From: Bacteroidota bacterium
GTDB lineage: Bacteria > Bacteroidota > Ignavibacteria > UBA10030
Length of the DNA stretch: 61,520 nucleotides
NCBI GenBank assembly: GCA_021813905.1
Contig: JAKAJH010000012.1
Coordinates: 1-61,520 of the forward strand
Direction of reading: 5' to 3'
Shown here piece after piece: positions 1 through 61,520 of the stretch. The position numbers and the translations under genes are program-made. The first letter of the stretch is position 1, and each line of letters opens with the position of its first letter. Under the pieces are notes generated by a model that was not told where the DNA came from, ran no database searches, and saw only the letters and a program-made list of their open reading frames with translations.

Positions 1-111
1 GAGGTACTCGATACCCTTCTGAATGCGCTCTTCGGCGATGGGCGCACTGGCGGGCGCCGCCAGGCCGATGAGATCGCCTTTGCGGAGTCGGGGAGGAATT
101 CGGACGGTCAT
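1..111 (-). CDS. LD-carboxypeptidase (peptidase S66), N-terminal part only
   Basis: Only the first 37 codons lie in the window; the gene runs off the left edge. The peptide begins MTVRIPPRLRKGDLIGLAAP and continues with APASAPIAEERIQKGIEYL, the characteristic beginning of family S66 muramoyl-tetrapeptide (LD-) carboxypeptidases, where the (K/P)GD-IG-(A/V)AP(A/S)S motif precedes the nucleophile region. These cytoplasmic enzymes remove the terminal D-Ala from recycled murein tetrapeptides. The catalytic Ser-Glu-His lie outside the window, so activity cannot be judged. The gene is divergent from the TonB-dependent receptor. A Bacteroidota-type promoter lies 31 bp upstream. The family call rests on the short N-terminus alone. 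Confidence 0.75.
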   Translation of the reverse strand, partial: MTVRIPPRLRKGDLIGLAAPASAPIAEERIQKGIEYL

Positions 112-142
112 GGGATCATCTGCGATGTGAGTGAAGAACGCA

Positions 143-172
143 TCAATGTAAAAGGAAAGATGTGCAAATCAA
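143..172 (-). promoter_or_regulatory. Bacteroidota-type promoter for the LD-carboxypeptidase
   Basis: On the minus strand TTG (170-172) is followed after 19 bases by TACATTGA (143-150), matching the Bacteroidota -33/-7 pattern TTG-N19/20-TAnnTTTG. The predicted transcription start is about 25 bases before the ATG at 111. Assignment is by pattern only. Confidence 0.5.
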
Positions 173-244
173 ACGCTCCCGACTTTTCCGGAACGCATAT
201 TTTTCGCATCTTGTACCGCTCACCATCGCTCACCAGAGACCGTC

Positions 245-2770
245 ATGCGTTCACCCTTCTCCCGGGTGCTGTTTTTCGTCCTGGCCGTCAGGCTCTGCGC
301 ACCGGCCCAGGAATTCCGCGGCGACATCAGCGGCACCGTCACCGACCGCAAGACGCAGGAGCCGCTTCCGGCCGTCAACATCCAGCTTATTGAACTTCCG
401 TCGGTCGGCGCCGTCAGTGATCAGTCCGGCGCGTTCTACCTGCGCTCCGTCCCTGTCGGCACCTATTCCCTGAAAGCCACGATCATCGGCTATGAGGGCG
501 TCATCATCACCAATGTCGTCGTCACCACCGGTCGAAGCACCAAGGTCAGCGTGCGGCTGGCGGAGCAAGCCGTCGAGGTCGGCGACGTGAACGTGCGGGC
601 CGATTATTTCGACCGCGGCGGACAACTGAGTCCGTTGAGCGTCAACAGTTACGACCGTGCCGATGTGAAGCGCCAGCCCGGCTCGGCCATGGACATCCAG
701 CGCGTCATCCAGAACCTCCCCGGCGTGGCCAGTTCCACCGACAACATCAACGAGCTCATCGTTCGCGGGGGAGCGCCGTACGAGAATCTCACCATTCTGG
801 AAGGAATGGAGATCCCGTCCATCAATCACTATCCCAATCAGTTCAATTCCGCGGGACCGATCAACATGATCAACATCGATCTCGTGGAGGATGTGCAGTT
901 CTCCTCCGGCGGCTTCCCGGCGCAATACGGCGACAAGATATCGTCAGTGATGGACATCTCCATCCGTGAGGGAGACCGCAATCGCTCCTTCGCTTCCAAC
1001 ACGGGCTTCAACATGGCGGGCATCGGAACGCTGATGGAGGGCCGCCTCGGCGATGGCCGCGGTTCGTGGATCCTCTCGGCGCGCCAGAGTCTTCTCGAGT
1101 TCATCGACAAGGTCGTGGGCATGTCGGCCCTTTCGCTCACCGCCGTCCCGAAATACTGGGACACGCAGGGCAAGGCGGTGTACGATCTCTCCCCCTCCCA
1201 CAAACTCATTCTCAACGGAATGTTCGGCGACAGCCGCATCGATCTTGCCGGCGATCCGAAGGAGAAGAACGCCCGCTACGCCAACCGGACCGATTCGACA
1301 AGCGTGCAGGACGTGAGCGTGCACAGTCAACAGTCCGTGCTGGGCGCGAGTCTCAAGACGTTGTGGGGAAAGGAAGGATATTCGATTGCGACCGTGTACG
1401 CCGTCGGGAATCAGTACCACGTCAGCGCGTGGGACAAGTTCACGCGGCGCGTCTACGGCCCCTCCGGCGATGTGCTCGACTATGCGACGCTCACCTCGCG
1501 TGAAGTGTTCATGAACCGCTCGGATGAGGCGTACGTCGCGGCCAAGTATGAGGCGTATCTGCAGCTTCCGCCCCGCCATGAGCTCTCCGCCGGCACGCAG
1601 ATCCAGACGTCGAACCACTGGACCAACCGCGCCACCTTCGCCAGCGATACCGCCCGGTACGATCTCAACCACGACGGCACATTCGACACCGGTCCCGTCG
1701 CGCTGCCCGACGGCAACATCATCAACGATATGAAGTTCGGCGACGCCAGCAAGATGTTCGCCTACGTCAGTGACCGGATGGCCCTGACGCCACGGCTCCA
1801 CCTGACCGGCGGATTGCGCTACGACTATTTCACGTATTCGAAACAGGGGCAGTTCAGTCCGCGCGTAAGCCTTGCGTATGAACTGTTTCCGCCTGCGACA
1901 ACCGTGGCGATCGCGGCCGGCAACTATTTTCAAACGCAGCCCTTCCCGTACTACGCCGACCGGCGGAACATCGGCTACAACCGTGCCCTTCCGAATGCCC
2001 GTGCGATGCACGTCGTCGCCAGCATCCAGCACATTCTCCCCGACGGCATCAAGATGAGCCTGGAAGGATACTACAAGCGCTTCCGGGACATCGCGGTCAG
2101 CGAGCAATTCATCTATTCCGCTGATCCGACGTTCCGGTCCGACGTGGTCCGCGCGGTCGGGGAGCGACGCTCGTACGGACTCGAGCTGTTCATCCAGAAG
2201 AAACAGGTGACGGACTATTACGGCACCGTCAGTGTCTCCCTTTCGCGCACGGAGGACTTCGATCCGCGCATTCCGCCGCTGGTAACGACATATCCTTCGC
2301 AGTACGATTATCCGGTCATTCTGAGCATTGTGGGCGGCACAATCCTCAAAGGCGCCCGTTCGTGGCTCAACGACATGCCGTTCTTCATCAAGTATCCCTC
2401 CTTCATCCTTCCGATCTCGGATGAGATGGAGCTGAGCGCCCGGTACCGATACCAGACGGGTGGACCGTACACACCGCGGATCTTTACACCGTATGTGCAG
2501 AAGCGCGAAGGCGGCGTCAAGTGGTCGCCGGGGGCGTGGATCGACTCGCCCGACATCGACAGCGCCCGCTATCCCGACTACCGGCGCCTCGATCTGCAGT
2601 GGATCAGCCGCTTCTACCTGCAGAGCTGGAACATTAACGTGTACATCGCGCTCCAGAACGTGCTCAACACGAAGAACGTCTTCTACTATATCTACCGCAG
2701 TGACGGCACCATCGAGACGGCGTATCAGTTCACATTCTTCCCGGTCGGCGGCATCGAGATCGAATTCTGA
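245..2770 (+). CDS. TonB-dependent outer-membrane receptor with carboxypeptidase-regulatory-like domain
   Basis: An 841-residue protein. Residues 1-22 form a signal peptide ending in APAQ. Residues about 25-110 form a carboxypeptidase-D-regulatory-like beta-sandwich (GDISGTVTDRKTQEPLPAVN ... VPVGTYSLKATIIGYEG). A plug follows (VIQNLPGV, LIVRGGAPYENLTILEGMEI, GGFPAQYGDKISSVMDI). The rest is a long beta-barrel ending GGIEIEF, with a C-terminal Phe as expected for BamA-inserted barrels. This architecture is typical of Bacteroidota TonB receptors. There is no SusD partner next door, so a polysaccharide-utilisation role is not indicated; the substrate is unknown. The ATG is chosen because the signal peptide starts there. 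A weak promoter-like TTT-N20-CATCTTGT lies at 184-214. Confidence 0.93.
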   Translation: MRSPFSRVLFFVLAVRLCAPAQEFRGDISGTVTDRKTQEPLPAVNIQLIELPSVGAVSDQSGAFYLRSVPVGTYSLKATIIGYEGVIITNVVVTTGRSTKVSVRLAEQAVEVGDVNVRADYFDRGGQLSPLSVNSYDRADVKRQPGSAMDIQRVIQNLPGVASSTDNINELIVRGGAPYENLTILEGMEIPSINHYPNQFNSAGPINMINIDLVEDVQFSSGGFPAQYGDKISSVMDISIREGDRNRSFASNTGFNMAGIGTLMEGRLGDGRGSWILSARQSLLEFIDKVVGMSALSLTAVPKYWDTQGKAVYDLSPSHKLILNGMFGDSRIDLAGDPKEKNARYANRTDSTSVQDVSVHSQQSVLGASLKTLWGKEGYSIATVYAVGNQYHVSAWDKFTRRVYGPSGDVLDYATLTSREVFMNRSDEAYVAAKYEAYLQLPPRHELSAGTQIQTSNHWTNRATFASDTARYDLNHDGTFDTGPVALPDGNIINDMKFGDASKMFAYVSDRMALTPRLHLTGGLRYDYFTYSKQGQFSPRVSLAYELFPPATTVAIAAGNYFQTQPFPYYADRRNIGYNRALPNARAMHVVASIQHILPDGIKMSLEGYYKRFRDIAVSEQFIYSADPTFRSDVVRAVGERRSYGLELFIQKKQVTDYYGTVSVSLSRTEDFDPRIPPLVTTYPSQYDYPVILSIVGGTILKGARSWLNDMPFFIKYPSFILPISDEMELSARYRYQTGGPYTPRIFTPYVQKREGGVKWSPGAWIDSPDIDSARYPDYRRLDLQWISRFYLQSWNINVYIALQNVLNTKNVFYYIYRSDGTIETAYQFTFFPVGGIEIEF

Positions 2771-2778
2771 TCCTCGGC

Positions 2779-2809
2779 TTGGGAGTTCGCGGATTTTTCT
2801 CTACCTTTT
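2779..2809 (+). promoter_or_regulatory. Bacteroidota-type promoter, probably giving a leaderless PAP2 mRNA
   Basis: TTG (2779-2781), a 20-base spacer, then TACCTTTT (2802-2809). The ATG of the PAP2 gene starts 5 bases later, about where transcription should begin, so the message would be leaderless or nearly so. No Shine-Dalgarno sequence precedes this ATG, in agreement. Confidence 0.55.
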
Positions 2810-2814
2810 GCGCT

Positions 2815-3594
2815 ATGAACCGAATCGCTGTTGTTGTTCTCTGCTTCGTCACGCTTGTCCGCGGGTCCGCCCAGAATCTTCCCGATTCCTCCTCGGCCCC
2901 CGATCATCCGACCAACTGGACGCCGTACGTACTCGGGGGCGCAGCCGTCACCATCTTCGCGCTCTTTCCGAACGACCAGCGCATCTATGAAGATATTCAC
3001 GGATGGAAGACGCGCAGCCCGTTTCTGCAAAATGTCAGCCCGAAGGTCAGCGACCTCGGCAGCATCGGCGTTCCGGTCATTTTCACAGGACTGGCAGGAT
3101 ACGGATATCTTTCCGGGCACAACAAGGAATTGAGGGTGGGGATCCTCGGACTCGAGTCGTTCATCGCCAGCGGCATCGCAACGCAGGTGCTGAAGCGGCT
3201 CTTCAGCCGGGAGCGGCCGTTCATCGCAACACGGCCGGGCGGGTTTTGGTACGGCCCGACGGTGTATTTCAAGTCTCCGAAGAATCCGAATCTCCAGTCA
3301 TTCGATTCGTTCCCGTCCGGGCATGTGACCTCGGCGTTCTCCGCTGCGGCCACGCTGTCGGACGAGTACGACACGCCGTGGGTCACCTGGACAAGCTACT
3401 CGCTGGCCACCGCTGTGGCCTTCAGCCGCATCATGGAGAGCCGCCACTGGGCCAGCGATTGCGTCGCCGGAGCGCTCGTGGGTTTCTACAGCGCCCGCCT
3501 GGTTCGGCATCTCAACGACGAGTATCCGTCGATCAACATCCTGCCCCGCGCGGATGCCGGAGGATACGGACTGATTTTGTGCGTCCGCATGTAA
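2815..3594 (+). CDS. PAP2-superfamily phosphatase, exported or membrane-bound
   Basis: A 259-residue type 2 phosphatidic acid phosphatase. All three catalytic motifs are visible: KRLFSRERP (KxxxxxxRP), SFPSGH, and SRIMESRHWASD (SRxxxxxHxxxD). The N-terminus MNRIAVVVLCFVTLVRGSAQ is a signal peptide, which is why ATG 2815 is preferred over an in-frame TTG at 2779; the promoter also overlaps the TTG start. Members dephosphorylate lipid phosphates such as undecaprenyl pyrophosphate or phosphatidyl-glycerophosphate on the periplasmic side; the substrate cannot be read from sequence. It is followed after 7 bases by a second PAP2 gene in the same direction. Confidence 0.9.
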   Translation: MNRIAVVVLCFVTLVRGSAQNLPDSSSAPDHPTNWTPYVLGGAAVTIFALFPNDQRIYEDIHGWKTRSPFLQNVSPKVSDLGSIGVPVIFTGLAGYGYLSGHNKELRVGILGLESFIASGIATQVLKRLFSRERPFIATRPGGFWYGPTVYFKSPKNPNLQSFDSFPSGHVTSAFSAAATLSDEYDTPWVTWTSYSLATAVAFSRIMESRHWASDCVAGALVGFYSARLVRHLNDEYPSINILPRADAGGYGLILCVRM

Positions 3595-3601
3595 CCGGCC
3601 G

Positions 3602-4534
3602 ATGATCCGTACGTTCATCCCCACACTCGTCGCAGCGATTCTGCTCAGCGCACCCGCCACCGCACAGTGGCGCACAGCGGCACAAACCGAGACGCTTCCG
3701 GCGATGTCGTTCACCGCCGATTCGACAGCAATACCAACCGTTCGGCCGAAGCCGCCGCTCAAATGGTACAGCATCTTCGAGAATATCCCGAAGGAGTGGG
3801 GACGCTGGTACGATCTCGTCACGCGTAGAGAGATGACGGATGAATGGATGGCGGTCGGCGGTCTTACGGCGGGACTCGTGGTGACAGATGATGCAACGTA
3901 CTCACCGTCCGATCGGTTCTACCGCAGCTCGCCGGACGCGAAGAAATGGAGCGACTTCTTTGCGGATTTCGGCGACGGGCGATCGCAGTTCGCGCTGGCG
4001 GGAGCCTTTGGCGCGTACGGACTGGCATTCAAGGATGAGCAGTCGCTGCGCACCGGCATGCAGATCGTCGAAGTGGTCATTTCCTCCGGCGCCGTGGTGC
4101 AGGTGCTCAAACACCTCACGGGACGGGAAAGCCCCTTCGTGCGCTCAACCCCAACGGGCGTCTGGAAGATCCTGCCGAATCAGGTGGACTATCACCGGTT
4201 CGTGCCTCACTTCGATGCGTTTCCATCGGGACACATCTGCACGTCGATCGGGACGGTAACGGTCATCGCCGAAAATTATCCTGACGTGAAGTGGATCAAG
4301 CCGGTGGGATACACGCTGACCGCGCTGGTGGGGATCGGGATGGCGAACAACGGCATTCACTGGTACAGCGATTACCCGCTGGGCCTCTTCATCGGTTATT
4401 ACTTCGGGCAGATCGTGGCGCACCCGGAAGGACTGCCCGGCGAGATCCTTCAGTCAGCGGACGGCACCTCTCTCCGCCTTTCTCCTCTCATGCTCCCTGA
4501 CGGGGCTGGAGTGAACTTGACCCTTCAGTTCTGA
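3602..4534 (+). CDS. PAP2-like phosphatase with variant motifs
   Basis: A 310-residue secreted or membrane PAP2-like protein with an N-terminal signal peptide (to about residue 22, ending PATAQ). Motif 2 is intact (FPSGH, followed by ICTSIG). Motif 1 reads KHLTGRESP, where the usual RP is SP, and motif 3 reads ANNGIHWYSD, keeping His and Asp but lacking the SR that normally precedes it. It is the downstream partner of the canonical PAP2 gene and probably arose by divergence of a tandem pair. Either it belongs to a subfamily with altered phosphate-binding residues or it has reduced activity. It converges on the dehydrogenase gene with a 35-base gap. Confidence 0.82.
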   Translation: MIRTFIPTLVAAILLSAPATAQWRTAAQTETLPAMSFTADSTAIPTVRPKPPLKWYSIFENIPKEWGRWYDLVTRREMTDEWMAVGGLTAGLVVTDDATYSPSDRFYRSSPDAKKWSDFFADFGDGRSQFALAGAFGAYGLAFKDEQSLRTGMQIVEVVISSGAVVQVLKHLTGRESPFVRSTPTGVWKILPNQVDYHRFVPHFDAFPSGHICTSIGTVTVIAENYPDVKWIKPVGYTLTALVGIGMANNGIHWYSDYPLGLFIGYYFGQIVAHPEGLPGEILQSADGTSLRLSPLMLPDGAGVNLTLQF

Positions 4535-4569
4535 CTCTTTCGTATCCTCGTACTCTCGCACACACCTAC

Positions 4570-5703
4570 TCACCGCAGTATCCCCAGTTCCTTCGCATTC
4601 ACAATACTCGGTACCGCATCGGGCGGATTCTCTCCGAGGAACGGCAGAACATTCGGACCGGTCCATACCGGCTTTCCCGTCAGAATCCCCGCGACATTCT
4701 TCGCCGCGATCAGCGCCATCGCTTCGCGCGTCCACCGTGTCCCCGAACCGACATGCGGCATCATCACGACGTTCGAAAGCTCCTGCAGCCCCGGCGCAAG
4801 CTTCGGCTCCTGCTCGTACACATCCAGCGCCGCATGGAAGTCCGGATTCCGGCGGCAGTGTTCAACCAGCGCCTGCTCATCGACCACCGGTCCGCGGCTG
4901 ACGTTGACGAGAATGGCGTTGGGTTTCATCTGCCGAAGCCGTTCGGCATTGATAAGATGCTTCGTCGATTCGTTGAGAGATGGGAACAACGCGACAACAT
5001 CCGAAGCGGACACGAGCTGCCGGATCGATTCCGCGCGAACGCAGCGGAGCGGAGCTTCTCCCTGCGCTGTCAGGAATGCGTTGAACGCCTCCATCTCCCG
5101 CTCCAGGATCGGATTCGCCTTCCGGCCGAGATACAGCAGGTCCATCCGGTGTCCCTGTACCATCATTCGCGCATACGCCGAGCCGATACGCCCCGGCCCG
5201 ACGAGCCCGAGCGTCTTGCGCCAGAGCAGATCGCCCAGATACAGCGTCGGCGACCAGCTCGTGAACTTGCCGGCACGCGTGTACGCATCACCTTCCGGGA
5301 TACGACGGGCCGCTGCGAATGTCAGTGCGACCCCGAGCTCAGCGGTCGTCTCCGTCAGCACATCCGGCGTGTTTCCGACCCGGATGCCCAGCGACGTCGC
5401 CGCCGCGACATCCACATTGTTGTAGCCGACAGCGTAGTTACTGAACACTCTTCCGCCGGCTTCTTTGAAACGGCTCAGCACGTCTTTGTCCCACGGCTCG
5501 TACAGTTGACCGATCGCACCGACGCAGGAGGATCCGATCCCTTCCAGGATCGCGGCTTTGCTCAGAGGGGCGTCCAGCGCGGAGATATCCAGCCGGGCCC
5601 CGGCATCGGTCAGCTCCCGGATCCATTGTTCGCCGATCATCCGGCGCGTGATCAGGACGCGAAAGTGGCCCTGCGGATTGATTGTTTTCCAGTCAGAATT
5701 CAT
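4570..5703 (-). CDS. D-2-hydroxyacid dehydrogenase, hydroxypyruvate/glyoxylate reductase type
   Basis: A 377-residue D-isomer-specific 2-hydroxyacid dehydrogenase. The NAD(P)-binding glycine motif is GLVGPGRIGSAYA. The catalytic trio is visible as Arg in NVSRGPVVDEQAL, Glu in DVYEQEP and His in MMPHVGSGT. N-terminal FSNYAVGYNNVDV is the substrate-loop signature. The insert-containing middle (MEAFNAFLTAQGEAP) and the length resemble plant peroxisomal hydroxypyruvate reductases. The divergent neighbour is glycerate kinase, so the probable job is reducing hydroxypyruvate or glyoxylate to D-glycerate or glycolate. Exact substrate and cofactor preference are inferred from context. Confidence 0.88.
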   Translation of the reverse strand: MNSDWKTINPQGHFRVLITRRMIGEQWIRELTDAGARLDISALDAPLSKAAILEGIGSSCVGAIGQLYEPWDKDVLSRFKEAGGRVFSNYAVGYNNVDVAAATSLGIRVGNTPDVLTETTAELGVALTFAAARRIPEGDAYTRAGKFTSWSPTLYLGDLLWRKTLGLVGPGRIGSAYARMMVQGHRMDLLYLGRKANPILEREMEAFNAFLTAQGEAPLRCVRAESIRQLVSASDVVALFPSLNESTKHLINAERLRQMKPNAILVNVSRGPVVDEQALVEHCRRNPDFHAALDVYEQEPKLAPGLQELSNVVMMPHVGSGTRWTREAMALIAAKNVAGILTGKPVWTGPNVLPFLGENPPDAVPSIVNAKELGILR

Positions 5704-5757
5704 TGGCTCTTCTGAGGAGGTGGATGTTGTCGTTTCAGAGAGATCCGTCTACAGGTA

Positions 5758-5788
5758 ATAAAGTACGATGCGGTGGCCCGTAAAACAA
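5758..5788 (-). promoter_or_regulatory. Bacteroidota-type promoter for the hydroxyacid dehydrogenase
   Basis: Minus strand: TTG (5786-5788), 20-base spacer, TACTTTAT (5758-5765). The predicted leader to the ATG at 5703 is about 50 bases. Confidence 0.5.
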
Positions 5789-5800
5789 CATCCCACCACG

Positions 5801-5831
5801 ATGCATCTTTGCACACGACTTGTTATGTTGA
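5801..5831 (+). promoter_or_regulatory. Possible leaderless promoter of glycerate kinase
   Basis: TATGTTGA (5824-5831) fits the -7 element TAnnTTG; 20 bases upstream is ATG (5801-5803) in place of TTG. The start codon at 5838 follows after 6 bases, so a leaderless transcript is predicted. The -33 element is imperfect, so this is a weaker case. Confidence 0.35.
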
Positions 5832-5837
5832 GACCCA

Positions 5838-6962
5838 ATGCGAATTCTCATCGTCCCAAATGCTCTCAAAGGTTCGCTCTCTGCCATCGAGGCGGCGACC
5901 ATCATCGCCCGCGAACTTGAGCCAAGGCATGTGATCACCACGCTCCCCATCGCAGACGGGGGCGATGGAACGATCGACTGCCTCGTGCTCGGCACCGCCG
6001 GCAAACGCATGAACGCACGCGTGACCGGCCCCGTCGCCGGAATGACGGTCCATGCGCAATGGGGCGTGCTGGGCAACGGACGCACCGCCGTGATCGAGAT
6101 GGCGGAGGCGGCGGGACTTCATCTGCTTCGACCCGACCAGTATGACATCGGGCATGCGACAACGCGAGGTGTCGGAGAGCTGATCGGGTTCGCTCTCAAT
6201 GCCGGCATTCGCGACCTGTGGATCGGCCTGGGCGGCAGCGCGTCGAACGATGGAGGGATGGGATGCCTCGCCGCGCTCGGTGCGCGTTTCCTGGATGCGG
6301 AAGGACAACCCCTGCCGGATGGAGGAATTCATCTCTCCCGGTTGCATCGGGTGGATCTCTCCGGGCTGGACGTGCGTCTTCGGCAGTGTCGCATCATCGG
6401 CTTGTGCGATGTCAACAATCCATTGACCGGTCCCGACGGCGCCGCGGCAACGTTTGGTCCGCAGAAGGGTGCATCGCCCGAGATGGTGCAGCAACTCGAC
6501 GAGGCGCTGGCCCACTTCGGTGCAGTCATCCGTCAGGCGACGGGGAGGGATGCAGCCGACATCCCCGGCAGCGGGGCGGCAGGCGGCCTGGGCGCCGGAC
6601 TTGCCGCGCTCGCCGGTGCGGAGTTGCGTTCCGGGACCGACGCCATGCTCGACATCCTCGGATTCGACCGAGCGCTTGCGGACAGTGATCTGGTGATCAC
6701 CGCCGAGGGGCGGCTTGACGGACAGACGATACGCGGAAAAGGTGTCGCGGGCGTTGCCGCGCGTGCGGGACGACTGAAGAAGCCGGTGATCGCGTTCGCG
6801 GGACTGATCGACGGCGATCCGGAAACGCTCCGGCAGCAGCTTGGTCTTCAAGAAATCCGGCGCATCGCGCCGGAGAACGTTTCGCTTCGCGAGGCAATGG
6901 ACGCCGCGCGGCAGTATCTCCAGTACGCCGTAGAGTCGCTGGCCGACGCCTTGGTGGAATAG
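5838..6962 (+). CDS. Glycerate kinase (GlxK/GarK family)
   Basis: A 374-residue type-1 glycerate kinase. The N-terminus MRILIVPNALKGSLSAIEAA, then IADGGDGTIDCL and the later GLGGSASNDGGMGCLAALGA, are the family signatures; GSGAAGGLGAGLAAL and TAEGRLDGQT complete the kinase fold. It phosphorylates D-glycerate with ATP, normally to 2-phosphoglycerate in this family, feeding glycolysis. It is divergent from the hydroxypyruvate-reductase-like gene, so together they form a two-step route from hydroxypyruvate to phosphoglycerate. It converges on ychF with a 17-base gap. Confidence 0.93.
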   Translation: MRILIVPNALKGSLSAIEAATIIARELEPRHVITTLPIADGGDGTIDCLVLGTAGKRMNARVTGPVAGMTVHAQWGVLGNGRTAVIEMAEAAGLHLLRPDQYDIGHATTRGVGELIGFALNAGIRDLWIGLGGSASNDGGMGCLAALGARFLDAEGQPLPDGGIHLSRLHRVDLSGLDVRLRQCRIIGLCDVNNPLTGPDGAAATFGPQKGASPEMVQQLDEALAHFGAVIRQATGRDAADIPGSGAAGGLGAGLAALAGAELRSGTDAMLDILGFDRALADSDLVITAEGRLDGQTIRGKGVAGVAARAGRLKKPVIAFAGLIDGDPETLRQQLGLQEIRRIAPENVSLREAMDAARQYLQYAVESLADALVE

Positions 6963-6979
6963 CGGTACTCGGTCGCCGG

Positions 6980-8077
6980 TTACACAGCAAAGCGGATGAA
7001 GAGAATATCGCCGTCCTCGACGGCGTATTCCTTCCCCTCCACATGCAGCAATCCCTTTTCGCGCACGGCCGCTTCCGACCCGAACCGGTCGACATCGGCG
7101 TACTTCATCACTTCCGCGCGAATGAATCCCTTCTCGAAATCGCTGTGAATTTCCCCCGCCGCCTGCGGCGCGAGCGCCCCCCGGTGGGTCGTCCAGGCGT
7201 GCACTTCCTTCGGTCCGGCGGTAAAGAACGTGATCAGATGGAGCAGATCGTAGCCCTCGTGGATCAGACGGGTGAGCCCTGACTCCTTCAGCCCGATGCC
7301 GGCCAGGAACGGCGCGCGGTCGGCTTCGGGCAACTCGGCGATCTCCGCCTCCACGGCGGCGCTCACGACCACCACCTTCGCTCCTTCCACCGCGGCGATC
7401 TCCCGCACCTGCCGCACGTAGGCATTCTCGGCCGTCAGATCCTTCTCGTGGACGTTGCAGACGTACATGACCGGCTTATTCGTCAGCAGGTGCATGTCGC
7501 GCAGCCACAGGCGTTCGTCGTCGTTCTCGGGCATCAGATAGCGGGCCAGGCGCCCGGTCGACAGATGCTCCTTGACGCGGCGGTAGAAGTCCGCTTCCAG
7601 CTTCGGCTTTTTGTCGGCCGTCCGGGAACGCTTTTCGGCGTCCGCGAACTTCTTCTCGACGGTCTCGAGGTCCTTCAGCACCAACTCCGTCTCGATCACC
7701 TCGATATCGTATTTCGGGTTGATCGCGCCGTCCACATGAACGATATTCTCGTCATCGAAGCAACGCACCACATGCGCCACCGCGTCCACCATGCGGATGT
7801 GGGACAGGAACTGGTTGCCCAGTCCCTCCCCGTTGGCCGCGCCTTTGACCAGACCGGCAATATCGAGGAATTCGAGCGTCGTGGGAACGATCTTCTCGGG
7901 GTGGTACAACTCCGTCAGGCGCGTAATCCGCCGGTCCGGCACCGGTACCACGCCGACGTTCGGTTCGATCGTGCAGAACGGATAGTTGGCCACTTCGGCC
8001 CCGGCGGCCGTGATGGCGTTGAACAGTGTCGATTTGCCGACATTCGGCAGTCCGACGATTCCGCAGGTAAATCCCAT
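6980..8077 (-). CDS. ychF: YchF/OLA1 family ribosome-binding ATPase
   Basis: A 365-residue Obg-related P-loop NTPase. Walker A is GLPNVGKST in the first 20 residues. The usual NKxD is replaced by CNVHEKD (NxxE), the hallmark of YchF and its ATP rather than GTP preference. DIAGLVKGAANGEGLGNQFL is the G3 region, and the C-terminal TGS domain (TFFTAGPKEVHAWT ... GDILFIRFAV) is complete. It binds the ribosome and modulates translation and stress responses. The start at 8077 gives the canonical MGFTCGIVGLPNVGKST; the frame stays open upstream but is not homologous. It is divergent from argC across 116 bases. Confidence 0.97.
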   Translation of the reverse strand: MGFTCGIVGLPNVGKSTLFNAITAAGAEVANYPFCTIEPNVGVVPVPDRRITRLTELYHPEKIVPTTLEFLDIAGLVKGAANGEGLGNQFLSHIRMVDAVAHVVRCFDDENIVHVDGAINPKYDIEVIETELVLKDLETVEKKFADAEKRSRTADKKPKLEADFYRRVKEHLSTGRLARYLMPENDDERLWLRDMHLLTNKPVMYVCNVHEKDLTAENAYVRQVREIAAVEGAKVVVVSAAVEAEIAELPEADRAPFLAGIGLKESGLTRLIHEGYDLLHLITFFTAGPKEVHAWTTHRGALAPQAAGEIHSDFEKGFIRAEVMKYADVDRFGSEAAVREKGLLHVEGKEYAVEDGDILFIRFAV

Positions 8078-8096
8078 CAGCGTCTCCCTTCCGCAC

Positions 8097-8127
8097 CCAA
8101 TATACGGAACAGTCTCCGTCCTCTCAA
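8097..8127 (-). promoter_or_regulatory. Bacteroidota-type promoter for ychF
   Basis: Minus strand: TTG (8125-8127), 20-base spacer, TATATTGG (8097-8104). The ATG at 8077 lies 19 bases after the -7 element. Confidence 0.55.
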
Positions 8128-8156
8128 CTCTGCAGGATGTCCGCCGGAAGTTTCCT

Positions 8157-8194
8157 GTTGCATAAATATCCAAATTGTTGCATATTCATTCATA
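8157..8194 (+). promoter_or_regulatory. Tandem ARG boxes (ArgR operator) at argC
   Basis: Two 14-base cores, TGCATAAATATCCA (8159-8172) and TGCATATTCATTCA (8179-8192), each match the ARG-box core TGAATwwwwATTCA at 12 of 14 positions. Extended to 18-base boxes (8157-8174 and 8177-8194) they are separated by 2 bases, the spacing known for paired ARG boxes bound by an ArgR hexamer. The second box reaches the argC ATG. The cluster encodes its own ArgR, so arginine-dependent autoregulation of the whole unit is expected. Confidence 0.75.
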
Positions 8195-9234
8195 TGAACC
8201 TGACGAGATCCGTGCCCGCGCCCCTGCGCGTTTCCATCCTCGGCGCATCCGGCTACTCCGGAGCCGAGCTGTTGCGTCTGCTGCTGACCCATCCCCGCGT
8301 CACTGTCGACCGACTGTTCGCGAATTCGTCCGCCGGACGGAGCGTGGCGGACGTGCTGCCGGCATTCGCCCGGCGCATCGACAAGACCTTCGAGACCTTC
8401 ACGCCCGACGCCATCCGCGGGAGCGATCTGGTATTCCTCGCCCTTCCTTCCGGGGAGGCGATGAACCTCGTTCCGTCCATCGTCGACGTGGGAAAGCGGG
8501 TGATCGATCTGGGCGGCGATTTTCGTCTGACGGAACCGGCGCAGTACGCCACCTACTACAAGCGGACGCATACCGCGACGGCACTGCTAGGCCGTTCGGT
8601 GTACGGACTTCCGGAATGGAACGCGCCGGCCATCCGGACGGCGTCCCTCGTCGCGAATCCGGGCTGCTATCCCACCAGCGTCATCCTGCCGCTGGTTCCG
8701 CTGGTCAAGGCGGGCCTCATCGCCCCCGCCGGCATCGTCGCCAATTCGCTCTCCGGCGTCTCCGGTGCGGGACGCAGCGCCTCGGCGGACATGTCCTTCG
8801 GCGAGGTCAATGAGTCGGTGCGGGCCTACAAGGTGGGCGTGCACCAGCATATCCCGGAGATCGAACAGGCGGTGGGACAGTTCAGCGGATCGCCGGCCAC
8901 CGTCACGTTCGTCCCCCATCTGCTGCCGACCACGCGCGGGATCTACACGACCATCACCGCGACCCTTCAGAAATCCGCCACGGCGGATGAGGTGCACGCG
9001 GTGTTCGCGTCCGCATACGGGAACGCGCCGTTCGTGCGGCTGCTTTCCGGCATTCCCGAGATCAAGTACACGACCATGACCAATTTCATCGATATCGGGT
9101 TCCAGCTTTATGAGCGGAACCATCAACTCCTCGTCTTCTCCACCATCGATAATCTTCTGAAAGGAGCCGCGGGACAGGCGGTGCAGAACATGAATCTGAT
9201 GTTCGGGTTCGACGAGACAGAAGGGCTCCTCTGA
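8194..9234 (+). CDS. argC: N-acetyl-gamma-glutamyl-phosphate reductase
   Basis: A 346-residue NADPH-dependent reductase for the third step of arginine synthesis. It shows the dinucleotide-binding start VSILGASGYSGAELLRLL, the catalytic cysteine in NPGCYPTSVILPL, and the conserved histidine in GVHQHIPEIEQ. Start ATG 8194 is the likely one; it lies just inside the second ARG box and has no evident Shine-Dalgarno sequence. An in-frame GTG six codons later (VPAPLRV) is the alternative. It is the first gene of the arginine cluster and its stop overlaps the argJ start (TGATG). Confidence 0.96.
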   Translation: MNLTRSVPAPLRVSILGASGYSGAELLRLLLTHPRVTVDRLFANSSAGRSVADVLPAFARRIDKTFETFTPDAIRGSDLVFLALPSGEAMNLVPSIVDVGKRVIDLGGDFRLTEPAQYATYYKRTHTATALLGRSVYGLPEWNAPAIRTASLVANPGCYPTSVILPLVPLVKAGLIAPAGIVANSLSGVSGAGRSASADMSFGEVNESVRAYKVGVHQHIPEIEQAVGQFSGSPATVTFVPHLLPTTRGIYTTITATLQKSATADEVHAVFASAYGNAPFVRLLSGIPEIKYTTMTNFIDIGFQLYERNHQLLVFSTIDNLLKGAAGQAVQNMNLMFGFDETEGLL

Positions 9235-10451
9235 TGGACAACGGACTGTTTCAGGAAGTACCGGGCGGCGTGACCGCCCCGAAGGGATTCATCGCCGGCG
9301 GCATCTATGCCGGCATCCGCAAAGTGAAAAAGGATCTCGCAATCATCGTGTCGCAATCCCCGGCTGTCGCCGCCGCGGTATTTACCACCAACAAGACGCA
9401 GGCGGCACCGGTCATCGTCGACAAGGAGCAGCTGTCGAAGTCATCGCAGATGCGTGCGGTTGTCGTCAACAGCGGCAACGCCAACGCCTGCACCGGCGAG
9501 CAGGGCATGAAGGACGCATGGGCAATGGTCGATGCGACCGCCAGGGCGCTCGACATTCCCCGCGGCGAGATCCTCGTCTCTTCCACCGGCGTTATCGGAC
9601 AGTTCATGCCGATCGACAAGGTGCTGCCGGGCATCGCAGCGCTGGCAGGAGCGCTGACGCAGGACGGATCCCATGACGCCGCCGAGGCCATCATGACCAC
9701 CGATACCTATGCCAAGGAGATCGCCGTCCGGTTCTCGGTGGGCGGCGTACCGGTGACCATCGGCGCCATCGCCAAGGGATCCGGCATGATCGCCCCGAAC
9801 ATGGCCACCATGCTCGCGTTCGCGACCACCGATGCGGCCATTGCGCCGGAGGCGCTTCAGCACGCGCTCCGCGCCGCCAACCGCGTCTCGTTCAACCGCA
9901 TCACCGTCGACGGCGACATGAGCACCAACGACATGCTGGCCGTACTCGCTAACGGCACGGCGGGAAATTCCGTGATCACGCCCGGCACGCCCGCATTCCA
10001 GACGTTCCAGGCGGCGCTCGAGTACATCCTCATCCGAATGGCGAAACTCATCGCGCGGGACGGGGAAGGCGCCACGAAGCTCATTGAAGTGCACGTCACC
10101 GGCGCCGCGACCGAAGCGGAAGCCGAGCAGGCGGCCCGGGCCGTCGCCAATTCGAATCTCGTCAAAACCGCCATTCACGGCGCGGATGCCAACTGGGGCC
10201 GCATCATCGCCGCGGTCGGCTATTCCGGTATTGATGTCGTGCCGGAGCGCGTCGCAATCGGATTCAATGGTTTGCCGGTGCTCCGTCCGAATTACGAGAT
10301 CGTGCTGGACGAGGCGAAGGCGAAAACCGAGCTCGAGAAAGAGAACATCTCTGTCAACATCGACTTGCACCAGGGCACGGCCGAGGCCCGCTTCTGGACC
10401 TGCGATCTGACGAAAGACTACATCCACATCAACGCCAGCTACCGGTCCTGA
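9234..10451 (+). CDS. argJ: Ornithine acetyltransferase / N-acetylglutamate synthase
   Basis: A 405-residue enzyme transferring the acetyl group from N-acetylornithine to glutamate, which makes arginine synthesis cyclic. The autoproteolysis and nucleophile site is clear: MIAPNMATMLAF, with cleavage expected before the Thr of ATML. The oxyanion-hole region STGVIGQFMP and the C-terminal TKDYIHINASYRS are typical. Translation is coupled to argC (TGATG). Whether the enzyme is bifunctional or only an ornithine acetyltransferase cannot be told from sequence; no separate argA or argE is seen in this window. Confidence 0.96.
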   Translation: MDNGLFQEVPGGVTAPKGFIAGGIYAGIRKVKKDLAIIVSQSPAVAAAVFTTNKTQAAPVIVDKEQLSKSSQMRAVVVNSGNANACTGEQGMKDAWAMVDATARALDIPRGEILVSSTGVIGQFMPIDKVLPGIAALAGALTQDGSHDAAEAIMTTDTYAKEIAVRFSVGGVPVTIGAIAKGSGMIAPNMATMLAFATTDAAIAPEALQHALRAANRVSFNRITVDGDMSTNDMLAVLANGTAGNSVITPGTPAFQTFQAALEYILIRMAKLIARDGEGATKLIEVHVTGAATEAEAEQAARAVANSNLVKTAIHGADANWGRIIAAVGYSGIDVVPERVAIGFNGLPVLRPNYEIVLDEAKAKTELEKENISVNIDLHQGTAEARFWTCDLTKDYIHINASYRS

Positions 10452-10452
10452 C

Positions 10453-11337
10453 ATGGCTCCGATCGACGCCCATACCAAAGAAGAAGTTCTTATCGAAGCC
10501 CTGCCGTACATCCAGACGTACGAAGGCAAGACGTTCGTCATCAAGTACGGCGGCGCCGCCATGACCGACGAGCGTCTGAAGGCGACCTTCGCCAAGGACG
10601 TGACCATCCTCCGCAAGATCGGCGTGAACATTGTCATCGTGCACGGCGGCGGCAAGGAGATTACCGAGCTCGCAGCGGCGCTGAACATCGAGACGAAGTT
10701 CATCAACGGCCAGCGCTACACGGACGAAGCAATGGTCGACGTGGTAATGATGGTGCTGGCGGGACGCGTGAACAAGCAGATCGTCAACCTCATTAACACC
10801 AACAGCGGCAACGCCATCGGCCTGTGCGGGGTGGACAACGCCCTGCTGCGCGCCCGCAAGCAGACGGGCGGCGCGGACCTCGGGCTGGTCGGCGAGATCA
10901 CGACTGTCAATGCTGACTTCCTGCAGAGCCTCCTCACGAGCGGGCTCATGCCGGTCATCGCGCCGCTGGCCATGGGAGAGGATGGCGCCATCCTCAACAT
11001 CAACGCCGATATCGGCGCCAGCGCCGTCGCCTCCGCGCTGAAGGCGGAGAAGCTCGTCTATCTCAGCGATATTGAAGGGGTGATGGTGGACAAGAATCTT
11101 GTCTCCACGCTTACGCACGAGCATGCCGAGTCGCTCATCGCCGCGGGCGCCATTCACGGCGGTATGATCCCGAAGGTCCGCTCTGCGTTCAGCACCCTCG
11201 CGACGGGCGTCCGCAAGGTCCACATCATCGACGGCCGCATCAAGCATTCTCTGCTGCTCGAGATCTTCACGGACGAAGGCATCGGGACACAAATGGTACC
11301 GGGGCAGGCAGCTTCCGCTCTCACCAACGGGAGATAA
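10453..11337 (+). CDS. argB: Acetylglutamate kinase
   Basis: A 294-residue amino-acid-kinase-fold enzyme phosphorylating N-acetylglutamate. Motifs: KYGGAAM (ATP binding), VHGGGKEI, and SDIEGVMVDK. The N-terminal extension before the kinase core (TKEEVLIEALPYIQTYEGK) corresponds to the N-helix of the arginine-inhibited hexameric type, so feedback inhibition by arginine is likely, as expected when ArgJ makes the cycle. It starts one base after the argJ stop and is followed 3 bases later by argR. Confidence 0.96.
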   Translation: MAPIDAHTKEEVLIEALPYIQTYEGKTFVIKYGGAAMTDERLKATFAKDVTILRKIGVNIVIVHGGGKEITELAAALNIETKFINGQRYTDEAMVDVVMMVLAGRVNKQIVNLINTNSGNAIGLCGVDNALLRARKQTGGADLGLVGEITTVNADFLQSLLTSGLMPVIAPLAMGEDGAILNINADIGASAVASALKAEKLVYLSDIEGVMVDKNLVSTLTHEHAESLIAAGAIHGGMIPKVRSAFSTLATGVRKVHIIDGRIKHSLLLEIFTDEGIGTQMVPGQAASALTNGR

Positions 11338-11340
11338 TCC

Positions 11341-11790
11341 ATGGACAAGCAGAAACGCCACATGGCCATCAAGCAGGTCATCGCCGATCAAACGATCACG
11401 ACACAGGATGAGCTGGCGCATGCGCTGCGGCGGCACGGATTCAGGATCACGCAGGCGACACTGTCGCGCGACATGAAGGAGCTGGGCGTAGCGTGGGTCT
11501 ATACGCCCGCCGGCTCACGCTACATGCTCCACACGGAAAGCGAAGAACACCGCCTCAAGTCGATGATCGGTCTCGAGGTCGATTCGATCACCTCCAACGA
11601 GGGCCTGATCGTTGTCAAGACGCTTCCCGGTCGCGCCCAGGGCGTGGCGGAGCTGATCGACGGCCTGCACCATCCGGCCATCCTCGGCACGCTGGCGGGC
11701 GACAATACGATCTTCGTCGCACCGAAGTCGCAGCGCAAAACGCCGGACGTGCTCGCCCTCATCCGCAAAATGATGACGACAGCGCAATGA
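11341..11790 (+). CDS. argR: Arginine repressor
   Basis: A 149-residue ArgR of normal length. The N-terminal winged helix carries ITTQDELAHALRRHGF followed by ITQATLSRDMKELGV, with the conserved SR recognition pair. The C-terminal oligomerisation and arginine-binding domain ends GTLAGDNTIFVAPKS, with the GDNT Asp that contacts arginine. It sits within the operon it should regulate, downstream of two ARG boxes at argC. Its stop overlaps the next start (ATGA), indicating translational coupling with the Smr-like gene. Confidence 0.96.
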   Translation: MDKQKRHMAIKQVIADQTITTQDELAHALRRHGFRITQATLSRDMKELGVAWVYTPAGSRYMLHTESEEHRLKSMIGLEVDSITSNEGLIVVKTLPGRAQGVAELIDGLHHPAILGTLAGDNTIFVAPKSQRKTPDVLALIRKMMTTAQ

Positions 11791-12137
11791 ACGAACACGT
11801 CGTCATCCGCACTGTGGACATCGGCCATCCGCCCATGCGGGCTGATGAAGCGGAATTCCTGCTGGACGAGACGCTCCGCGTTTCCGCTTCTCCCGGCGGT
11901 CCACGCGCACTCAAGGTGATCCACGGCCACGGCACTCCGGATCGTCCCGGGGTGTTGCGCGAGGTGGTGCGCAACTGGGCCTACCGGCGCGGCAAGACGA
12001 TCCAGGCGGTCATTCCGGGAGAAGAGTACGATCTCTTTCATCCCGCGACACAGCAATTGCGGGCCGCGTGCGGTTCCGACCCCGATCCGGACCTCGGCGC
12101 CGCCAATCCGGGCATCACGATCATCTGGTTTCGATAA
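11787..12137 (+). CDS. Small Smr-domain-like protein within the arg operon
   Basis: A 116-residue protein starting at ATG 11787 and overlapping the argR stop by 4 bases. The core ADEAEFLLDETLR followed by LKVIHGHGTPDRPGVLREVV matches the Smr (MutS2 C-terminal) domain, whose HGxGxG loop and following helix bind branched nucleic acids or act as a nuclease. Here the loop is HGHGTPDRPG and the N-terminal DLHG motif reads DIGH. The tail (residues about 90-116, ending ITIIWFR) is not part of the domain. Its place between argR and argG is unusual. Its role is unknown; a structural or nucleic-acid-binding function is more secure than catalysis. Confidence 0.75.
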   Translation: MNEHVVIRTVDIGHPPMRADEAEFLLDETLRVSASPGGPRALKVIHGHGTPDRPGVLREVVRNWAYRRGKTIQAVIPGEEYDLFHPATQQLRAACGSDPDPDLGAANPGITIIWFR

Positions 12138-12167
12138 CAATCACGGCATTTCACTCAGGAGACTTCG

Positions 12168-13400
12168 TTGAAAAAAGAACGCATCGTCGTCGCGTATTCC
12201 GGCGGACTCGACACGTCCGTCATCGTCAAGTGGCTGCAGGAGACCCGGAACGCGGAGATCGTCACCGTCACCGGCGATCTCGGCCAGAAGAAAGAGCTGA
12301 CCGGCGTCAAGGAGAAGGCCATCGCCACCGGCGCGAAGAAGGCATATGTACTCGACCTCCAGAAAGAGTTCGTTGAGCAGTACCTCTGGCCGACGCTGAA
12401 GGCCGGCGCACTGTACGAGCACACCTACCCGATGGCGACCTCCATCGGACGGCCGCTGCTCGCCAAGGCGCTCGTCGACGTGGCGCGCAAGGAAGGCTGT
12501 ACCGCCGTCGCCCACGGCTGCACCGGCAAGGGCAATGACCAGGTGCGCTTCGAAGTGGCCATCGCCGCCCTCGCCCCCGACCTGAAGGTGATCGCTCCCC
12601 TGCGCGAGTGGGAGTTTCGCTCCCGCGAGGAGGAGATCGCCTACTGCGAGAAGCACGGCATCCCCGTGAGCGCCACAAAGAAGAATCCCTACTCCATCGA
12701 CGAGAATCTCTGGGGCACCAGCATCGAATGCGGCGTCCTGGAGGACCCGATGGTCGAGCCGCCGCTGGACGCCTACCAGCGCACGGTGTCGCCGGCCGAG
12801 GCGCCCGACACGCCGACTTACGTTACGATCGATTTCCGGCAGGGCACTCCGGTCGCGGTGAACGGGAAGAAACTGGACGTCGTAGCTCTCATCCAGAAGC
12901 TGAACGAGATCGGCGGGGCCAACGCCATCGGACGGCTGGACCTCGTCGAGAACCGCCTGGTCGGCATCAAATCGCGCGAGATCTACGAAGCGCCGGGCGC
13001 CACCATCCTCCACTTCGCCCACCGCGAGCTGGAGCGGCTCACGCTCGACAAAGAGACGATGCACTACAAGGCGAAGATGGCCAACGACTACGCCGACATG
13101 ATCTACAACGGCCTCTGGTTCACGCCGCTGCGCGAGGCGATGGACGCGTTCATCGACGAGACGCAGAAGACCGTCACCGGCACGGTGAAGGTGAAGCTGT
13201 ACAAGGGCACGCTGGAGATCGCCGGACGCACGTCGCCGCACTCGCTCTACGACCTCAAGCTCGCCACTTACACTGACGAAGATACGTTCGACCATGGCGC
13301 AAGCGCCGGCTTCATCACAATCTACGGCCTGCCCGCGAAGACGTTCTATCGGGTCAACACCACGAACGGACGGAAGAAGACATCGGCCGCAAAGAAGTAG
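12168..13400 (+). CDS. argG: Argininosuccinate synthase
   Basis: A 410-residue ATP-dependent ligase joining citrulline and aspartate. The N-terminus [20 protein letters not shown] holds the PP-motif (SGGLDTS); [14 protein letters not shown] and the Ser-rich region around [11 protein letters not shown] are diagnostic. The start is TTG 12168, chosen because a good Shine-Dalgarno sequence (CAGGAG, about 7 bases upstream) precedes it and the product then starts exactly where the family does. The last 15 residues are Lys-rich. A hairpin terminator follows at 13425. Confidence 0.97.
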
Positions 13401-13424
13401 CGCTCCCCGATCGTGCTTGCATCG

Positions 13425-13456
13425 ACGCCCGGGCCGTTCGCGCCGGGCGTTGCTGT
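13425..13456 (+). terminator. Rho-independent-like terminator after argG
   Basis: Perfect 8-base stem ACGCCCGG/CCGGGCGT (13425-13432 and 13443-13450) with a 10-base loop, then TGCTGTTT. The T tract is short, so termination may be partial, leaving the amidase and argH to their own promoters. Confidence 0.5.
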
Positions 13457-13529
13457 TTCCGGCCGATTGATATTCTTCCATTTTCTTGCCTGATTGATCG
13501 GAGTCTCACAGAACCACTTCGGAGTCCCC

Positions 13530-15341
13530 ATGTTCATCCGCTCGCTTGTCGTTCTTTCCCTTCTTGTTCCGGTCCTGAACGCTCAGAACATTCCTGATCC
13601 CGTCCGCCCCCCGATGCCGGACACACTCTTCATCCGCATGGTCACGCCCGACCGGGACACCGTCCCGTCATTCGGCGCACGCCTGGCCATCGCCGGCTGC
13701 ACGCTGCCGACGGCACGGGCATTTCTCAACGGCATTGAGACGCGCGTGTATCCCAGCGGGGCGTTCGTCGGACTCGTTCCCGTCGCTCCCGGCGCCAATC
13801 CGCTGCACGTCATGGTCCGCTCGGCGTCCGGTGACTCCGTCGCGGAGAATTTCGTGCTCACCCGACGCGAGCCGCTGCGCGATGCTCCGCACGATACGCT
13901 CGTCATCGACGACGCTATGATGGAACCGTCCCGCGATCTGCTTCTCACGGCCGGCGACGTGCTGGAAGTGCGCTTCAAAGGCAGCCCCGGCTGGGAAGCT
14001 TCGTTCAGGATCCCCGGCGTGCAGTCGGGTATTCCGATGCGCGAACTCCCGGAGAAAGAGGCGAACGGACTGCACGGCGTTTACATCGGCCGATACATTG
14101 TGAAGAGTGAGGATGAGACGAAAGAGGCGCAGATCGTGTTCAAGCTCCGCAAGAGCTTCTGGAGCAGCGAGACCGCACCGACGACAGCGAAGGTGACGAT
14201 CACCTCACGCGACCTTCCCCGCGTGGCGGAAGTGGTCGGCGAGCGTCCTTTCCTCAACGCCGGACTCGGCGCTGATCGCCTCGGCGGCGCCAAACTCGGA
14301 TTTCTCGTCCCCGGCGTGCATCTGGAGATCACCGGAAAGGCCGGGCGCCAGTACCGCGTGAGACTGTCGGAATCGATGGACGCATGGATCCCGGACAATT
14401 TCGTAAAGCTGCTTCCTCCTGACACCCCGCTCCCCCGTTCGCTCACCGGCACGATCACGACCGCCGGCACCGATTCGGCGGATGTGGTAACGCTCTCTTT
14501 GTCCCGCCGCCTGCCGTACACGAGCGAGCAGCTGGTCCATCCCGCAGCGATTGCCGTCGATGTGTATGGTGCGACTTCCAATACGAACTGGATCACACAG
14601 CAGCTCTCGGCGAAAAACCTCGAGAGCGTCCGCTGGACGCAGGTCGAAGCCGACCATTATCGACTGCTCATCATGCTTAGATCGGCGTATCACTGGGGAT
14701 ATGACATCGATTATGCGGGAACGATGATGCGCATCCGCGTGCGGAGACCTCCCGTGATCTCCTCACCCGACTCCGTACTCGCCGGCATGCTCATTGCGGT
14801 GGATGCGGGACACGGCGGAGACGCCTACGGCGCCATCGGCGCCACGGGAGCGCGCGAGATGGACGCGAATCTCTCGATCGCGCGGCACCTGGGATCCGCC
14901 CTCAAGGCCCGGGGCGCGCGCGTGGTAATGACGCGGACGGACAACGAAGGTCCGACGATGAACGACCGGCTCAACACCATCCTCGGCTCGCGGGCGCAGA
15001 TCCTCGTCAGCATCCACTGCAATGCCGGCGGAGACAATTCTGATCCGCTCGGCGCACGGGGAAACAGCTGCTATTACCGGCACATCGGCTTTAAGCCGCT
15101 GGCGGATGCGGTCTATTCGCGTGTGCTGGAGACAGGCGTCGCCCAGTTCGGCGAGGTGGGGGGATTCAACTTCTCGCTCAACGGGCCGACCCAGCTGCCC
15201 AACGTGCTGGTGGAGACGGCCTTTCTCTCGCATCCCGAGGACGAGATGCTGATCCTGGACGACGGCTTTCGCACCGCGATCGCGGAGAAGGTGGCAACGG
15301 GTTTGGAGGATTTCGTACGGGAGGCGGCGAACCGCAAGTAG
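13530..15341 (+). CDS. N-acetylmuramoyl-L-alanine amidase (Amidase_3) with large N-terminal region
   Basis: A 603-residue exported protein with signal peptide MFIRSLVVLSLLVPVLNAQN; ATG 13530 is preferred because it starts this signal and has GGAG about 8 bases upstream. The C-terminal ~180 residues form a zinc amidase: DAGHGGD (His), GAREMDANL (Glu), SIHCNA (His) and catalytic Glu in VLVETAFLS. Upstream, about residues 320-400 (VAIDVYGATSNTNWITQQ onward) resemble an AMIN domain; the first 300 residues look like beta-rich domains, possibly SH3-like. It cleaves the amide between MurNAc and the stem peptide in the periplasm. It lies between argG and argH but has no metabolic link to them. Confidence 0.9.
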   Translation: MFIRSLVVLSLLVPVLNAQNIPDPVRPPMPDTLFIRMVTPDRDTVPSFGARLAIAGCTLPTARAFLNGIETRVYPSGAFVGLVPVAPGANPLHVMVRSASGDSVAENFVLTRREPLRDAPHDTLVIDDAMMEPSRDLLLTAGDVLEVRFKGSPGWEASFRIPGVQSGIPMRELPEKEANGLHGVYIGRYIVKSEDETKEAQIVFKLRKSFWSSETAPTTAKVTITSRDLPRVAEVVGERPFLNAGLGADRLGGAKLGFLVPGVHLEITGKAGRQYRVRLSESMDAWIPDNFVKLLPPDTPLPRSLTGTITTAGTDSADVVTLSLSRRLPYTSEQLVHPAAIAVDVYGATSNTNWITQQLSAKNLESVRWTQVEADHYRLLIMLRSAYHWGYDIDYAGTMMRIRVRRPPVISSPDSVLAGMLIAVDAGHGGDAYGAIGATGAREMDANLSIARHLGSALKARGARVVMTRTDNEGPTMNDRLNTILGSRAQILVSIHCNAGGDNSDPLGARGNSCYYRHIGFKPLADAVYSRVLETGVAQFGEVGGFNFSLNGPTQLPNVLVETAFLSHPEDEMLILDDGFRTAIAEKVATGLEDFVREAANRK

Positions 15342-15348
15342 CCGCGCG

Positions 15349-15379
15349 TTGTCCCGCTCGGCATTTTTCCGTACCTTGA
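15349..15379 (+). promoter_or_regulatory. Bacteroidota-type promoter for argH
   Basis: TTG (15349-15351), 20-base spacer, TACCTTGA (15372-15379), 35 bases before the argH ATG. It implies that argH can be transcribed separately from the upstream arg genes. No convincing ARG box is seen here. Confidence 0.6.
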
Positions 15380-15414
15380 GCATTATTGAACAACGCGAGC
15401 AGAAGGAACTCAGC

Positions 15415-16809
15415 ATGGCACATCAGGCACTCTGGAGCGGACGGTTCCGCGAACCGCTGTCCGAGATCGCTCTCAACTTCTCATCGTCCATCGACCTTGA
15501 CCGTTTGCTGTATGAAGAGGACATCGCCGGCAGCATCGCCCACGTGGAGATGCTGGCCGCGGCACGCATTCTCACCGCGCCGGAGGCCCGGCGCATCCGT
15601 GTGGCGCTGAAGGGGATCCTGAAGGAGATCCAGACCGGCAAGTTCGCCCTCACGCCCGACGTGGCCGAGGACGTGCACATGGCGATCGAGCAGCGACTGA
15701 TCCAGAAGATTGGTCCCCTCGGCGGCAAGCTGCACACCGGCCGGAGCCGGAACGATCAGGTGGCGCTGGACGAGCGGCTGTTCCTTCGATCCGCCATCCG
15801 CGAGATCAGCAAACTGCTCATCAATCTGCAGCGGGTGCTGCTGTACAAGGCGGAGAAGTATTTCGGCGCCATCATGCCCGGCTATACGCATCTCCAGCGG
15901 GCGCAGCCGGTCATGCTGTCGCATCATCTGCTGGCGTATGTGAACATGCTGGAGCGCGATTTTGAGCGGATGCAGGACTGCGCACGGCGGCTCAACAAGT
16001 CGCCCCTCGGCGCGGCGGCGTTCGCGGGATCGAGCTTTCCGCTCGACCGGGCGCTGGTGGCGCGCAAGCTCAAGTTCGACGGCATCGTGGAAAACAGCAT
16101 TGACGCGGTGAGCGACCGCGATTACCTGGCCGAGTTCATCGCCGCAGCGAGCATCCTGATGATGCACCTCAGCCGCATGGCGGAGGAGATCGTGCTGTGG
16201 AGCTCGGCGGAATTCGGCATGGCGCACATCAGCGACGCCTACACCACCGGCAGCAGCATCATGCCGCAGAAGAAGAATCCGGACATGGCCGAGCTCGTCC
16301 GCGGCAAGACGGGGCGCGTGTACGGCGCACTGATGAATCTGCTGACGACGATGAAGGGCCTGCCGCTGGCGTACAACCGCGACATGCAGGAAGACAAGCT
16401 GCCGATGTTCGAGGCGGTGCAGACGGCGCGGCAGTCTTTGTTCATGGTCGCACACTTGCTGGTGCACACCACGTTCGACAGGCGCCGGATGGAGGAGGAG
16501 TTGCGGACCGACTTCCTCACGGCCACGGACATGGCCGACTATCTGGTGCGCAAGGGCATTCCGTTCCGCGAGGCGCACGCCATCACCGGATCGGTCGTGT
16601 CGTACTGCGTCGGTCACCGGATGTACTTCGGCAATCTCGATCTGGAGACGCTGCGAACCTTCTCGCCGGCCTTCGGACCGGACATCTTCGAGTTCATCCT
16701 GCCGCAGGCGAGCGTGGAGCAGAAGCAGTCCGCCGGCAGCACCGCGCCGCACGAAGTAAAGAAGCAGATCGCGCACTGGAGCAAGGTGCTGGCGAAGCGG
16801 AGAGTCTGA
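15415..16809 (+). CDS. argH: Argininosuccinate lyase
   Basis: A 464-residue member of the fumarase/aspartase superfamily that splits argininosuccinate to arginine and fumarate. The signature GSSIMPQKKNPDMAEL holds the catalytic Ser loop; TGRSRNDQVALDERL, PGYTHLQRAQPV (catalytic His) and DAVSDRDYLAEF are all present. ATG 15415 gives the standard start AHQALWSGRF and is preceded by AAGGAA. Its own promoter lies just upstream and a strong terminator follows. It is the last arginine gene of the cluster. Confidence 0.97.
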   Translation: MAHQALWSGRFREPLSEIALNFSSSIDLDRLLYEEDIAGSIAHVEMLAAARILTAPEARRIRVALKGILKEIQTGKFALTPDVAEDVHMAIEQRLIQKIGPLGGKLHTGRSRNDQVALDERLFLRSAIREISKLLINLQRVLLYKAEKYFGAIMPGYTHLQRAQPVMLSHHLLAYVNMLERDFERMQDCARRLNKSPLGAAAFAGSSFPLDRALVARKLKFDGIVENSIDAVSDRDYLAEFIAAASILMMHLSRMAEEIVLWSSAEFGMAHISDAYTTGSSIMPQKKNPDMAELVRGKTGRVYGALMNLLTTMKGLPLAYNRDMQEDKLPMFEAVQTARQSLFMVAHLLVHTTFDRRRMEEELRTDFLTATDMADYLVRKGIPFREAHAITGSVVSYCVGHRMYFGNLDLETLRTFSPAFGPDIFEFILPQASVEQKQSAGSTAPHEVKKQIAHWSKVLAKRRV

Positions 16810-16867
16810 ACGGTGGGCGATTGTCCGTTGGCAGTTCGCAATTGACAATGAAATACCCGGGTCATGC

Positions 16868-16906
16868 AAAAGGCAAAAGGAGAAGCGGCTCCTCTTGCCT
16901 TTTGTC
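16868..16906 (+). terminator. Rho-independent terminator after argH
   Basis: A 15-base stem with a single mismatch (16868-16882 against 16889-16903; arms begin AAAAGGCAA and end TTGCCTTTT) closes a 6-base loop, with T-rich sequence in and after the 3' arm. The A-rich 5' arm also makes it usable on the opposite strand. Confidence 0.85.
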
Positions 16907-17157
16907 GTTCATGGGGAGATTGCGACGGGAAGATTCGCCCGCTCGCTGGAAGTTGAACGGACGGCGACTGCCAATCAGTAGTGCCTGGTTAAGGGACGAC
17001 CAAGGCGTCACAAGTTCTGTCAGAGAGAGTCGTCAGAGCATTTTAGGACCAGTCCGCCATTCCAACTCGGCCAGCAGGATGAACCGAACTGCCAGACGCT
17101 TCAAGCTCTTCACAGGCTCCTCGACAATACGATCGATCAAAACCGATTGAACCTGTC

Positions 17158-17215
17158 TCCTCGTTCACCGGACAGCGGTGTTCCTCATGTGATGATTCAC
17201 AGTGAGCGACGAGGA
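17158..17215 (+). ncRNA. Candidate three-way-junction RNA element upstream of the ECF sigma gene
   Basis: Three perfect helices nest in 58 bases: P1 TCCTCGT/ACGAGGA (17158-17164 with 17209-17215), P2 CACCG-GACAG-CGGTG (17166-17180), P3 TGTGA-TGAT-TCACA (17188-17201). It would lie about 110 bases before the sigma start. It matches no RNA family I recognise, and helices this short can arise by chance. Confidence 0.25.
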
Positions 17216-17324
17216 ACGGCGGGAATGTGGACCTTTCCTGGCCTTTGGCGCCAGCCGGATGCCTCCGGCAACTTTCCCGGGGGTTTCGCATCTTTCTGAT
17301 ATAGGAGAGGAAGGAAGACCCGGA

Positions 17325-17861
17325 GTGGCATTCCTGTCGGATAAGGAACTGGTTGAGGAGTTGCAGTCGGGCAGCCGGCGGGCGTTCGCCGAGATGTATG
17401 AGCGCCTCAAGGAGCCGGTGTTCGCCTACTGTCTGCGCATGCTGGGTGACCGCCCGTCCGCCGAGGATGCGGCGCACGACGCCTTCTTCAAGGCGTTCGA
17501 GGCCATCCACACGCTCGACGAGCCGCGGGCCTTCCGCGCCTGGCTCTACCGGATCGTGCGGAACGAAGTCTTCAGCCAGCTGCGCCGAAAGCGCACTGTG
17601 CCGCTCAACGACGATGTCGACGTGTGGGACGAGGATAATCCGCATCTGCAGCTGGTCGCGCGCGAACGCGCCGAAACGCTGCAGCTGCTGCTCGGGAGAC
17701 TGAAACCGGAGTTCCGCGAGGCGTTGGTGCTGCGGGAATATGACGGGCTGTCGTACGAGGAGATCTGCTGCGTCACGGGCGACTCGCTCGCGGCGATCAA
17801 GTCCCGCATCTTCAAAGCGCGCAAGGCGCTGGCCACGAAACTGAAATCCTACTATTCGTAA
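17325..17861 (+). CDS. ECF-type RNA polymerase sigma factor
   Basis: A 178-residue sigma-70 family ECF factor. Region 2 spans AFAEMYERLKEPVFAYCLRM to YRIVRNEVFSQLRRKR; region 4 is LKPEFREALVLREYDGLSYEEI with the helix-turn-helix IKSRIFKARKALATKL. GTG 17325 is chosen because AGGAGAGGAAGGAAG precedes it and the protein then starts at the normal place (AFLSDKELVEELQSG); the frame is open to an ATG at 17202 but that extension is not family-like. The next gene, 10 bases on, encodes a zinc-finger anti-sigma factor, so this is a typical membrane-signalled pair. Confidence 0.93.
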   Translation: MAFLSDKELVEELQSGSRRAFAEMYERLKEPVFAYCLRMLGDRPSAEDAAHDAFFKAFEAIHTLDEPRAFRAWLYRIVRNEVFSQLRRKRTVPLNDDVDVWDEDNPHLQLVARERAETLQLLLGRLKPEFREALVLREYDGLSYEEICCVTGDSLAAIKSRIFKARKALATKLKSYYS

Positions 17862-17871
17862 GAGGTGGGCC

Positions 17872-18294
17872 ATGACATGCAACGACTATCAGGAACAGAT
17901 CAGCGCATACGTCGACAGCGAGCTGGAGCCGGCGGGCGAGACCGCGCTGTTCGCGCATCTGGGCATCTGCCCGACGTGCCGCGGATTTCTCAAGGACACC
18001 GTGCAGCTGCGGGTCGATCTGCGATCGCAGGTGTCGGTCGCGCAGCCGGCGGCGCTCGACCGGAGGGTCAGTCGTTCGATGATCCGACTCGGGATGCAGA
18101 CGCAGCGGGAAATGTGGACCACGACCGCGGGGGCGTTTGCTCACCGCGTGTCCGTGCGCGTCGCCGGCATCGCCGTCGCGCTCGCCATTCTGTCGAGCGT
18201 GATCCTGACGTCGCTCTGGTATCGCGCCGAACCGTCGAATGCCACCGTTGTGTACATGCCTGCCTTGTCCGCCGTTCAGGTGACCCCTCATTGA
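17872..18294 (+). CDS. Anti-sigma factor, zf-HC2 domain with one membrane segment
   Basis: A 140-residue protein. The N-terminal zinc-binding anti-sigma domain shows C3...HLGICPTC (HxxxCxxC at about residues 29-36). One transmembrane segment follows at about residues 97-119 (VAGIAVALAILSSVILTSLWY), leaving a tail of about 20 residues outside the cytoplasm. It should hold the adjacent ECF sigma factor at the membrane until a signal releases it. The extracytoplasmic part is very short, so sensing probably needs a partner. A Shine-Dalgarno GAGGTGG precedes the ATG. Confidence 0.88.
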   Translation: MTCNDYQEQISAYVDSELEPAGETALFAHLGICPTCRGFLKDTVQLRVDLRSQVSVAQPAALDRRVSRSMIRLGMQTQREMWTTTAGAFAHRVSVRVAGIAVALAILSSVILTSLWYRAEPSNATVVYMPALSAVQVTPH

Positions 18295-18327
18295 TCCGAG
18301 CACCATCATCCCCGCAGGAGCACTTCC

Positions 18328-18768
18328 ATGAAACGCGCATCACTGATCATCATCATCGTGGTCGTCGCCGCGCTGGCAGGAGTCGCCGGATACCTGATCG
18401 GCAAGGGACAGCAGGCGCAGCCGGCCTCGCAGACCGCATCCGCCACCGCGCCGGATGTGGGCGTACCGTTCGACACGCCGCCGGAGTCGACCGTGCGGGT
18501 GAACCCTAAGTATCCGGCACTCGCCGCGAAGGCAGGTATTCAGGGGGACGTCTTCCTGAAAGTCAGCATCGACGCGGCCGGGACAGTGACGGCGGCGGAC
18601 GTGCTCAAGAGCGTCCACCCGACGCTGGACGGTGCCGCGAAGGAGGCGGCATTGGCCTGGAAGTTCAAGCCGGCGACAAAGGACGGGAAACCGGTCGCCG
18701 TCTCGGTGACCATTCCTTTCCGGTTCAAGTTGCAGGATGGTGACAGTACGAAGAAGAGCGGCGCATAG
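18328..18768 (+). CDS. TonB C-terminal-domain protein
   Basis: A 146-residue protein: an N-terminal membrane anchor or signal (residues about 4-24), a short Gln/Ala/Pro-rich linker, then a TonB C-terminal domain (NPKYPALAAKAGIQGDVFLK followed by VSIDAAGTVTAADVLKS and AALAWKFKPATKDGKPV). The linker of about 20 residues is too short to span a normal periplasm, so it may not serve as a classical energy transducer. It follows the anti-sigma gene by 33 bases with its own GGAG site, and may belong to the same transcript. Partners are unknown; the TonB receptor at 245 is not adjacent. Confidence 0.82.
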   Translation: MKRASLIIIIVVVAALAGVAGYLIGKGQQAQPASQTASATAPDVGVPFDTPPESTVRVNPKYPALAAKAGIQGDVFLKVSIDAAGTVTAADVLKSVHPTLDGAAKEAALAWKFKPATKDGKPVAVSVTIPFRFKLQDGDSTKKSGA

Positions 18769-18832
18769 TTCGCACAGCGAAGTCGGCTCCGTCATTCACC
18801 TCCGGACGTGAGCCGATCGGCAGAAATGAGAG

Positions 18833-18870
18833 AGCCCGTCGCCCCCCGGGGGGACCGACGGGCTGTTTTA
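18833..18870. terminator. Strong terminator between the TonB-like gene and lspA
   Basis: A perfect 9-base stem AGCCCGTCG/CGACGGGCT (18833-18841 and 18856-18864), with an inner GC-rich CCCCCC/GGGGGG pairing, is followed by TGTTTTA on the plus strand. It ends the sigma/anti-sigma/TonB-like transcript and lies at the 3' end of the converging lspA gene. Confidence 0.85.
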
Positions 18871-19368
18871 TTGTTGGAGCTTCGAGCGGCGGAACATGCT
18901 GAGCAGCAGAAGCCCCATTCCCGAGAGCAGAAGCACGTCAGCGATGTTGAAGATGGCCGTGCGGAACGGTCCGACACCGACGATGAGGAAATCGACGACA
19001 TTACCGTCGCGGATGATACGGTCGATCAGGTTGCCAAATGCTCCCGCGCACAGAAGCGAGAATGCGGCGATCCGGCCCGGATCGAGCACATGTGCTTTGA
19101 GAAGAAGCGCGAGGAATCCCGTCACGGCCAGCGCGGTCATCACCATCACCAGCACGATGCGCACAGCGCGGGGCAACCGGGCGCCGACACTCAGAAACGC
19201 GCCGGCATTCTCCGCATACTGGAGCGACACGACGCCCAGAAGATACGATTGCGGGGCGGACGTTTCCAGCCGGCTCTTGGCGATGGTCTTCGTCGCCTGG
19301 TCGCAACCGACCATGAGGACGACGAAGGCGAGGATGGCAAACACGCGTATGATCGGATTCATGCGCAT
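18868..19368 (-). CDS. lspA: Lipoprotein signal peptidase (signal peptidase II)
   Basis: A 166-residue integral membrane aspartyl protease that removes signal peptides from prolipoproteins. Conserved segments are visible: GCDQATKTIAK, NAGAFLS (NxGxxFS type), AGAFGNLIDR with the first catalytic Asp, and FNIADVLL with the second. Four membrane helices are expected and seen. ATG 19368 overlaps the upstream methyltransferase stop; ATG 19362 (MNPIIRV, ATGA overlap) is equally possible. Substrates in this window would include the lipoprotein amidohydrolase at 57184-58863. Confidence 0.93.
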   Translation of the reverse strand: MRMNPIIRVFAILAFVVLMVGCDQATKTIAKSRLETSAPQSYLLGVVSLQYAENAGAFLSVGARLPRAVRIVLVMVMTALAVTGFLALLLKAHVLDPGRIAAFSLLCAGAFGNLIDRIIRDGNVVDFLIVGVGPFRTAIFNIADVLLLSGMGLLLLSMFRRSKLQQ

Positions 19369-20138
19369 TGCAGTGCGTCCGTTCGGGTCAGTGCCCATAT
19401 CATGAAGGGACTTGATGCTTCCACGAAGGGGCTTCGCGCGTAGTCGCCGACAAGCGATTCAACCCGGAATCCCGCTTCGCGCACAAGATCCTGGAATTCG
19501 CGATGATTCACAAGCCGGAAAGCGACGGTCAGGATACGCTGCCAGACGAGCCGTCCGTCCCGGTCGTAGGCTTCGAAGTACTGATGTCCACTGACGAGAC
19601 CGGTGTCCGGGTCGAGCGTTTCGACACTTTGGAGGGTGAGCGTGTCGTCGGAATCCGCCAGCGGATACTGCCCGAGCACGTGCAGCTGTCCGTCGATACG
19701 CACCCGGCGAACGGCCGGATTATGGAGGGTGACGATCAGGCGACCGTCCGGGGCCAGGCAGCGTCGGATGCCGGACAGGACGGAACGCTGCAGCTCAGTC
19801 GAGCGGAACTCCGAGAACGAATTGAAGGGGATGATCGCGAGGCGGAAGGGTCCGTCCAGCGTAAGGCGGGTCGCATCCGCGTGAACAACCTTTGCCGGCA
19901 GCCGGCGCGCCTTCAGCTTCGTCCTGAGGATGGAAAGCATGGGCCGTGAATTATCCACGCAGGTCATCGGGATTCCCGCCGCGGCCAGGGGAACGGCGAC
20001 GCGTCCCGTTCCGCACATCAACTCCAGCACCGGCCCGGCCGCCTTTCCTGCTTCCTCCAGGAAGAACGGTAGATCCTCTTCCGAGGTGACGTACGTGTCG
20101 TAGATGTCCGCGATCTGTGCGTAGTCGAGCGCAGCCAT
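19359..20138 (-). CDS. Class I SAM-dependent methyltransferase
   Basis: A 259-residue small-molecule-type methyltransferase. Motif I is VLELMCGTGRVAVPLAAAG, followed by the acidic SAM-ribose residue in CVDNSRPML, then VHADATRL and IIPFNSFSEF in place of motif IV. The C-terminal half is beta-rich (GRLVWQRILTVAFRLVNHREF), as in the methyltransferase_25 group. The substrate cannot be predicted. It is coupled to lspA by overlap and lies about 100 bases downstream of an isoprenylcysteine-methyltransferase-like gene. Confidence 0.85.
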   Translation of the reverse strand: MAALDYAQIADIYDTYVTSEEDLPFFLEEAGKAAGPVLELMCGTGRVAVPLAAAGIPMTCVDNSRPMLSILRTKLKARRLPAKVVHADATRLTLDGPFRLAIIPFNSFSEFRSTELQRSVLSGIRRCLAPDGRLIVTLHNPAVRRVRIDGQLHVLGQYPLADSDDTLTLQSVETLDPDTGLVSGHQYFEAYDRDGRLVWQRILTVAFRLVNHREFQDLVREAGFRVESLVGDYARSPFVEASSPFMIWALTRTDALQCA

Positions 20139-20240
20139 GTTCGATCCGGCTCAGCAATTTCCGGAGCGGCGGGCTGCCGATCCGGACCTGCATACATCCT
20201 CACGGATGCTCGGGCGGATTCAGGTTCCGCTTCTCCGATC

Positions 20241-20798
20241 CTACCAGACAAATGGGATGAACATCTTCGTTCGCTTCATGTAGTCGGCGTAGTCAGGGCC
20301 GAAATACGTAACGCATTCCCGTTCATCCGCCCGGGCGGTGAGCGTGAGAAAGACCGTCGCAACGGCGACCAGGACCGCCGTGAGAAGCCCGATGCGCTTG
20401 AAGAAGATCCCCCACGCCAGCAGGAGCAACGATCCGTACAGGGGATGGCGGATGTACCGGTACGCGCCGGTCGTCACGAGCCGCGTCGTCTTTTCGTAGC
20501 GGAAGAGCGTCGGGTCCTCCCGCCGACGATCCAGCGCGCCATGATGCCACAGCGCCCGCGCGCCCGCCGCAACCGGGACGATGGATGCCGCCAGCAGGAT
20601 CCACGACACAATTTGATGCGCCGACAAGGGGTCGTCACCCCACACGCTGATGTTGAGCACCAGGAGAGCGAGCATGGCCTCCCATGCGACAAAGCGGTAC
20701 GATCCGTGCGAACCCCAGTGTGTCAGTGCACGCCGCGAACCCGCGAGCAGCAGGATCGAGCCCCCGCCGAACGCAATCCATTCCGTTATCGTGTTCAT
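20241..20798 (-). CDS. Isoprenylcysteine carboxylmethyltransferase-family membrane protein
   Basis: A 185-residue protein with four or five membrane helices. The conserved C-terminal signature TGAYRYIRHPLYGSLLLLAWG and the acidic DERECVTYFGPDYADYMKRT are those of the ICMT/PEMT fold, which uses SAM at the membrane surface. Bacterial members methylate varied small substrates, and many are uncharacterised. It starts 7 bases after the preceding membrane-protein gene, so the two are probably cotranscribed. Confidence 0.85.
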   Translation of the reverse strand: MNTITEWIAFGGGSILLLAGSRRALTHWGSHGSYRFVAWEAMLALLVLNISVWGDDPLSAHQIVSWILLAASIVPVAAGARALWHHGALDRRREDPTLFRYEKTTRLVTTGAYRYIRHPLYGSLLLLAWGIFFKRIGLLTAVLVAVATVFLTLTARADERECVTYFGPDYADYMKRTKMFIPFVW

Positions 20799-20805
20799 CG
20801 GACCG

Positions 20806-21393
20806 TCAGGAATTGTCGCGGCGCTGCTCAGCCTTCGCCGCGCGATGCTGTTCGATGGAGTGAATGATCGACTCCGCGACCTCCACGCCGAGGCCGAGCC
20901 CGAGACCCATCCACAGGCCGTCCAGGAAATTAGCCTGGAACAGCGTCGGCGGCATGGATTGCACCTCCGTCATCAGGGCAACGATGAGCGTAAGCAGCAC
21001 GAACAGACCGCCACACACGACGCCGACCACGGTGAACTTCCACTGCCGGAAGCCGGCGAGCTTGCGCTCGAAGAGAAAGGCAAGGATGACGACCGACAGG
21101 TTCACGCCGAAGGCCCAGACCGCCGCGTTGATAACCGGCATCCACGTGGCACTCACGGCGAGCTGGATCGCGCCCACCGCCACGGCCGCTGCGATCGTGC
21201 TCGTGAGGCCACGGACGTGATAGAACGCAAAGACGAATCCCCCCGAAAGACCGTAGGCCACATATGCAAAGCCGATGCTCTGCGGTGAAAAGACGCTCCC
21301 CCCGTAGACCATGAGTCCGGCGATCAGACTTCCGACGAATCCCAGCACGGTGATCAGAACGAGCCGCCAGAGTTGCCCGAGAAGTGCTTTCAT
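20806..21393 (-). CDS. Membrane protein of unknown function
   Basis: A 195-residue protein I do not recognise. It has about five or six hydrophobic segments (residues 11-30, 40-57, 65-82, 88-109, 121-141, and 155-170) and a charged C-terminal tail (HRAAKAEQRRDNS). A good Shine-Dalgarno sequence AAGGAGG precedes the ATG. It lies 7 bases upstream of the ICMT-like gene and starts the run that leads to lspA. No catalytic motif is visible. Confidence 0.75.
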   Translation of the reverse strand: MKALLGQLWRLVLITVLGFVGSLIAGLMVYGGSVFSPQSIGFAYVAYGLSGGFVFAFYHVRGLTSTIAAAVAVGAIQLAVSATWMPVINAAVWAFGVNLSVVILAFLFERKLAGFRQWKFTVVGVVCGGLFVLLTLIVALMTEVQSMPPTLFQANFLDGLWMGLGLGLGVEVAESIIHSIEQHRAAKAEQRRDNS

Positions 21394-21455
21394 GGAAGCC
21401 TCCTTTCAGGAAACGACAGTCGTTGCAGATTTGCGGGAAGTGGTAAGATCCTTTG

Positions 21456-21750
21456 CAAAATCCGAAGAACCAAATCCGAAATCCGAAGGAAATTCGAAAT
21501 ACGAATGTTCAGAAGGCGGACCGTATTTCAATAAACATCAAGGCCATCACAGACACGAACCTCTCCCTCTACACGCTGCAAGGGAAATCCGAAGGAAATT
21601 CGAAATCCGAAGAACGAAATCTCAACGGCTGGAGCGCATCTCAAAGATCCACGTGGTCATCCCAACTCTGATCCTCTCCCCTCCCCTCGGACAGCGAGGG
21701 GAGGCCGGGAGGGGTGAAGCCTTGAGGGAAATCCGAAGGAAATGCGAATC
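21456..21750. repeat. Dispersed short repeats, AATCCGAA family
   Basis: AATCCGAA occurs near 21459, 21473, 21480, 21587, 21604 and 21729. Three of these carry the longer phrase AATCCGAAGGAAATTCGAA (last copy with G for T), near 21480, 21587 and 21729. Some copies are joined by GAAATACGAA or GAAATCCGAA. The units contain near-palindromic TTCGAA. It resembles mobile or slipped intergenic repeats; the open frames across it are low-complexity and not genes. Confidence 0.7.
21679..21703. repeat. GC-rich inverted repeat in the AATCCGAA region
   Basis: A perfect 10-base stem CCTCCCCTCG/CGAGGGGAGG with the 5-base loop GACAG. It is followed by GGGAGGGG rather than a T tract on the plus strand, so it is not a standard terminator. 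It resembles REP-like hairpins found between genes in many GC-rich genomes. It may end the DUF4175 transcript, which stops at 21834 on the minus strand. Confidence 0.5.
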
Positions 21751-21833
21751 TTGAATCCCAGAAGTTCCGCCTGCAGCCTGAGCAGATCCGGCTGGGAGGC
21801 GTTAACAGTCTCCGCATTCGCTGCGGAACGAAC

Positions 21834-24800
21834 TCAATTCAGCAGTCCTTCCTTCTCCAGCCGTTCAAAGTACTGCCGGATCAGTTCCTGGTAGTCGCGC
21901 GAGTAGCCCTGCTCAAGGGCCCGCAGAAGATCCTCGCGGACCTTGTCTCTTCCTTTCATCGCTTCCGCATTCAACTCCGCCGGAGACGTGCGACGGACGT
22001 TCGTGCCGGTTTCCGCGCGACGTCGCTTCTCGTAGTCGCGTTCCCGCATCGACTTCGACGCGTCGAGGAGGCGGGAGAGGATCCTATCCTGCTGGCGGAC
22101 CGTTGCGGGATTGACGTTGTTCTGCTCGAGGTTCCGGACCACATCCTTCATTTCCTCTGCGATCCTGCCGAGATCGCCGAGCAGTTTGTCCTGCTCGCCG
22201 CTGGCCTGCGCCTCGCGGTTCAGTTGTTCAAGGGATTTCCGCACGGCGTCCTGCTCCTGCGCAAGCCGGGCCGCCTGTGCCGCCTGCTGCGGAGTCATGC
22301 CGTTGCCGAGCTGCTGGGTTTGGACGTTGATTCCCATCTGCCGGCCGGCCATCTGCTGCAGCTGCTGCATGAGACTGCCGGCACCGCCGCTCTTCATGAG
22401 GCTGGCCATGGCACCCTGCATCTGGATTGACGCCTGATTGAGCGCCGCCATGGCGAGTCCCTGTTCCTGTGAAGCCATGGCGCCATTCCGCGACTCGAGT
22501 CCCCGCATCGCGCTGTTCATGTGCGCCAGCGCTTCCCCGATCGACTTGCCCATTTCCGGCGTGACCGCGAATGACCGCTGCGAGAGGTCCATCAGATCCT
22601 TGATGACCTGATGCAGATCCTCGGCCACTTCCTGCTGCTTCTGTGCGTTCTGCCGCAGCTGGGGCGAGTTGGGCGGAGCGCTCCGCGCATCGTCCTTGAG
22701 ACGCTCCTCGTCCTTCGAGAGATCGAGCAGATCCGCCGTCGCCTTCCGGAGCGCATTCAGCGTGGCCTGCGACTGCTGTTCCAGCATCTGTTGCTGGAGC
22801 GCTTCGAGCTGTTGCCGGTACTGATCGAGCTGCTGCTCGATCTGCTGCTGCGTTTCTTGCGCCTGCGACATGTTCCCCTGCTGCATCTGCGACGCCGCCT
22901 GCTTCATGGCCCGATCGAGACCCTGGCGCTGCAGTTCCTGATTGAGCTGACGAAGCTTCTCCGAAGGCATCTCGGTGAAGAACTCCTCCATGCGTTTCTG
23001 GAGATCCTCCGCCGATTGCTCCATGCTCCGCTCGTTCCGGGAGAGTTCTTCCTGCTGACGCGCCAGTTCCTTCGCATCCGGCGTCTTTCCGGCGGAGTCG
23101 GAAGCGGTCCGATCGGACAGTTCTTTCTGCAGTGTCTTCAGCTCATCTGCCCGCTTCCGCAGCTCGTCCATGCGCTGTTCGATCTGAATGCGCTTCAGCA
23201 GGTCCAGCGTCCGTTCGATGGACTGACGGAACCGCTCTTCCGAGAAGGTCATCTGCTGCATGGCCTGCTGCAGCTGCTCTTTCGTGAGAGAGGACATCGA
23301 CTGCTGCGTCTGCCGCAGGAGGCGCTGCAGTTCGGCGGAATTCATTTGTTCCATGAGTTGCTGGAGCTCGAGATATTTCTCGAGCGTCTCACGCGAGAGG
23401 ACGTTCTGCTGCTCCATCGCCTGCGTCATCTCACCCAGACGCTTCTGCACCTGGTCGACCTTTTGCTGGATCTCCTTGTACTTCGCGGCCATGTTTTCCA
23501 GTTTCTTCTGCGTCTGCCAGTCCGGATCCTTGTTGGTCTTCAGGTCCCGGTTGAGCGCATCCACATCCTTCTGTAATTCTTTGGCCTGTTCAAGCGTCTT
23601 CGACAGGTCCTGCAGCGACTGTTCGTGCTGTTGGCTGGCGTCGGAGAACACTTCGTCCAGCGACGGCAGGCGGATCAGATAGATGCTGCTCCGCCCGCGT
23701 TTGGGGCCATGAACGGCGTCGTTGTCGTACACCTCCACGAAGTACTCCACCACATCCTCCGGCACCAGGTCGAGCGGAGCAAGATTCCACGTCATCGGCA
23801 CATCGACCGCGGGACCGGATGCCGCTGGGAGCGGCATCGGAACCCAGGTTGTATCCTTGCCCGGCCCTTCGAACCGCGATTTCACCAGCCGGTAACCCAG
23901 ACGCATCGAGGAGAATCCGTAGTCATCCTTCGCGCGGGCGAGGATGCCCAGCTGCTGGTCGCCGGCGAGGTCGACGTTTCGTCCCGGCTGAAGGATCGAG
24001 ACTGTCGGCGGTTCGTCCGCCGTTGCCACGATGCGATACCGCACCGGTTCGCTGTTCGCCAGACTCTCCGCGTCCATGACCATCAGTTCATACGCCGCGT
24101 TACCCCGAACGGTGAGCGATCCCGAAAACCGCTCCCCGGACACCGTCATCGGCACTCTCACGCTGTCCAGCAGCGCAATCCACGCCCAATCGAGCGCATG
24201 ACTTGCCGTTCCGGTGATTGTAATGCGTGTCCCTTCGGGCGCTTGAACGTCGCCGACGAATTCATCCTGCAAACGCTCCGCCTGTCCGGTGTAGGCCGGC
24301 GGATGAAGCCGGACGCGGAACGACCGGATGACCGGACGGTCCAGCACGGACAGCGTATAGCGGGGACTTTCGATGCCGGCATAGCGCGCGTTGTAGCGGA
24401 TTGTCGTTCGCACGCCGGTGAGGATTGTACGATAGAGCCCGGAAGAGTCGGGACGCAGAACGGTCTCGTCCGGCGCATCCTGCCCGTTGGCACGGCACTC
24501 GAGCACGAGCTCTGCGGGTAAGCGGCGAAATGCGTGAAGCGCCGGCACGACGCGGATGGCAATCGGCACATCGTCCCCCTTCACGATCTCTTTGTTCCCC
24601 GGCGCAATCTCGAATGTCACCGCCGGAGGAGGAATGAAGTCCTTTTCGAAATGGATCAACCGATACAGCGCCCCCGATGTGGACGCGGGGAAGACCGCGA
24701 GTACCGATGTGGCAATCATGACGCTGAGTGCGAACCAGCGTGCCGCCCGCGGGACCGGCCGGATGTCAACCGACGCCGTGAGATCCACGGAAGCCACACT

Positions 24801-25262
24801 ACGCTCGAGGTCCTCGAGAGCCTTTGCGGTCAGGTCTTCCGAATAGTACGCTGCGTTCCCTTCGCGGGTTGCCGAGAGCTGAAGCGCGTTCACCAGCCGG
24901 TCGCGGAGGGAGGGGAAGTATTCTCCGACACGGCGGGCGACCGTCTCATCGTCATCCCGGCGCAGCATACCCGCCAGGCGCAGGGCCGGGACCACGGTTC
25001 GCCGGAGGAAGATCCCGCCCGCGGTTCCGGCGAACAGCACCACCATGACGGTCCGGACCGCGCGTGAGAAGTCGCCCAACGCTTCCATCAGCACAAAGGC
25101 CAGCGCAAGTGAGATAGCAAGCGATGCGGACAGCAGAAGGCCGGTGGTCAGGTCCACCCGGAGCGCGCTTGAGCGGACTTCATGCAGCCGACGGCGAAGG
25201 TCGGAGGCGATATGGTCGAATGCGGTCACGGCAAGCCGGGGAATCAGTGGGTCAGCGCCCAC
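21834..25262 (-). CDS. DUF4175-family giant membrane coiled-coil protein
   Basis: A 1142-residue protein. It has two membrane segments near residues 42-62 and 70-92, and another near 172-192 (WFALSVMIATSVLAVF). A beta-rich periplasmic region follows (about 200-530, with TIRYNARYAGIESPRYTL). From about 545 on there is a very long Gln/Glu/Lys-rich coiled coil (TLEQAKELQKDVDALNRDLK and many similar stretches). This matches DUF4175 proteins of Bacteroidota and related phyla, of unknown function. GTG 25262 overlaps the DUF4159 stop by 19 bases; GTG 25229 is an alternative start. It is probably cotranscribed with and translationally coupled to DUF4159. Confidence 0.82.
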   Translation of the reverse strand: MGADPLIPRLAVTAFDHIASDLRRRLHEVRSSALRVDLTTGLLLSASLAISLALAFVLMEALGDFSRAVRTVMVVLFAGTAGGIFLRRTVVPALRLAGMLRRDDDETVARRVGEYFPSLRDRLVNALQLSATREGNAAYYSEDLTAKALEDLERSVASVDLTASVDIRPVPRAARWFALSVMIATSVLAVFPASTSGALYRLIHFEKDFIPPPAVTFEIAPGNKEIVKGDDVPIAIRVVPALHAFRRLPAELVLECRANGQDAPDETVLRPDSSGLYRTILTGVRTTIRYNARYAGIESPRYTLSVLDRPVIRSFRVRLHPPAYTGQAERLQDEFVGDVQAPEGTRITITGTASHALDWAWIALLDSVRVPMTVSGERFSGSLTVRGNAAYELMVMDAESLANSEPVRYRIVATADEPPTVSILQPGRNVDLAGDQQLGILARAKDDYGFSSMRLGYRLVKSRFEGPGKDTTWVPMPLPAASGPAVDVPMTWNLAPLDLVPEDVVEYFVEVYDNDAVHGPKRGRSSIYLIRLPSLDEVFSDASQQHEQSLQDLSKTLEQAKELQKDVDALNRDLKTNKDPDWQTQKKLENMAAKYKEIQQKVDQVQKRLGEMTQAMEQQNVLSRETLEKYLELQQLMEQMNSAELQRLLRQTQQSMSSLTKEQLQQAMQQMTFSEERFRQSIERTLDLLKRIQIEQRMDELRKRADELKTLQKELSDRTASDSAGKTPDAKELARQQEELSRNERSMEQSAEDLQKRMEEFFTEMPSEKLRQLNQELQRQGLDRAMKQAASQMQQGNMSQAQETQQQIEQQLDQYRQQLEALQQQMLEQQSQATLNALRKATADLLDLSKDEERLKDDARSAPPNSPQLRQNAQKQQEVAEDLHQVIKDLMDLSQRSFAVTPEMGKSIGEALAHMNSAMRGLESRNGAMASQEQGLAMAALNQASIQMQGAMASLMKSGGAGSLMQQLQQMAGRQMGINVQTQQLGNGMTPQQAAQAARLAQEQDAVRKSLEQLNREAQASGEQDKLLGDLGRIAEEMKDVVRNLEQNNVNPATVRQQDRILSRLLDASKSMRERDYEKRRRAETGTNVRRTSPAELNAEAMKGRDKVREDLLRALEQGYSRDYQELIRQYFERLEKEGLLN

Positions 25263-25933
25263 ACGACGATGTTGGTGCCGAAGCGCAGCGCTTCCTGACG
25301 CTTGGCCTCCGGATCGCCGTGGATCTCGGGATCGGCCCAGCCGTCGCTGGGATTCGATTCGTACGTGTAGTAGACGACGAGACGTCCCTTCCGGAACAGA
25401 CCGAACGCCTGCGCCGGCTTTCCGTCATGCTCGTGTGTCTTGGGAACACCGTTGGGGAAATCAAAGAAGCAGTGGTTCAGCCCGTAGCTGAACGGGATCT
25501 CGACCAGATCCTGATCGGGGAAGACCCGCTTCATCTCCCGGCGAAACGCCTTGTCCATGCCGTAGTCATCGTCCGCGTAGAGGAAGCCGCCGCGCGTCAG
25601 GTAGGTCCGCAGACGCTGGACCTCGAAGTCGGTGAAGGAGATGTTCCCGTGCCCCGTCAGATAGAGAAAGGGAGCGGCAAAGAGGCGATCGCTCGAGAGA
25701 TCGAGGAATTCGTACCGGGGATCGACGTCCGTCCCGGTCTGTTCATGGACGAACCTGAGGAGGTTCACTTCTTCGGAGGGATCGTTGTACCAGTCCCCGC
25801 CGCCGCTGTATTTGAGCCGGGTGATGTGGAACTGGCTCTCAATGCGCGCCTGCGCCGGCACCATCCCGACCCCGAGCACAAGCAAGCCGAGGATCCCGAT
25901 TGGTCGCCATTTTCTTTTCACTGTTCGCCGCAT
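25244..25933 (-). CDS. DUF4159-domain exported protein
   Basis: A 229-residue protein with signal peptide (residues 1-27, ending PAQA). The rest is DUF4159: FHITRLKYSGGGDWYNDPSE, LFAAPFLYLTGHGNISF, GGFLYADDDYG, MKRVFPDQDLVEIP, HCFFDFPNGVPK and GRLVVYYTYESN. The fold resembles glutamine-amidotransferase-like domains; biochemical function is unknown. ATG 25933 is chosen because the signal peptide begins there and a promoter ends 6 bases before it, so the mRNA is probably leaderless. It is typically found with DUF4175, as here. Confidence 0.87.
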   Translation of the reverse strand: MRRTVKRKWRPIGILGLLVLGVGMVPAQARIESQFHITRLKYSGGGDWYNDPSEEVNLLRFVHEQTGTDVDPRYEFLDLSSDRLFAAPFLYLTGHGNISFTDFEVQRLRTYLTRGGFLYADDDYGMDKAFRREMKRVFPDQDLVEIPFSYGLNHCFFDFPNGVPKTHEHDGKPAQAFGLFRKGRLVVYYTYESNPSDGWADPEIHGDPEAKRQEALRFGTNIVVWALTH

Positions 25934-25939
25934 CGCGCC

Positions 25940-25970
25940 GTAATCTATCAAACCGGTGCGCGAGAAGCAA
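25940..25970 (-). promoter_or_regulatory. Bacteroidota-type promoter, leaderless DUF4159 mRNA
   Basis: Minus strand: TTG (25968-25970), 20-base spacer, TAGATTAC (25940-25947). The ATG at 25933 starts after 6 bases, so the transcript should begin at or next to the start codon. Confidence 0.5.
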
Positions 25971-25992
25971 CGCAGCGGCCGCGGACGGTCGG

Positions 25993-26039
25993 AAACAAAA
26001 ACTCCGGCCTTCCGGGGAGCGCACTCCCGGAGGCCGGAG
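25993..26039 (-). terminator. Terminator of the dcw cluster after ftsZ
   Basis: A nearly perfect long hairpin (26002-26039; arms begin CTCCGGCC and end GGCCGGAG) is followed on the minus strand by TTTTTGTTT (complement of 25993-26001). It lies 119 bases after the ftsZ stop and before the DUF4159 promoter, so it separates the two units. Confidence 0.85.
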
Positions 26040-26157
26040 CGATGCCTCAGGACGCCCGTCACCGTGCCCGGACGGACGCCGAGATGTACCAACACATGCG
26101 ACAATCACCGCCGGAACATTCATCCGCGCACGGCGTATGCACGCGGACCGGCGACAG

Positions 26158-27333
26158 TCAGTCCATGATCTTCCGGAGAAACGCCGGCTTTTCCGTGTCC
26201 GACTTGTCGATCTTCTCCTGCTGCTCACCGGTCTCACGCAGCGGCGTGTTCGGCAGCTCGCGCCCGCGGCGCATGAACGCCGGCAGCTCGTACCGCTGAA
26301 GCTCTGTCGGACCGGTCGGCACGTGATCCGCCAGCTTGCTTACCGGCTTCGGCGGGCGCACGGCCTGCATCGCGCGCTTGTTGAAACCCGTCGCGATGAC
26401 GGTGACCATGAGGTCCTCGGTCATATTCTCGTCGATGACCACGCCGAGAATGACGTTGGCTTCCTCGCCGGCCACGTCGTGAATGATCTTCGTCGCCTCT
26501 TCCATCTCCACGAGGCTGAAGTTCTTTCCGCCGGTGATGTTGATGAGGATGCCCTGCGCGCCGGCGATGGAGACGCCGTCGAGCAGCGGGCTCGAGATCG
26601 CTGATTCCGCCGCTTCGATCGCACGGTTCTCACCCCGCGCAATGCCGGTTCCCATCAGCGCGTCGCCCATCTCCCTCATGATCGTCCGCACGTCGGCGAA
26701 GTCGACGTTGATGAAGCCGGGAACGGTGATCACTTCGGAAATGCCGCGGGCGGCGTTGTAGAGCACCTGATTGGCCACCTCGAACGCATCGGTGATCGGC
26801 GTGCGCCGGTCGATGATGTCCAGCAGCTTCTGGTTGGGGATCACGATGAGCGTGTCGACATTCTTCTTCAGCTCTTCCAGTCCTTCATCGGCCTGGCTCA
26901 GGCGTTTCTTGCCTTCGCTGTTGAACGGCTTCGTGACAATGCCGACGACGAGAGCACCGATGCTCTTGGCGATGTTGGCCACCAGCGGTGCGCCGCCGGT
27001 GCCCGTGCCGCCACCCATGCCGGCGGTAACGAACACCATATCGCAGCCGCTCAGCGCCTGTGCGATCTCTTCGCGGTCCTCTTCCACGGCCCGATAGCCC
27101 ATGCTGGGATCGGCGCCGGCGCCCAGGCCACGCGTCAGGTTCTTGCCGATCTGGATCTTGTGGGCCGCCCGGCTGCGCTCCAGGGCCTGCATATCCGTGT
27201 TGATCGCGACAAAATCGACGCCGGTCAGGCCTTTGTCGATCATGCCGTTCAATGCGTTGCCGCCACCTCCGCCAACACCGACGACGCGAATCTTTGCTCC
27301 GCGTCCAGCAAGGGGATCGAGTTCAATTGGCAC
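26158..27333 (-). CDS. ftsZ: Cell division protein FtsZ
   Basis: A 391-residue tubulin-like GTPase that forms the division ring. It shows [16 protein letters not shown], the tubulin signature [30 protein letters not shown] (T7 loop) and [11 protein letters not shown]. After a linker of about 60 residues the conserved C-terminal peptide [10 protein letters not shown], which binds FtsA, closes the protein. It is the last gene of the dcw cluster, 71 bases after ftsA, with a terminator behind it. Confidence 0.98.
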
Positions 27334-27404
27334 GGTGATGCTCCTTGTGTTGTGTGGTTGTTTGGATGTTCAATAGTCAGTTCCGGCACCGCCTGCGCGG
27401 TGCA

Positions 27405-28643
27405 TTACAATTGATCGAACCATTCTTTCATGCGCCGGATGACGCTTCCTTTCTTCCCGTCTCTCAGGGCCGCGGTGATCGTGGAGCGGTCGCGATGCTT
27501 GATCTCGTGCATCACAAGCCCCACGCCGGTGGCATAGATCGGGTTTTCGATCTCGCGGACCAGTCCCGAACTGCCGCCGCCCGGAATGCCGATCTTTACC
27601 GGCATGCCGAGGACGTTGCTCGCCAGTTCCGCGGTCCCTTTGATCAGCGAGCCGCCGCCCGTGAGCACGACGCCGGCCGAAAGATGCCGCGAGTAGCCGG
27701 ATCGCTTGATCTCCAGCGCCGCGAACTCCAGGATCTCCTCCATGCGCGGCTGGATGACCTTGCACAGCAGCATCTTGTCGATCTCCGTCGCGGGACGGCC
27801 GCCGATGCCGGGAAGCGTGATCGGTTGATTATCCAGCACGGCCGGCTCGTAGGCGAATCCGTGCTCCTGCTTGATCCGCTCCGCCTGATCCGTCAGGATG
27901 CCGAAGCCCTTGCGGATATCGTCCGTCACCTTCTTGCCGGCGATGCCGATGACCGCCGTGTGCCGGATGGTGCGTTCTTCGAACACGGCAAGATCGGTCG
28001 TGCCGCCGCCGATATCCAGCAGCGCGACGCCGACTTCCTTCTCCTCATCCTCCAGTACTGCATAACTCGAGGCCAGGGGCTCCAGCACCATGTCATTCAC
28101 CTGCAGGCCCGCGCGCTGCACGCAGCGATAGATGTTCTGCGCCGCCGTCACGAGTCCCGTGATGATGTGAACGACCGCCTCCATGCGCACGCCCGACATG
28201 CCAACGGGATCGTAGATGCCGTCCTGTCCGTCCACGATGAACTGCTGCGGAATGACGTGGATGATCTTGCGGTCGAGCGGCAATGCGACTTTCTTCGTGT
28301 CCTCGATCAGCCGGTCGACGTCCTCCTGTGTGATCTCATTGTCCGGACGGCTGATCGCAATGACACCGCGGCTCTGAAAGCTCTGGATGTGATCACCCGC
28401 GATGCCGACGGTCACGGAATTGATGTGCACACCCGACTGCGCCTCCGCATCCGCGACGGCGGCCTGGATCGACTTGACCGTCTTGTCGATGTTTGTGACC
28501 ACGCCCCGCGTCAGGCCCTCCGACGGGCTGCGGCCCACGCCGAGGATCTTCAGCTTGCCGGGATGATTTTCATCGGGCGACGCCACGATCGCGCAGACTT
28601 TCGTCGTGCCAATATCCAGTCCAACCGAAATATCCTGTTCCAT
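27405..28643 (-). CDS. ftsA: Cell division protein FtsA
   Basis: A 412-residue actin-like ATPase tethering FtsZ to the membrane. Actin-fold phosphate loops are visible (VGLDIGTTKVCAIVA and VALLDIGGGTTDLAVF), the SHS2/1C domain lies between them, and GVVLTGGGSLIKGTAELA is the adenosine motif. The C-terminus GSVIRRMKEWFDQL is the amphipathic membrane-targeting helix. It lies between ftsQ and ftsZ as in most dcw clusters. Confidence 0.97.
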   Translation of the reverse strand: MEQDISVGLDIGTTKVCAIVASPDENHPGKLKILGVGRSPSEGLTRGVVTNIDKTVKSIQAAVADAEAQSGVHINSVTVGIAGDHIQSFQSRGVIAISRPDNEITQEDVDRLIEDTKKVALPLDRKIIHVIPQQFIVDGQDGIYDPVGMSGVRMEAVVHIITGLVTAAQNIYRCVQRAGLQVNDMVLEPLASSYAVLEDEEKEVGVALLDIGGGTTDLAVFEERTIRHTAVIGIAGKKVTDDIRKGFGILTDQAERIKQEHGFAYEPAVLDNQPITLPGIGGRPATEIDKMLLCKVIQPRMEEILEFAALEIKRSGYSRHLSAGVVLTGGGSLIKGTAELASNVLGMPVKIGIPGGGSSGLVREIENPIYATGVGLVMHEIKHRDRSTITAALRDGKKGSVIRRMKEWFDQL

Positions 28644-28681
28644 GCTCTTCCTTTATCGATCCGGCACACGCCGCCGGGGGG

Positions 28682-29434
28682 CTACAGATGATGGACGCCG
28701 TCGTTCCAGCGCACCACGACCTGATCGGCAAAGCGCAGGTCGACGTACTGCAGGTCCTGCGACCCGCGGTCATGCACGACGGTATTCCAGAACGTTTCCA
28801 GACGCGCGAGCTTCGGGGCGATGTCGCCCTGCCCGAAGATGATCGGCACGCTGTTGTCCGCCGAATACAGCACGATGTCGCCGCCGTTGCGGACCTGGAT
28901 CTCCGATACATTATGATACAATTCACTGCTCATGAACTTGAGCGCCGCGAGGATCTGCAGCGATTCCTGCACGTCCCCGGTGGTCAGATGTGAGCCGAGC
29001 GTCAGGGGCGCGGACGACGGAATGCCGCTGATGACCGGCAGGTCGATCAGCGTCCGCGAAACCGTGCGCGGCAGCACCACGCCGTCTTCGTCCAGGTAGA
29101 CCGGATCCGGCCGGTTGACGATGGCGATCGGCGACCGTTCTGTCACGGTGATCCGCAGGGTGCCCGGCAGATCGCGTTCCACAAGCGCGTCTTTCACATA
29201 ATGGTGGCTCATCACGTTCTGACGGATCGTCGTCAGGTCCGCCGTCGAGATGAGTGCGCCGGGCCGGACCTGCGCCAGCTGGATGATCTCATTCGCGCCC
29301 ACCAGCCGGTTGCCGCGGACCTCGATGTGCCGCAGCTTCAGACTCGTCTTCCACGCATTGGCGCCGGCGATGAGGCCGACCACCAGCACGAGCAGCACGA
29401 TGACGCCGATCCTGTTGGGACGAAGTTCGCTCAT
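28682..29434 (-). CDS. ftsQ: FtsQ/DivIB-type division protein
   Basis: A 250-residue bitopic protein: a short cytoplasmic N-terminus, one membrane segment (residues about 9-27), then a POTRA domain (LKLRHIEVRGNRLVGANEII to VKDALVERDLPGTLRITVTE) and a beta domain (PVYLDEDGVVLPRTV onward). FtsQ recruits FtsL/FtsB and regulates septal peptidoglycan synthesis. The start overlaps the murB stop by 4 bases. Sequence conservation is low outside POTRA, as usual; position supports the call. Confidence 0.9.
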   Translation of the reverse strand: MSELRPNRIGVIVLLVLVVGLIAGANAWKTSLKLRHIEVRGNRLVGANEIIQLAQVRPGALISTADLTTIRQNVMSHHYVKDALVERDLPGTLRITVTERSPIAIVNRPDPVYLDEDGVVLPRTVSRTLIDLPVISGIPSSAPLTLGSHLTTGDVQESLQILAALKFMSSELYHNVSEIQVRNGGDIVLYSADNSVPIIFGQGDIAPKLARLETFWNTVVHDRGSQDLQYVDLRFADQVVVRWNDGVHHL

Positions 29435-30348
29435 GCGAGCAGCGCTTTCATCTCTTCCGAAAATCCGACCGGTTTTACTTCCAGCTCCAGCATGATGCCC
29501 GACCTCTGGTAGACTGTCCGGCGCACGATGTCGATGAGCCGGACCACATCAGCGGCCTTCGCACCACCGAGGTTCACCATGAAATTCGCGTGCTTCTCCG
29601 AGACCTGCGCCTGTCCGACCTTTTTGCCTTTCAGTCCCGCTTCTTCGATCAGCTTCGCCGCAAAGTTGTTCGGCGGATTCTTGAACATGCTTCCCAGGTT
29701 TGGCAGCTCCAGCGGCTGCGTCGCATTGCGTTTCTGGATCAATTCCTTGCGGCGTTTCGCCAGCGCGTCCACATCGCCCGCCGGCAGCCGGAATCGCGCA
29801 GTCAGCACCACGTCTCCCGCGAAGCCGGATCGCCGGTACGCGAACCGCGCATCCGCTTTCTTCACCCACACCAACGCGCCCTGCCGAAGCACTTCCACGT
29901 CCACAATGTGATCCGCCGTTTCTCCGCCGTGCGCGCCGGCATTCATCACGACCGCGCCGCCCACGGTTCCCGGAATTCCCGCCAGCATCTCCACGCCCGC
30001 CAGACCGCGCTGCACGCAGAAGTCCACGAACTTGGTCAGACGCGCGCCGGCCTGGGCCGACACAAGATCACCGTCCATCACGATGTCCGAGAGACATCGC
30101 TCCACATTCACCACCGCGCCGCGAATACCGTCGTCGCTGACGAGCAGGTTGCTTCCCCGGCCGATCATCATGACCGGATACCGGTTCTCGCCGAAGTACC
30201 GCAGCACCGTGATCAGCTCATCGCGGCTCGCCGGCTCCAGGTAGAAATCCGCCGGTCCGCCGACGCGCATCCAGGTGTATTTCTCCATCGGCTCGTTCAT
30301 CGCCACCAGACCGTGGACGATGGACTGGATGTCGCTCAGGGCGATCAT
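29431..30348 (-). CDS. murB: UDP-N-acetylenolpyruvoylglucosamine reductase, type II
   Basis: A 305-residue FAD enzyme that reduces UDP-GlcNAc-enolpyruvate to UDP-MurNAc. FAD-binding segments: MRVGGPADFYLEPASRDELI, MIGRGSNLLVSDDGIRG, AGIPGTVGGAVVMNAGAHG. The catalytic Ser is in NLGSMFKNP, and QVSEKHANFMVN is the C-terminal signature. The length and lack of a Tyr loop indicate a type II enzyme. It overlaps murC and ftsQ by 4 bases on either side. Confidence 0.97.
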   Translation of the reverse strand: MIALSDIQSIVHGLVAMNEPMEKYTWMRVGGPADFYLEPASRDELITVLRYFGENRYPVMMIGRGSNLLVSDDGIRGAVVNVERCLSDIVMDGDLVSAQAGARLTKFVDFCVQRGLAGVEMLAGIPGTVGGAVVMNAGAHGGETADHIVDVEVLRQGALVWVKKADARFAYRRSGFAGDVVLTARFRLPAGDVDALAKRRKELIQKRNATQPLELPNLGSMFKNPPNNFAAKLIEEAGLKGKKVGQAQVSEKHANFMVNLGGAKAADVVRLIDIVRRTVYQRSGIMLELEVKPVGFSEEMKALLA

Positions 30349-31727
30349 TTCGCGTTCAGCAGCGCCAGAAATTTCTCGCCGTACTTCCAGATGTCTCCGG
30401 CGCCCATCGTAATCACGATGTCACCCGGCTTCGTGATGGTCTTCAGGAACGCCGGAACAGAATTCTTGTCCGGCACCGAGTACACTTCCTTGTGGCCGAA
30501 TTGCTTCGCCGCGTTGACGATCAGCTCGCCGGTGATGCCCTGGATCGGCTCCTCGCGCGCCGGATAGATATCGGTCACGACGAGCACATCCGACAACAGG
30601 AACGACTTGCCGAACTCCTCGTAGAAATCGCGCGTGCGGGTGAACAGATGCGGCTGGAACACGCACACCACGCGCCGCCGCCAGCCCGATTTCGCTCCCG
30701 CCAGCGTTGCACGGCATTCGGTCGGATGATGGGCGTAGTCATCATACAGCGTGATGCCCGCTGCTTCGCCTTTCTTTTCCCACCGGCGATAGACGCCGCT
30801 GAATTTCTCGATGCCGGCTTTGATCTTTTCGAACGGAATGCCAAGCTCCAGCCCGACCGCGATCGCGCCGAGCGAGTTCTGCACATTGTGCTTGCCGGGC
30901 ACGTGCAGGGTGACGGTGCCGAGATCCGTGTGATTCCGGACAAGCGTGTAGGTGCTCGTATTTTCTCTGTGGCGGATGTCCACGGCCTGCACGTCCGCCT
31001 GCGGGTTCAGTCCGTAGGTGACAATCTTCTTCCTGCTCAACTGCGGCATGATGTCCAACAGCGCCGGTTCATCCAGGCTCAGCACGACAAAGCCGTAGAA
31101 CGGCACCTTGGTGGCGAACTGCACGAACGCGCCTTTGATATCCTCGAGGTCCCGGTAGCAGTCGAGATGGTCCGTCTCGAGTGTCGTGAGCACCGCGATG
31201 GTGGGTGTGATCGACAGGAATGACCGATCGAACTCGTCGGCTTCGACGACAATGAAATCGCCTTTGCCGAGCCGTGCGTTCGTGCCACCGAGGCCGCTCA
31301 GCTTGCCGCCCACGATGACGGTCGGATCGAACCCGCCTTCCATCAGCACGAGGCTGGTCATGGAGGTGGTCGTGGTCTTGCCGTGCGTGCCGGCAATGCC
31401 GATGCCGTACTTCAGGCGCATCACCTCGGCCAACATTTCCGCGCGACGCACGAGCGGAATCTTCCGCGTCTGCGCCGCCACCATTTCCGGGTTATCCGGC
31501 GCCACGGCGGAAGAATACACGACCGTATCGACATCCGCGGCGATATTCTCCGCGCGATGGCCCTCGAAGATCGTCGCGCCCAGGCGCTGGAGGCGTTCCG
31601 TCACATCCGAGAGCGCGCGGTCCGACCCGCTGACGCGGAATCCCTGGTCGAGCAGGATCTCCGCGATGCCGCTCATGCCGATGCCGCCGATGCCGATGAA
31701 ATGCAGTTTCTTGATCGAACTGAACAT
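30345..31727 (-). CDS. murC: UDP-N-acetylmuramate--L-alanine ligase
   Basis: A 460-residue Mur ligase adding the first stem amino acid. N-terminal HFIGIGGIGMSGIAEILL binds UDP-MurNAc; the ATP loop is GIAGTHGKTTTTSM; DDYAHHPTEC and FQPHLFTRTRDF follow. It starts 3 bases after the small membrane-protein gene that separates it from murG. Confidence 0.98.
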   Translation of the reverse strand: MFSSIKKLHFIGIGGIGMSGIAEILLDQGFRVSGSDRALSDVTERLQRLGATIFEGHRAENIAADVDTVVYSSAVAPDNPEMVAAQTRKIPLVRRAEMLAEVMRLKYGIGIAGTHGKTTTTSMTSLVLMEGGFDPTVIVGGKLSGLGGTNARLGKGDFIVVEADEFDRSFLSITPTIAVLTTLETDHLDCYRDLEDIKGAFVQFATKVPFYGFVVLSLDEPALLDIMPQLSRKKIVTYGLNPQADVQAVDIRHRENTSTYTLVRNHTDLGTVTLHVPGKHNVQNSLGAIAVGLELGIPFEKIKAGIEKFSGVYRRWEKKGEAAGITLYDDYAHHPTECRATLAGAKSGWRRRVVCVFQPHLFTRTRDFYEEFGKSFLLSDVLVVTDIYPAREEPIQGITGELIVNAAKQFGHKEVYSVPDKNSVPAFLKTITKPGDIVITMGAGDIWKYGEKFLALLNAK

Positions 31728-31730
31728 GGA

Positions 31731-32252
31731 TCACGTTTCCTGTCTGAAGAACGACGAAATCCGGGTTCCGCCGCCGAGGCCGAACCGACCGGTCCGGCCG
31801 GGGACCCGCGCAGCGATCTTTTCCATCTCCGCCACCAGCTCGCGGTCCCGCTCATACCGCCCGACCCGAATGCGAATGGGGAGCGGCCGCAGCTTGAGCT
31901 TGATCGTGATCTGCTGAAAGCGACCGGCCGTTTGCACCAGCCGTTCGCGGCCGATGTGCATCCACTCAATATCCTCGATCGCGATGCTGCGCTCCCGGCG
32001 GCGGGTGTGGAACACGATGCGCTCCGGCTCGATGATGAGACGCCGTCCCCGCCAGATGTTGAGGAACAGCGCCACCAGCGCAACGAAGAAAAAGGTGATA
32101 ATGATGTACACGATCGGATCGTTGAACACGAAGCTAAACTGATCTTCGACGAAGCTCCCGCGGATTCCGGCATAAAGTACCAGCGTGCCGAGATAGATCA
32201 GCGCCTGCTGATAGTAGAAATCGAGCTTATATCGGAAGATCTTCTGCTGCAT
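31731..32252 (-). CDS. Small membrane protein with PH-like domain, inserted in the dcw cluster
   Basis: A 173-residue protein not recognised as a standard dcw gene. Two membrane segments (residues about 16-33 and 46-66) are followed by a basic, beta-rich domain (RRLIIEPERIVFHTRRRERS, IEDIEWMHIGRERLV, ITIKLKLRPLPIRIRVGRYE), which resembles the PH-like (bPH/YdbS-type) domain found behind membrane helices, and then a helix (DRELVAEMEKIAARV) and a Gly/Arg tail. Its start shares one base with the murG stop (TAATG), and murC follows 3 bases after, so it is translated with the cluster. Function is unknown; a role in septal peptidoglycan synthesis is inferred from position. Confidence 0.75.
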   Translation of the reverse strand: MQQKIFRYKLDFYYQQALIYLGTLVLYAGIRGSFVEDQFSFVFNDPIVYIIITFFFVALVALFLNIWRGRRLIIEPERIVFHTRRRERSIAIEDIEWMHIGRERLVQTAGRFQQITIKLKLRPLPIRIRVGRYERDRELVAEMEKIAARVPGRTGRFGLGGGTRISSFFRQET

Positions 32253-33346
32253 TATCGTTTGATGAGTCCCAGTATTCGCTCCGCGACCACACGGTCGGCG
32301 TCGGGTCTTCCGAGCCGCCGACTCGCTTCGTGCATTTTCATTCTCGCTCCGGCGTCGGCAAGAAGCTTCTGCACTTCCGTCGTCAACCGTGATTCGACCT
32401 GCGCGTCCGGGACCAGCACTGCTGCCCCGGCCTCCGCGAGCGTCCGCGCATTCACCGTCTGGTGGTCTGCGGCCGCATGCGGATACGGGACCAGAATCGC
32501 CGGCTTTCCAAGTCGCGTGATCTCCGCCAGCGTCGTCGCACCCGCCCGGCAGACGACAATATCCGCCGCCGCGTAGGCCTGATCCATTGCTTCAATGAAC
32601 GGTCCCGTCCAGCGGGTCGCGGATCGTTCTTCCGCACGGGGCGAATCCGACGTTCCGGTCTGCCAGATCAGCTGCACACCGTGCTCCTGTGCCCAGGGGC
32701 CGAGCTGCGTCTCCACGGTGCGATTGATGCTTGCCGCGCCCAGACTTCCGCCGAACACCAGCACCGTCGGCGCTGCGGGATCAAGGCCGAATGTCCGGGC
32801 CGCCGTCTCGCGATCGGCCGCATCCAACGCAGCTCGCGTCGGCGTGCCGACCACTTCCATCGTCTCCGGCCGGCGCAGCCACTTGCGCGTTGCTTCGAAC
32901 GCCGTGAAGACGATTCGCGCCCGACGCTCGAGCAGCCGTGTCGTCACGCCGGGGAAACTGTTCGACTCGTGCACCACGACCGGAACGCCGAGCCGGGCCG
33001 CCACCGAAAGCACCGGACCGCAGACGTAGCCGCCGGTGCCGATCGCAACGTCCGGCCTGAACCGGCGGACGAGAACAAACGACTGTATCAGCGACACCAC
33101 CAGCTTCAGCGGGAAAAGCAGATTGCCCGGACGAAGATTCCGGTGAAATCCGCTGATCCAGATTGTCGCGAACGGATATCCTTTTTGCGGCACGACCCGC
33201 GCTTCGATCTTCTGCGCCGTTCCGACGAACAGAAACTGCGCATCGGGGCGCAACGCTTTGATCTCGTCCGCGATCGCCAGCGCCGGGAACAGGTGTCCAC
33301 CCGTTCCACCGCCCGCCAGCAGGATCCGTGGTGCATCGGCCGCCAC
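32252..33346 (-). CDS. murG: Lipid II synthase MurG (GlcNAc transferase)
   Basis: A 364-residue GT28 glycosyltransferase adding GlcNAc to lipid I at the inner face of the membrane. Signatures: AGGGTGGHLFPALAIADEI (G-loop 1), GTGGYVCGPVLSVA (second loop), VFGGSLGAASINRTVE and the UDP-GlcNAc-binding CRAGATTLAEI with PYPHAAADHQTVNA. It is followed directly by the unknown membrane-protein gene. Confidence 0.97.
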   Translation of the reverse strand: MAADAPRILLAGGGTGGHLFPALAIADEIKALRPDAQFLFVGTAQKIEARVVPQKGYPFATIWISGFHRNLRPGNLLFPLKLVVSLIQSFVLVRRFRPDVAIGTGGYVCGPVLSVAARLGVPVVVHESNSFPGVTTRLLERRARIVFTAFEATRKWLRRPETMEVVGTPTRAALDAADRETAARTFGLDPAAPTVLVFGGSLGAASINRTVETQLGPWAQEHGVQLIWQTGTSDSPRAEERSATRWTGPFIEAMDQAYAAADIVVCRAGATTLAEITRLGKPAILVPYPHAAADHQTVNARTLAEAGAAVLVPDAQVESRLTTEVQKLLADAGARMKMHEASRRLGRPDADRVVAERILGLIKR

Positions 33347-33354
33347 GCCGGCTC

Positions 33355-34524
33355 CTAGTACACTTTGCTCAGCCCGGCATCGGGCGGTGCCGCCGCTGCG
33401 GTCGCGTCCGACACTTTCGGCGCGCGCGGATGCAGGTCGGTGTAGGCGGAAATATTCAGCAGCACACCCACCGCATAGCCGGAGAAGATCAGCGAAGAGC
33501 CGCCGTAGCTGATGAAGGGCATCGGCAGACCGGTCGTCGGCAGCAGACCGAGCGCCACGCTGGCGTTCACGAGCGCATACAGCGTGATGGTGCTCGTGAT
33601 CGCGATGGCGAGATAGCGCGAGAACTCATCGCGTGCCGCCCGGGCGATCCGGAATCCGCGCAGCATGATGAACAGAAATGCTGCCGTGATCAGGATGGTC
33701 CCGATCAGTCCGTATTCTTCGCCGATGATCGAAAAGACGAAATCGTTGTGCGGCTCCGGGAGGAAGAAGTCCCGTTGCCGGCTCTCGCCGGGCCCGACGC
33801 CGAACAGTCCGCCGTTGCCGAAGGCGATGATGCCCTGGTAAAGCTGATGGCTCATCTTTCCCGACGAGTGTCCTTCGATGAATGATTTCATGCGCGCCAG
33901 CCGATACGGAGCGATCAGCACGTAGAGCGCCAGCACGGGCAGCATCGCCGCCGCAGTCAGCGCCAGATGTTTAAGGCGCACGCGTCCGACGAACAGCATG
34001 ATCATGCTCAACGCGCCGATCATGGCGCCGGTGCTGAAATTCGGCTGCAGCATCACCAGCACGGTGACAATGCCGATCCAGATCATGACCGGAATGAATC
34101 CCTGCCGGAAATCGCGGATCAGATCTCCCTTCGTCGCGATGAGGAGACTGATGTGGAACAGCAACACAAACTTCGCGAACTCCGACGGCTGGAAGCCGAT
34201 GCCGCCGAACCGCAGCCAGCGCACCGCGCCCTTCGTTTCGCCGCCCAGCACGAGTGTCACCGCCAGCAGGCCGATGGCGATGATCAATGCCGGTTTCGTC
34301 AGTTTCTTGTAGACCGTATACGGCACCGTGATCCCGACGAACAGCGCCGCGATGCTGAGCAGGATCTTGATCGCGTGGAGGTCGAGGTAATGATCCATAT
34401 TGTCGAAACGCCGGTATGCCAGCTCCGCTGACGCGCTGTACACGACGCCCACGCTGACGACCATCAGCGCCAGGACGGTGATGAGCGTCGGAAGGTCGAT
34501 ATGATTGCGCCGGACGCGGATCAC
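33355..34524 (-). CDS. ftsW: FtsW, SEDS-family peptidoglycan glycosyltransferase
   Basis: A 389-residue polytopic SEDS protein with about ten membrane segments. FQPSEFAKFVLLFHISLL, GIIAFGNGGLFGVGPGESRQRDFFLPEPHNDFVFSIIGEEYG and TTGLPMPFISYGGSSLI are diagnostic; in full the second covers 33696-33824. It polymerises septal glycan with FtsI. GTG 34524 (GTGA overlap with the murD stop) is chosen over the open extension to 34596, which overlaps murD by 76 bases. Confidence 0.95.
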   Translation of the reverse strand: MIRVRRNHIDLPTLITVLALMVVSVGVVYSASAELAYRRFDNMDHYLDLHAIKILLSIAALFVGITVPYTVYKKLTKPALIIAIGLLAVTLVLGGETKGAVRWLRFGGIGFQPSEFAKFVLLFHISLLIATKGDLIRDFRQGFIPVMIWIGIVTVLVMLQPNFSTGAMIGALSMIMLFVGRVRLKHLALTAAAMLPVLALYVLIAPYRLARMKSFIEGHSSGKMSHQLYQGIIAFGNGGLFGVGPGESRQRDFFLPEPHNDFVFSIIGEEYGLIGTILITAAFLFIMLRGFRIARAARDEFSRYLAIAITSTITLYALVNASVALGLLPTTGLPMPFISYGGSSLIFSGYAVGVLLNISAYTDLHPRAPKVSDATAAAAPPDAGLSKVY

Positions 34525-35870
34525 AACGCCTCCACCAGTTGCTTGAAGACTTCGCCGCGGTGCTCGTAGTTCCGGAACCAGTCGAATGATGCGCACGCGG
34601 GGGAGAGCAGCACCACGTCGCCGCGGTGCGCCACCGAGCGCGCGACCGTCACCGCTTCCTCCATCGAGGCCGCATGACGAATCGGAACAACATCACGGAA
34701 TGCCGCCTCGACCGTCCCGGCCGATTCACCGATCGCCACGATCGACCGCACATGCGCGCGGACCAGCTCCGTCAGCCGCGCATAGTCATTGCCCTTGTCC
34801 CGTCCGCCCAACAGCACCACGATGGGCTCGCGGAACGACTGGAGCGCGTACCAGACCGAATCCACGTTGGTCGCTTTGGAATCATTGACGTACCGGACGC
34901 CGTCCACCTCGCGGACAAACTCGAGCCGGTGCTCCACGCCCTTGAAGTTCCGCAGCGTCGCCCGCATGGACGCCGCGCTGACACCGCTCAGTTGACCGAT
35001 CAGCGCCGCCGCCATGGCGTTCGCAAGATTGTGCGCGCCGCGGATGCTGATCTGTTCGGTGGGGATGACAGAGACCGTCGCTCCGCCCATCCGGATCACC
35101 AGCTCATCCCGCTCGACGAACGCGCCCTCATCCAGCGCCCGTTGGATGCTGAATGCCACCGTCCGGCACCGGGCGTTGGCGACCACGCGCCGCGTCCATT
35201 CATCATCGGCATTGTAGACGAGTACGTCGTTCTTTGTCTGGTTCCGGAAGATGCGCGCTTTGGAGGCGGCGTACCGTTCCATCGAATGGCCATAGCGATC
35301 CATGTGGTCCGGCGTGATATTCAGCAGGGCCGCGATCGACGGTCGGAACCGTTCCGTATGGTCGAGTTGAAAGCTGCTCACTTCCAGAACGACAGTGTGT
35401 GTTTCAGCCAGATCCAGAACGACGGATGAGAATGCCGTGCCAATATTGCCCGCAACAACGTGTTCTTTCTTTGCATCGCCCAGAACCCTCCCAACGAGTG
35501 TGGTGGTCGTGGTCTTGCCGTTGCTGCCGGTGATGGCGATGATGGGGGCGGGACAGAACCATGAACCGACCTCCAGTTCCGATACGACCCGGATCCCGCG
35601 TTGCTGTGCGTCCCGCACCACGGGAGCGTCCGACGGGACGCCCGGACTGATCACCATCAGCGAACACTCAAAGACCCGCGGACTGTGACCTCCTGTCTCC
35701 GTCTCAATACCGGCGCCGCGCAATTCGGCGACGGCCTGTGCGATCGTGGCTTCCGCTTGCCGGTCGCTGACGAATACGTGCGCACCGTGCGAGGCGAGAA
35801 GCCGAGCCACCGCGACGCCGCTGCGTGCGGCGCCGATGACCGATACCCGTTGCTGCTGCAAAGAATCCAT
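34521..35870 (-). CDS. murD: UDP-N-acetylmuramoylalanine--D-glutamate ligase
   Basis: A 449-residue Mur ligase adding D-Glu. N-terminal RVSVIGAARSGVAVARLLA binds the UDP substrate; ATP loop AITGSNGKTTTTTLVG; NITPDHMDRYG; VEHRLEFVREVDGVRYVNDSKATN is the family signature (substrate-binding histidine and SKAT). It overlaps ftsW by GTGA and follows mraY after 20 bases. Confidence 0.97.
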   Translation of the reverse strand: MDSLQQQRVSVIGAARSGVAVARLLASHGAHVFVSDRQAEATIAQAVAELRGAGIETETGGHSPRVFECSLMVISPGVPSDAPVVRDAQQRGIRVVSELEVGSWFCPAPIIAITGSNGKTTTTTLVGRVLGDAKKEHVVAGNIGTAFSSVVLDLAETHTVVLEVSSFQLDHTERFRPSIAALLNITPDHMDRYGHSMERYAASKARIFRNQTKNDVLVYNADDEWTRRVVANARCRTVAFSIQRALDEGAFVERDELVIRMGGATVSVIPTEQISIRGAHNLANAMAAALIGQLSGVSAASMRATLRNFKGVEHRLEFVREVDGVRYVNDSKATNVDSVWYALQSFREPIVVLLGGRDKGNDYARLTELVRAHVRSIVAIGESAGTVEAAFRDVVPIRHAASMEEAVTVARSVAHRGDVVLLSPACASFDWFRNYEHRGEVFKQLVEAL

Positions 35871-35890
35871 GAATCACACCCGTCCATCCA

Positions 35891-37021
35891 TCAGCGCACT
35901 TTGAACGTCGCCAGGCTGAGGATCATCAGCAGGATCGCGATGATGTAGAAACGCGTCACGATCTTGGGCTCGGGCCAGCCGAGCAGTTCAAAATGATGAT
36001 GGACCGGGGCCATCCGGAATACCCGGCGGCCCTCTCCGTATTTTCGTTTCGTATACTTGAAGTACATCCGCTGAATGATCACCGACACCGTCTCCATCAG
36101 GAACACGCCGCCCAGCGTCGGCAGCAGCAGCTCTTTCTTGATCAGCACGCACATGGCGCCGATGATGCCGCCCAGCGCCAGCGAGCCCGTGTCTCCCATG
36201 AACACCTGCGCGGGATACGAATTGAACCACAGGAATCCCAGGGCCGCGCCCGTGATGGCGGCGCAATAGATCGCCAGTTCGCCCGTGCCGCGGAGGTACG
36301 GGATCGTCAGATACTGGCTCCAGATCGCATGACCCGATACGTACGTGATGACCGCGAGCGTCAGGCTCACGATGCCGACCGTGCCAATGGCCAGTCCGTC
36401 CAGCCCGTCCGTCAGATTCACCGCGTTCGAGGTCGCCGTGATCACGAAGATGACCATCGGGATGTAGAGGATCCCGAAATCGAATTCCAGATTCTTGATG
36501 AACGGCACCGTCGTGCTCGACTTCAGCCGCCACAGTTCAGGATCGATCCATTGGGGATAGAAGTAGATGATCCCGCCGACCACGAGCCCCACCAGCACCT
36601 GTCCGACGATCTTGTACCGGCCGATGAGGCCTTTCGGTTTTTTGCGGACGACTTTCAGATAGTCATCCAGGAATCCCACCGCGCCAAGCGTGATCGTGAC
36701 AAACAGGATGAGCAGCACGTACGTGTTTCGCAGATCCGTCCAGAGCAGGGCCGGAATCACCACGGACGCAAGCACGATCAATCCGCCCATCGTGGGCGTG
36801 CCGGCTTTGGACAGATGCGTTTTGGGCGCTTCGACCTTGGCGGCTTCGCCGATCTGTTTCTCGCGCAGCAGTCGGATGATCTTCGGTCCGAGCCAGAAGG
36901 CGATGATCAGCGCCGTGACCGCGGCGCCGCCGGCGCGAAACGTGATGTACCGGAACAGTCCGAGGCCGGGGACGTGATAGATATGGTCGAAGTACGTGAA
37001 GAGGAAGTAGAACATCCTCAA
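35891..37021 (-). CDS. mraY: Phospho-MurNAc-pentapeptide transferase
   Basis: A 376-residue enzyme with about ten membrane helices, making lipid I from UDP-MurNAc-pentapeptide and undecaprenyl phosphate. Diagnostic residues: KAGTPTMGGL, VGFLDDYLKV (DD pair), AVNLTDGLDGLAIG, MGDTGSLALGG and PVHHHFELLGWPE. It overlaps murF by 4 bases. Confidence 0.98.
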   Translation of the reverse strand: MRMFYFLFTYFDHIYHVPGLGLFRYITFRAGGAAVTALIIAFWLGPKIIRLLREKQIGEAAKVEAPKTHLSKAGTPTMGGLIVLASVVIPALLWTDLRNTYVLLILFVTITLGAVGFLDDYLKVVRKKPKGLIGRYKIVGQVLVGLVVGGIIYFYPQWIDPELWRLKSSTTVPFIKNLEFDFGILYIPMVIFVITATSNAVNLTDGLDGLAIGTVGIVSLTLAVITYVSGHAIWSQYLTIPYLRGTGELAIYCAAITGAALGFLWFNSYPAQVFMGDTGSLALGGIIGAMCVLIKKELLLPTLGGVFLMETVSVIIQRMYFKYTKRKYGEGRRVFRMAPVHHHFELLGWPEPKIVTRFYIIAILLMILSLATFKVR

Positions 37022-38430
37022 GCCTGTCCTTTCCGGGGCAGACGCTCCTGCAGGAACACGATCACGTCCTCCATCTTCATCCCGCGTGAACCCTTGATCA
37101 GTACCACGTCTCCGTTCGAGAGCGTTTCCAGCAGATACTCCGCCAGCACGTTCTTCTGGTCGTAGTGCGACTTCATTCGGGCCACGGCGGCGTCATGCGT
37201 CATCTTCGAGAGCGGGCCGTACGTCAGCAGAATGTCCGCACCGCTCAGCCCGACCGCGTGCCCCACCTCCCGGTGCAGCTCACCGGCCTGCGGGCCCAGC
37301 TCCAGCATGTCAGCGAGCACGACGATTTTCCGGCCGGGGCAGGACAGTGTGCGCAGGGTAGAAAGCGCGGCCAGCGCCGAGTCCGGGTTCGAGTTATACG
37401 TGTCGTTCAGGATCGTCACGCCGGCGATCTGCAGCACCTGCATCCGTTTGTTCGACGCCGTGAATCCTTCCAGCGCCCGCTGGATCGACGCCGCCGGGAT
37501 GCGGAACGCCATGCCGATGCTTGTGGCCGCCAGTGCGTTCTTTGCGTTGTGTTCGCCGGGAACGCTCAGCGACACGTCGAATGCACGGCGATCCTTCGGC
37601 CGGATGCGCACCCGGGCACATCCACGCTCGTCCGTGCCGGCCACCGTGCCCTTCACCGCCGGCGTTCGTGCCGTGAATCCGAAGGTCACGCGCTTCGGCA
37701 CCCGGATGCCCAGGCGGGCCAGATGCGGATCGTCGACGTTTACGAATGCTGTGCCTTTGTGCTCGCGTAACCAGGTGAACAGCTCCGTCTCGGCGGACGC
37801 GACTCCTTCGATCGATCCGAAGAACTCCAGATGTTCCCGTCCGACGTTCGTGATGATCCCGTGTGTCGGTTCGAGCATATCGCAAAGGTACGCGATCTCG
37901 CCGGGATGGTTCGTGCCGATTTCGATGACCGCGACCTGGTGCTCGTCGCTCAGCCGGAACAGCATGTGCGGAACGCCGATATGATTGTTCAGATTGCCGT
38001 CCGTCTTCAGGACGTTGAACTTCATAGCCAGCACGGCCGCGATCATATCCTTCGTCGTCGTCTTGCCGTTGCTTCCGCCCACGGCGATGACGGGAATGCG
38101 ATGGGAACGTCGTACGTTCCGCGCGAGGTTTCCGAGCGCATAAACGGTATTCTCCACCACCATCCGCGGGGCCCGCAGACTGACCAGCATGGTCGCATTC
38201 GTTTTCGCCCAGTGGTCATCCACAACGATAGCCGCCGCGCCGGCATCGACCGCCCGGCTGATGAAATTGTGCCCGTCGAACTGCGCGCCCCGGATGGCGA
38301 TGAACAGATCGCCGCGCTTGATCCCGCGGGAGTCGGTGGAGACCCCCGTGATCGTGAACCCCTTCAGATCCTCAAACCCGAGTGCCTGAAGATGCGGAAT
38401 CGCCAGCAGATCGTCGCTCGTGAGCGTCAT
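37018..38430 (-). CDS. murF: UDP-MurNAc-tripeptide--D-Ala-D-Ala ligase
   Basis: A 470-residue Mur ligase adding D-Ala-D-Ala. Catalytic domain loop VGGSNGKTTTKDMIAAVL; NNHIGVP and TNHPGEI follow; ILNDTYNSNPDSALAAL is the family signature; the C-terminus ends LIKGSRGMKMEDVI. It overlaps both murE and mraY by 4 bases, indicating tight coupling. Confidence 0.97.
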   Translation of the reverse strand: MTLTSDDLLAIPHLQALGFEDLKGFTITGVSTDSRGIKRGDLFIAIRGAQFDGHNFISRAVDAGAAAIVVDDHWAKTNATMLVSLRAPRMVVENTVYALGNLARNVRRSHRIPVIAVGGSNGKTTTKDMIAAVLAMKFNVLKTDGNLNNHIGVPHMLFRLSDEHQVAVIEIGTNHPGEIAYLCDMLEPTHGIITNVGREHLEFFGSIEGVASAETELFTWLREHKGTAFVNVDDPHLARLGIRVPKRVTFGFTARTPAVKGTVAGTDERGCARVRIRPKDRRAFDVSLSVPGEHNAKNALAATSIGMAFRIPAASIQRALEGFTASNKRMQVLQIAGVTILNDTYNSNPDSALAALSTLRTLSCPGRKIVVLADMLELGPQAGELHREVGHAVGLSGADILLTYGPLSKMTHDAAVARMKSHYDQKNVLAEYLLETLSNGDVVLIKGSRGMKMEDVIVFLQERLPRKGQA

Positions 38431-39926
38431 GCGATGAACTCTTCGACCACTTCCCGGTCGCTGAAATGCGATCGTTCCTTGCCGACCACCTGGTAGTCTT
38501 CGTGGCCTTTGCCCGCGATAAGAACGGCATCGCCGCGCTCCGCGATGCCAAGCGCGAACTCGATCGCCGACCGGCGGTCTGCGTCGCGGCTCACGTTCGG
38601 GTGATTCTTGATGCCTTTCATGATGTCGTCGATGATCCGCTCCGGATTCTCTGTGCGCGGATTATCGGACGTCACCACGATCACGTCGCTGAATTGCGCC
38701 GCCATCCGCCCCATCAGGGGCCGCTTGGTGCGGTCCCGATCGCCACCGGCGCCGAAGACGGTGATGATACGTCCGCGGTTGCGGCGGGGCATCAGGTCGT
38801 GGAGCGTCCGGAGACAGTTCTCCATGGCATCGGGCGTATGCGCATAATCGATCACGGCCGTCCAACCGGCCGGCGCGGTGATGCGCTCAAAACGGCCCTT
38901 CACGTTCTTGACCGCCGCAATGCCCGCCAGAATTTCCCGCGTGCCGATGCCAAGAGCCCGGCCGGCGGCATACGCTGCAAGCACATTTGATACGTTGAAC
39001 CGTCCGATCAGCGGGGTCGTCACTTTCGTCGTTCCGCTTGTCTCCTGCACGCTGAACGTAGTGCCCGTCATGCTCATATTCAGGTCGGTTGCACGGATGT
39101 CCGCTTCATTCTTGATCCCGAAGCGGATGCGCGCCGCCTTGCCGGACTCGGTTATGCGCTCGTGGCGCGGGTCGTCGGCGTTCACCACGGCGGTCGCGTG
39201 CTCCGCGAGCCCGTCGAACAGGATCTTCTTCGCCGCGAAGTACTTCTCCATGCTGTGGTGATAGTCGAGATGATCCTGCGTCAGATTCGTGAAGATGCCG
39301 ACCCGGAAATCCAATCCGTACACCCGCGACTGGTCGAGAGCGTGGGACGACACTTCCATCGAAATCGCGGTGCAGCCCGCCTGCTTCATCTGCGCAAACA
39401 GTTCCTGCAGCTCGAGAGATTCCGGCGTCGTATGCGTCGCCGGAATGGCGATGCCGCCCGCCTGGTACTGAATGGTTCCGATCAGTCCCGCCCGATGCCC
39501 GGCCGCTTCCAGGATCGCACGCACCAGATAGGACGTCGTCGTCTTACCGTTCGTGCCGGTCACGCCGACGAGAGCCATATCCTTCGTCGGGTGCCCGTAG
39601 GAGTTCGCCGCCAGGATCGCCAGCGCCTTCCGCGAGTCGGGCACGACGACCTTGCAGACGCCGTCGTGCATGCACAGGGGATCGGGGTATGCATCGTCCC
39701 GTTCGACCACGATCACTTTCGCACCCTGCGCGACCGCCTGACCGATGAACGCGTGTCCGTCACTGCCTGTGCCCCGGATGGCCACAAAACAATCGCCGGT
39801 CGCCACCTTCCGCGAATCGTACTGAACGCGGCTGAGGTTGAGATCCTGCGTCGGAGCCATCTGGCCGAACAACGCGTGGTATAACTTTGTGACCGTGACT
39901 CCCTGGATCAGTTCCGCGAGTTTCAT
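38427..39926 (-). CDS. murE: UDP-MurNAc-L-Ala-D-Glu--meso-diaminopimelate ligase
   Basis: A 499-residue Mur ligase adding the third stem residue. ATP loop GVTGTNGKTTTSYLV; NLTQDHLDYHHSMEKYF; and crucially DNPRTENPERI. The DNPR motif marks enzymes that use meso-diaminopimelate rather than L-lysine, so the cell wall is DAP-type, as in Gram-negatives. ATG 39926 (MKLAELIQGV) is chosen; the longer open frame to 40043 overlaps ftsI heavily and is not family-like. Confidence 0.97.
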   Translation of the reverse strand: MKLAELIQGVTVTKLYHALFGQMAPTQDLNLSRVQYDSRKVATGDCFVAIRGTGSDGHAFIGQAVAQGAKVIVVERDDAYPDPLCMHDGVCKVVVPDSRKALAILAANSYGHPTKDMALVGVTGTNGKTTTSYLVRAILEAAGHRAGLIGTIQYQAGGIAIPATHTTPESLELQELFAQMKQAGCTAISMEVSSHALDQSRVYGLDFRVGIFTNLTQDHLDYHHSMEKYFAAKKILFDGLAEHATAVVNADDPRHERITESGKAARIRFGIKNEADIRATDLNMSMTGTTFSVQETSGTTKVTTPLIGRFNVSNVLAAYAAGRALGIGTREILAGIAAVKNVKGRFERITAPAGWTAVIDYAHTPDAMENCLRTLHDLMPRRNRGRIITVFGAGGDRDRTKRPLMGRMAAQFSDVIVVTSDNPRTENPERIIDDIMKGIKNHPNVSRDADRRSAIEFALGIAERGDAVLIAGKGHEDYQVVGKERSHFSDREVVEEFIA

Positions 39927-39936
39927 CGACTGCCGT

Positions 39937-42105
39937 TCAGTACAGGACCGCGTGGGCGAGCGTTCGCGGCACGCACGAGATCGCAACGCGTGACCCGTTG
40001 GCCACGCGCTGACCGGGCGCCGGCGACTGCGACTGCACGACACCGCCGCCCTGGATCACAACATCAAAATCTTCCGCGGTGAGCCGGTTCATCGCACGGC
40101 GGAGACTCAATCCGCGGACGTCCGGCACGATCACCGTGCCTTCGGTTGTCGCCGTCCCTGAACCGGTGAGGATCAGCGTCACGGCGTCTCCCTGCTCCAC
40201 CTTCTTGCCGGCCTCGGGTGACTGCTTCAGCACGATCTCTCCCGTGCCGAACACCTGACTCGTCAAGCCGTGGCTTTCCAGGATCTTCTGCGCGAGCGTC
40301 GGCTGCAGCGTGCGCACATCCGGTACGACGATCGCGCCCGGACGAAGGGATGCCTGCGTCACCGGCGTGCGCGAGAATCGCGACGAGGTCTGGATGACGC
40401 GTTCCGCGATCGCCCGGAACACCGGTCCGCTCGTGAGTCCGCCGTAATAGCTGCGCGCCCGCGGATTGTCCATCATCACCAGACAGACGATCTGCGGATC
40501 TTCGACGGGGAAGTATCCCACGAACGACGCCGTGTAATTGCTGGTCGAGTATTTGCCGTCGACGATCTTGCGCGAGGTGCCGGTCTTGCCGGCGATGCGC
40601 ACGCCGTTCACGCGCGCTTCCATGGCGGTGCCCTGATCGACCGCGCCTTCGAACGCCGATGCCAGCAGACGAACGGTCTGTTCGGAGATCACGCGTCGCA
40701 CCGGTTCCGGTGTCGCGCGATACAGCACGTCCCCCGCCTCGTCATGAACTTCCGCGACGACGTAGGGCTTCATGAGGACGCCCTGATCGGCCACCGCGCC
40801 GTACGCGCAGGCGATCTGCAGCGGCGTTACGCCGACCTCGTAGCCGTAGGCCATGGTCTGGAGCGTCGTCCCCGACCAGTCCGCCGGACGCTTGAGCACA
40901 CCGCGCACTTCTCCCGGCAAATCGATGCCCGTCACGGTCCCAAAGCCGAACGCACGCGCCTGACGATAGAGGCGCTCGGCGCCGATGAACTTGCTCGCCT
41001 TCGCCATCACGATATTGCTGGAGTACTCGATCCCTTCCTCGAACGTCAGCCAGTCGTACGGATGCGAATCAGTGATGAGCCGGAATTTCCGCCCGTTCAG
41101 CTGCACCTTCATCTTCCCGTGCTCGGCATAGAAGCGGCTCGCGGGCTGGATGAGGTTGTCCTGATACGCCGCCGATGCCGTGACCACCTTGAAGACGGAG
41201 CCGGGCTCGAAGAGGTCGGACACGACACGGTTCCGCGCCAGGGCGATGTCGTACTTCGCGTAGTCGTTCGGGTTGATGCACGGCGCCACCGCCATGGCCA
41301 GCACTTCGCCCGTCTTCGGATTCAGGAGGACAGCCAGTCCGCCGTCCGCCTTGTTCGCTTCGATGCCTTTCCGGAGCTCTTCATCTGCGATCGCCTGATA
41401 CGTCAGGTCGAGCGTGAGCACCACGTCCGCGCCGTTGACCGGCTCGCGCCGCGGATAGTCCACAGACGGCCGGACACGTCCGAGTCCGTCGCGCTGCATG
41501 ACCACCATGCCGTCAACGCCGTGCATGACGCTGTCGAGATCGAGCTCCACGCCGGAGATGCCGCGATTGTCGACATTGGTGAAGCCGATGAGCGTTCCGG
41601 CCAGATCGTCGTACCGGTAGATGCGCTTCGGCTCGTTGATCATCACGATGCCGTCGAGGTGCGCTGCTTCGATCCTGCGCGCAAGATCGGGATGAACGCG
41701 CCGTTCCAGCCACACGAAGCGACGGGGCTCGTCCAACTTCGCGTGATAGAAGGAGCGGGGTTTCCCGAAGGTCTGGGCGAACGCGTTCGCCACCGCGTCC
41801 GCGTTGTCACCGACGATCTTCGGATCAGCCGCGAACGAGATCAGCATCGTGTTTGACACGAGGATGTTCCCGTTACGGTCGAAGATGGTCCCGCGCGTCG
41901 CCGGCAGAATGAACTTCTGCTCATACTGCTTTTTCGCCAGCGCCTGATACCGCGACGCTTCGAACACCTGGATCGTGACGAGCCGGAGGGCAACGATGAC
42001 GAAGGCCGCCGCAAATCCCAGCTTCAGCAGCAGAAACCGCCGCCGGAAGGCCCGATCCGGGACTTGCTGCTGACTCAGGTCCGGCTGGTTCTGTTCAGAG
42101 CTCAT
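39937..42105 (-). CDS. ftsI: FtsI/PBP3-type transpeptidase with two PASTA domains
   Basis: A 722-residue class B penicillin-binding protein for septal cross-linking. One membrane anchor (about 25-47), PBP dimerisation domain (ATRGTIFDRNGNILVSN), then transpeptidase motifs SVFK (about residue 300), SSN (in EYSSNIVMA) and KTGT (GKTGTSRKI). The C-terminus carries two PASTA domains (VPDVRTLQPTLAQKILESHG and VPDVRGLSLRRAMNRLTAED). PASTA modules bind uncross-linked peptidoglycan. Many diderm FtsI proteins lack them, so this one resembles SpoVD/PBP2x in layout. It overlaps ftsL by 4 bases. Confidence 0.96.
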   Translation of the reverse strand: MSSEQNQPDLSQQQVPDRAFRRRFLLLKLGFAAAFVIVALRLVTIQVFEASRYQALAKKQYEQKFILPATRGTIFDRNGNILVSNTMLISFAADPKIVGDNADAVANAFAQTFGKPRSFYHAKLDEPRRFVWLERRVHPDLARRIEAAHLDGIVMINEPKRIYRYDDLAGTLIGFTNVDNRGISGVELDLDSVMHGVDGMVVMQRDGLGRVRPSVDYPRREPVNGADVVLTLDLTYQAIADEELRKGIEANKADGGLAVLLNPKTGEVLAMAVAPCINPNDYAKYDIALARNRVVSDLFEPGSVFKVVTASAAYQDNLIQPASRFYAEHGKMKVQLNGRKFRLITDSHPYDWLTFEEGIEYSSNIVMAKASKFIGAERLYRQARAFGFGTVTGIDLPGEVRGVLKRPADWSGTTLQTMAYGYEVGVTPLQIACAYGAVADQGVLMKPYVVAEVHDEAGDVLYRATPEPVRRVISEQTVRLLASAFEGAVDQGTAMEARVNGVRIAGKTGTSRKIVDGKYSTSNYTASFVGYFPVEDPQIVCLVMMDNPRARSYYGGLTSGPVFRAIAERVIQTSSRFSRTPVTQASLRPGAIVVPDVRTLQPTLAQKILESHGLTSQVFGTGEIVLKQSPEAGKKVEQGDAVTLILTGSGTATTEGTVIVPDVRGLSLRRAMNRLTAEDFDVVIQGGGVVQSQSPAPGQRVANGSRVAISCVPRTLAHAVLY

Positions 42106-42626
42106 CGGTTCGATTGATGCTGATCGAGCGCGTGCTGCACGTCCTGCACACGTTCGGGGTCCACCTCCAGCCAGACGGGCGGCTGGGTGGGCGGTTTAAG
42201 ACCCAGTTGTTCCGTTGCCACTTTCTCTACGCGCTCGAGGCTTTCCAGGCGGCTGATCTGCGCGCGAAGCAGTTCCTGATCGTTGAGCAGCTGCCGGTGC
42301 TTCACTTCAAGCGTATTGTTTTGGATCAGCAGCCTGCCGACCGCGAGCACATTGCTGATATACAGCACGCTGACCACTGCGACCCCCAACAGGATCAGGA
42401 TCATGTTGAACGGCGAGATCGCCCGCCGGGTCCCCCGACGATTCCGCGGCCTGGCGGCTGCCGGATCTCCGGTCCCGGGAGAGGCCGGTACAGGCATGGT
42501 TCCGCTGTACACGAGGTCACGGGCCTCACGAACGCGGGGAATCGAAATGGTCCCGCCGACCGCGTCGTCGGGCTGCATGGCTCGCTCGGCGTACGCCTGT
42601 CCGGGGTTCTGGTTCGAGGATGGCAT
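42102..42626 (-). CDS. ftsL: FtsL-like septum protein with long N-terminal tail
   Basis: A 174-residue bitopic protein. One membrane segment (residues about 74-94, FNMILILLGVAVVSVLYISN) is followed by a leucine-zipper coiled coil (NNTLEVKHRQLLNDQELLRA, ISRLESLERVEKVATEQLGL) and a short tail. It fits FtsL in size after the membrane and in position between rsmH and ftsI. The cytoplasmic tail of about 73 residues, rich in Pro, Ala and Arg, is clearly longer than in well-studied FtsL proteins. The call rests on topology and synteny because FtsL sequences are poorly conserved. Confidence 0.85.
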   Translation of the reverse strand: MPSSNQNPGQAYAERAMQPDDAVGGTISIPRVREARDLVYSGTMPVPASPGTGDPAAARPRNRRGTRRAISPFNMILILLGVAVVSVLYISNVLAVGRLLIQNNTLEVKHRQLLNDQELLRAQISRLESLERVEKVATEQLGLKPPTQPPVWLEVDPERVQDVQHALDQHQSNR

Positions 42627-42631
42627 CGGGT

Positions 42632-43561
42632 TCAGAGCCGTTCAGCGGCGCGAAGTTTCGCACTTCGGGCACGCGGGTTCATCCCGGTTTCCCGCTCGCC
42701 CGCCACAACGGGCTTCCGGGTCAGAAGGCGGATTCGGGGATGAAGCGGGATGTCGGGCAGAAGCTGGTGCGCGGAGCGCCGGACGGTCGCGGAAGCCTCC
42801 CGGAACTGCTCCTTCACGATCCGGTCTTCCAGCGAATGGTACGACAGGATGACGAATCTCCCTCCCGGGCGCAACACGTTCATTCCCTCCTCGATCGCCT
42901 CTCGCAAGCACTCCAACTCGTTGTTGACCTCGATCCGGACGGCCTGAAACACCCGCGCCAGAGTTTTGGTCAGGAACGCGCCTCCGACGGCACGCTCCAC
43001 GATCGCCGCCAGCTGACCGGTCCGCTCGATCGGCAGATGCTGCCGCTCCCGGACGATGGCCCGCCCAATGGCCCCGGCCCGCCGTTCTTCTCCGTACCGG
43101 TGCAGAATGTCCGCTAACCGGTCTTCCGGATACCCGTTGACCACGCTCCGGGCATCGGTCGCGCTGCGGCGATCCATCCGCATATCCAGCCGCTCATCGG
43201 CGCGGAAGCTGAAGCCCTTTTCCGGTGCATCGAGCTGGAACGACGAGACGCCGAGATCGAGCAGGATTCCGTCCGCTGCTTCGCCGTTCGCCCGCACCAC
43301 TGCGCCGAGTTCCCGGAAATTCGACCGGACCAGCAACACCCGATTGCCGGACGGCGCCAGGCGTGCCCCCGCGGTGCGCAGCGCATCCTCATCCACATCA
43401 AGACCGATCAGCCGGCCGCGCGGAGAAAGCCGGCTGAGGATCGCTTCCGCATGTCCGCCGCCGCCGAGCGTTCCGTCGACATAGACGCCGTCAGCGGTCG
43501 TGATCAGAGATGCTAGAACTTCGGAAAGAAGAACAGGCGTATGGTACGATGACGGCTCCAC
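42632..43561 (-). CDS. rsmH: 16S rRNA (cytosine(1402)-N4)-methyltransferase
   Basis: A 309-residue SAM-dependent methyltransferase of the ribosomal P site. YHTPVLLSEVL opens the protein; DGTLGGGGHAEAIL is the SAM loop; GILLDLGVSSFQLD, PEKGFSFRADERLDMRMD and FQAVRIEVNNELECL are diagnostic; the C-terminus has ILSYHSLEDRIVK. GTG 43561 (VEPSSYHTPVLL) gives the normal length; the frame is open to 43867 only because it runs through mraZ in another frame. It lies 14 bases after the mraZ stop. Confidence 0.96.
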   Translation of the reverse strand: MEPSSYHTPVLLSEVLASLITTADGVYVDGTLGGGGHAEAILSRLSPRGRLIGLDVDEDALRTAGARLAPSGNRVLLVRSNFRELGAVVRANGEAADGILLDLGVSSFQLDAPEKGFSFRADERLDMRMDRRSATDARSVVNGYPEDRLADILHRYGEERRAGAIGRAIVRERQHLPIERTGQLAAIVERAVGGAFLTKTLARVFQAVRIEVNNELECLREAIEEGMNVLRPGGRFVILSYHSLEDRIVKEQFREASATVRRSAHQLLPDIPLHPRIRLLTRKPVVAGERETGMNPRARSAKLRAAERL

Positions 43562-43575
43562 GCGCGGCTGCAGCG

Positions 43576-44025
43576 TCAGCCCTGCGGCTTGAAGACCCGT
43601 TCTGCGATCGTCTCGTACGTCTCGGGCTGATTGCGCTGATACTCGTCGTACACTGCCGGGCTCCAGATCTCGATGCGGTCGATGACGCCAAGCACGATGA
43701 CCTCGTTTTCGATGGCGGCGTACTTCAGCAATTCCTGCGGGATCGTGATGCGCGACTGACTGTCGAGCTGCAGATCCGCCGCCCACTCGAAGAGTGCGCG
43801 ACCGAAAAATCGCTGTTGCGCATCGAGGAACGACAACCCACGAACGTACTTCTCCAACCGGGCCCATTCGTCGTGCGGATAGAGATAGAGGCAGCGTTCA
43901 AACCCGCGGGTGATCACGAAATTTCCCTCGGCGCCGGCAGAGACCGCCTTCCGCAGCTTCGCGGGAAGTGCCAGGCGTCCCTTGTTGTCCACCGAATAGG
44001 AGTATCTGCCTTTGAACGACGACAT
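43576..44025 (-). CDS. mraZ: MraZ, transcriptional regulator of the dcw cluster
   Basis: A 149-residue protein with two SpoVT/AbrB-like swapped-hairpin domains: FKGRYSYSVDNKGRLALPAKLR at the N-terminus and the second around ADLQLDSQSRITIPQELLKY, each with the DxxGR/DxxxR turn. MraZ binds TGGGN direct repeats before its own gene and represses the cluster; a matching operator lies 53 bases upstream. ATG 44025 (MSSFKGRY) is preferred over the ATG 4 codons earlier. It is the first gene of the dcw cluster. Confidence 0.96.
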   Translation of the reverse strand: MSSFKGRYSYSVDNKGRLALPAKLRKAVSAGAEGNFVITRGFERCLYLYPHDEWARLEKYVRGLSFLDAQQRFFGRALFEWAADLQLDSQSRITIPQELLKYAAIENEVIVLGVIDRIEIWSPAVYDEYQRNQPETYETIAERVFKPQG

Positions 44026-44077
44026 AGTGTTCACCAACCGTTCGAAAATGAGCGACGATCGCAGGGAAATCGGGTCT

Positions 44078-44102
44078 CACCGAAATTCCCCACTTTTCCC
44101 CA
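44078..44102 (-). promoter_or_regulatory. MraZ operator (TGGGN direct repeats)
   Basis: On the minus strand TGGGG-AAAAG-TGGGG-AATTT-CGGTG: two perfect TGGGG pentamers (44098-44102, 44088-44092) and a degenerate third (44078-44082), each 5 bases apart, as in known MraZ operators. It begins just after the predicted transcription start, so MraZ binding should block the promoter. Confidence 0.75.
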
Positions 44103-44113
44103 CACTTCGGTAT

Positions 44114-44143
44114 GCAATTTACGGAAATGGGAGTGAAAGTCAA
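44114..44143 (-). promoter_or_regulatory. Promoter of the dcw cluster
   Basis: Minus strand: TTG (44141-44143), 19-base spacer, TAAATTGC (44114-44121). It can also be read as a sigma-70 type promoter, TTGACT-N16-TAAATT. Predicted leader to the mraZ ATG is about 80 bases and contains the MraZ operator. Confidence 0.6.
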
Positions 44144-44226
44144 GAAAAAAAGGGGATTTCAGCGGTCAGAGGCTGTTCACGCCGATATCTCGCGAACCGG
44201 ACAACACAAATTTCCCCACTCTCACG

Positions 44227-45114
44227 TCAACGCACTTCGACACCGGCGGCGCGCTCAAGCACTTTCACAATAGAGGCGTAATCTTCTTTCGCGAGACCGG
44301 AAGCCACAGCCTGTGTGATGAGTTGGTGCACCGCTTCCGCGACCGGCATCGGCACGTGTTGTGCGTGCGCAAGATCGAGAACGAGACCGACATCTTTCGC
44401 GAGATGTTCGACGAAGAACCGTGGTGTGAAATTCCGCTCAATGATTGCGCGGCCTTTCGTCTGATAGGTCGGCGCGTTCAATTGAGATTGACCGATGATC
44501 TCAAGCAGTGTGGAGGGATCGACATCGGATTTCTTCGCCAGCACGAGCGCCTGAGCCAGGACGCCGATCATGCCGGCGATGAAGGAATTGCAGAGCAACT
44601 TCGTCGTGGTGGCCTGTTCCGGGCGCGGAAATCGCCACGTCCGGCTCCCGAGCATGCGCACAATCGGCTCCACGCGCTGCGCGGCGGCATCTTCTCCCCC
44701 CACAAACAGCAACAGCGTTCCGTCCACCACCTGTGATACACTGCCTAGGACGGGCGCGTGCAGAAAGTGCTTTCCCTGCGCCGCATATTCGCGCGCAAGC
44801 TGTGCCGTGAGATCCGGAGAGACCGTGCTGTGGTCCACATGAATCCCGCCGGGAGCAAGGCCGGCAAGGATGCCATCCGGTCCGAGCGTTACGGATCGCA
44901 GAGCGTCCGGCGTGGACACCATCGAATGGACAGAATGAGCTCCGCGTGCTGTCTCCGCGGGCGTTTCGGCCCAACGGGCCCCCGCCTTGATGAGTGCAGC
45001 CCCCTTCTCCCGCGTGCGATTATGCACCGTCAACCGGCACCCCTGATTCATCAGCCGCTGAGCCATCGGGGCGCCCATGACGCCGAGTCCCACAAATCCG
45101 ATCGCGTACGCCAT
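44227..45114 (-). CDS. NAD(P)-dependent beta-hydroxyacid dehydrogenase
   Basis: A 295-residue member of the 3-hydroxyisobutyrate dehydrogenase / tartronate semialdehyde reductase family. Dinucleotide motif IGFVGLGVMGAPMAQRLMNQG split as GFVGLGVMG plus APMAQRL; DHSTVSPDLT; APVLGSVSQVVDGTLL (substrate loop); and the catalytic Lys in TTKLLCNSFIAG. The dinucleotide loop is followed by VHNRTREK, whose Arg suggests NADP preference. ATG 45114 follows GAGGAAGG and gives the normal start; the longer frame is not family-like. Substrate unknown; glyoxylate/succinic semialdehyde reductases are in the same group. Confidence 0.9.
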   Translation of the reverse strand: MAYAIGFVGLGVMGAPMAQRLMNQGCRLTVHNRTREKGAALIKAGARWAETPAETARGAHSVHSMVSTPDALRSVTLGPDGILAGLAPGGIHVDHSTVSPDLTAQLAREYAAQGKHFLHAPVLGSVSQVVDGTLLLFVGGEDAAAQRVEPIVRMLGSRTWRFPRPEQATTTKLLCNSFIAGMIGVLAQALVLAKKSDVDPSTLLEIIGQSQLNAPTYQTKGRAIIERNFTPRFFVEHLAKDVGLVLDLAHAQHVPMPVAEAVHQLITQAVASGLAKEDYASIVKVLERAAGVEVR

Positions 45115-45151
45115 CGTCCTTCCTCGCAAAACCATTTGTGACTGATGGTGT

Positions 45152-45159
45152 CCAAGGTA
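45152..45159 (-). promoter_or_regulatory. Possible -7 element for the beta-hydroxyacid dehydrogenase
   Basis: TACCTTGG on the minus strand fits the -7 pattern, 37 bases before the ATG, but no TTG lies at the right distance upstream, so only half of the promoter is convincing. Confidence 0.35.
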
Positions 45160-45169
45160 CGAAGAAGAT

Positions 45170-45200
45170 TTGAATTTCACCGCGTGAATCCATAGCTTGT
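45170..45200 (+). promoter_or_regulatory. Bacteroidota-type promoter for the dipeptide epimerase
   Basis: TTG (45170-45172; preceded by T, giving TTTG), 20-base spacer, TAGCTTGT (45193-45200). The ATG at 45228 follows after 27 bases. Confidence 0.6.
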
Positions 45201-45227
45201 AGCGGTCCCACAACACGAAGGCAGGTC

Positions 45228-46367
45228 ATGCAACAAGACAGACGAGGATTTCTGAAGACGACGGCGGCCGCGGCTGCCGGCACCGCCATGATCGCAACCA
45301 ATCCGTACGAACTGCTGGCAAAAAGCGCTCCTTCCTCGATGCGTGGGGGAAAGATGAAACTGACCTATCGGCCGTACACCCTTGAACTGAAACACGTCTT
45401 CACTGTCGCGGTGTACTCACGCTCCACCACTCCCGTCGTGCTAACAGAGATCGAATACAACGGCGTCACGGGATACGGCGAAGCGTCGATGCCTCCGTAC
45501 CTTGGTGAATCGCATGAGTCGGTGCTTTCCTTCCTCTCCAAGGTTGATCTCAGCAAGTACGAAAATCCGTTCGAGCTCGAGACGATCCTCGCGGACATCG
45601 ATGCGATCGCACCCGGCAATCCGGCGGCGAAAGCGTCGGTCGATATCGCCCTGCATGACCTCATCGGCCGACTGATGGGCCAGCCGTGGTACAACATCTG
45701 GGGCTATAGTAAAGACAAGACGCCGTACACTTCCTTCACGATCGGCATTGACACCCCTGACGTCGTCAAGCAGAAGACCCGGGAAGCCGCGGAGTACAAG
45801 GTTCTCAAGGTGAAGCTCGGCAAGGAAAACGACAAGGAGATGATCGAAGCGATCCGCACGGTTACCGACAAGCCGATCACCAGCGATGTCAATCAGGGCT
45901 GGACCGACCGGGAGAAAGCGCTCGAAATGATCCACTGGCTGAAGGACCACGGCGTGGTCATGGTCGAGCAGCCGCTGCCGAAAACACAGATCGACGATCT
46001 CGCCTGGCTCACCGAGCGCTCACCGTTGCCGATCATCGGTGATGAAGGCGTCCAGCGTCTCGCCGATGTGAAGAAGGCCGTGGGGGTCTATCACGGCATC
46101 AACATCAAGCTGATGAAATGCACCGGCATGCGGGAAGCGCACAAGATGCTGACGCTGGCGCGAGCTCTCGGCATGAAGGTGATGGTGGGATGCATGACCG
46201 AAACATCGTGCGCCATCTCGGCGGCATCGCACCTATCGCCGATGGTGGACTGGGCGGACCTGGACGGCGCATTGCTCATCAAGAACGACGTGTACGACGG
46301 GACCAAGGTCATCGACGGCAAGATCACGCTGATGGACCGGCCCGGCATCGGCGTCAAGCCGCTCTGA
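45228..46367 (+). CDS. Tat-exported dipeptide epimerase (enolase superfamily)
   Basis: A 379-residue enolase-superfamily enzyme of the muconate-lactonizing subgroup. Acid/base lysine motif KVLKVKLG (KxK, about residue 200), metal ligands in SDVNQGW (Asp), MVEQPLP (Glu) and IGDEGVQ (Asp), and the second lysine in INIKLMKCTGM. The late DWADLDG (DxD) and VGCMTETS patterns favour L-Ala-D/L-Glu epimerase-type dipeptide epimerases. The N-terminus DRRGFLKTTAAAAAGTAMIA is a twin-arginine signal, which places it in the periplasm; characterised relatives are mostly cytoplasmic. The likely role is converting murein-derived L-Ala-D-Glu. Exact dipeptide specificity is inferred. Confidence 0.87.
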   Translation: MQQDRRGFLKTTAAAAAGTAMIATNPYELLAKSAPSSMRGGKMKLTYRPYTLELKHVFTVAVYSRSTTPVVLTEIEYNGVTGYGEASMPPYLGESHESVLSFLSKVDLSKYENPFELETILADIDAIAPGNPAAKASVDIALHDLIGRLMGQPWYNIWGYSKDKTPYTSFTIGIDTPDVVKQKTREAAEYKVLKVKLGKENDKEMIEAIRTVTDKPITSDVNQGWTDREKALEMIHWLKDHGVVMVEQPLPKTQIDDLAWLTERSPLPIIGDEGVQRLADVKKAVGVYHGINIKLMKCTGMREAHKMLTLARALGMKVMVGCMTETSCAISAASHLSPMVDWADLDGALLIKNDVYDGTKVIDGKITLMDRPGIGVKPL

Positions 46368-46370
46368 TCC

Positions 46371-47033
46371 ATGGACAGAGCATTCCGCAAATACTTCTCG
46401 CAGGCCGATCTGGACCGCATCACCGCGGCGGTCCGAAGCGCCGAGGCGGCAACGTCCGGCGAGATCGTCCCGTACGTTGTGCTCCAGAGCGATGCCTATT
46501 TTGAGGCCGCCTGGCGCGCAGCCGCGGTTACCGGGGGCGTGATCCTGCTGCTCGGGATCCTCGTGTTTCTCTTCGTGGATGTCTGGCTCCCCCTGACGCT
46601 GTTCGAATTCATGGCCGCAGCGCTGTTCGCGGCCCTGGGCGTCTTCGCGCTCGTGCATGCGGTCCCGTCGCTCAAGCGCCGTCTCGTCGGACGCCGGCTG
46701 ATGGATCATCGCGTCCGCATGCGGGCGGAAGAGGCATTCCTGTCCGAGGAGGTCTTCAAGACCCGCGAACGGACGGGTATCCTGATCTTCGTCAGCCTGC
46801 TGGAGCACCGGGTGGTGGTCCTGGGAGATTCCGGCATCAACGCGAAGGTCACGCCGGAACACTGGAACGGCATCGTGGCGATGGTCGCGGAAGGGATGAA
46901 AACCGGCAAGCCGGCAGACGGCCTTGTCCGCGCGATCGGACGCTGCGGTGAGATCCTGGCGGAGCATGGCGTCCGGCGCCGTCCGGACGATACGGACGAA
47001 CTCTCCGACAATCTGAGGATGCGTAAGGAATGA
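46371..47033 (+). CDS. TPM-domain membrane protein, upstream partner
   Basis: A 220-residue protein starting with FRKYFSQADLDRITAAVRSA and EAATSGEIVPYVV, the beginning of a TPM (Psb32/YgcG) domain. Two membrane segments interrupt it at about residues 45-65 and 72-95. The domain then resumes with RERTGILIFVSLLEHRVVVL, GDSGINAKVTP and VRAIGRCGEILAEH. TPM proteins are linked to photosystem repair and envelope processes; phosphatase activity has been reported for some. It begins 3 bases after the epimerase stop and overlaps the next TPM gene by 4 bases. Confidence 0.85.
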   Translation: MDRAFRKYFSQADLDRITAAVRSAEAATSGEIVPYVVLQSDAYFEAAWRAAAVTGGVILLLGILVFLFVDVWLPLTLFEFMAAALFAALGVFALVHAVPSLKRRLVGRRLMDHRVRMRAEEAFLSEEVFKTRERTGILIFVSLLEHRVVVLGDSGINAKVTPEHWNGIVAMVAEGMKTGKPADGLVRAIGRCGEILAEHGVRRRPDDTDELSDNLRMRKE

Positions 47034-47752
47034 ACCGACTCGTCCCTGCCATCCTGCTGTTGTGCTTCGTCGGCGTCGCGCGTGCCGACGATCAGAGCGT
47101 TCCCTTTCTGAGCGGTCGCGTCAACGACACGGCCGGTCTTCTCTCATCGTCCACGGTTGCCCGGCTCGAGCAGGTGCTGAAGGCGGAAGAAGATTCCACC
47201 TCGAACCAGATTGCCGTGCTGACCGTCAATTCGCTCAACGGCGAGAGTCTGGAAGACTACTCCATCAAGGTCGTCGAAACGTGGAAGCTCGGGCAGAAGG
47301 GAAAAGACAACGGCGTGCTGCTGCTTGTGGTGAAGGATGATCGGAAGGTCCGCATCGAGGTCGGGTACGGACTGGAAGGCGTGCTCACCGACGCCGTGTG
47401 CAACACGATTATCCGACGCGTGATCATTCCGCAGTTCAAAGCCGGTGACTACGATGCCGGCATTCGCGACGGCGTCAGCGCCATCATGGCCGCGATCGGA
47501 GGAGAATTCCAGTCCCAGCCATCGGACGACACCGACAGCGGATCGGTCCTGGTGTTCGCTCTGGTCATGCTCTTTGTGATCGCCAGCGCATTCGGCCGGC
47601 TTGCACGGCGAGGCATCTGGTTCGGCGGCGGAGGATTCGGCGGATTCACCGGCGGCGGATTCGGCGGAGGCTTTGGGGGTGGATTCGGCGGGGGCGGCTT
47701 CTCCGGCGGTGGCGGAGGGTTCGGCGGAGGAGGAAGCTCGGGCGGATGGTGA
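47030..47752 (+). CDS. TPM-domain protein with glycine-rich C-terminus
   Basis: A 240-residue exported protein: signal peptide (residues 1-19, ending ARA), TPM domain (VNDTAGLLSSSTVARLEQVL, NQIAVLTVNSLNGESLEDYS, GVLLLVVKDDRKVRIEVGYGLEGVLTDA split over 47312-47397), a membrane segment (about 174-192, VLVFALVMLFVIASAFG) and a glycine/phenylalanine-rich tail ending GGGGSSGGW. This is the common YgcG-like architecture; the glycine-rich tail is probably extended. It pairs with the preceding TPM gene, as often seen. Confidence 0.9.
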   Translation: MNRLVPAILLLCFVGVARADDQSVPFLSGRVNDTAGLLSSSTVARLEQVLKAEEDSTSNQIAVLTVNSLNGESLEDYSIKVVETWKLGQKGKDNGVLLLVVKDDRKVRIEVGYGLEGVLTDAVCNTIIRRVIIPQFKAGDYDAGIRDGVSAIMAAIGGEFQSQPSDDTDSGSVLVFALVMLFVIASAFGRLARRGIWFGGGGFGGFTGGGFGGGFGGGFGGGGFSGGGGGFGGGGSSGGW

Positions 47753-47773
47753 CGCTGTGGGCTGGCGGGTGGG

Positions 47774-47821
47774 AATGTACGAGAGTACGAAAGTACGAAA
47801 GTACGAGCGTACGAGAGTACG
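47774..47821. repeat. 8-bp tandem repeat, AGTACGAA-like
   Basis: About six consecutive 8-base units, TGTACGAG, AGTACGAA, AGTACGAA, AGTACGAG, CGTACGAG, AGTACGGG, in the gap between the TPM gene and the converging HAD gene. A related phrase (CGAGAGTACGAGGATACGAAA read on the minus strand, in two parts) lies near 4542-4562. The unit is not a multiple of 3, so it is not coding. Confidence 0.85.
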
Positions 47822-47839
47822 GGGACACAGCGAACGGAA

Positions 47840-48442
47840 TTAGAGGATCGTCAGAGCCGCCAGATCTTTCTCGAGTGATGCCGCGTCGACGAATTTGATT
47901 CCCCGCAGGCCTGCGTCGACAGCGCCGTTCACATTTTCTTCCAGATCATCGATGAACACCATCCGTTCCGGCTGCAGCTGCTGGTCGCGGATGATCGCTT
48001 CGTAGAATTCCCTCCCCGGCTTCATCACTTTCAACTGATACGACACGTAGTGCCGGTGCAGATGGCGCAGCGCCGGCACGCGGCGGACGCTGCCGTGGTG
48101 GTGCAGCTCGTTCGTGTTGCTGACGAGCGCCGTTCGATGTCTCGCCGACACTCGCGCGACGATCTCCGCCATGCCGTCAATCGGTTCACGAATGATCTGA
48201 TCGAACGCCTCCACGAGCGCTTCGGGCGTGAATCGACCGTCGAGGATCGTTCCGAGACCATCCACGAAGTCGATCGTCGCGAACTCTCCCGATTCATATC
48301 GCCGTGCCCAGGCGCGGAGTGCGCCGGCGTACGGCGCGATCGCCTCCGGGCCGTCGAATCCCAGCGACCGCCAGAACATATTCACATCGAGACCCACCAG
48401 GACGTTCCCGAGATCGAACAGCACCGCCCGATCGTCCGTCAT
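47840..48442 (-). CDS. HAD-superfamily hydrolase, YihX-like
   Basis: A 200-residue haloacid-dehalogenase-type phosphatase. Motif I is VLFDLGNVLVGLD, with the nucleophile Asp followed by LGN rather than LDG, as in the YihX sugar-phosphatase and epoxide-hydrolase-N-terminal groups. Motif II ALVSNTNE, the lysine in VMKPGREFYE, and motif IV VFIDDLEENV are present. It probably dephosphorylates a sugar or nucleotide phosphate. It overlaps the metallophosphoesterase gene by 4 bases. Confidence 0.87.
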   Translation of the reverse strand: MTDDRAVLFDLGNVLVGLDVNMFWRSLGFDGPEAIAPYAGALRAWARRYESGEFATIDFVDGLGTILDGRFTPEALVEAFDQIIREPIDGMAEIVARVSARHRTALVSNTNELHHHGSVRRVPALRHLHRHYVSYQLKVMKPGREFYEAIIRDQQLQPERMVFIDDLEENVNGAVDAGLRGIKFVDAASLEKDLAALTIL

Positions 48443-49107
48443 CCTTTCAACTCCACCATGATGCGTTCTCCGATCTCAATGATCGCGTAGGATCCCCTCG
48501 ACGCCGGACCGCAGTTTACCATCGTTGTCGATCCGAGTGTCTCGATGCCGCGCGCTTCGTGGATGTGTCCGCAGATGAGCACGTCCGGCTTCCGGCGCTC
48601 GGTGAATTCCCGCACCGCCGTACTGCCCACATGCGCGCCGACGAGGATCCGATCCAGAGCGGTTCGTGCCGGGGGCGTGTGGGGCACAAAAACCATGCGT
48701 CGCGCCTGCGGCACGGAGCGCCATCCTTCCTCGCAGCGCCGCGCGATCTCCTCTTCAGAGATCTCATTCGGCGTCTTCATCGGCGTGAACGGACACCCGG
48801 CGACGCCGAAGAATCCCACATCTTCCACGAGAACGCCCCGGGCGTTCAGTCCGATCCCCATGGCATTGAACCGGTCATCGAAGGACGCATCATCCATATT
48901 TCCCCCGATCGCCAGCAGACGGGGCGTCATGGCGCTCAGGCGGCGAAGGGCGTCGGTCGCTTCCCCGATCGTTCCGCGCGTCGTCAGATCGCCGGCAATG
49001 ATCAGCACGTCATGATCGCGTTCGCGCGCGAGGATGCGCTCGACGACGGAGAATGAGCCGTGAATATCCGAGCATGCCAGCAATCGCATCATGCCGTGTC
49101 CGGTCAT
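48439..49107 (-). CDS. Calcineurin-like metallophosphoesterase
   Basis: A 222-residue metallophosphoesterase with all dinuclear metal motifs: CSDIHG (DxH), IAGDLTTRG (GDxx), IGGNMDD (GNxD-like), FVPHTPP (VxHxxP) and CGHIHEARG (GHxH). Such short proteins act as phosphodiesterases on nucleotides or phospholipids; the substrate is unknown. ATG 49107 overlaps the upstream stop (ATGA); MMRLLACSD five codons later is an alternative start. It is the middle gene of a three-gene run with the HAD gene and an unknown membrane protein. Confidence 0.88.
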   Translation of the reverse strand: MTGHGMMRLLACSDIHGSFSVVERILARERDHDVLIIAGDLTTRGTIGEATDALRRLSAMTPRLLAIGGNMDDASFDDRFNAMGIGLNARGVLVEDVGFFGVAGCPFTPMKTPNEISEEEIARRCEEGWRSVPQARRMVFVPHTPPARTALDRILVGAHVGSTAVREFTERRKPDVLICGHIHEARGIETLGSTTMVNCGPASRGSYAIIEIGERIMVELKG

Positions 49108-49916
49108 TTGCCCCGGAGAAGCGGGGCCGGGATGTTTCGATGCGGCTCCACGGGCGCGCCGTTCGCAAATCGCAGATCCCCGACCGTGGCCACGTTTGGT
49201 CCGGCGAACTGCGGAGCAGCGGAGATCCGACGGAAGATCTGCAGGTTCAAGAGCACGCTGAGCAGGACATACGGCACATCAGTCTGGTCTTCTCCTTCCC
49301 GCACGGAACAGATCTCCACCGCCACCGTATCGAATGAGCAGCTCAGGAGCCGGAAGTACCCGTCGTCCGCCATGATGCGCAGAAAGGCCGCGAACTGGTC
49401 GAGAATGTACCGGCCGACTCCCGGGGAGGCTTCCGCGGGCCTCTCGAGTTCGCCGATCTGCAGCCGCATCCACAGCTCGCGCACCGTCGGATCGATCCGC
49501 ACTGTCTCCAGGCAGGCAAAATACGGATGGCGGCCCTCCAGCCGGGGGTCGAGATGCCAGATGTCAAGCACCGGACCCGCTTCGCCGCGCCCCAGCGCGT
49601 CAAGCTCCGTCTGAATAAACTCTTTGCGCACCTGCCGCCGCTGATCGGCAATCATGTCCCGCGTCCGGTCAACGGTCCGGTCGTGAATGTACGTCGTCGG
49701 CTCGATGAGGGCCCGCTTCAGCATCAGCACCACCACAGGAAACATGATGACCCAGAAGATGCCGGAAATCCACGCCGCCTCCGGAAAGCCGAGATCGACC
49801 ATCCAGTAAATGCACACCGCGCTGATGAGTGCGTAGGCTGCGATGAAAGCGACGGGACTGCCGGCGGTCCACCAGTATCGCCGCTCCCGAAACGGATTCG
49901 TCTCGCGATGAGCCAC
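49104..49916 (-). CDS. Membrane protein of unknown function
   Basis: A 270-residue protein I do not recognise. Two membrane segments (about residues 20-38 and 46-66) are followed by a cytoplasmic helical region (ALIEPTTYIHDRTVDRTRDM) and a mixed domain to the end. GTG 49916 is preferred because GGAGGATCG precedes it; the frame continues to 50000 without a ribosome site. It overlaps the metallophosphoesterase start by 4 bases, so they are probably coexpressed. No catalytic motif is seen. Confidence 0.7.
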   Translation of the reverse strand: MAHRETNPFRERRYWWTAGSPVAFIAAYALISAVCIYWMVDLGFPEAAWISGIFWVIMFPVVVLMLKRALIEPTTYIHDRTVDRTRDMIADQRRQVRKEFIQTELDALGRGEAGPVLDIWHLDPRLEGRHPYFACLETVRIDPTVRELWMRLQIGELERPAEASPGVGRYILDQFAAFLRIMADDGYFRLLSCSFDTVAVEICSVREGEDQTDVPYVLLSVLLNLQIFRRISAAPQFAGPNVATVGDLRFANGAPVEPHRNIPAPLLRGK

Positions 49917-50026
49917 CGATCCTCCGCCGTTTGTGTACGACGCCTCCTCTGCAGACACGTGGGCCGGCCATTCCTGCCGCACCGCTCCGGAAGATCGCAA
50001 GAAGTTGAGTCATCCGAAAGCAGCCG

Positions 50027-50057
50027 TTGACGTTCGATGGACGCTTCGGTACTTTTC
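50027..50057 (+). promoter_or_regulatory. Bacteroidota-type promoter for the GT39-like gene
   Basis: TTG (50027-50029), 20-base spacer, TACTTTTC (50050-50057). The ATG at 50092 follows after 34 bases. Confidence 0.55.
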
Positions 50058-50091
50058 CGTCACCTTCCACCTCGCACCGGGGACTGTTCGC

Positions 50092-51624
50092 ATGAAACGA
50101 TTCCTCCGTGAGATCCATCCGGCCGTGTGGGCGATGTCGGCCGCGCTCTTCTTCTTCCACCTCCTCGTATCCGCCGTCACGGAATACGGCATCTTCCGCG
50201 ACGAGTTGTATTACATCGCCTGCGCCAAGCGTCTTGCGTGGGGGTACGTGGATCAGCCGCCGCTCTCCATCGCGCTGCTGGCGCTCAATCGTCTGATCCT
50301 CGGCGACTCGCTCGTGGCGCTGCGGTTCCTTCCATCGTTGGTCATGTCCGTCGTGGTCGTGATGGCGGCGCTGCTGGCCAAACGGCTCGGAGGCGGTCGG
50401 CGGGCACAGATGCTTGCGGCGCTCGGCGTGGTCGCATCTCCGCTGTATATCGGGTCGGGCAACTACTTCTCCATGAACGTGTTTGACATCTTCTTCTGGG
50501 CGGCCCTGTTCCTTCTTGTCCTCGACCTGCTGCAAACGGGAAACCGTCGGCGGTGGCTCACCGTCGGGATCGTCGCCGGCCTGGGGATGATGAACAAGTA
50601 CAGCGTGGGGTTCATGCTGTTCGGACTCGTGGTCGGACTTCTGGTCACGCCGGCACGAAGGCTCCTCGCGTCGCGTTGGCTCGCCGCCGGCGCGGCAGCC
50701 GGCGCCATCATCTTCCTCCCCCACGTCCTCTGGGAGGTTCAGACGGGCTGGCCGACGCTCGAGTTCATCCGTCACGCGCAGATGTACAAGATCGCGGAGA
50801 TGAACGTCTGGCAGTTCTTCACGGCGCAACTGATCGAAATGAACCCGCTTTCGCTCCTGCTCTGGGGTCCGGGTTTGATCTGGCTGCTCGTTCTGCCGTC
50901 CGGACGTCCGTACCGGGCGTTCGGCGTGATGTACGTGGCGGTGTTCCTTATCTTCATTCTCCAGAAGGCGAAAGCGTACTATCTCGGTCCCGCCTATCCG
51001 ATCCTGTTCGCTGCCGGCGGCGTCGCGCTCGAGCAGATCGCATCGTACGCGCGATGGCGGTGGGCCCCCGCCGTCGCCGCCGCGGCGATCACGCTCGCGA
51101 CGGTCATCATCCTTCCGTTTTCGGTGCCGCTGCTCCCCGTCGAGAGATTCGTGGCGTATTCCCGATGGATCGGCATTCAGCCGCCGCAGGAGGAGCGCCA
51201 CCGGTTCGGCGTTCTCCCGCAGCATTTCGCCGACCGGTTCGGGTGGAAGGAGATGGCGGATACGATCGGTTCGGTCTATCAGAAGCTGACGCCGCACGAG
51301 CGATCTGTCTGCGCGGTGTTCGTGGACAACTACGGTGAAGCCGGGGCGCTCGAGTTCTACGGCGCCCGCTCCGGCATCACGCGCGTGCTGAGCGGACACA
51401 ACAACTACTGGCTCTGGGGTCCCGGCGACGCGACGGGAGAAGTCATCATCGTGCTCGGCGGTGACCTCGAATCGACGCAGCGGGAGTTCGAGCGAGTGGA
51501 CGTGGCCGGCGAAGTGACATGCGCTTACTGCATGCCGTACGAAAGCAACCTGACGATTTACGTCTGTCGAGGCTTGAAGCGACCGTTGAAGGAACTTTGG
51601 CCACGGCTGAAAGCGTTTGGATAG
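50092..51624 (+). CDS. GT39/ArnT-like membrane glycosyltransferase
   Basis: A 510-residue polytopic enzyme of the PMT/ArnT (GT-C) fold using polyprenyl-phosphate sugars. The first periplasmic loop holds YGIFRDELYYIACAKRLAWG and YVDQPPLSIALLALNRL; the DE pair is the catalytic acid region of the family. About ten membrane segments follow to residue 360, then a soluble C-terminal domain (EERHRFGVLPQHFADRFGWK onward). It probably glycosylates a lipid or protein in the periplasm; donor and acceptor are unknown. ATG 50092 starts the first membrane segment and lies behind a clear promoter. Confidence 0.88.
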   Translation: MKRFLREIHPAVWAMSAALFFFHLLVSAVTEYGIFRDELYYIACAKRLAWGYVDQPPLSIALLALNRLILGDSLVALRFLPSLVMSVVVVMAALLAKRLGGGRRAQMLAALGVVASPLYIGSGNYFSMNVFDIFFWAALFLLVLDLLQTGNRRRWLTVGIVAGLGMMNKYSVGFMLFGLVVGLLVTPARRLLASRWLAAGAAAGAIIFLPHVLWEVQTGWPTLEFIRHAQMYKIAEMNVWQFFTAQLIEMNPLSLLLWGPGLIWLLVLPSGRPYRAFGVMYVAVFLIFILQKAKAYYLGPAYPILFAAGGVALEQIASYARWRWAPAVAAAAITLATVIILPFSVPLLPVERFVAYSRWIGIQPPQEERHRFGVLPQHFADRFGWKEMADTIGSVYQKLTPHERSVCAVFVDNYGEAGALEFYGARSGITRVLSGHNNYWLWGPGDATGEVIIVLGGDLESTQREFERVDVAGEVTCAYCMPYESNLTIYVCRGLKRPLKELWPRLKAFG

Positions 51625-51726
51625 GAAATCGGGCGACCCGGTCCGTTCTCAGATCTGCGATGAGCAGGTCGTGCGCGGGGAGCGCGTTCGCCCAATCAAT
51701 CTCACCCTTAATCGTACAGGACACTA

Positions 51727-52290
51727 ATGATCCGAATCAATGAAGCGGTTCCCGACTTCCGGGAGGATGCGTATATCAACGATGAAATCAGGAAGATCTC
51801 CCTCTCCGACTATCGCGGGAAGTGGGTCGTGCTTTTCTTCTATCCGGCGGACTTCACTTTCGTGTGCCCCACCGAACTCGGCGAGCTGGCCGATCATTAC
51901 GAGACGTTCCGGAAGGAGGGTGCCGAGATCATTTCCGTGAGCGTCGACACCGCGTTCGTGCACAAGGCGTGGCACGACAGTTCCCAAACCATCAGGAAGA
52001 TCCGGTATCCGATGCTGGCCGATCCGGCGCGGCGCGTCTGCAGCGCATACGGAACGCTCATCAACGATGAAGGACTGTCGCTGCGCGCCACGTTTCTCAT
52101 CGATCCGACGGGCGTGGTCAAGGCGTTCGAGTTTCACGACAACAGCATCGGCCGGAGCATCGACGAGCTGGTGCGGAAGCTGCAGGCTGCGAAGTTCGTG
52201 GAGGAACACGGCGGGGAGGTGTGCCCGATGAACTGGAAGCCGGGCGACAAGACGCTCAAACCGGGAATGGATCTCGTCGGCAAGATCTGA
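51727..52290 (+). CDS. Peroxiredoxin, AhpC type (2-Cys)
   Basis: A 187-residue typical 2-Cys peroxiredoxin. The peroxidatic Cys is in FFYPADFTFVCPTELGELAD (about residue 47), with the conserved Pro/Thr; the resolving Cys is in EEHGGEVCPMNWKPG (about 165). It reduces hydrogen and alkyl peroxides in the cytoplasm; no ahpF is adjacent, so thioredoxin is a likely donor. A strong terminator follows. No clear promoter or ribosome site is seen upstream. Confidence 0.95.
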   Translation: MIRINEAVPDFREDAYINDEIRKISLSDYRGKWVVLFFYPADFTFVCPTELGELADHYETFRKEGAEIISVSVDTAFVHKAWHDSSQTIRKIRYPMLADPARRVCSAYGTLINDEGLSLRATFLIDPTGVVKAFEFHDNSIGRSIDELVRKLQAAKFVEEHGGEVCPMNWKPGDKTLKPGMDLVGKI

Positions 52291-52316
52291 TCATCCTCGG
52301 CATCGCGGCGAGGACG

Positions 52317-52352
52317 AAGAACCCGTTCGGAATTCCGGACGGGTTCTTTCGT
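52317..52352 (+). terminator. Rho-independent terminator after the peroxiredoxin gene
   Basis: A 14-base stem with one mismatch, AAGAACCCGTTCGG (52317-52330) against CCGGACGGGTTCTT (52335-52348), loop AATT, followed by TCGTTT. Confidence 0.85.
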
Positions 52353-52557
52353 TTCCGGGACTTCTGCGGCTCCTCGGCGGGATATTCCACGGACCGGAGG
52401 CCGGGTTCCTTCACGTGGGATTCGCGGCGGACGGATGCGCGGACGATCACAGGAGTCCCTGCGAGGCGCAATCGGGACACCGAGCGACGGATCATCCTGG
52501 CGGGAATCACGTTCAGCCGTTCAGTTCTGTGATACGGTTTGATGGCGGGTCCACAGC

Positions 52558-52590
52558 GAAAAGGGCCGCTCCCCTGCCGGAGAACGGCCC
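52558..52590 (-). terminator. Terminator of the sigma-like/zinc-finger/Lon-like operon
   Basis: On the minus strand a 12-base stem (two G-U pairs; arms start GGGCCG and end CGGCCC) with loop GGCA is followed by TTTTCGC. It lies about 160 bases beyond the stop of the Lon-like gene. Confidence 0.8.
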
Positions 52591-52747
52591 CCCGCCGAAG
52601 CGATTTCCCCCTCAGAAACGCTTCGATCAACAGTGCGCTCCCGACTCCCCAGCGGAAGCGCACATCCATCTATCCTTGCAGGTGCGCCGGCATGCAGAAT
52701 AATCCGGAAGGATTGTCTGCCGCCATCCCGGGGGGCTTCTCCCTGCC

Positions 52748-53953
52748 CTACCAGAGATCCAGCGCGGCGCCCAGAAGGATCACCATCACGACAGCAACGA
52801 TCGGCCGGCGGTATCCCCAGATCTGCTTTGCGACATATTCCGGCCACGGAACGCTCTGAACAACCGTCAGCCGGCGGTCATGAATGATCGCCGTGAGATC
52901 GGTGGCTCCGATGATGTCCACCTCCGGACGCGGATCGGGCTCGTTCCGGAACTCCTCCAGCGCCGTGCGCGCGATGCGTTCCTGTCCGTGCGGAACGACC
53001 AGAGAACGGATCCAGGAGCAAGCGCAGGCGATCACCTTCTCCCGCAATCCGTCCGCGTCCACCGGAAGAAGCCGCCCTTCCTCGTCCACCTCGCCGGTGA
53101 CGGCGACATCCGGCCGAAGCACGATCTGATCCCGGATCTCGAGCAGCCGCAGCAGTTCGCTAAACACGGCCAGGGTCAGCGCGGCGCCGCACGATGCTCC
53201 CGCAATGACATTGGGCTCGTCGAACGCGCAATGCACGATCAGTCCGCGCGCGACATCCGTTCGCGCATACGCGCGCACCAGGGCGCGGGCGATGCCGAGG
53301 GATTGCCGCACCAGCCGGTGCTGGGATCCTTCCGGATCGATGGACTGATCGACCAGGACCTCGTCCGTTTCCTCCGATCCGCAGCGGAACTGCACCCCCA
53401 CCCGGACGCTGCGCAGCGCGCCGTGGCCGTTCTGCCAACGCCCGTCCAACAGCTCCCGTTCAACGACCGGGAGGTGTACCGAGTGATTGTGCCGGGAGAT
53501 GCGCGGGCGATCGATCGGCCGCCGTTCGGACGACTGCTTGGCTTCACACTGCCGGCGAAGACGGTCTTCCTCGGTGACAAGATAGGCCGCCGCTTCCTCC
53601 CAATCGGCTTCCGCGGTCCACTCCGGAAACCAGTCCGCCCACTGATCCAGCACGGCACGAAGGTGCCGGAGACACGACGGCCGCGTACCGGCGAACGGCG
53701 TGGCAACGATCGTGCGCAGGAACGGCTCGCGCAGTTCGGGCACATAGGCGGCGGGAAAGCCGGCGTGACCGCTTGCGACGAGCCAGTCGTGAAAGCCGGC
53801 GATAGCGCGAAGCTTCTGCCGGGGGCTGCCGAGGAGAGGCACCATGCGTGCGAGATGCTGGAAGCGCAGCTCCGCCGCGATCGGATCCGACTGCCCGTCC
53901 GAACGCGACGGCGGAGCGGAGAACGACGCGTTCCGCTCCATCGCAATGCCCAT
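52748..53953 (-). CDS. Lon-type (S16) serine protease domain with C-terminal membrane anchor, no AAA+ domain
   Basis: A 401-residue protein. The N-terminal ~200 residues are helical and unlike Lon (PRQKLRAIAGFHDWLVASGH). The C-terminal half is a Lon proteolytic domain: VIAGASCGAALTLAVFSELL holds the catalytic Ser (about residue 254) in place of GPSAG; then DVAVTGEVDEEGRLLPVD and GLREKVIACA with the catalytic Lys (about 306). The Ser-Lys gap is some 9 residues longer than in Lon, from an insertion before RPDVAVTGE. A membrane segment ends the protein (about 383-399, PIVAVVMVILLGAALDL), placing the protease on the cytoplasmic side. ATG 53953 lies one base after the upstream stop; ATG 53971 or 53941 are alternatives. 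Confidence 0.8.
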   Translation of the reverse strand: MGIAMERNASFSAPPSRSDGQSDPIAAELRFQHLARMVPLLGSPRQKLRAIAGFHDWLVASGHAGFPAAYVPELREPFLRTIVATPFAGTRPSCLRHLRAVLDQWADWFPEWTAEADWEEAAAYLVTEEDRLRRQCEAKQSSERRPIDRPRISRHNHSVHLPVVERELLDGRWQNGHGALRSVRVGVQFRCGSEETDEVLVDQSIDPEGSQHRLVRQSLGIARALVRAYARTDVARGLIVHCAFDEPNVIAGASCGAALTLAVFSELLRLLEIRDQIVLRPDVAVTGEVDEEGRLLPVDADGLREKVIACACSWIRSLVVPHGQERIARTALEEFRNEPDPRPEVDIIGATDLTAIIHDRRLTVVQSVPWPEYVAKQIWGYRRPIVAVVMVILLGAALDLW

Positions 53954-53954
53954 A

Positions 53955-54539
53955 TCAACGAATGGCGTCATGAGATGAACGGAGAAGAAAGACCGACACT
54001 GACGGCCAGTCGATCGCTTCCTTCTCATCGATGCGGCCGATGCCGGACGCGTCGGTCCGGACGCGGACGATGCGACCGTCCGTATCCATGATCCCGATGT
54101 TCGCACCCCGAACGGGACCGGCGGCGCCGGCGAGGACATGCAGCGAGAACGTATGAAGACGGGCGTCGTGGAGAACGCGCACGACGATGCGGTGTTCTTC
54201 GGATGCATAGACTGCCACGGTCGCGACGCGCGAGGCGGGGCGCGCATCGTGGGCGGCCAGCAGCGCCGGCGGGGCCTCGGGCAGGAGATCGGCGCCGGGC
54301 ACCAGACGGCCGTGCGAAAGACGGATGACGGAAGGATCCGCGATCAGTCTCGCCCGCAGCCGTTCGGCGTTCGTCCGCGGACGGGCATCCTCCCGCGCGA
54401 GCGCGGCATTGAACTGCGTGAAGAATGCGATGCGGGCGCGGCAGACCGGACATTCCGCCGCGTGCTCGTCCGGCTCAACCGCGTGCCGGGCGATGCGCTG
54501 CAAAAGGTATTCGGGAAGATGCCGTCCGGGTGTCGTCAT
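53955..54539 (-). CDS. Zinc-finger (HxxxCxxC) protein, anti-sigma-like, soluble
   Basis: A 194-residue protein. The N-terminus resembles the zf-HC2 anti-sigma domain: PEYLLQRIARHAVEPDEHAA followed by ECPVC, with His26, Cys30 and Cys33 as probable zinc ligands, then a helix (FFTQFNAALARED). No membrane segment is visible. The C-terminal half (about 95-194) is beta-rich (VATVAVYASEEHRIVVRVLH, FSLHVLAGAAGPVRGANIGI) and could sense a ligand. It starts 4 bases after the sigma-like gene and ends one base before the Lon-like gene. An anti-sigma role is inferred from the motif and the neighbour, not shown. Confidence 0.7.
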   Translation of the reverse strand: MTTPGRHLPEYLLQRIARHAVEPDEHAAECPVCRARIAFFTQFNAALAREDARPRTNAERLRARLIADPSVIRLSHGRLVPGADLLPEAPPALLAAHDARPASRVATVAVYASEEHRIVVRVLHDARLHTFSLHVLAGAAGPVRGANIGIMDTDGRIVRVRTDASGIGRIDEKEAIDWPSVSVFLLRSSHDAIR

Positions 54540-54543
54540 ACTC

Positions 54544-55602
54544 TTACATCGTTCCCGATGAGCGACGCTCCAGACGTTTCCATTCGTTTCCGAGGATCTC
54601 GCGCACCTCCCGCCGGACCAGCTTGATCAGATACTCGAGAATGACCCGGTGTTTCGCGTGGTACTGCGCGCGGCTGATGGAGGGATCGTGGCGCGTGAGG
54701 ATCTCGAAGAACGAAACGTCCTCGTCCATCCCGCCGGTGACTTCTTCGATCACAATATCCCGAAGCGTGCGGCGATAGAGGACCAGCTGTGCGTCCGTCA
54801 GCTTTCCGTCACGCACGTACCGGGCAGCCCGGGTCATGACACGGTCAAGCGCCGGTGCCAGCAGGCGGTCGAGATCCTCGGCGGTCAATGCTTCTCCGCC
54901 CGACTCGCCGCCGTCGACGGGAGTCGCCGCGGCATAGATGCTCCGGATGATCAGCGCGACGCCGACGAGGGGAAAGACGCGGCTGTAGTCGTCCTGCTCC
55001 CGCAGGGCGTCCGCCACCGCGCCGAGCATCCCGCGCAGGCTGGACGCGCGGTTGCTGCGCGCGCTGACTTCGGGAGCGAGCAGTTCGGGCGGCATGACGG
55101 GCCGCGTGATCAGGAGCGCGTGCGCGTCCGCGGGCGCGACCATCCAGTCGCCCCGGATGTCGATCATGCGTGCCGTCTCGTGGCTGCGGAGCGTCTGCTT
55201 GATGTTGCGGATGATCCGGGCGAGGGCGGGGTCGGTGTCGCGATAGGAGCGGTAGATCTGCCGGAGCACGACGTTCAGGACCTGACGGCGGAGCTCCTGC
55301 TCCACGAACTCCGGCGCCCGATGCTCGAGCGGCTGGAGCGGCTCGAACGCCCGCTCGAGGACGATGTAGCGGTTCTCCTCGTCCCGGCGGAACAACTCGG
55401 CGATGGCGTCGTAGGCAAAGTCTTCAACGGTGAGCCCCAGCCGGCCGGGATCGAAGCTGCGGGAGGCGGTGCGGACGCGCAGGTACGCCACCGCCATGCG
55501 GTGACAGCGCGCCACCACCTCGGTCACCAGCGCATTGCCCGCCGGCGACCGGAGCATTCCGGCGATCGCGAATGGCAATTCCCCTGCCGCACGCATCGGC
55601 AT
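54544..55602 (-). CDS. Large helical protein, possibly sigma-factor-like
   Basis: A 352-residue, strongly helical soluble protein that I do not recognise with confidence. Residues about 25-85 (VVARCHRMAVAYLRVRTASR ... LGLTVEDFAYDAIAELFRRD) recall sigma-70 region 2, where a similar (D/E)DxxxxAxxxLxR helix occurs. The C-terminal SISRAQYHAKHRVILEYLIK resembles the last helices of region 4. It is twice the length of an ECF factor, with a 200-residue middle of unknown type. GGGGAGG lies 10 bases before the ATG. A zinc-finger anti-sigma-like gene follows after 4 bases, which supports the idea. It could also be an unrelated helical regulator. Confidence 0.55.
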   Translation of the reverse strand: MPMRAAGELPFAIAGMLRSPAGNALVTEVVARCHRMAVAYLRVRTASRSFDPGRLGLTVEDFAYDAIAELFRRDEENRYIVLERAFEPLQPLEHRAPEFVEQELRRQVLNVVLRQIYRSYRDTDPALARIIRNIKQTLRSHETARMIDIRGDWMVAPADAHALLITRPVMPPELLAPEVSARSNRASSLRGMLGAVADALREQDDYSRVFPLVGVALIIRSIYAAATPVDGGESGGEALTAEDLDRLLAPALDRVMTRAARYVRDGKLTDAQLVLYRRTLRDIVIEEVTGGMDEDVSFFEILTRHDPSISRAQYHAKHRVILEYLIKLVRREVREILGNEWKRLERRSSGTM

Positions 55603-55644
55603 GAGCGCCGCGCCTCCCCGCGGCGTACTTCCCCAGAACTGTTC

Positions 55645-57150
55645 TTACCAGGTGTACCGGATGGTGTAGCTGATCAGCCGCTCCTCGGACGGCTTCAGTC
55701 GCACCGGGAATCGGATGGTGGACTGGTCCACCTTCTCCCACGTTCCGTTCGTCTTCACGATGTCCCACTGATTCCAGCGCCACGGGTGCTCGTACACCTG
55801 CACCTCGACTTCCTCGGATTTGTGGTTGCGGACTTTGATCTCGATGGTCTCCTCCACCACGTGTCCGCTGGCGACGACGCGAAAATCCTTCTGCGCCCGC
55901 TCGCCCACGATGTCGAAGGCGTTGCCGAGATACAGCCGCACTTCCTCGTCCTTCGGCGTGTGGTCGATCAGGTCCTCGCCGATGAACTGCTCCTTGCCGT
56001 CGTCGTCTTTCTTATACACGCGCACTTTTCCCTTCGGCAGCGGGATGCCGAGGCCGGACTTTTCCTCGTTCCGGAAGGTGACGAAGACGCCGACCTTCGT
56101 GTTGGACTGCTGGCCGAAGCTTCCCTGGTTCCGGTACGACGCGTTGTTCATCCAGGAGCGCCACTGGTCGGCCATGCCGTCGTAGATGAAGACCTTCTTC
56201 GCCGCCACGCCGGAGGCGGACGTCAGCTCGAGCTGCTTCGTCTCGTTATCGGCGATGTCGGTGCGGCGCTGGAGCGAGTAGAGCTTGTATTCGAACAGCT
56301 CCTTCTGCGCGAACTGCTGCGCCTCGTCCGCCGCCTTGGCGCGCAGGGCGAGGACGTTGTACGCCTGCGGCCCCTGCTCCTGCACCAGGTTCACGTCTCC
56401 CGCCACCAGCTTGAGGCCCGCATCCTTGAACGACGTTCCCGACCGGTTCACGAGCGTCACCCAGCCGGTCAGGTCGAGCTTCGTGTCGGCGGCGTTGAGC
56501 AGGGCCACGTAGTTGCAGCTCCAGGTCATCTCGCGGGCCAGGTAGCTGATCTCGGTGCGGTGCGTTCCGGGGCGCGAGCAGCTGACGAGCCACGCGAGTT
56601 GGGGGCGCAGGATGAGTCCGTCCGGGAGGGCGGGAAGAACGAGCCGCCCCGCCGGGGCGATCTCGATGCGGCCGTTGATCTCGGCGATCATGGCGCCGGT
56701 ATTCATGTACGGGACGCCGCCGTAGGTGCCGGCGGACGGATTGAACTGCCATCCGGTGGCCAGCAGCGTGCCGTTGACGGTGTATTCTTTCTTCGTGCTC
56801 TCGTCGAGCCGGACGAACTGCACCTCGCGGCCGATGTACTTTTCGAGCAGCTTCGCCTGGTGGAGCAGGTCGTACTGGTAGTTCTGCTCGAGCACGTGGA
56901 CGGCGAGGGGATCGGTGAGGCTGGCGAAATGGAGCGACGTGCCGTCGATGGTGGCCGGGATGTCGGGGATGACGACGCGGTTCATTCCTTTTGCGAGATC
57001 GATGCTGCGCTCTTCGCGGACGAGGGCGAGGTTCATGTTATAGACGGTCAGGTCCACCGACTGCCGCTCGCTGGCCTTTTGCGGCTGTTGGGCGACAGCG
57101 GCGGAGACGGCGGCGAGCAGGAGCAGGGAGAGTCGGGCGATGGGGCGCAT
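55645..57150 (-). CDS. DUF4139-domain exported protein
   Basis: A 501-residue protein with signal peptide (residues 1-20, MRPIARLSLLLLAAVSAAVA). DUF4139 features: SVDLTVYNMNLALVREERSI, LLEKYIGREVQFVRLDES, EISYLAREMTWSCNYVALLN, TGWVTLVNRSGTSFKDAGLK, and the late NHKSEEVEVQVYEHPWRW, with ERLISYTIRYTW at the end. The family is widespread in Bacteroidota and Proteobacteria and has no fixed function. ATG 57150 is preceded by GGAAGGAA. It lies 33 bases after the amidohydrolase stop and 42 bases before the sigma-like gene, so all five genes may form one transcript. Confidence 0.88.
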   Translation of the reverse strand: MRPIARLSLLLLAAVSAAVAQQPQKASERQSVDLTVYNMNLALVREERSIDLAKGMNRVVIPDIPATIDGTSLHFASLTDPLAVHVLEQNYQYDLLHQAKLLEKYIGREVQFVRLDESTKKEYTVNGTLLATGWQFNPSAGTYGGVPYMNTGAMIAEINGRIEIAPAGRLVLPALPDGLILRPQLAWLVSCSRPGTHRTEISYLAREMTWSCNYVALLNAADTKLDLTGWVTLVNRSGTSFKDAGLKLVAGDVNLVQEQGPQAYNVLALRAKAADEAQQFAQKELFEYKLYSLQRRTDIADNETKQLELTSASGVAAKKVFIYDGMADQWRSWMNNASYRNQGSFGQQSNTKVGVFVTFRNEEKSGLGIPLPKGKVRVYKKDDDGKEQFIGEDLIDHTPKDEEVRLYLGNAFDIVGERAQKDFRVVASGHVVEETIEIKVRNHKSEEVEVQVYEHPWRWNQWDIVKTNGTWEKVDQSTIRFPVRLKPSEERLISYTIRYTW

Positions 57151-57183
57151 GGAGAATTCCTTCCGGGGCGATGTCAACGGGTG

Positions 57184-58863
57184 TCAGGGGGCGCGGTGAT
57201 ATCCGGGTCCGCGCAGCGGGCGTCCCGGCAGGTTGCCGGTGAAGGTGCCGTGGTCCCACACCGGCTGTCCGTTGACGATGACGAGGTCGATGCCGGCGGA
57301 GTACTGGTGCGGATCGGCGAACGTCGCGCGGTCCTGGACGGCGGCCGGATTGAACAGCACGAGGTCGGCGTAGAAGCCGGGCTTGACGAGTCCACGGTCG
57401 GTGAGGCCGACGCGCTGGGCCGGGAGCGAGGTCATCTTGCGGACGGCCTCCTCGAGGGTCAGGACGTTTTCCTGGCGGACGTAGCGGGCCAGCACGCGCG
57501 CGAATGTGCCGTAGGCGCGGGGATGCGGCTTGCCGGAGTGCAGGATGCCGTCGGTGGCGACGGCGTTATAGTCCGTATCGAAGCTGACCCACGGCTGGGC
57601 CATGGCGATGCGGATATCGGGCTCGGACATGGAGAAGTAGATAGCGCCGGTGCGGGCCGAGTCGGCGACGAGCAGGTCCATGAGGGCGTCGATGGGGTCC
57701 TTCTTCCACTCTTTGGCGATGGCGCTCAGGAGGGCGCCTTCGAACGGCTTCAGGTCGGGGTGGTGGACGTCGGAGATCATAATGCCGTCGGCGCCGGTGC
57801 CGCTGTAGAAGTTCTCCTGTTCGGTGCGGTCGTTGAGCAGGTCGGCGCGGATGCGGGCGCGGCTGGCGGGATCGCGGAGGCGTTGGAGCATCTTTGCGTC
57901 TCCCCCGTCGTGCGCCCAGGCGGGGATGCAGGCGGAGAGTCCCGCGGCGCTGGCGGTGTACGGATACATGTTGGCGGTGATATCGATGCCGTCGGTGCGA
58001 AAGCGGTTGATGAGGCCGACGATCTCGGACATTTTTCCGAAGTTCTGTTTGCCGGCCACTTTGAGGTGCCACACCTCGACGGGGAGGCCGGCTTCGCGGG
58101 CGATATCGGTGGCCTCATAGAGGGCCTGCATTTCGCGGTCGCGCTCGTTGCGGATGTGGGTGATATAGATGCCGCCCCAGGAGCCGGCTTCGCGGGCAAG
58201 GCCGATCAGCTCGGCGGTGGAGGCATAGATGGCCGGGGCGTACACGAGGGCGGAGCTGAGGCCGAGGGCGCCCTGCTGCATGGCGGTGCGGACGAGCTGT
58301 TTCATCTGGTCCAGCTCGGCGGGGGTAGCGGGGCGGTCGTCGAAGCCGACGACATATTCGCGCACCTGTGTGGCGCCGACGAACGTGCCGACGTTGACGG
58401 CGGAGCCTTTTTGTTTGAGGCGGTCGAAGTAGCCGTTCAGGTCGTTCCAGTCGACGGCGATGCCATAGCGGTCGGCCTCGGGTTTCAGTTCGGCGCGGGT
58501 GCGGTCATTCTGGGGGGCGATGGATTCGCCCTCGCCGGTGATCTCGGTCGTGACGCCCTGGGAGATTTTGGACATGGCACGCGGGTCGGCGAGGAGGACG
58601 AGCTCGGACTGTCCGAGCATATCGATGAATCCGGGGGAAAGGACGGCGCCGTTGGCCTCGATCGTGCGGCGGGCGAGAGCGCCTTTCAGGTGGCCGACGG
58701 CGGCGATGCGGTCATCGCGGATGCCGACGTCGCCGAAGAACCAGGGATTTCCGGTGCCATCCACGATGCGGGCGTTGACGATGAGGAAGTCGAACTGGGG
58801 TTGGCGCTGGCAGGAGGAGAGGAACACCGCGCCGACAATGAGCAACCACGCCGCGTATCTCAT
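57184..58863 (-). CDS. Lipoprotein amidohydrolase, D-aminoacylase-like
   Basis: A 559-residue amidohydrolase-superfamily protein. The start MRYAAWLLIVGAVFLSSCQR is a lipoprotein signal with lipobox LSSC, so it is membrane-anchored. FLIVNARIVDGTGNPWFFGD and DDRIAAVGHLKG open the N-acyl-D-amino-acid deacylase fold. Against classical D-aminoacylases, the HxH after GFID is replaced (GFIDMLGQSELVLL) and the metal-binding Cys region reads TTEITGEGESIAP, with Glu. Later histidines are kept (GIYITHIRNE, VEVWHLKVAGKQNFGK), as is the Asp in VSFDTDYNA. It belongs to a variant subfamily with an altered metal site. The substrate is probably an N-acylated D-amino acid or dipeptide, unproven. Confidence 0.85.
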   Translation of the reverse strand: MRYAAWLLIVGAVFLSSCQRQPQFDFLIVNARIVDGTGNPWFFGDVGIRDDRIAAVGHLKGALARRTIEANGAVLSPGFIDMLGQSELVLLADPRAMSKISQGVTTEITGEGESIAPQNDRTRAELKPEADRYGIAVDWNDLNGYFDRLKQKGSAVNVGTFVGATQVREYVVGFDDRPATPAELDQMKQLVRTAMQQGALGLSSALVYAPAIYASTAELIGLAREAGSWGGIYITHIRNERDREMQALYEATDIAREAGLPVEVWHLKVAGKQNFGKMSEIVGLINRFRTDGIDITANMYPYTASAAGLSACIPAWAHDGGDAKMLQRLRDPASRARIRADLLNDRTEQENFYSGTGADGIMISDVHHPDLKPFEGALLSAIAKEWKKDPIDALMDLLVADSARTGAIYFSMSEPDIRIAMAQPWVSFDTDYNAVATDGILHSGKPHPRAYGTFARVLARYVRQENVLTLEEAVRKMTSLPAQRVGLTDRGLVKPGFYADLVLFNPAAVQDRATFADPHQYSAGIDLVIVNGQPVWDHGTFTGNLPGRPLRGPGYHRAP

Positions 58864-58981
58864 GGGAGCTCCCGGGAGGGAAAATGAGCGTTTTTGTGGC
58901 AGAATAGACCACATTTGCTGGATGCATAGTACACCAATTGGGCGGGACATGCAAGCGATGGACATCGGGGTCAGTGACATG

Positions 58982-59012
58982 TTGACACTGGCAATTGGGT
59001 TCTGCATATTTG
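58982..59012 (+). promoter_or_regulatory. Possible promoter upstream of the 21-bp array
   Basis: TTG (58982-58984), 20-base spacer, CATATTTG (59005-59012), one mismatch from TAnnTTTG; also readable as TTGACA-N17-CATATT. If used, the transcript would carry the array in a leader of about 750 bases before the gene at 59771. Confidence 0.4.
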
Positions 59013-59333
59013 CAGGTGCGGTTCACGGGCTTCATCAGGTTAATCCGCATACACACGGTTATTGTTGACACTAGGGGAAGTACCTGAGTTAGGTTGTTTG
59101 CCGGGGAGTCTGGCTCTGTAGTGGGGATGGGGGTTTGATTCTCGAAGCGCACCAATTCGAGATACCGAATGCCGGTCGCAGGCCGGCCACACCAGTGAGA
59201 CTTCACCTTGAATTGTTTTTGTTGAGCTGACGTTCAGCTTGGACATCCCAAGGGACTTCCTATGCCCCAGTCTGCTCTGGCGTGGCGATTGTCGCTAGGC
59301 AGGACTACCATCATGCAGACACTCATCTATGAC

Positions 59334-59711
59334 GCAATGTCATGTGCTAGAGGAGCAGTGGACGTTTGCGCTGGCGCAATCGACTTTTTGGATAAAGCGA
59401 TGCGTTCTTGCGGGGAAGCAATGGCATTTTCATTTGCTGAAATGACAATTTCGTGTGCAGCAATGAACATTTTGGATGGAGCAATGGACTCTACAAGGCG
59501 GGCAACGGACGTTTCTGGTGAGGAAATGAAGATTCGCCGGCGCGAAACGCATTCTGCAGGTCGAGAAATGATCTTCCCATGTGGCGCAACAGGGATATGA
59601 CATGACGCAGTGTCTGAAGGTGAGACTGAAACCGTCACGCACGCTAACGCGATGATCTCCAAGGTGTAGGAAATGGACGGCCGGCTAGGGGCGACTTACT
59701 GTCGCTAGGAG
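59334..59711. repeat. Degenerate array of about 18 units with exact 21-bp period
   Basis: Starting at 59334 every 21st base begins a unit opening with G(C/A)(A/G)A(T/C)G, most often GCAATG or GAAATG, without one insertion or deletion through 59711. First bases: 59334, 59355, 59376, 59397, 59418, 59439, 59460, 59481, 59502, 59523, 59544, 59565, 59586, 59607, 59628, 59649, 59670, 59691. The first base is G in all 18. The remaining 15 bases vary widely, with a weak T-rich stretch near positions 10-13. On the minus strand the motif reads CATTGC or CATTTC. TGTCGCTAGG occurs just before (59290) and in the last unit (59700). Confidence 0.9.
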
Positions 59712-59770
59712 GGATTGGGGGAAGGGCCCACGGGAGCCGGCTAATACGAACCATCTCTCAGGAGGAAGTT

Positions 59771-60466
59771 ATGGCAAAGCACCTCGAAAACAAGCTCACG
59801 ATGTACAATGCGGTGCAGACTCTGTTGGATGCCAACGCACCCAAGGTGTCCGTAATCCCCGCATACGCGTCCACGGTTGCGCGTTTCAAGACCTGCGTTG
59901 CTGCTATACAGGGGAGGATGGTACAAATCAACCTGGCAACCAAAGGCAAAACAATGACGAAGTGGGCTGCTGAAGATGATCTTATCGCTTCAGTGCTCAG
60001 GATTAGTGCGGCAGTCTTCGCCAACGCGAGCGCTACCCGGAACATCGAGGTCAAGGCTCAGTCCGACGTTCGCGGGACTCATTTGCGGAGGCTGCGGGAT
60101 ATGGATCTGGTGGGGAAAGCCAGTGCGATACACTCAGTTGCCACAGAGTGGATTTCAGATCTGGAACCTTATGGCGTGAGCTTGGACGATCTGAATGGAC
60201 TCAAACTGAAGATCGAAACGTATGAGCGAACGGTTGGAGAACGGGATTCAGGCGTGAACGAACGTGTTGCGCTTCGGAAGACTATGCTCGAGCTCTTTGA
60301 TGAAGCGGACCGTCTTCTGGAAGAAGAAATAGACCGCATTATGGAGGTGGTAAAGAGCAAAGAGCTGCAATTCTTTGATGCGTACCGGTCCGCGAGGCTG
60401 ATTCATGAGATGGGGGCGCCTCGCGTCGCAGAGAAGCCAGCCACAGAGCCAGCAGTCGCAAAGTAG
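59771..60466 (+). CDS. Protein of unknown function beside the 21-bp array
   Basis: A 231-residue, mostly helical soluble protein with no signal peptide or membrane segment. I recognise no domain. The N-terminus (KHLENKLTMYNAVQTLLDAN, APKVSVIPAYASTVARFKTC) looks like a helical bundle; the middle has VLRISAAVFANASATRN; the C-terminus is a long acidic helix (LFDEADRLLEEEIDRIMEVV) and a Pro/Ala tail (EKPATEPAVAK). AGGAGGAAG lies just before the ATG, a stronger ribosome site than most here. Base use is less GC-rich than in the core genes. The array directly upstream suggests a functional link, but this is only position. Confidence 0.75.
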   Translation: MAKHLENKLTMYNAVQTLLDANAPKVSVIPAYASTVARFKTCVAAIQGRMVQINLATKGKTMTKWAAEDDLIASVLRISAAVFANASATRNIEVKAQSDVRGTHLRRLRDMDLVGKASAIHSVATEWISDLEPYGVSLDDLNGLKLKIETYERTVGERDSGVNERVALRKTMLELFDEADRLLEEEIDRIMEVVKSKELQFFDAYRSARLIHEMGAPRVAEKPATEPAVAK

Positions 60467-60489
60467 CGCAGCGCTCCCTCTGCGCCATC

Positions 60490-60550
60490 GCGCCCCGCTG
60501 CCACTTCATGCAAATTCTACCCCGCGGCATTGAGGATGGTGGCGGGGCGC
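60490..60550. repeat. Inverted repeat downstream of the unknown gene
   Basis: GCGCCCCGC-TG-CCAC (60490-60504) can pair with GTGGCGGGGCGC (60539-60550), a 12-base stem with a 2-base bulge around a 34-base loop. No T tract follows, so it is not a standard terminator. The rest of the gap to 60675 shows nothing. Confidence 0.45.
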
Positions 60551-60674
60551 AGTTCTGTCTTGTCAGACAGACGGGTTCAGTATACGGGCTGGTAGGACTA
60601 CTGTACGTGCAGACAAGCCGCGGAATTCAAAACAATGCTTTTGGGGCCGTCGGATCAACGTGGATCCAATTTGG

Positions 60675-61394
60675 CTACAACAGGAAGAGATTCTGTTGCG
60701 CATCATTACGCAGCCGCCACTTGTCACTGCCAACGCGCTCGCCCAAATCCTCGAGCACGCTGAGAACTGTTTGATCCTCTGGTGTGATGCCGTTCTTCAG
60801 GAGCGGCATGATTGCCATTACGATCTCATCGAATGTTGGATCGTGTCGCTCACGCTCCATGCGGCGCAGATAGCTTAGAAGGTAGAAACGCACGCGCAAT
60901 CTTATATCGATATGCGTTTTGAATTTCCCGCCGGTTCGAAGTGTGTATCTTTGGCTTTGGGCGTCATAATCAAAGTTTTGCATAAGAAGAGGGGTCAAAT
61001 CAGAGTACTCCCGTTTCAATAGGTCGAGGAATCCGAGTTCCAGTCCTTTGATGATTAACTCATCATTGATCTGTTCTAGCGTTGCGCCCCCGTCCTTTGC
61101 AATTATGCCTTCAATCGTTTGCACGACGATGCTGGCGACATCCACACCCAGATGAGCTCTCATTATGGTCTTTGGGTTTGGGACCTTACGGAAGTTGATG
61201 ATTAACTGACCCGATAGTACTGTGAATGGGTGCTGTCTCTTCTTGAAACTTGTCTGGCCATTCTTCTGAGGTACAGCACCTACGTACTCAAAACCGCAAC
61301 TTTCGGCCGTTTCGATAATAAGATGCCAAAACTCGGGATCCTTGTGCGCGAATACGAATGAGAGCCATCTGTCGAACTTCAGAACGCGATACAT
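60675..61394 (-). pseudogene. DNA methyltransferase, C-terminal fragment cut off by an insertion sequence
   Basis: About 239 residues from MYRVLKFDRWLSFVFAHKDP on. This segment, with EFWHLIIETAESCGFEYVGA, QKNGQTSFKKRQHPFTVLSG and QLIINFRKV, resembles the region after the catalytic motif in adenine/cytosine-N4 DNA methyltransferases. The catalytic (D/N)PPY and SAM-binding motifs are missing. The frame opens only at about 61437, just after the end of an IS3-type transposase, so the 5' part has been lost or separated. An in-frame TTG at 61415 gives a slightly longer start. Base composition is visibly AT-richer than the window. The methyltransferase call is from pattern memory; a complete family match was not possible. 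Confidence 0.6.
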
Positions 61395-61451
61395 GTAGTG
61401 CTCCCACAAAAACAAGACAGATTTATGACCGTGAAGGTTTAGAGTCGTCGG

Positions 61452-61520
61452 TCATGCAGCAACTGATATCTGGCTCAGTGATTGTTCGAAGTCGATCGGA
61501 CTCCGTTCCCCGATTGCCGA
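61452..61520 (-). mobile_element. IS3-family transposase OrfB, C-terminal end
   Basis: The minus strand from the window edge reads AIGERSPIDFEQSLSQISVAA and then stops (TGA 61452-61454). (H)SAIGxxSPIDFEQ is the typical C-terminal end of the IS3-family OrfB integrase-type transposase. The rest of the element lies beyond the window; its right end must fall between 61394 and 61452, next to the truncated methyltransferase gene. Only 22 residues are seen, so the group within IS3 cannot be named. Confidence 0.7.

Follow-up and report, generated by a model that had tools for sequence, protein, structure and literature searches.

Iterons, which occur at the replication origins of plasmids, are helix-phased direct repeats of about 20–22 bp that are bound by a neighboring Rep protein. 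REP elements are intergenic palindromes tied to a cognate RAYT transposase gene. In type II partition systems, an array of short sites (parC) lies beside the gene for its binder, and ParR binds the parC of its own family but not those of other families (PMC9426499). The small protein BldC forms cooperative head-to-tail multimers on direct DNA repeats, at sites of varying length (PMC5859096). Within Bacteroidota, an intergenic tandem array is represented by BrickBuilt, a minisatellite MITE of Porphyromonas gingivalis (PMC4596501) that has a 23-nt unit, subunits termed leader and tail, and inverted repeats at its ends, and is present in many copies in one species.

The stretch of Bacteroidota DNA analyzed here in its entirety (61,520 nucleotides; hereafter the window) carries a tandem array directly upstream of a putative binder gene. 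This arrangement recalls that of parC/ParR and is present at 64 of 91 loci of the gene family. Unlike parC/ParR/ParM, however, the loci are chromosomal and have no plasmid matches. Moreover, no actin-like ParM ATPase is present in the operon, and no conserved neighbor gene was found in the flanks of about 100 family loci. No RHH fold was recognized among the fold matches listed for the family protein, and every member keeps the 21-bp period with the sequence left free. Iterons differ in that here there is neither a Rep protein nor a plasmid context, arrays comprise 4–36 units, and the unit is not conserved within the family. An iteron-controlled replicon was rejected on the absence of an adjacent Rep initiator, of any Pfam or NCBIfam family above cut-off and of conserved neighbors. 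BldC is MerR-like, whereas the protein described here is a helical bundle without a recognizable DNA-binding domain, and for BrickBuilt, unlike the window-type arrays, no tie to a gene family is described. In mode of action, the analogues are parC/ParR and BldC multimers, with the defining parts of both missing here. A limited search of the open-access literature returned no description of such an array-gene module.

The array and gene of the window

The features of the locus are as follows.

58982..59012, + strand: promoter-like match TTGACA-N17-CATATT, continuing TG; the only one upstream of the array on that strand
59262..59600, + strand: 112-codon open frame over units 1–13, judged incidental rather than a gene on the basis of coding tests
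59334..59711, + strand: array of 21-bp period with 18 units in register; the core GMAAYG forms the first six bases of units (units 1–13, 59334–59606, strong; units 14–18 weaker)
59760..59765, + strand: AGGAGG, a Shine-Dalgarno-like site of the 59771 gene, as read from the sequence
59771..60466, + strand: gene for a helical protein of 231 aa, from an unnamed family that occurs together with such arrays

A sequence-only reading of the window had claimed a 21-bp periodic array in which a hexamer recurs in about 18 units with exact register. Comparison with 2000 dinucleotide shuffles bears this out, with a lag-21 identity across 59334–59711 of 0.457 against 0.255 ± 0.024 (z 8.3; shuffle maximum 0.359). 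Besides lag 21, only lags 42, 63 and 84 are high, and the region is the top lag-21 stretch within the 61.5-kb window. GMAAYG is exact in 10 of the 18 units, carries one mismatch in 7 and two in the last (59691). Units 1–13 agree with the full 21-bp consensus GCAATGGACTTTTCAGGTGGA at 10–16 of 21 positions. Agreement in units 14–18 amounts to 6–10 of 21 positions overall, and it is mainly the hexamer that is kept (mean 5.0 of 6, versus at most 2.8 in any other phase). The accompanying remark that the spacers vary almost freely was slightly too strong, as columns 9–12 and 18–19, outside the hexamer, are also biased. A pattern of three in-register hexamers, with up to two mismatches allowed, occurs nine times in the 3.08-Mb genome, always within this array, against 0 control matches.

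One promoter-like match was found upstream of the array where 1.2 are expected by chance, and this weak candidate would place the array within a leader of roughly 750 nt. An Rfam covariance-model scan of 58900–60800 gave no match up to E 1. A CRISPR array was rejected on the grounds that the 21-bp unit leaves no spacer of protospacer length and that no neighbor genes recur. Other repeats in the window include three separate clusters of GAAATCCGAAG/GGAAATTCGAA words (21458–21498, 21583–21612 and 21727–21748), apparently intergenic, and a short run of GTACGAGA/GTACGAAA octamers at 47773–47821, soon after a glycine-rich, coding-like stretch.

The predicted structure of the 231-aa product is all-helical (pLDDT 89.8), with residues 215–231 forming a disordered tail. 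A conserved C-terminal motif lies around residues 201–215 (FFDAYRSARLIHEMG), corresponding to ARVIKDLG-x-RHR in the family. Pfam yielded nothing above cut-off for this product, and searches with Pfam, NCBIfam, PHROGs and PADLOC gave nothing usable. The PDB holds no match by sequence and none with E below 0.001 by fold, and viral structures gave nothing by fold. Among solved structures, helical sensor domains of two modules (HBM-type; McpZ, McpS, TorS, PilJ) come nearest, with Z up to 9.4, which is within noise for helical bundles, and no ribbon-helix-helix fold is among the matches listed for the model. The next open reading frame downstream (60675–61415, − strand) encodes 246 aa; its residues 8–79 weakly resemble profiles of PglX/type II methyltransferases (E 0.00025), and it may be a remnant.

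Arrays across the protein family and a parallel set

Homologues of the window protein were found in 13 of 100 relatives; within the class the figure is 51 of 391 genomes and within the phylum 15 of 395, and the copy number in a single genome reaches seven or more. The family is distributed mainly in Bacteroidota (an Ignavibacteria-like class) and is patchy elsewhere. Its named relatives comprise Ignavibacteriae/Bacteroidota MAGs, one Spirochaetes MAG with two copies, one Verrucomicrobiaceae and one Bacteroidales MAG. A second copy in the window genome (G000:C11:1531-2208) shares 34% identity; the array about 520–640 bp upstream of it is weak and rich in GC (GGAAGCC..., best lag 42) and has several register shifts.

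Using a strict caller on both sides of the genes, we found a 21-bp array upstream of 64 of 91 family genes and downstream of 2 of 80, while other periods were called 0–7 times at family loci, which is noise level. In 70 of 94 loci, the leading lag of the upstream 1 kb was 21, 42 or 63. Calling on up to 1.3 kb yielded 67 arrays, whose median size is 15.6 units (roughly 4–36 units across loci) and whose median distance to the start codon is 161 bp (typically 100–300 bp). A more distant branch in other Bacteroidota, judged by reading, has strong 21/42/63 signals in about 21 of 29 loci.

Arrays are spread over the whole protein tree. The sole large array-less clade (11 rows, SH-aLRT 100) is without the conserved C-terminal motif after R207, and motif and array are associated over all rows (Fisher p 1.4e-5, uncorrected for phylogeny). 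This sub-clade (L104, L107, L108, L109, L116, L117 and relatives) lacks the basic C-terminal motif, includes many acidic tails and has several copies per genome. Outside it, about a fifth of family members have no callable array. Because several of the negative calls, such as L042, L082 and L095, are weak arrays or have 20–22-bp spacing, 64 of 91 is a lower bound. At L095 (G135:C29), from about −1050 to −700 relative to the gene, a 22-bp array is an exception to the 21-bp rule, and its units contain the palindrome-like ACACCGTCAATGGTGT. Since family loci share ancestry, these counts are not independent, and the spread over the tree and a second protein set (see below) serve as guards. The expectation that arrays accompany the family of the 59771 gene largely held, but GMAAYG itself is not general. 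That array and gene constitute a real functional module we regard as close to certain.

What is conserved across the arrays is period, place and strand, and not the sequence of the unit, which differs from locus to locus. Mean excess autocorrelation is 0.295, 0.267 and 0.244 at lags 21, 42 and 63, and about 0 at 7, 10 and 11, at any half turn and at all other lags; a half-turn (10/11) or 7-bp sub-period is thus absent. The gene-sense strand is purine-rich in 56 of 67 arrays. A weak strand-oriented pattern is common to the units, roughly A-A/T-A/T-G with T some six bases on (objective 128, versus 75.6 ± 2.2 for column-permuted and 108.9 ± 1.9 for random-strand units). A core with free spacers was rejected as the general design, the best seven columns scoring 0.493 versus 0.460 by chance; because information is only slightly clustered, the sharp hexamer of the window is not typical. 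The best reading is that helical spacing is the constrained property of the array.

Unit and protein diverge jointly. Unit similarity is 0.86 for proteins above 80% identity, 0.53 at 60–80% and about 0.3 below 35% (same strand; Mantel r 0.29 against a permuted maximum of 0.14). Within genomes, array and gene also duplicate jointly as one cassette, as L068 and L074 are homologous from −597 to +805, and L049 and L069 from −423 to +737, each pair in different flanks. Similarity between units is somewhat higher for neighbors (0.583 at distance 1, declining to 0.469 at distance 8), and local duplication turnover therefore occurs. In the genomes G000 and G038, sites of the window family were found only in the array and none in trans.

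A parallel set of arrays accompanies the DUF6261 (PF19775) genes of another Bacteroidota family, which have a best lag of 41 or 42 upstream in 22 of 27 cases and downstream in 1 of 26. One member of the window's protein family matches DUF6261 weakly (E 0.0056, the best of the family), short of the Pfam gathering cut-off, and the window protein is unmatched. Profile comparison of the two protein families gives a probability of 6%. The two sets have architecture in common but no demonstrable homology. Dyad symmetry is significant in 15 of 19 DUF6261 arrays and weak in those of the window family, and the 42-bp DUF6261 unit is apparently two 21-bp half-sites in inverted order. Site periods of 20.5 and 21 bp each come close to two helical turns, and 41 is not a multiple of 3. 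Given nearly loopless palindromes at 20.5–21 bp per site, duplex DNA would be the target.

In one genome (G748), the palindrome TTTCACTAATTAGTGAAA, with up to two mismatches, is confined to four clusters, in which steps of 42 bp or multiples of it prevail. One cluster precedes a DUF6261 gene and three are elsewhere; the two of these three that were inspected (L201 and L203) have no DUF6261 gene in their surroundings. Ordinary genes surround both clusters, one of which precedes a phosphoglycerate-mutase-like gene, and the clusters could represent a regulon or a dispersed element. Palindrome clusters that are also found without the gene are REP-like, but unlike REP/RAYT systems there is no transposase, spacing is fixed at 42 bp and the arrays are tandem. 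DUF6261 gave no match on plasmids and one weak match in phage records.

Coding tests show that the arrays are non-coding. Stops occur in every sense frame of 39 of 65 arrays, and conservation at codon positions 1, 2 and 3 of the most open frame is 0.639, 0.641 and 0.641. One sense frame is open in 26 of 65 arrays, compared with 12.7 ± 2.5 for column-permuted units, an excess that may stem from frequent AATG/GAA words and that leaves translation a small probability; on account of those words, reversed sequence is a biased control for open frames. Controls for both dyads and open frames permute columns and do not preserve dinucleotides.

A candidate binding platform and its alternatives

The best explanation that the evidence, all of it comparative, offers, held tentatively and at somewhat less than even confidence, is a two-part module with a cooperative array of double-stranded DNA sites and an adjoining binder. 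The array would act in cis as a platform of roughly 4–36 successive sites, one per 21 bp, and because 21 bp corresponds to two turns of B-DNA, all sites would lie on one face of the helix. The adjacent gene would encode a soluble helical-bundle protein that binds these sites cooperatively, such that an ordered nucleoprotein assembly forms at the gene's own leader or promoter. Joint divergence of array and protein would leave each cassette recognizing mainly itself. The outcome might be autoregulation or a local structure resembling those of compaction or segregation; autoregulation by cooperative binding seems likeliest, ahead of compaction, segregation and cassette spread.

Direct binding of the array by the encoded protein is somewhat more likely than not, whereas its binding the array as double-stranded DNA falls a little short of an even prospect. 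A binding platform had been among the readings proposed initially and is now the best supported, with the DUF6261 dyads favoring double-stranded DNA and binding itself deduced. Against it, the protein has no recognizable DNA-binding fold, its core is slightly acidic across the family (mean charge −3.2, with +2.0 for the tail), the dyad signal is weak in the window family, and for a fifth or so of members, not counting the array-less clade, no array could be called. The purine richness of the sense strand, moreover, fits RNA at least as well.

The main rival to a DNA platform is a leader RNA, in which the array is transcribed and the protein coats the purine-rich repeat RNA for translation feedback or as a scaffold, each protein occupying 21 nt of single-stranded RNA. 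Strand bias, the consistent orientation of array and gene, the position of the array between cassette start and gene, and the promoter-like site at 58982 are all in keeping with such a leader. Conversely, RNA folding of the arrays is no better than that of shuffled sequence (mean z −0.2) and reveals no consistent structure, the sense strand is not less folded than the antisense strand, and a test for a common promoter upstream of the arrays was not significant. In addition, the nearly loop-free dyad sites of DUF6261 are better suited to duplex DNA. On balance, we consider a leader RNA unlikely, if still a serious contender.

A selfish or mobile cassette, with the array as a recognition or replication site for spread like that of an iteron or REP-type element, would account for the scattered occurrence (51 of 391 class genomes, with as many as 7 copies), joint duplication into unrelated flanks, the lack of conserved neighbors and the gene-less DUF6261 site clusters in G748. 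However, no transposase, recombinase or relaxase lies within the cassette and no terminal repeats were seen by eye. Searches of plasmids, viral contigs and phage records also turned up no member of the window family, and few cassettes are closely related, making this reading improbable.

A functionless minisatellite, produced beside these genes by slippage or unequal exchange, is less plausible again. Although adjacent units are more alike and other short repeats lie near some family loci, slippage would not pick one period, side and strand over unrelated units. Nor would a by-product be expected to show the upstream preference seen tree-wide and repeated in the DUF6261 set, or, as in the window array, a lag of 84 as high as lag 21. 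The reading of the arrays as a decayed or living gene for a heptad-repeat (coiled-coil) protein, with 21 bp as seven codons, can be set aside as highly improbable: the window frame is open across 13 units and open frames exceed the permuted expectation, but most arrays are stopped in all sense frames, conservation is flat over codon positions, the two variable positions of the window core are second codon positions, and the parallel DUF6261 arrays include a period of 41 bp.

Array and gene thus point to an undescribed two-part genetic module, represented by about one hundred related loci. With the second set included, the chances appear evenly poised that these loci belong to a widespread class of Bacteroidota modules, unlike named systems, in which the period (21 bp, or 41/42 bp in the second set) is selected and the unit sequence drifts with its cognate helical-bundle protein, giving self-recognizing pairs of DNA array and protein that form an ordered nucleoprotein structure. 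Two families of unassigned function are now linked to a defined non-coding partner, in a rare case of geometry being conserved rather than sequence. The diverging pairs of array and protein amount to a natural library for the co-evolution of protein and DNA (or protein and RNA), and with sites two turns apart the mechanism is open to direct test.
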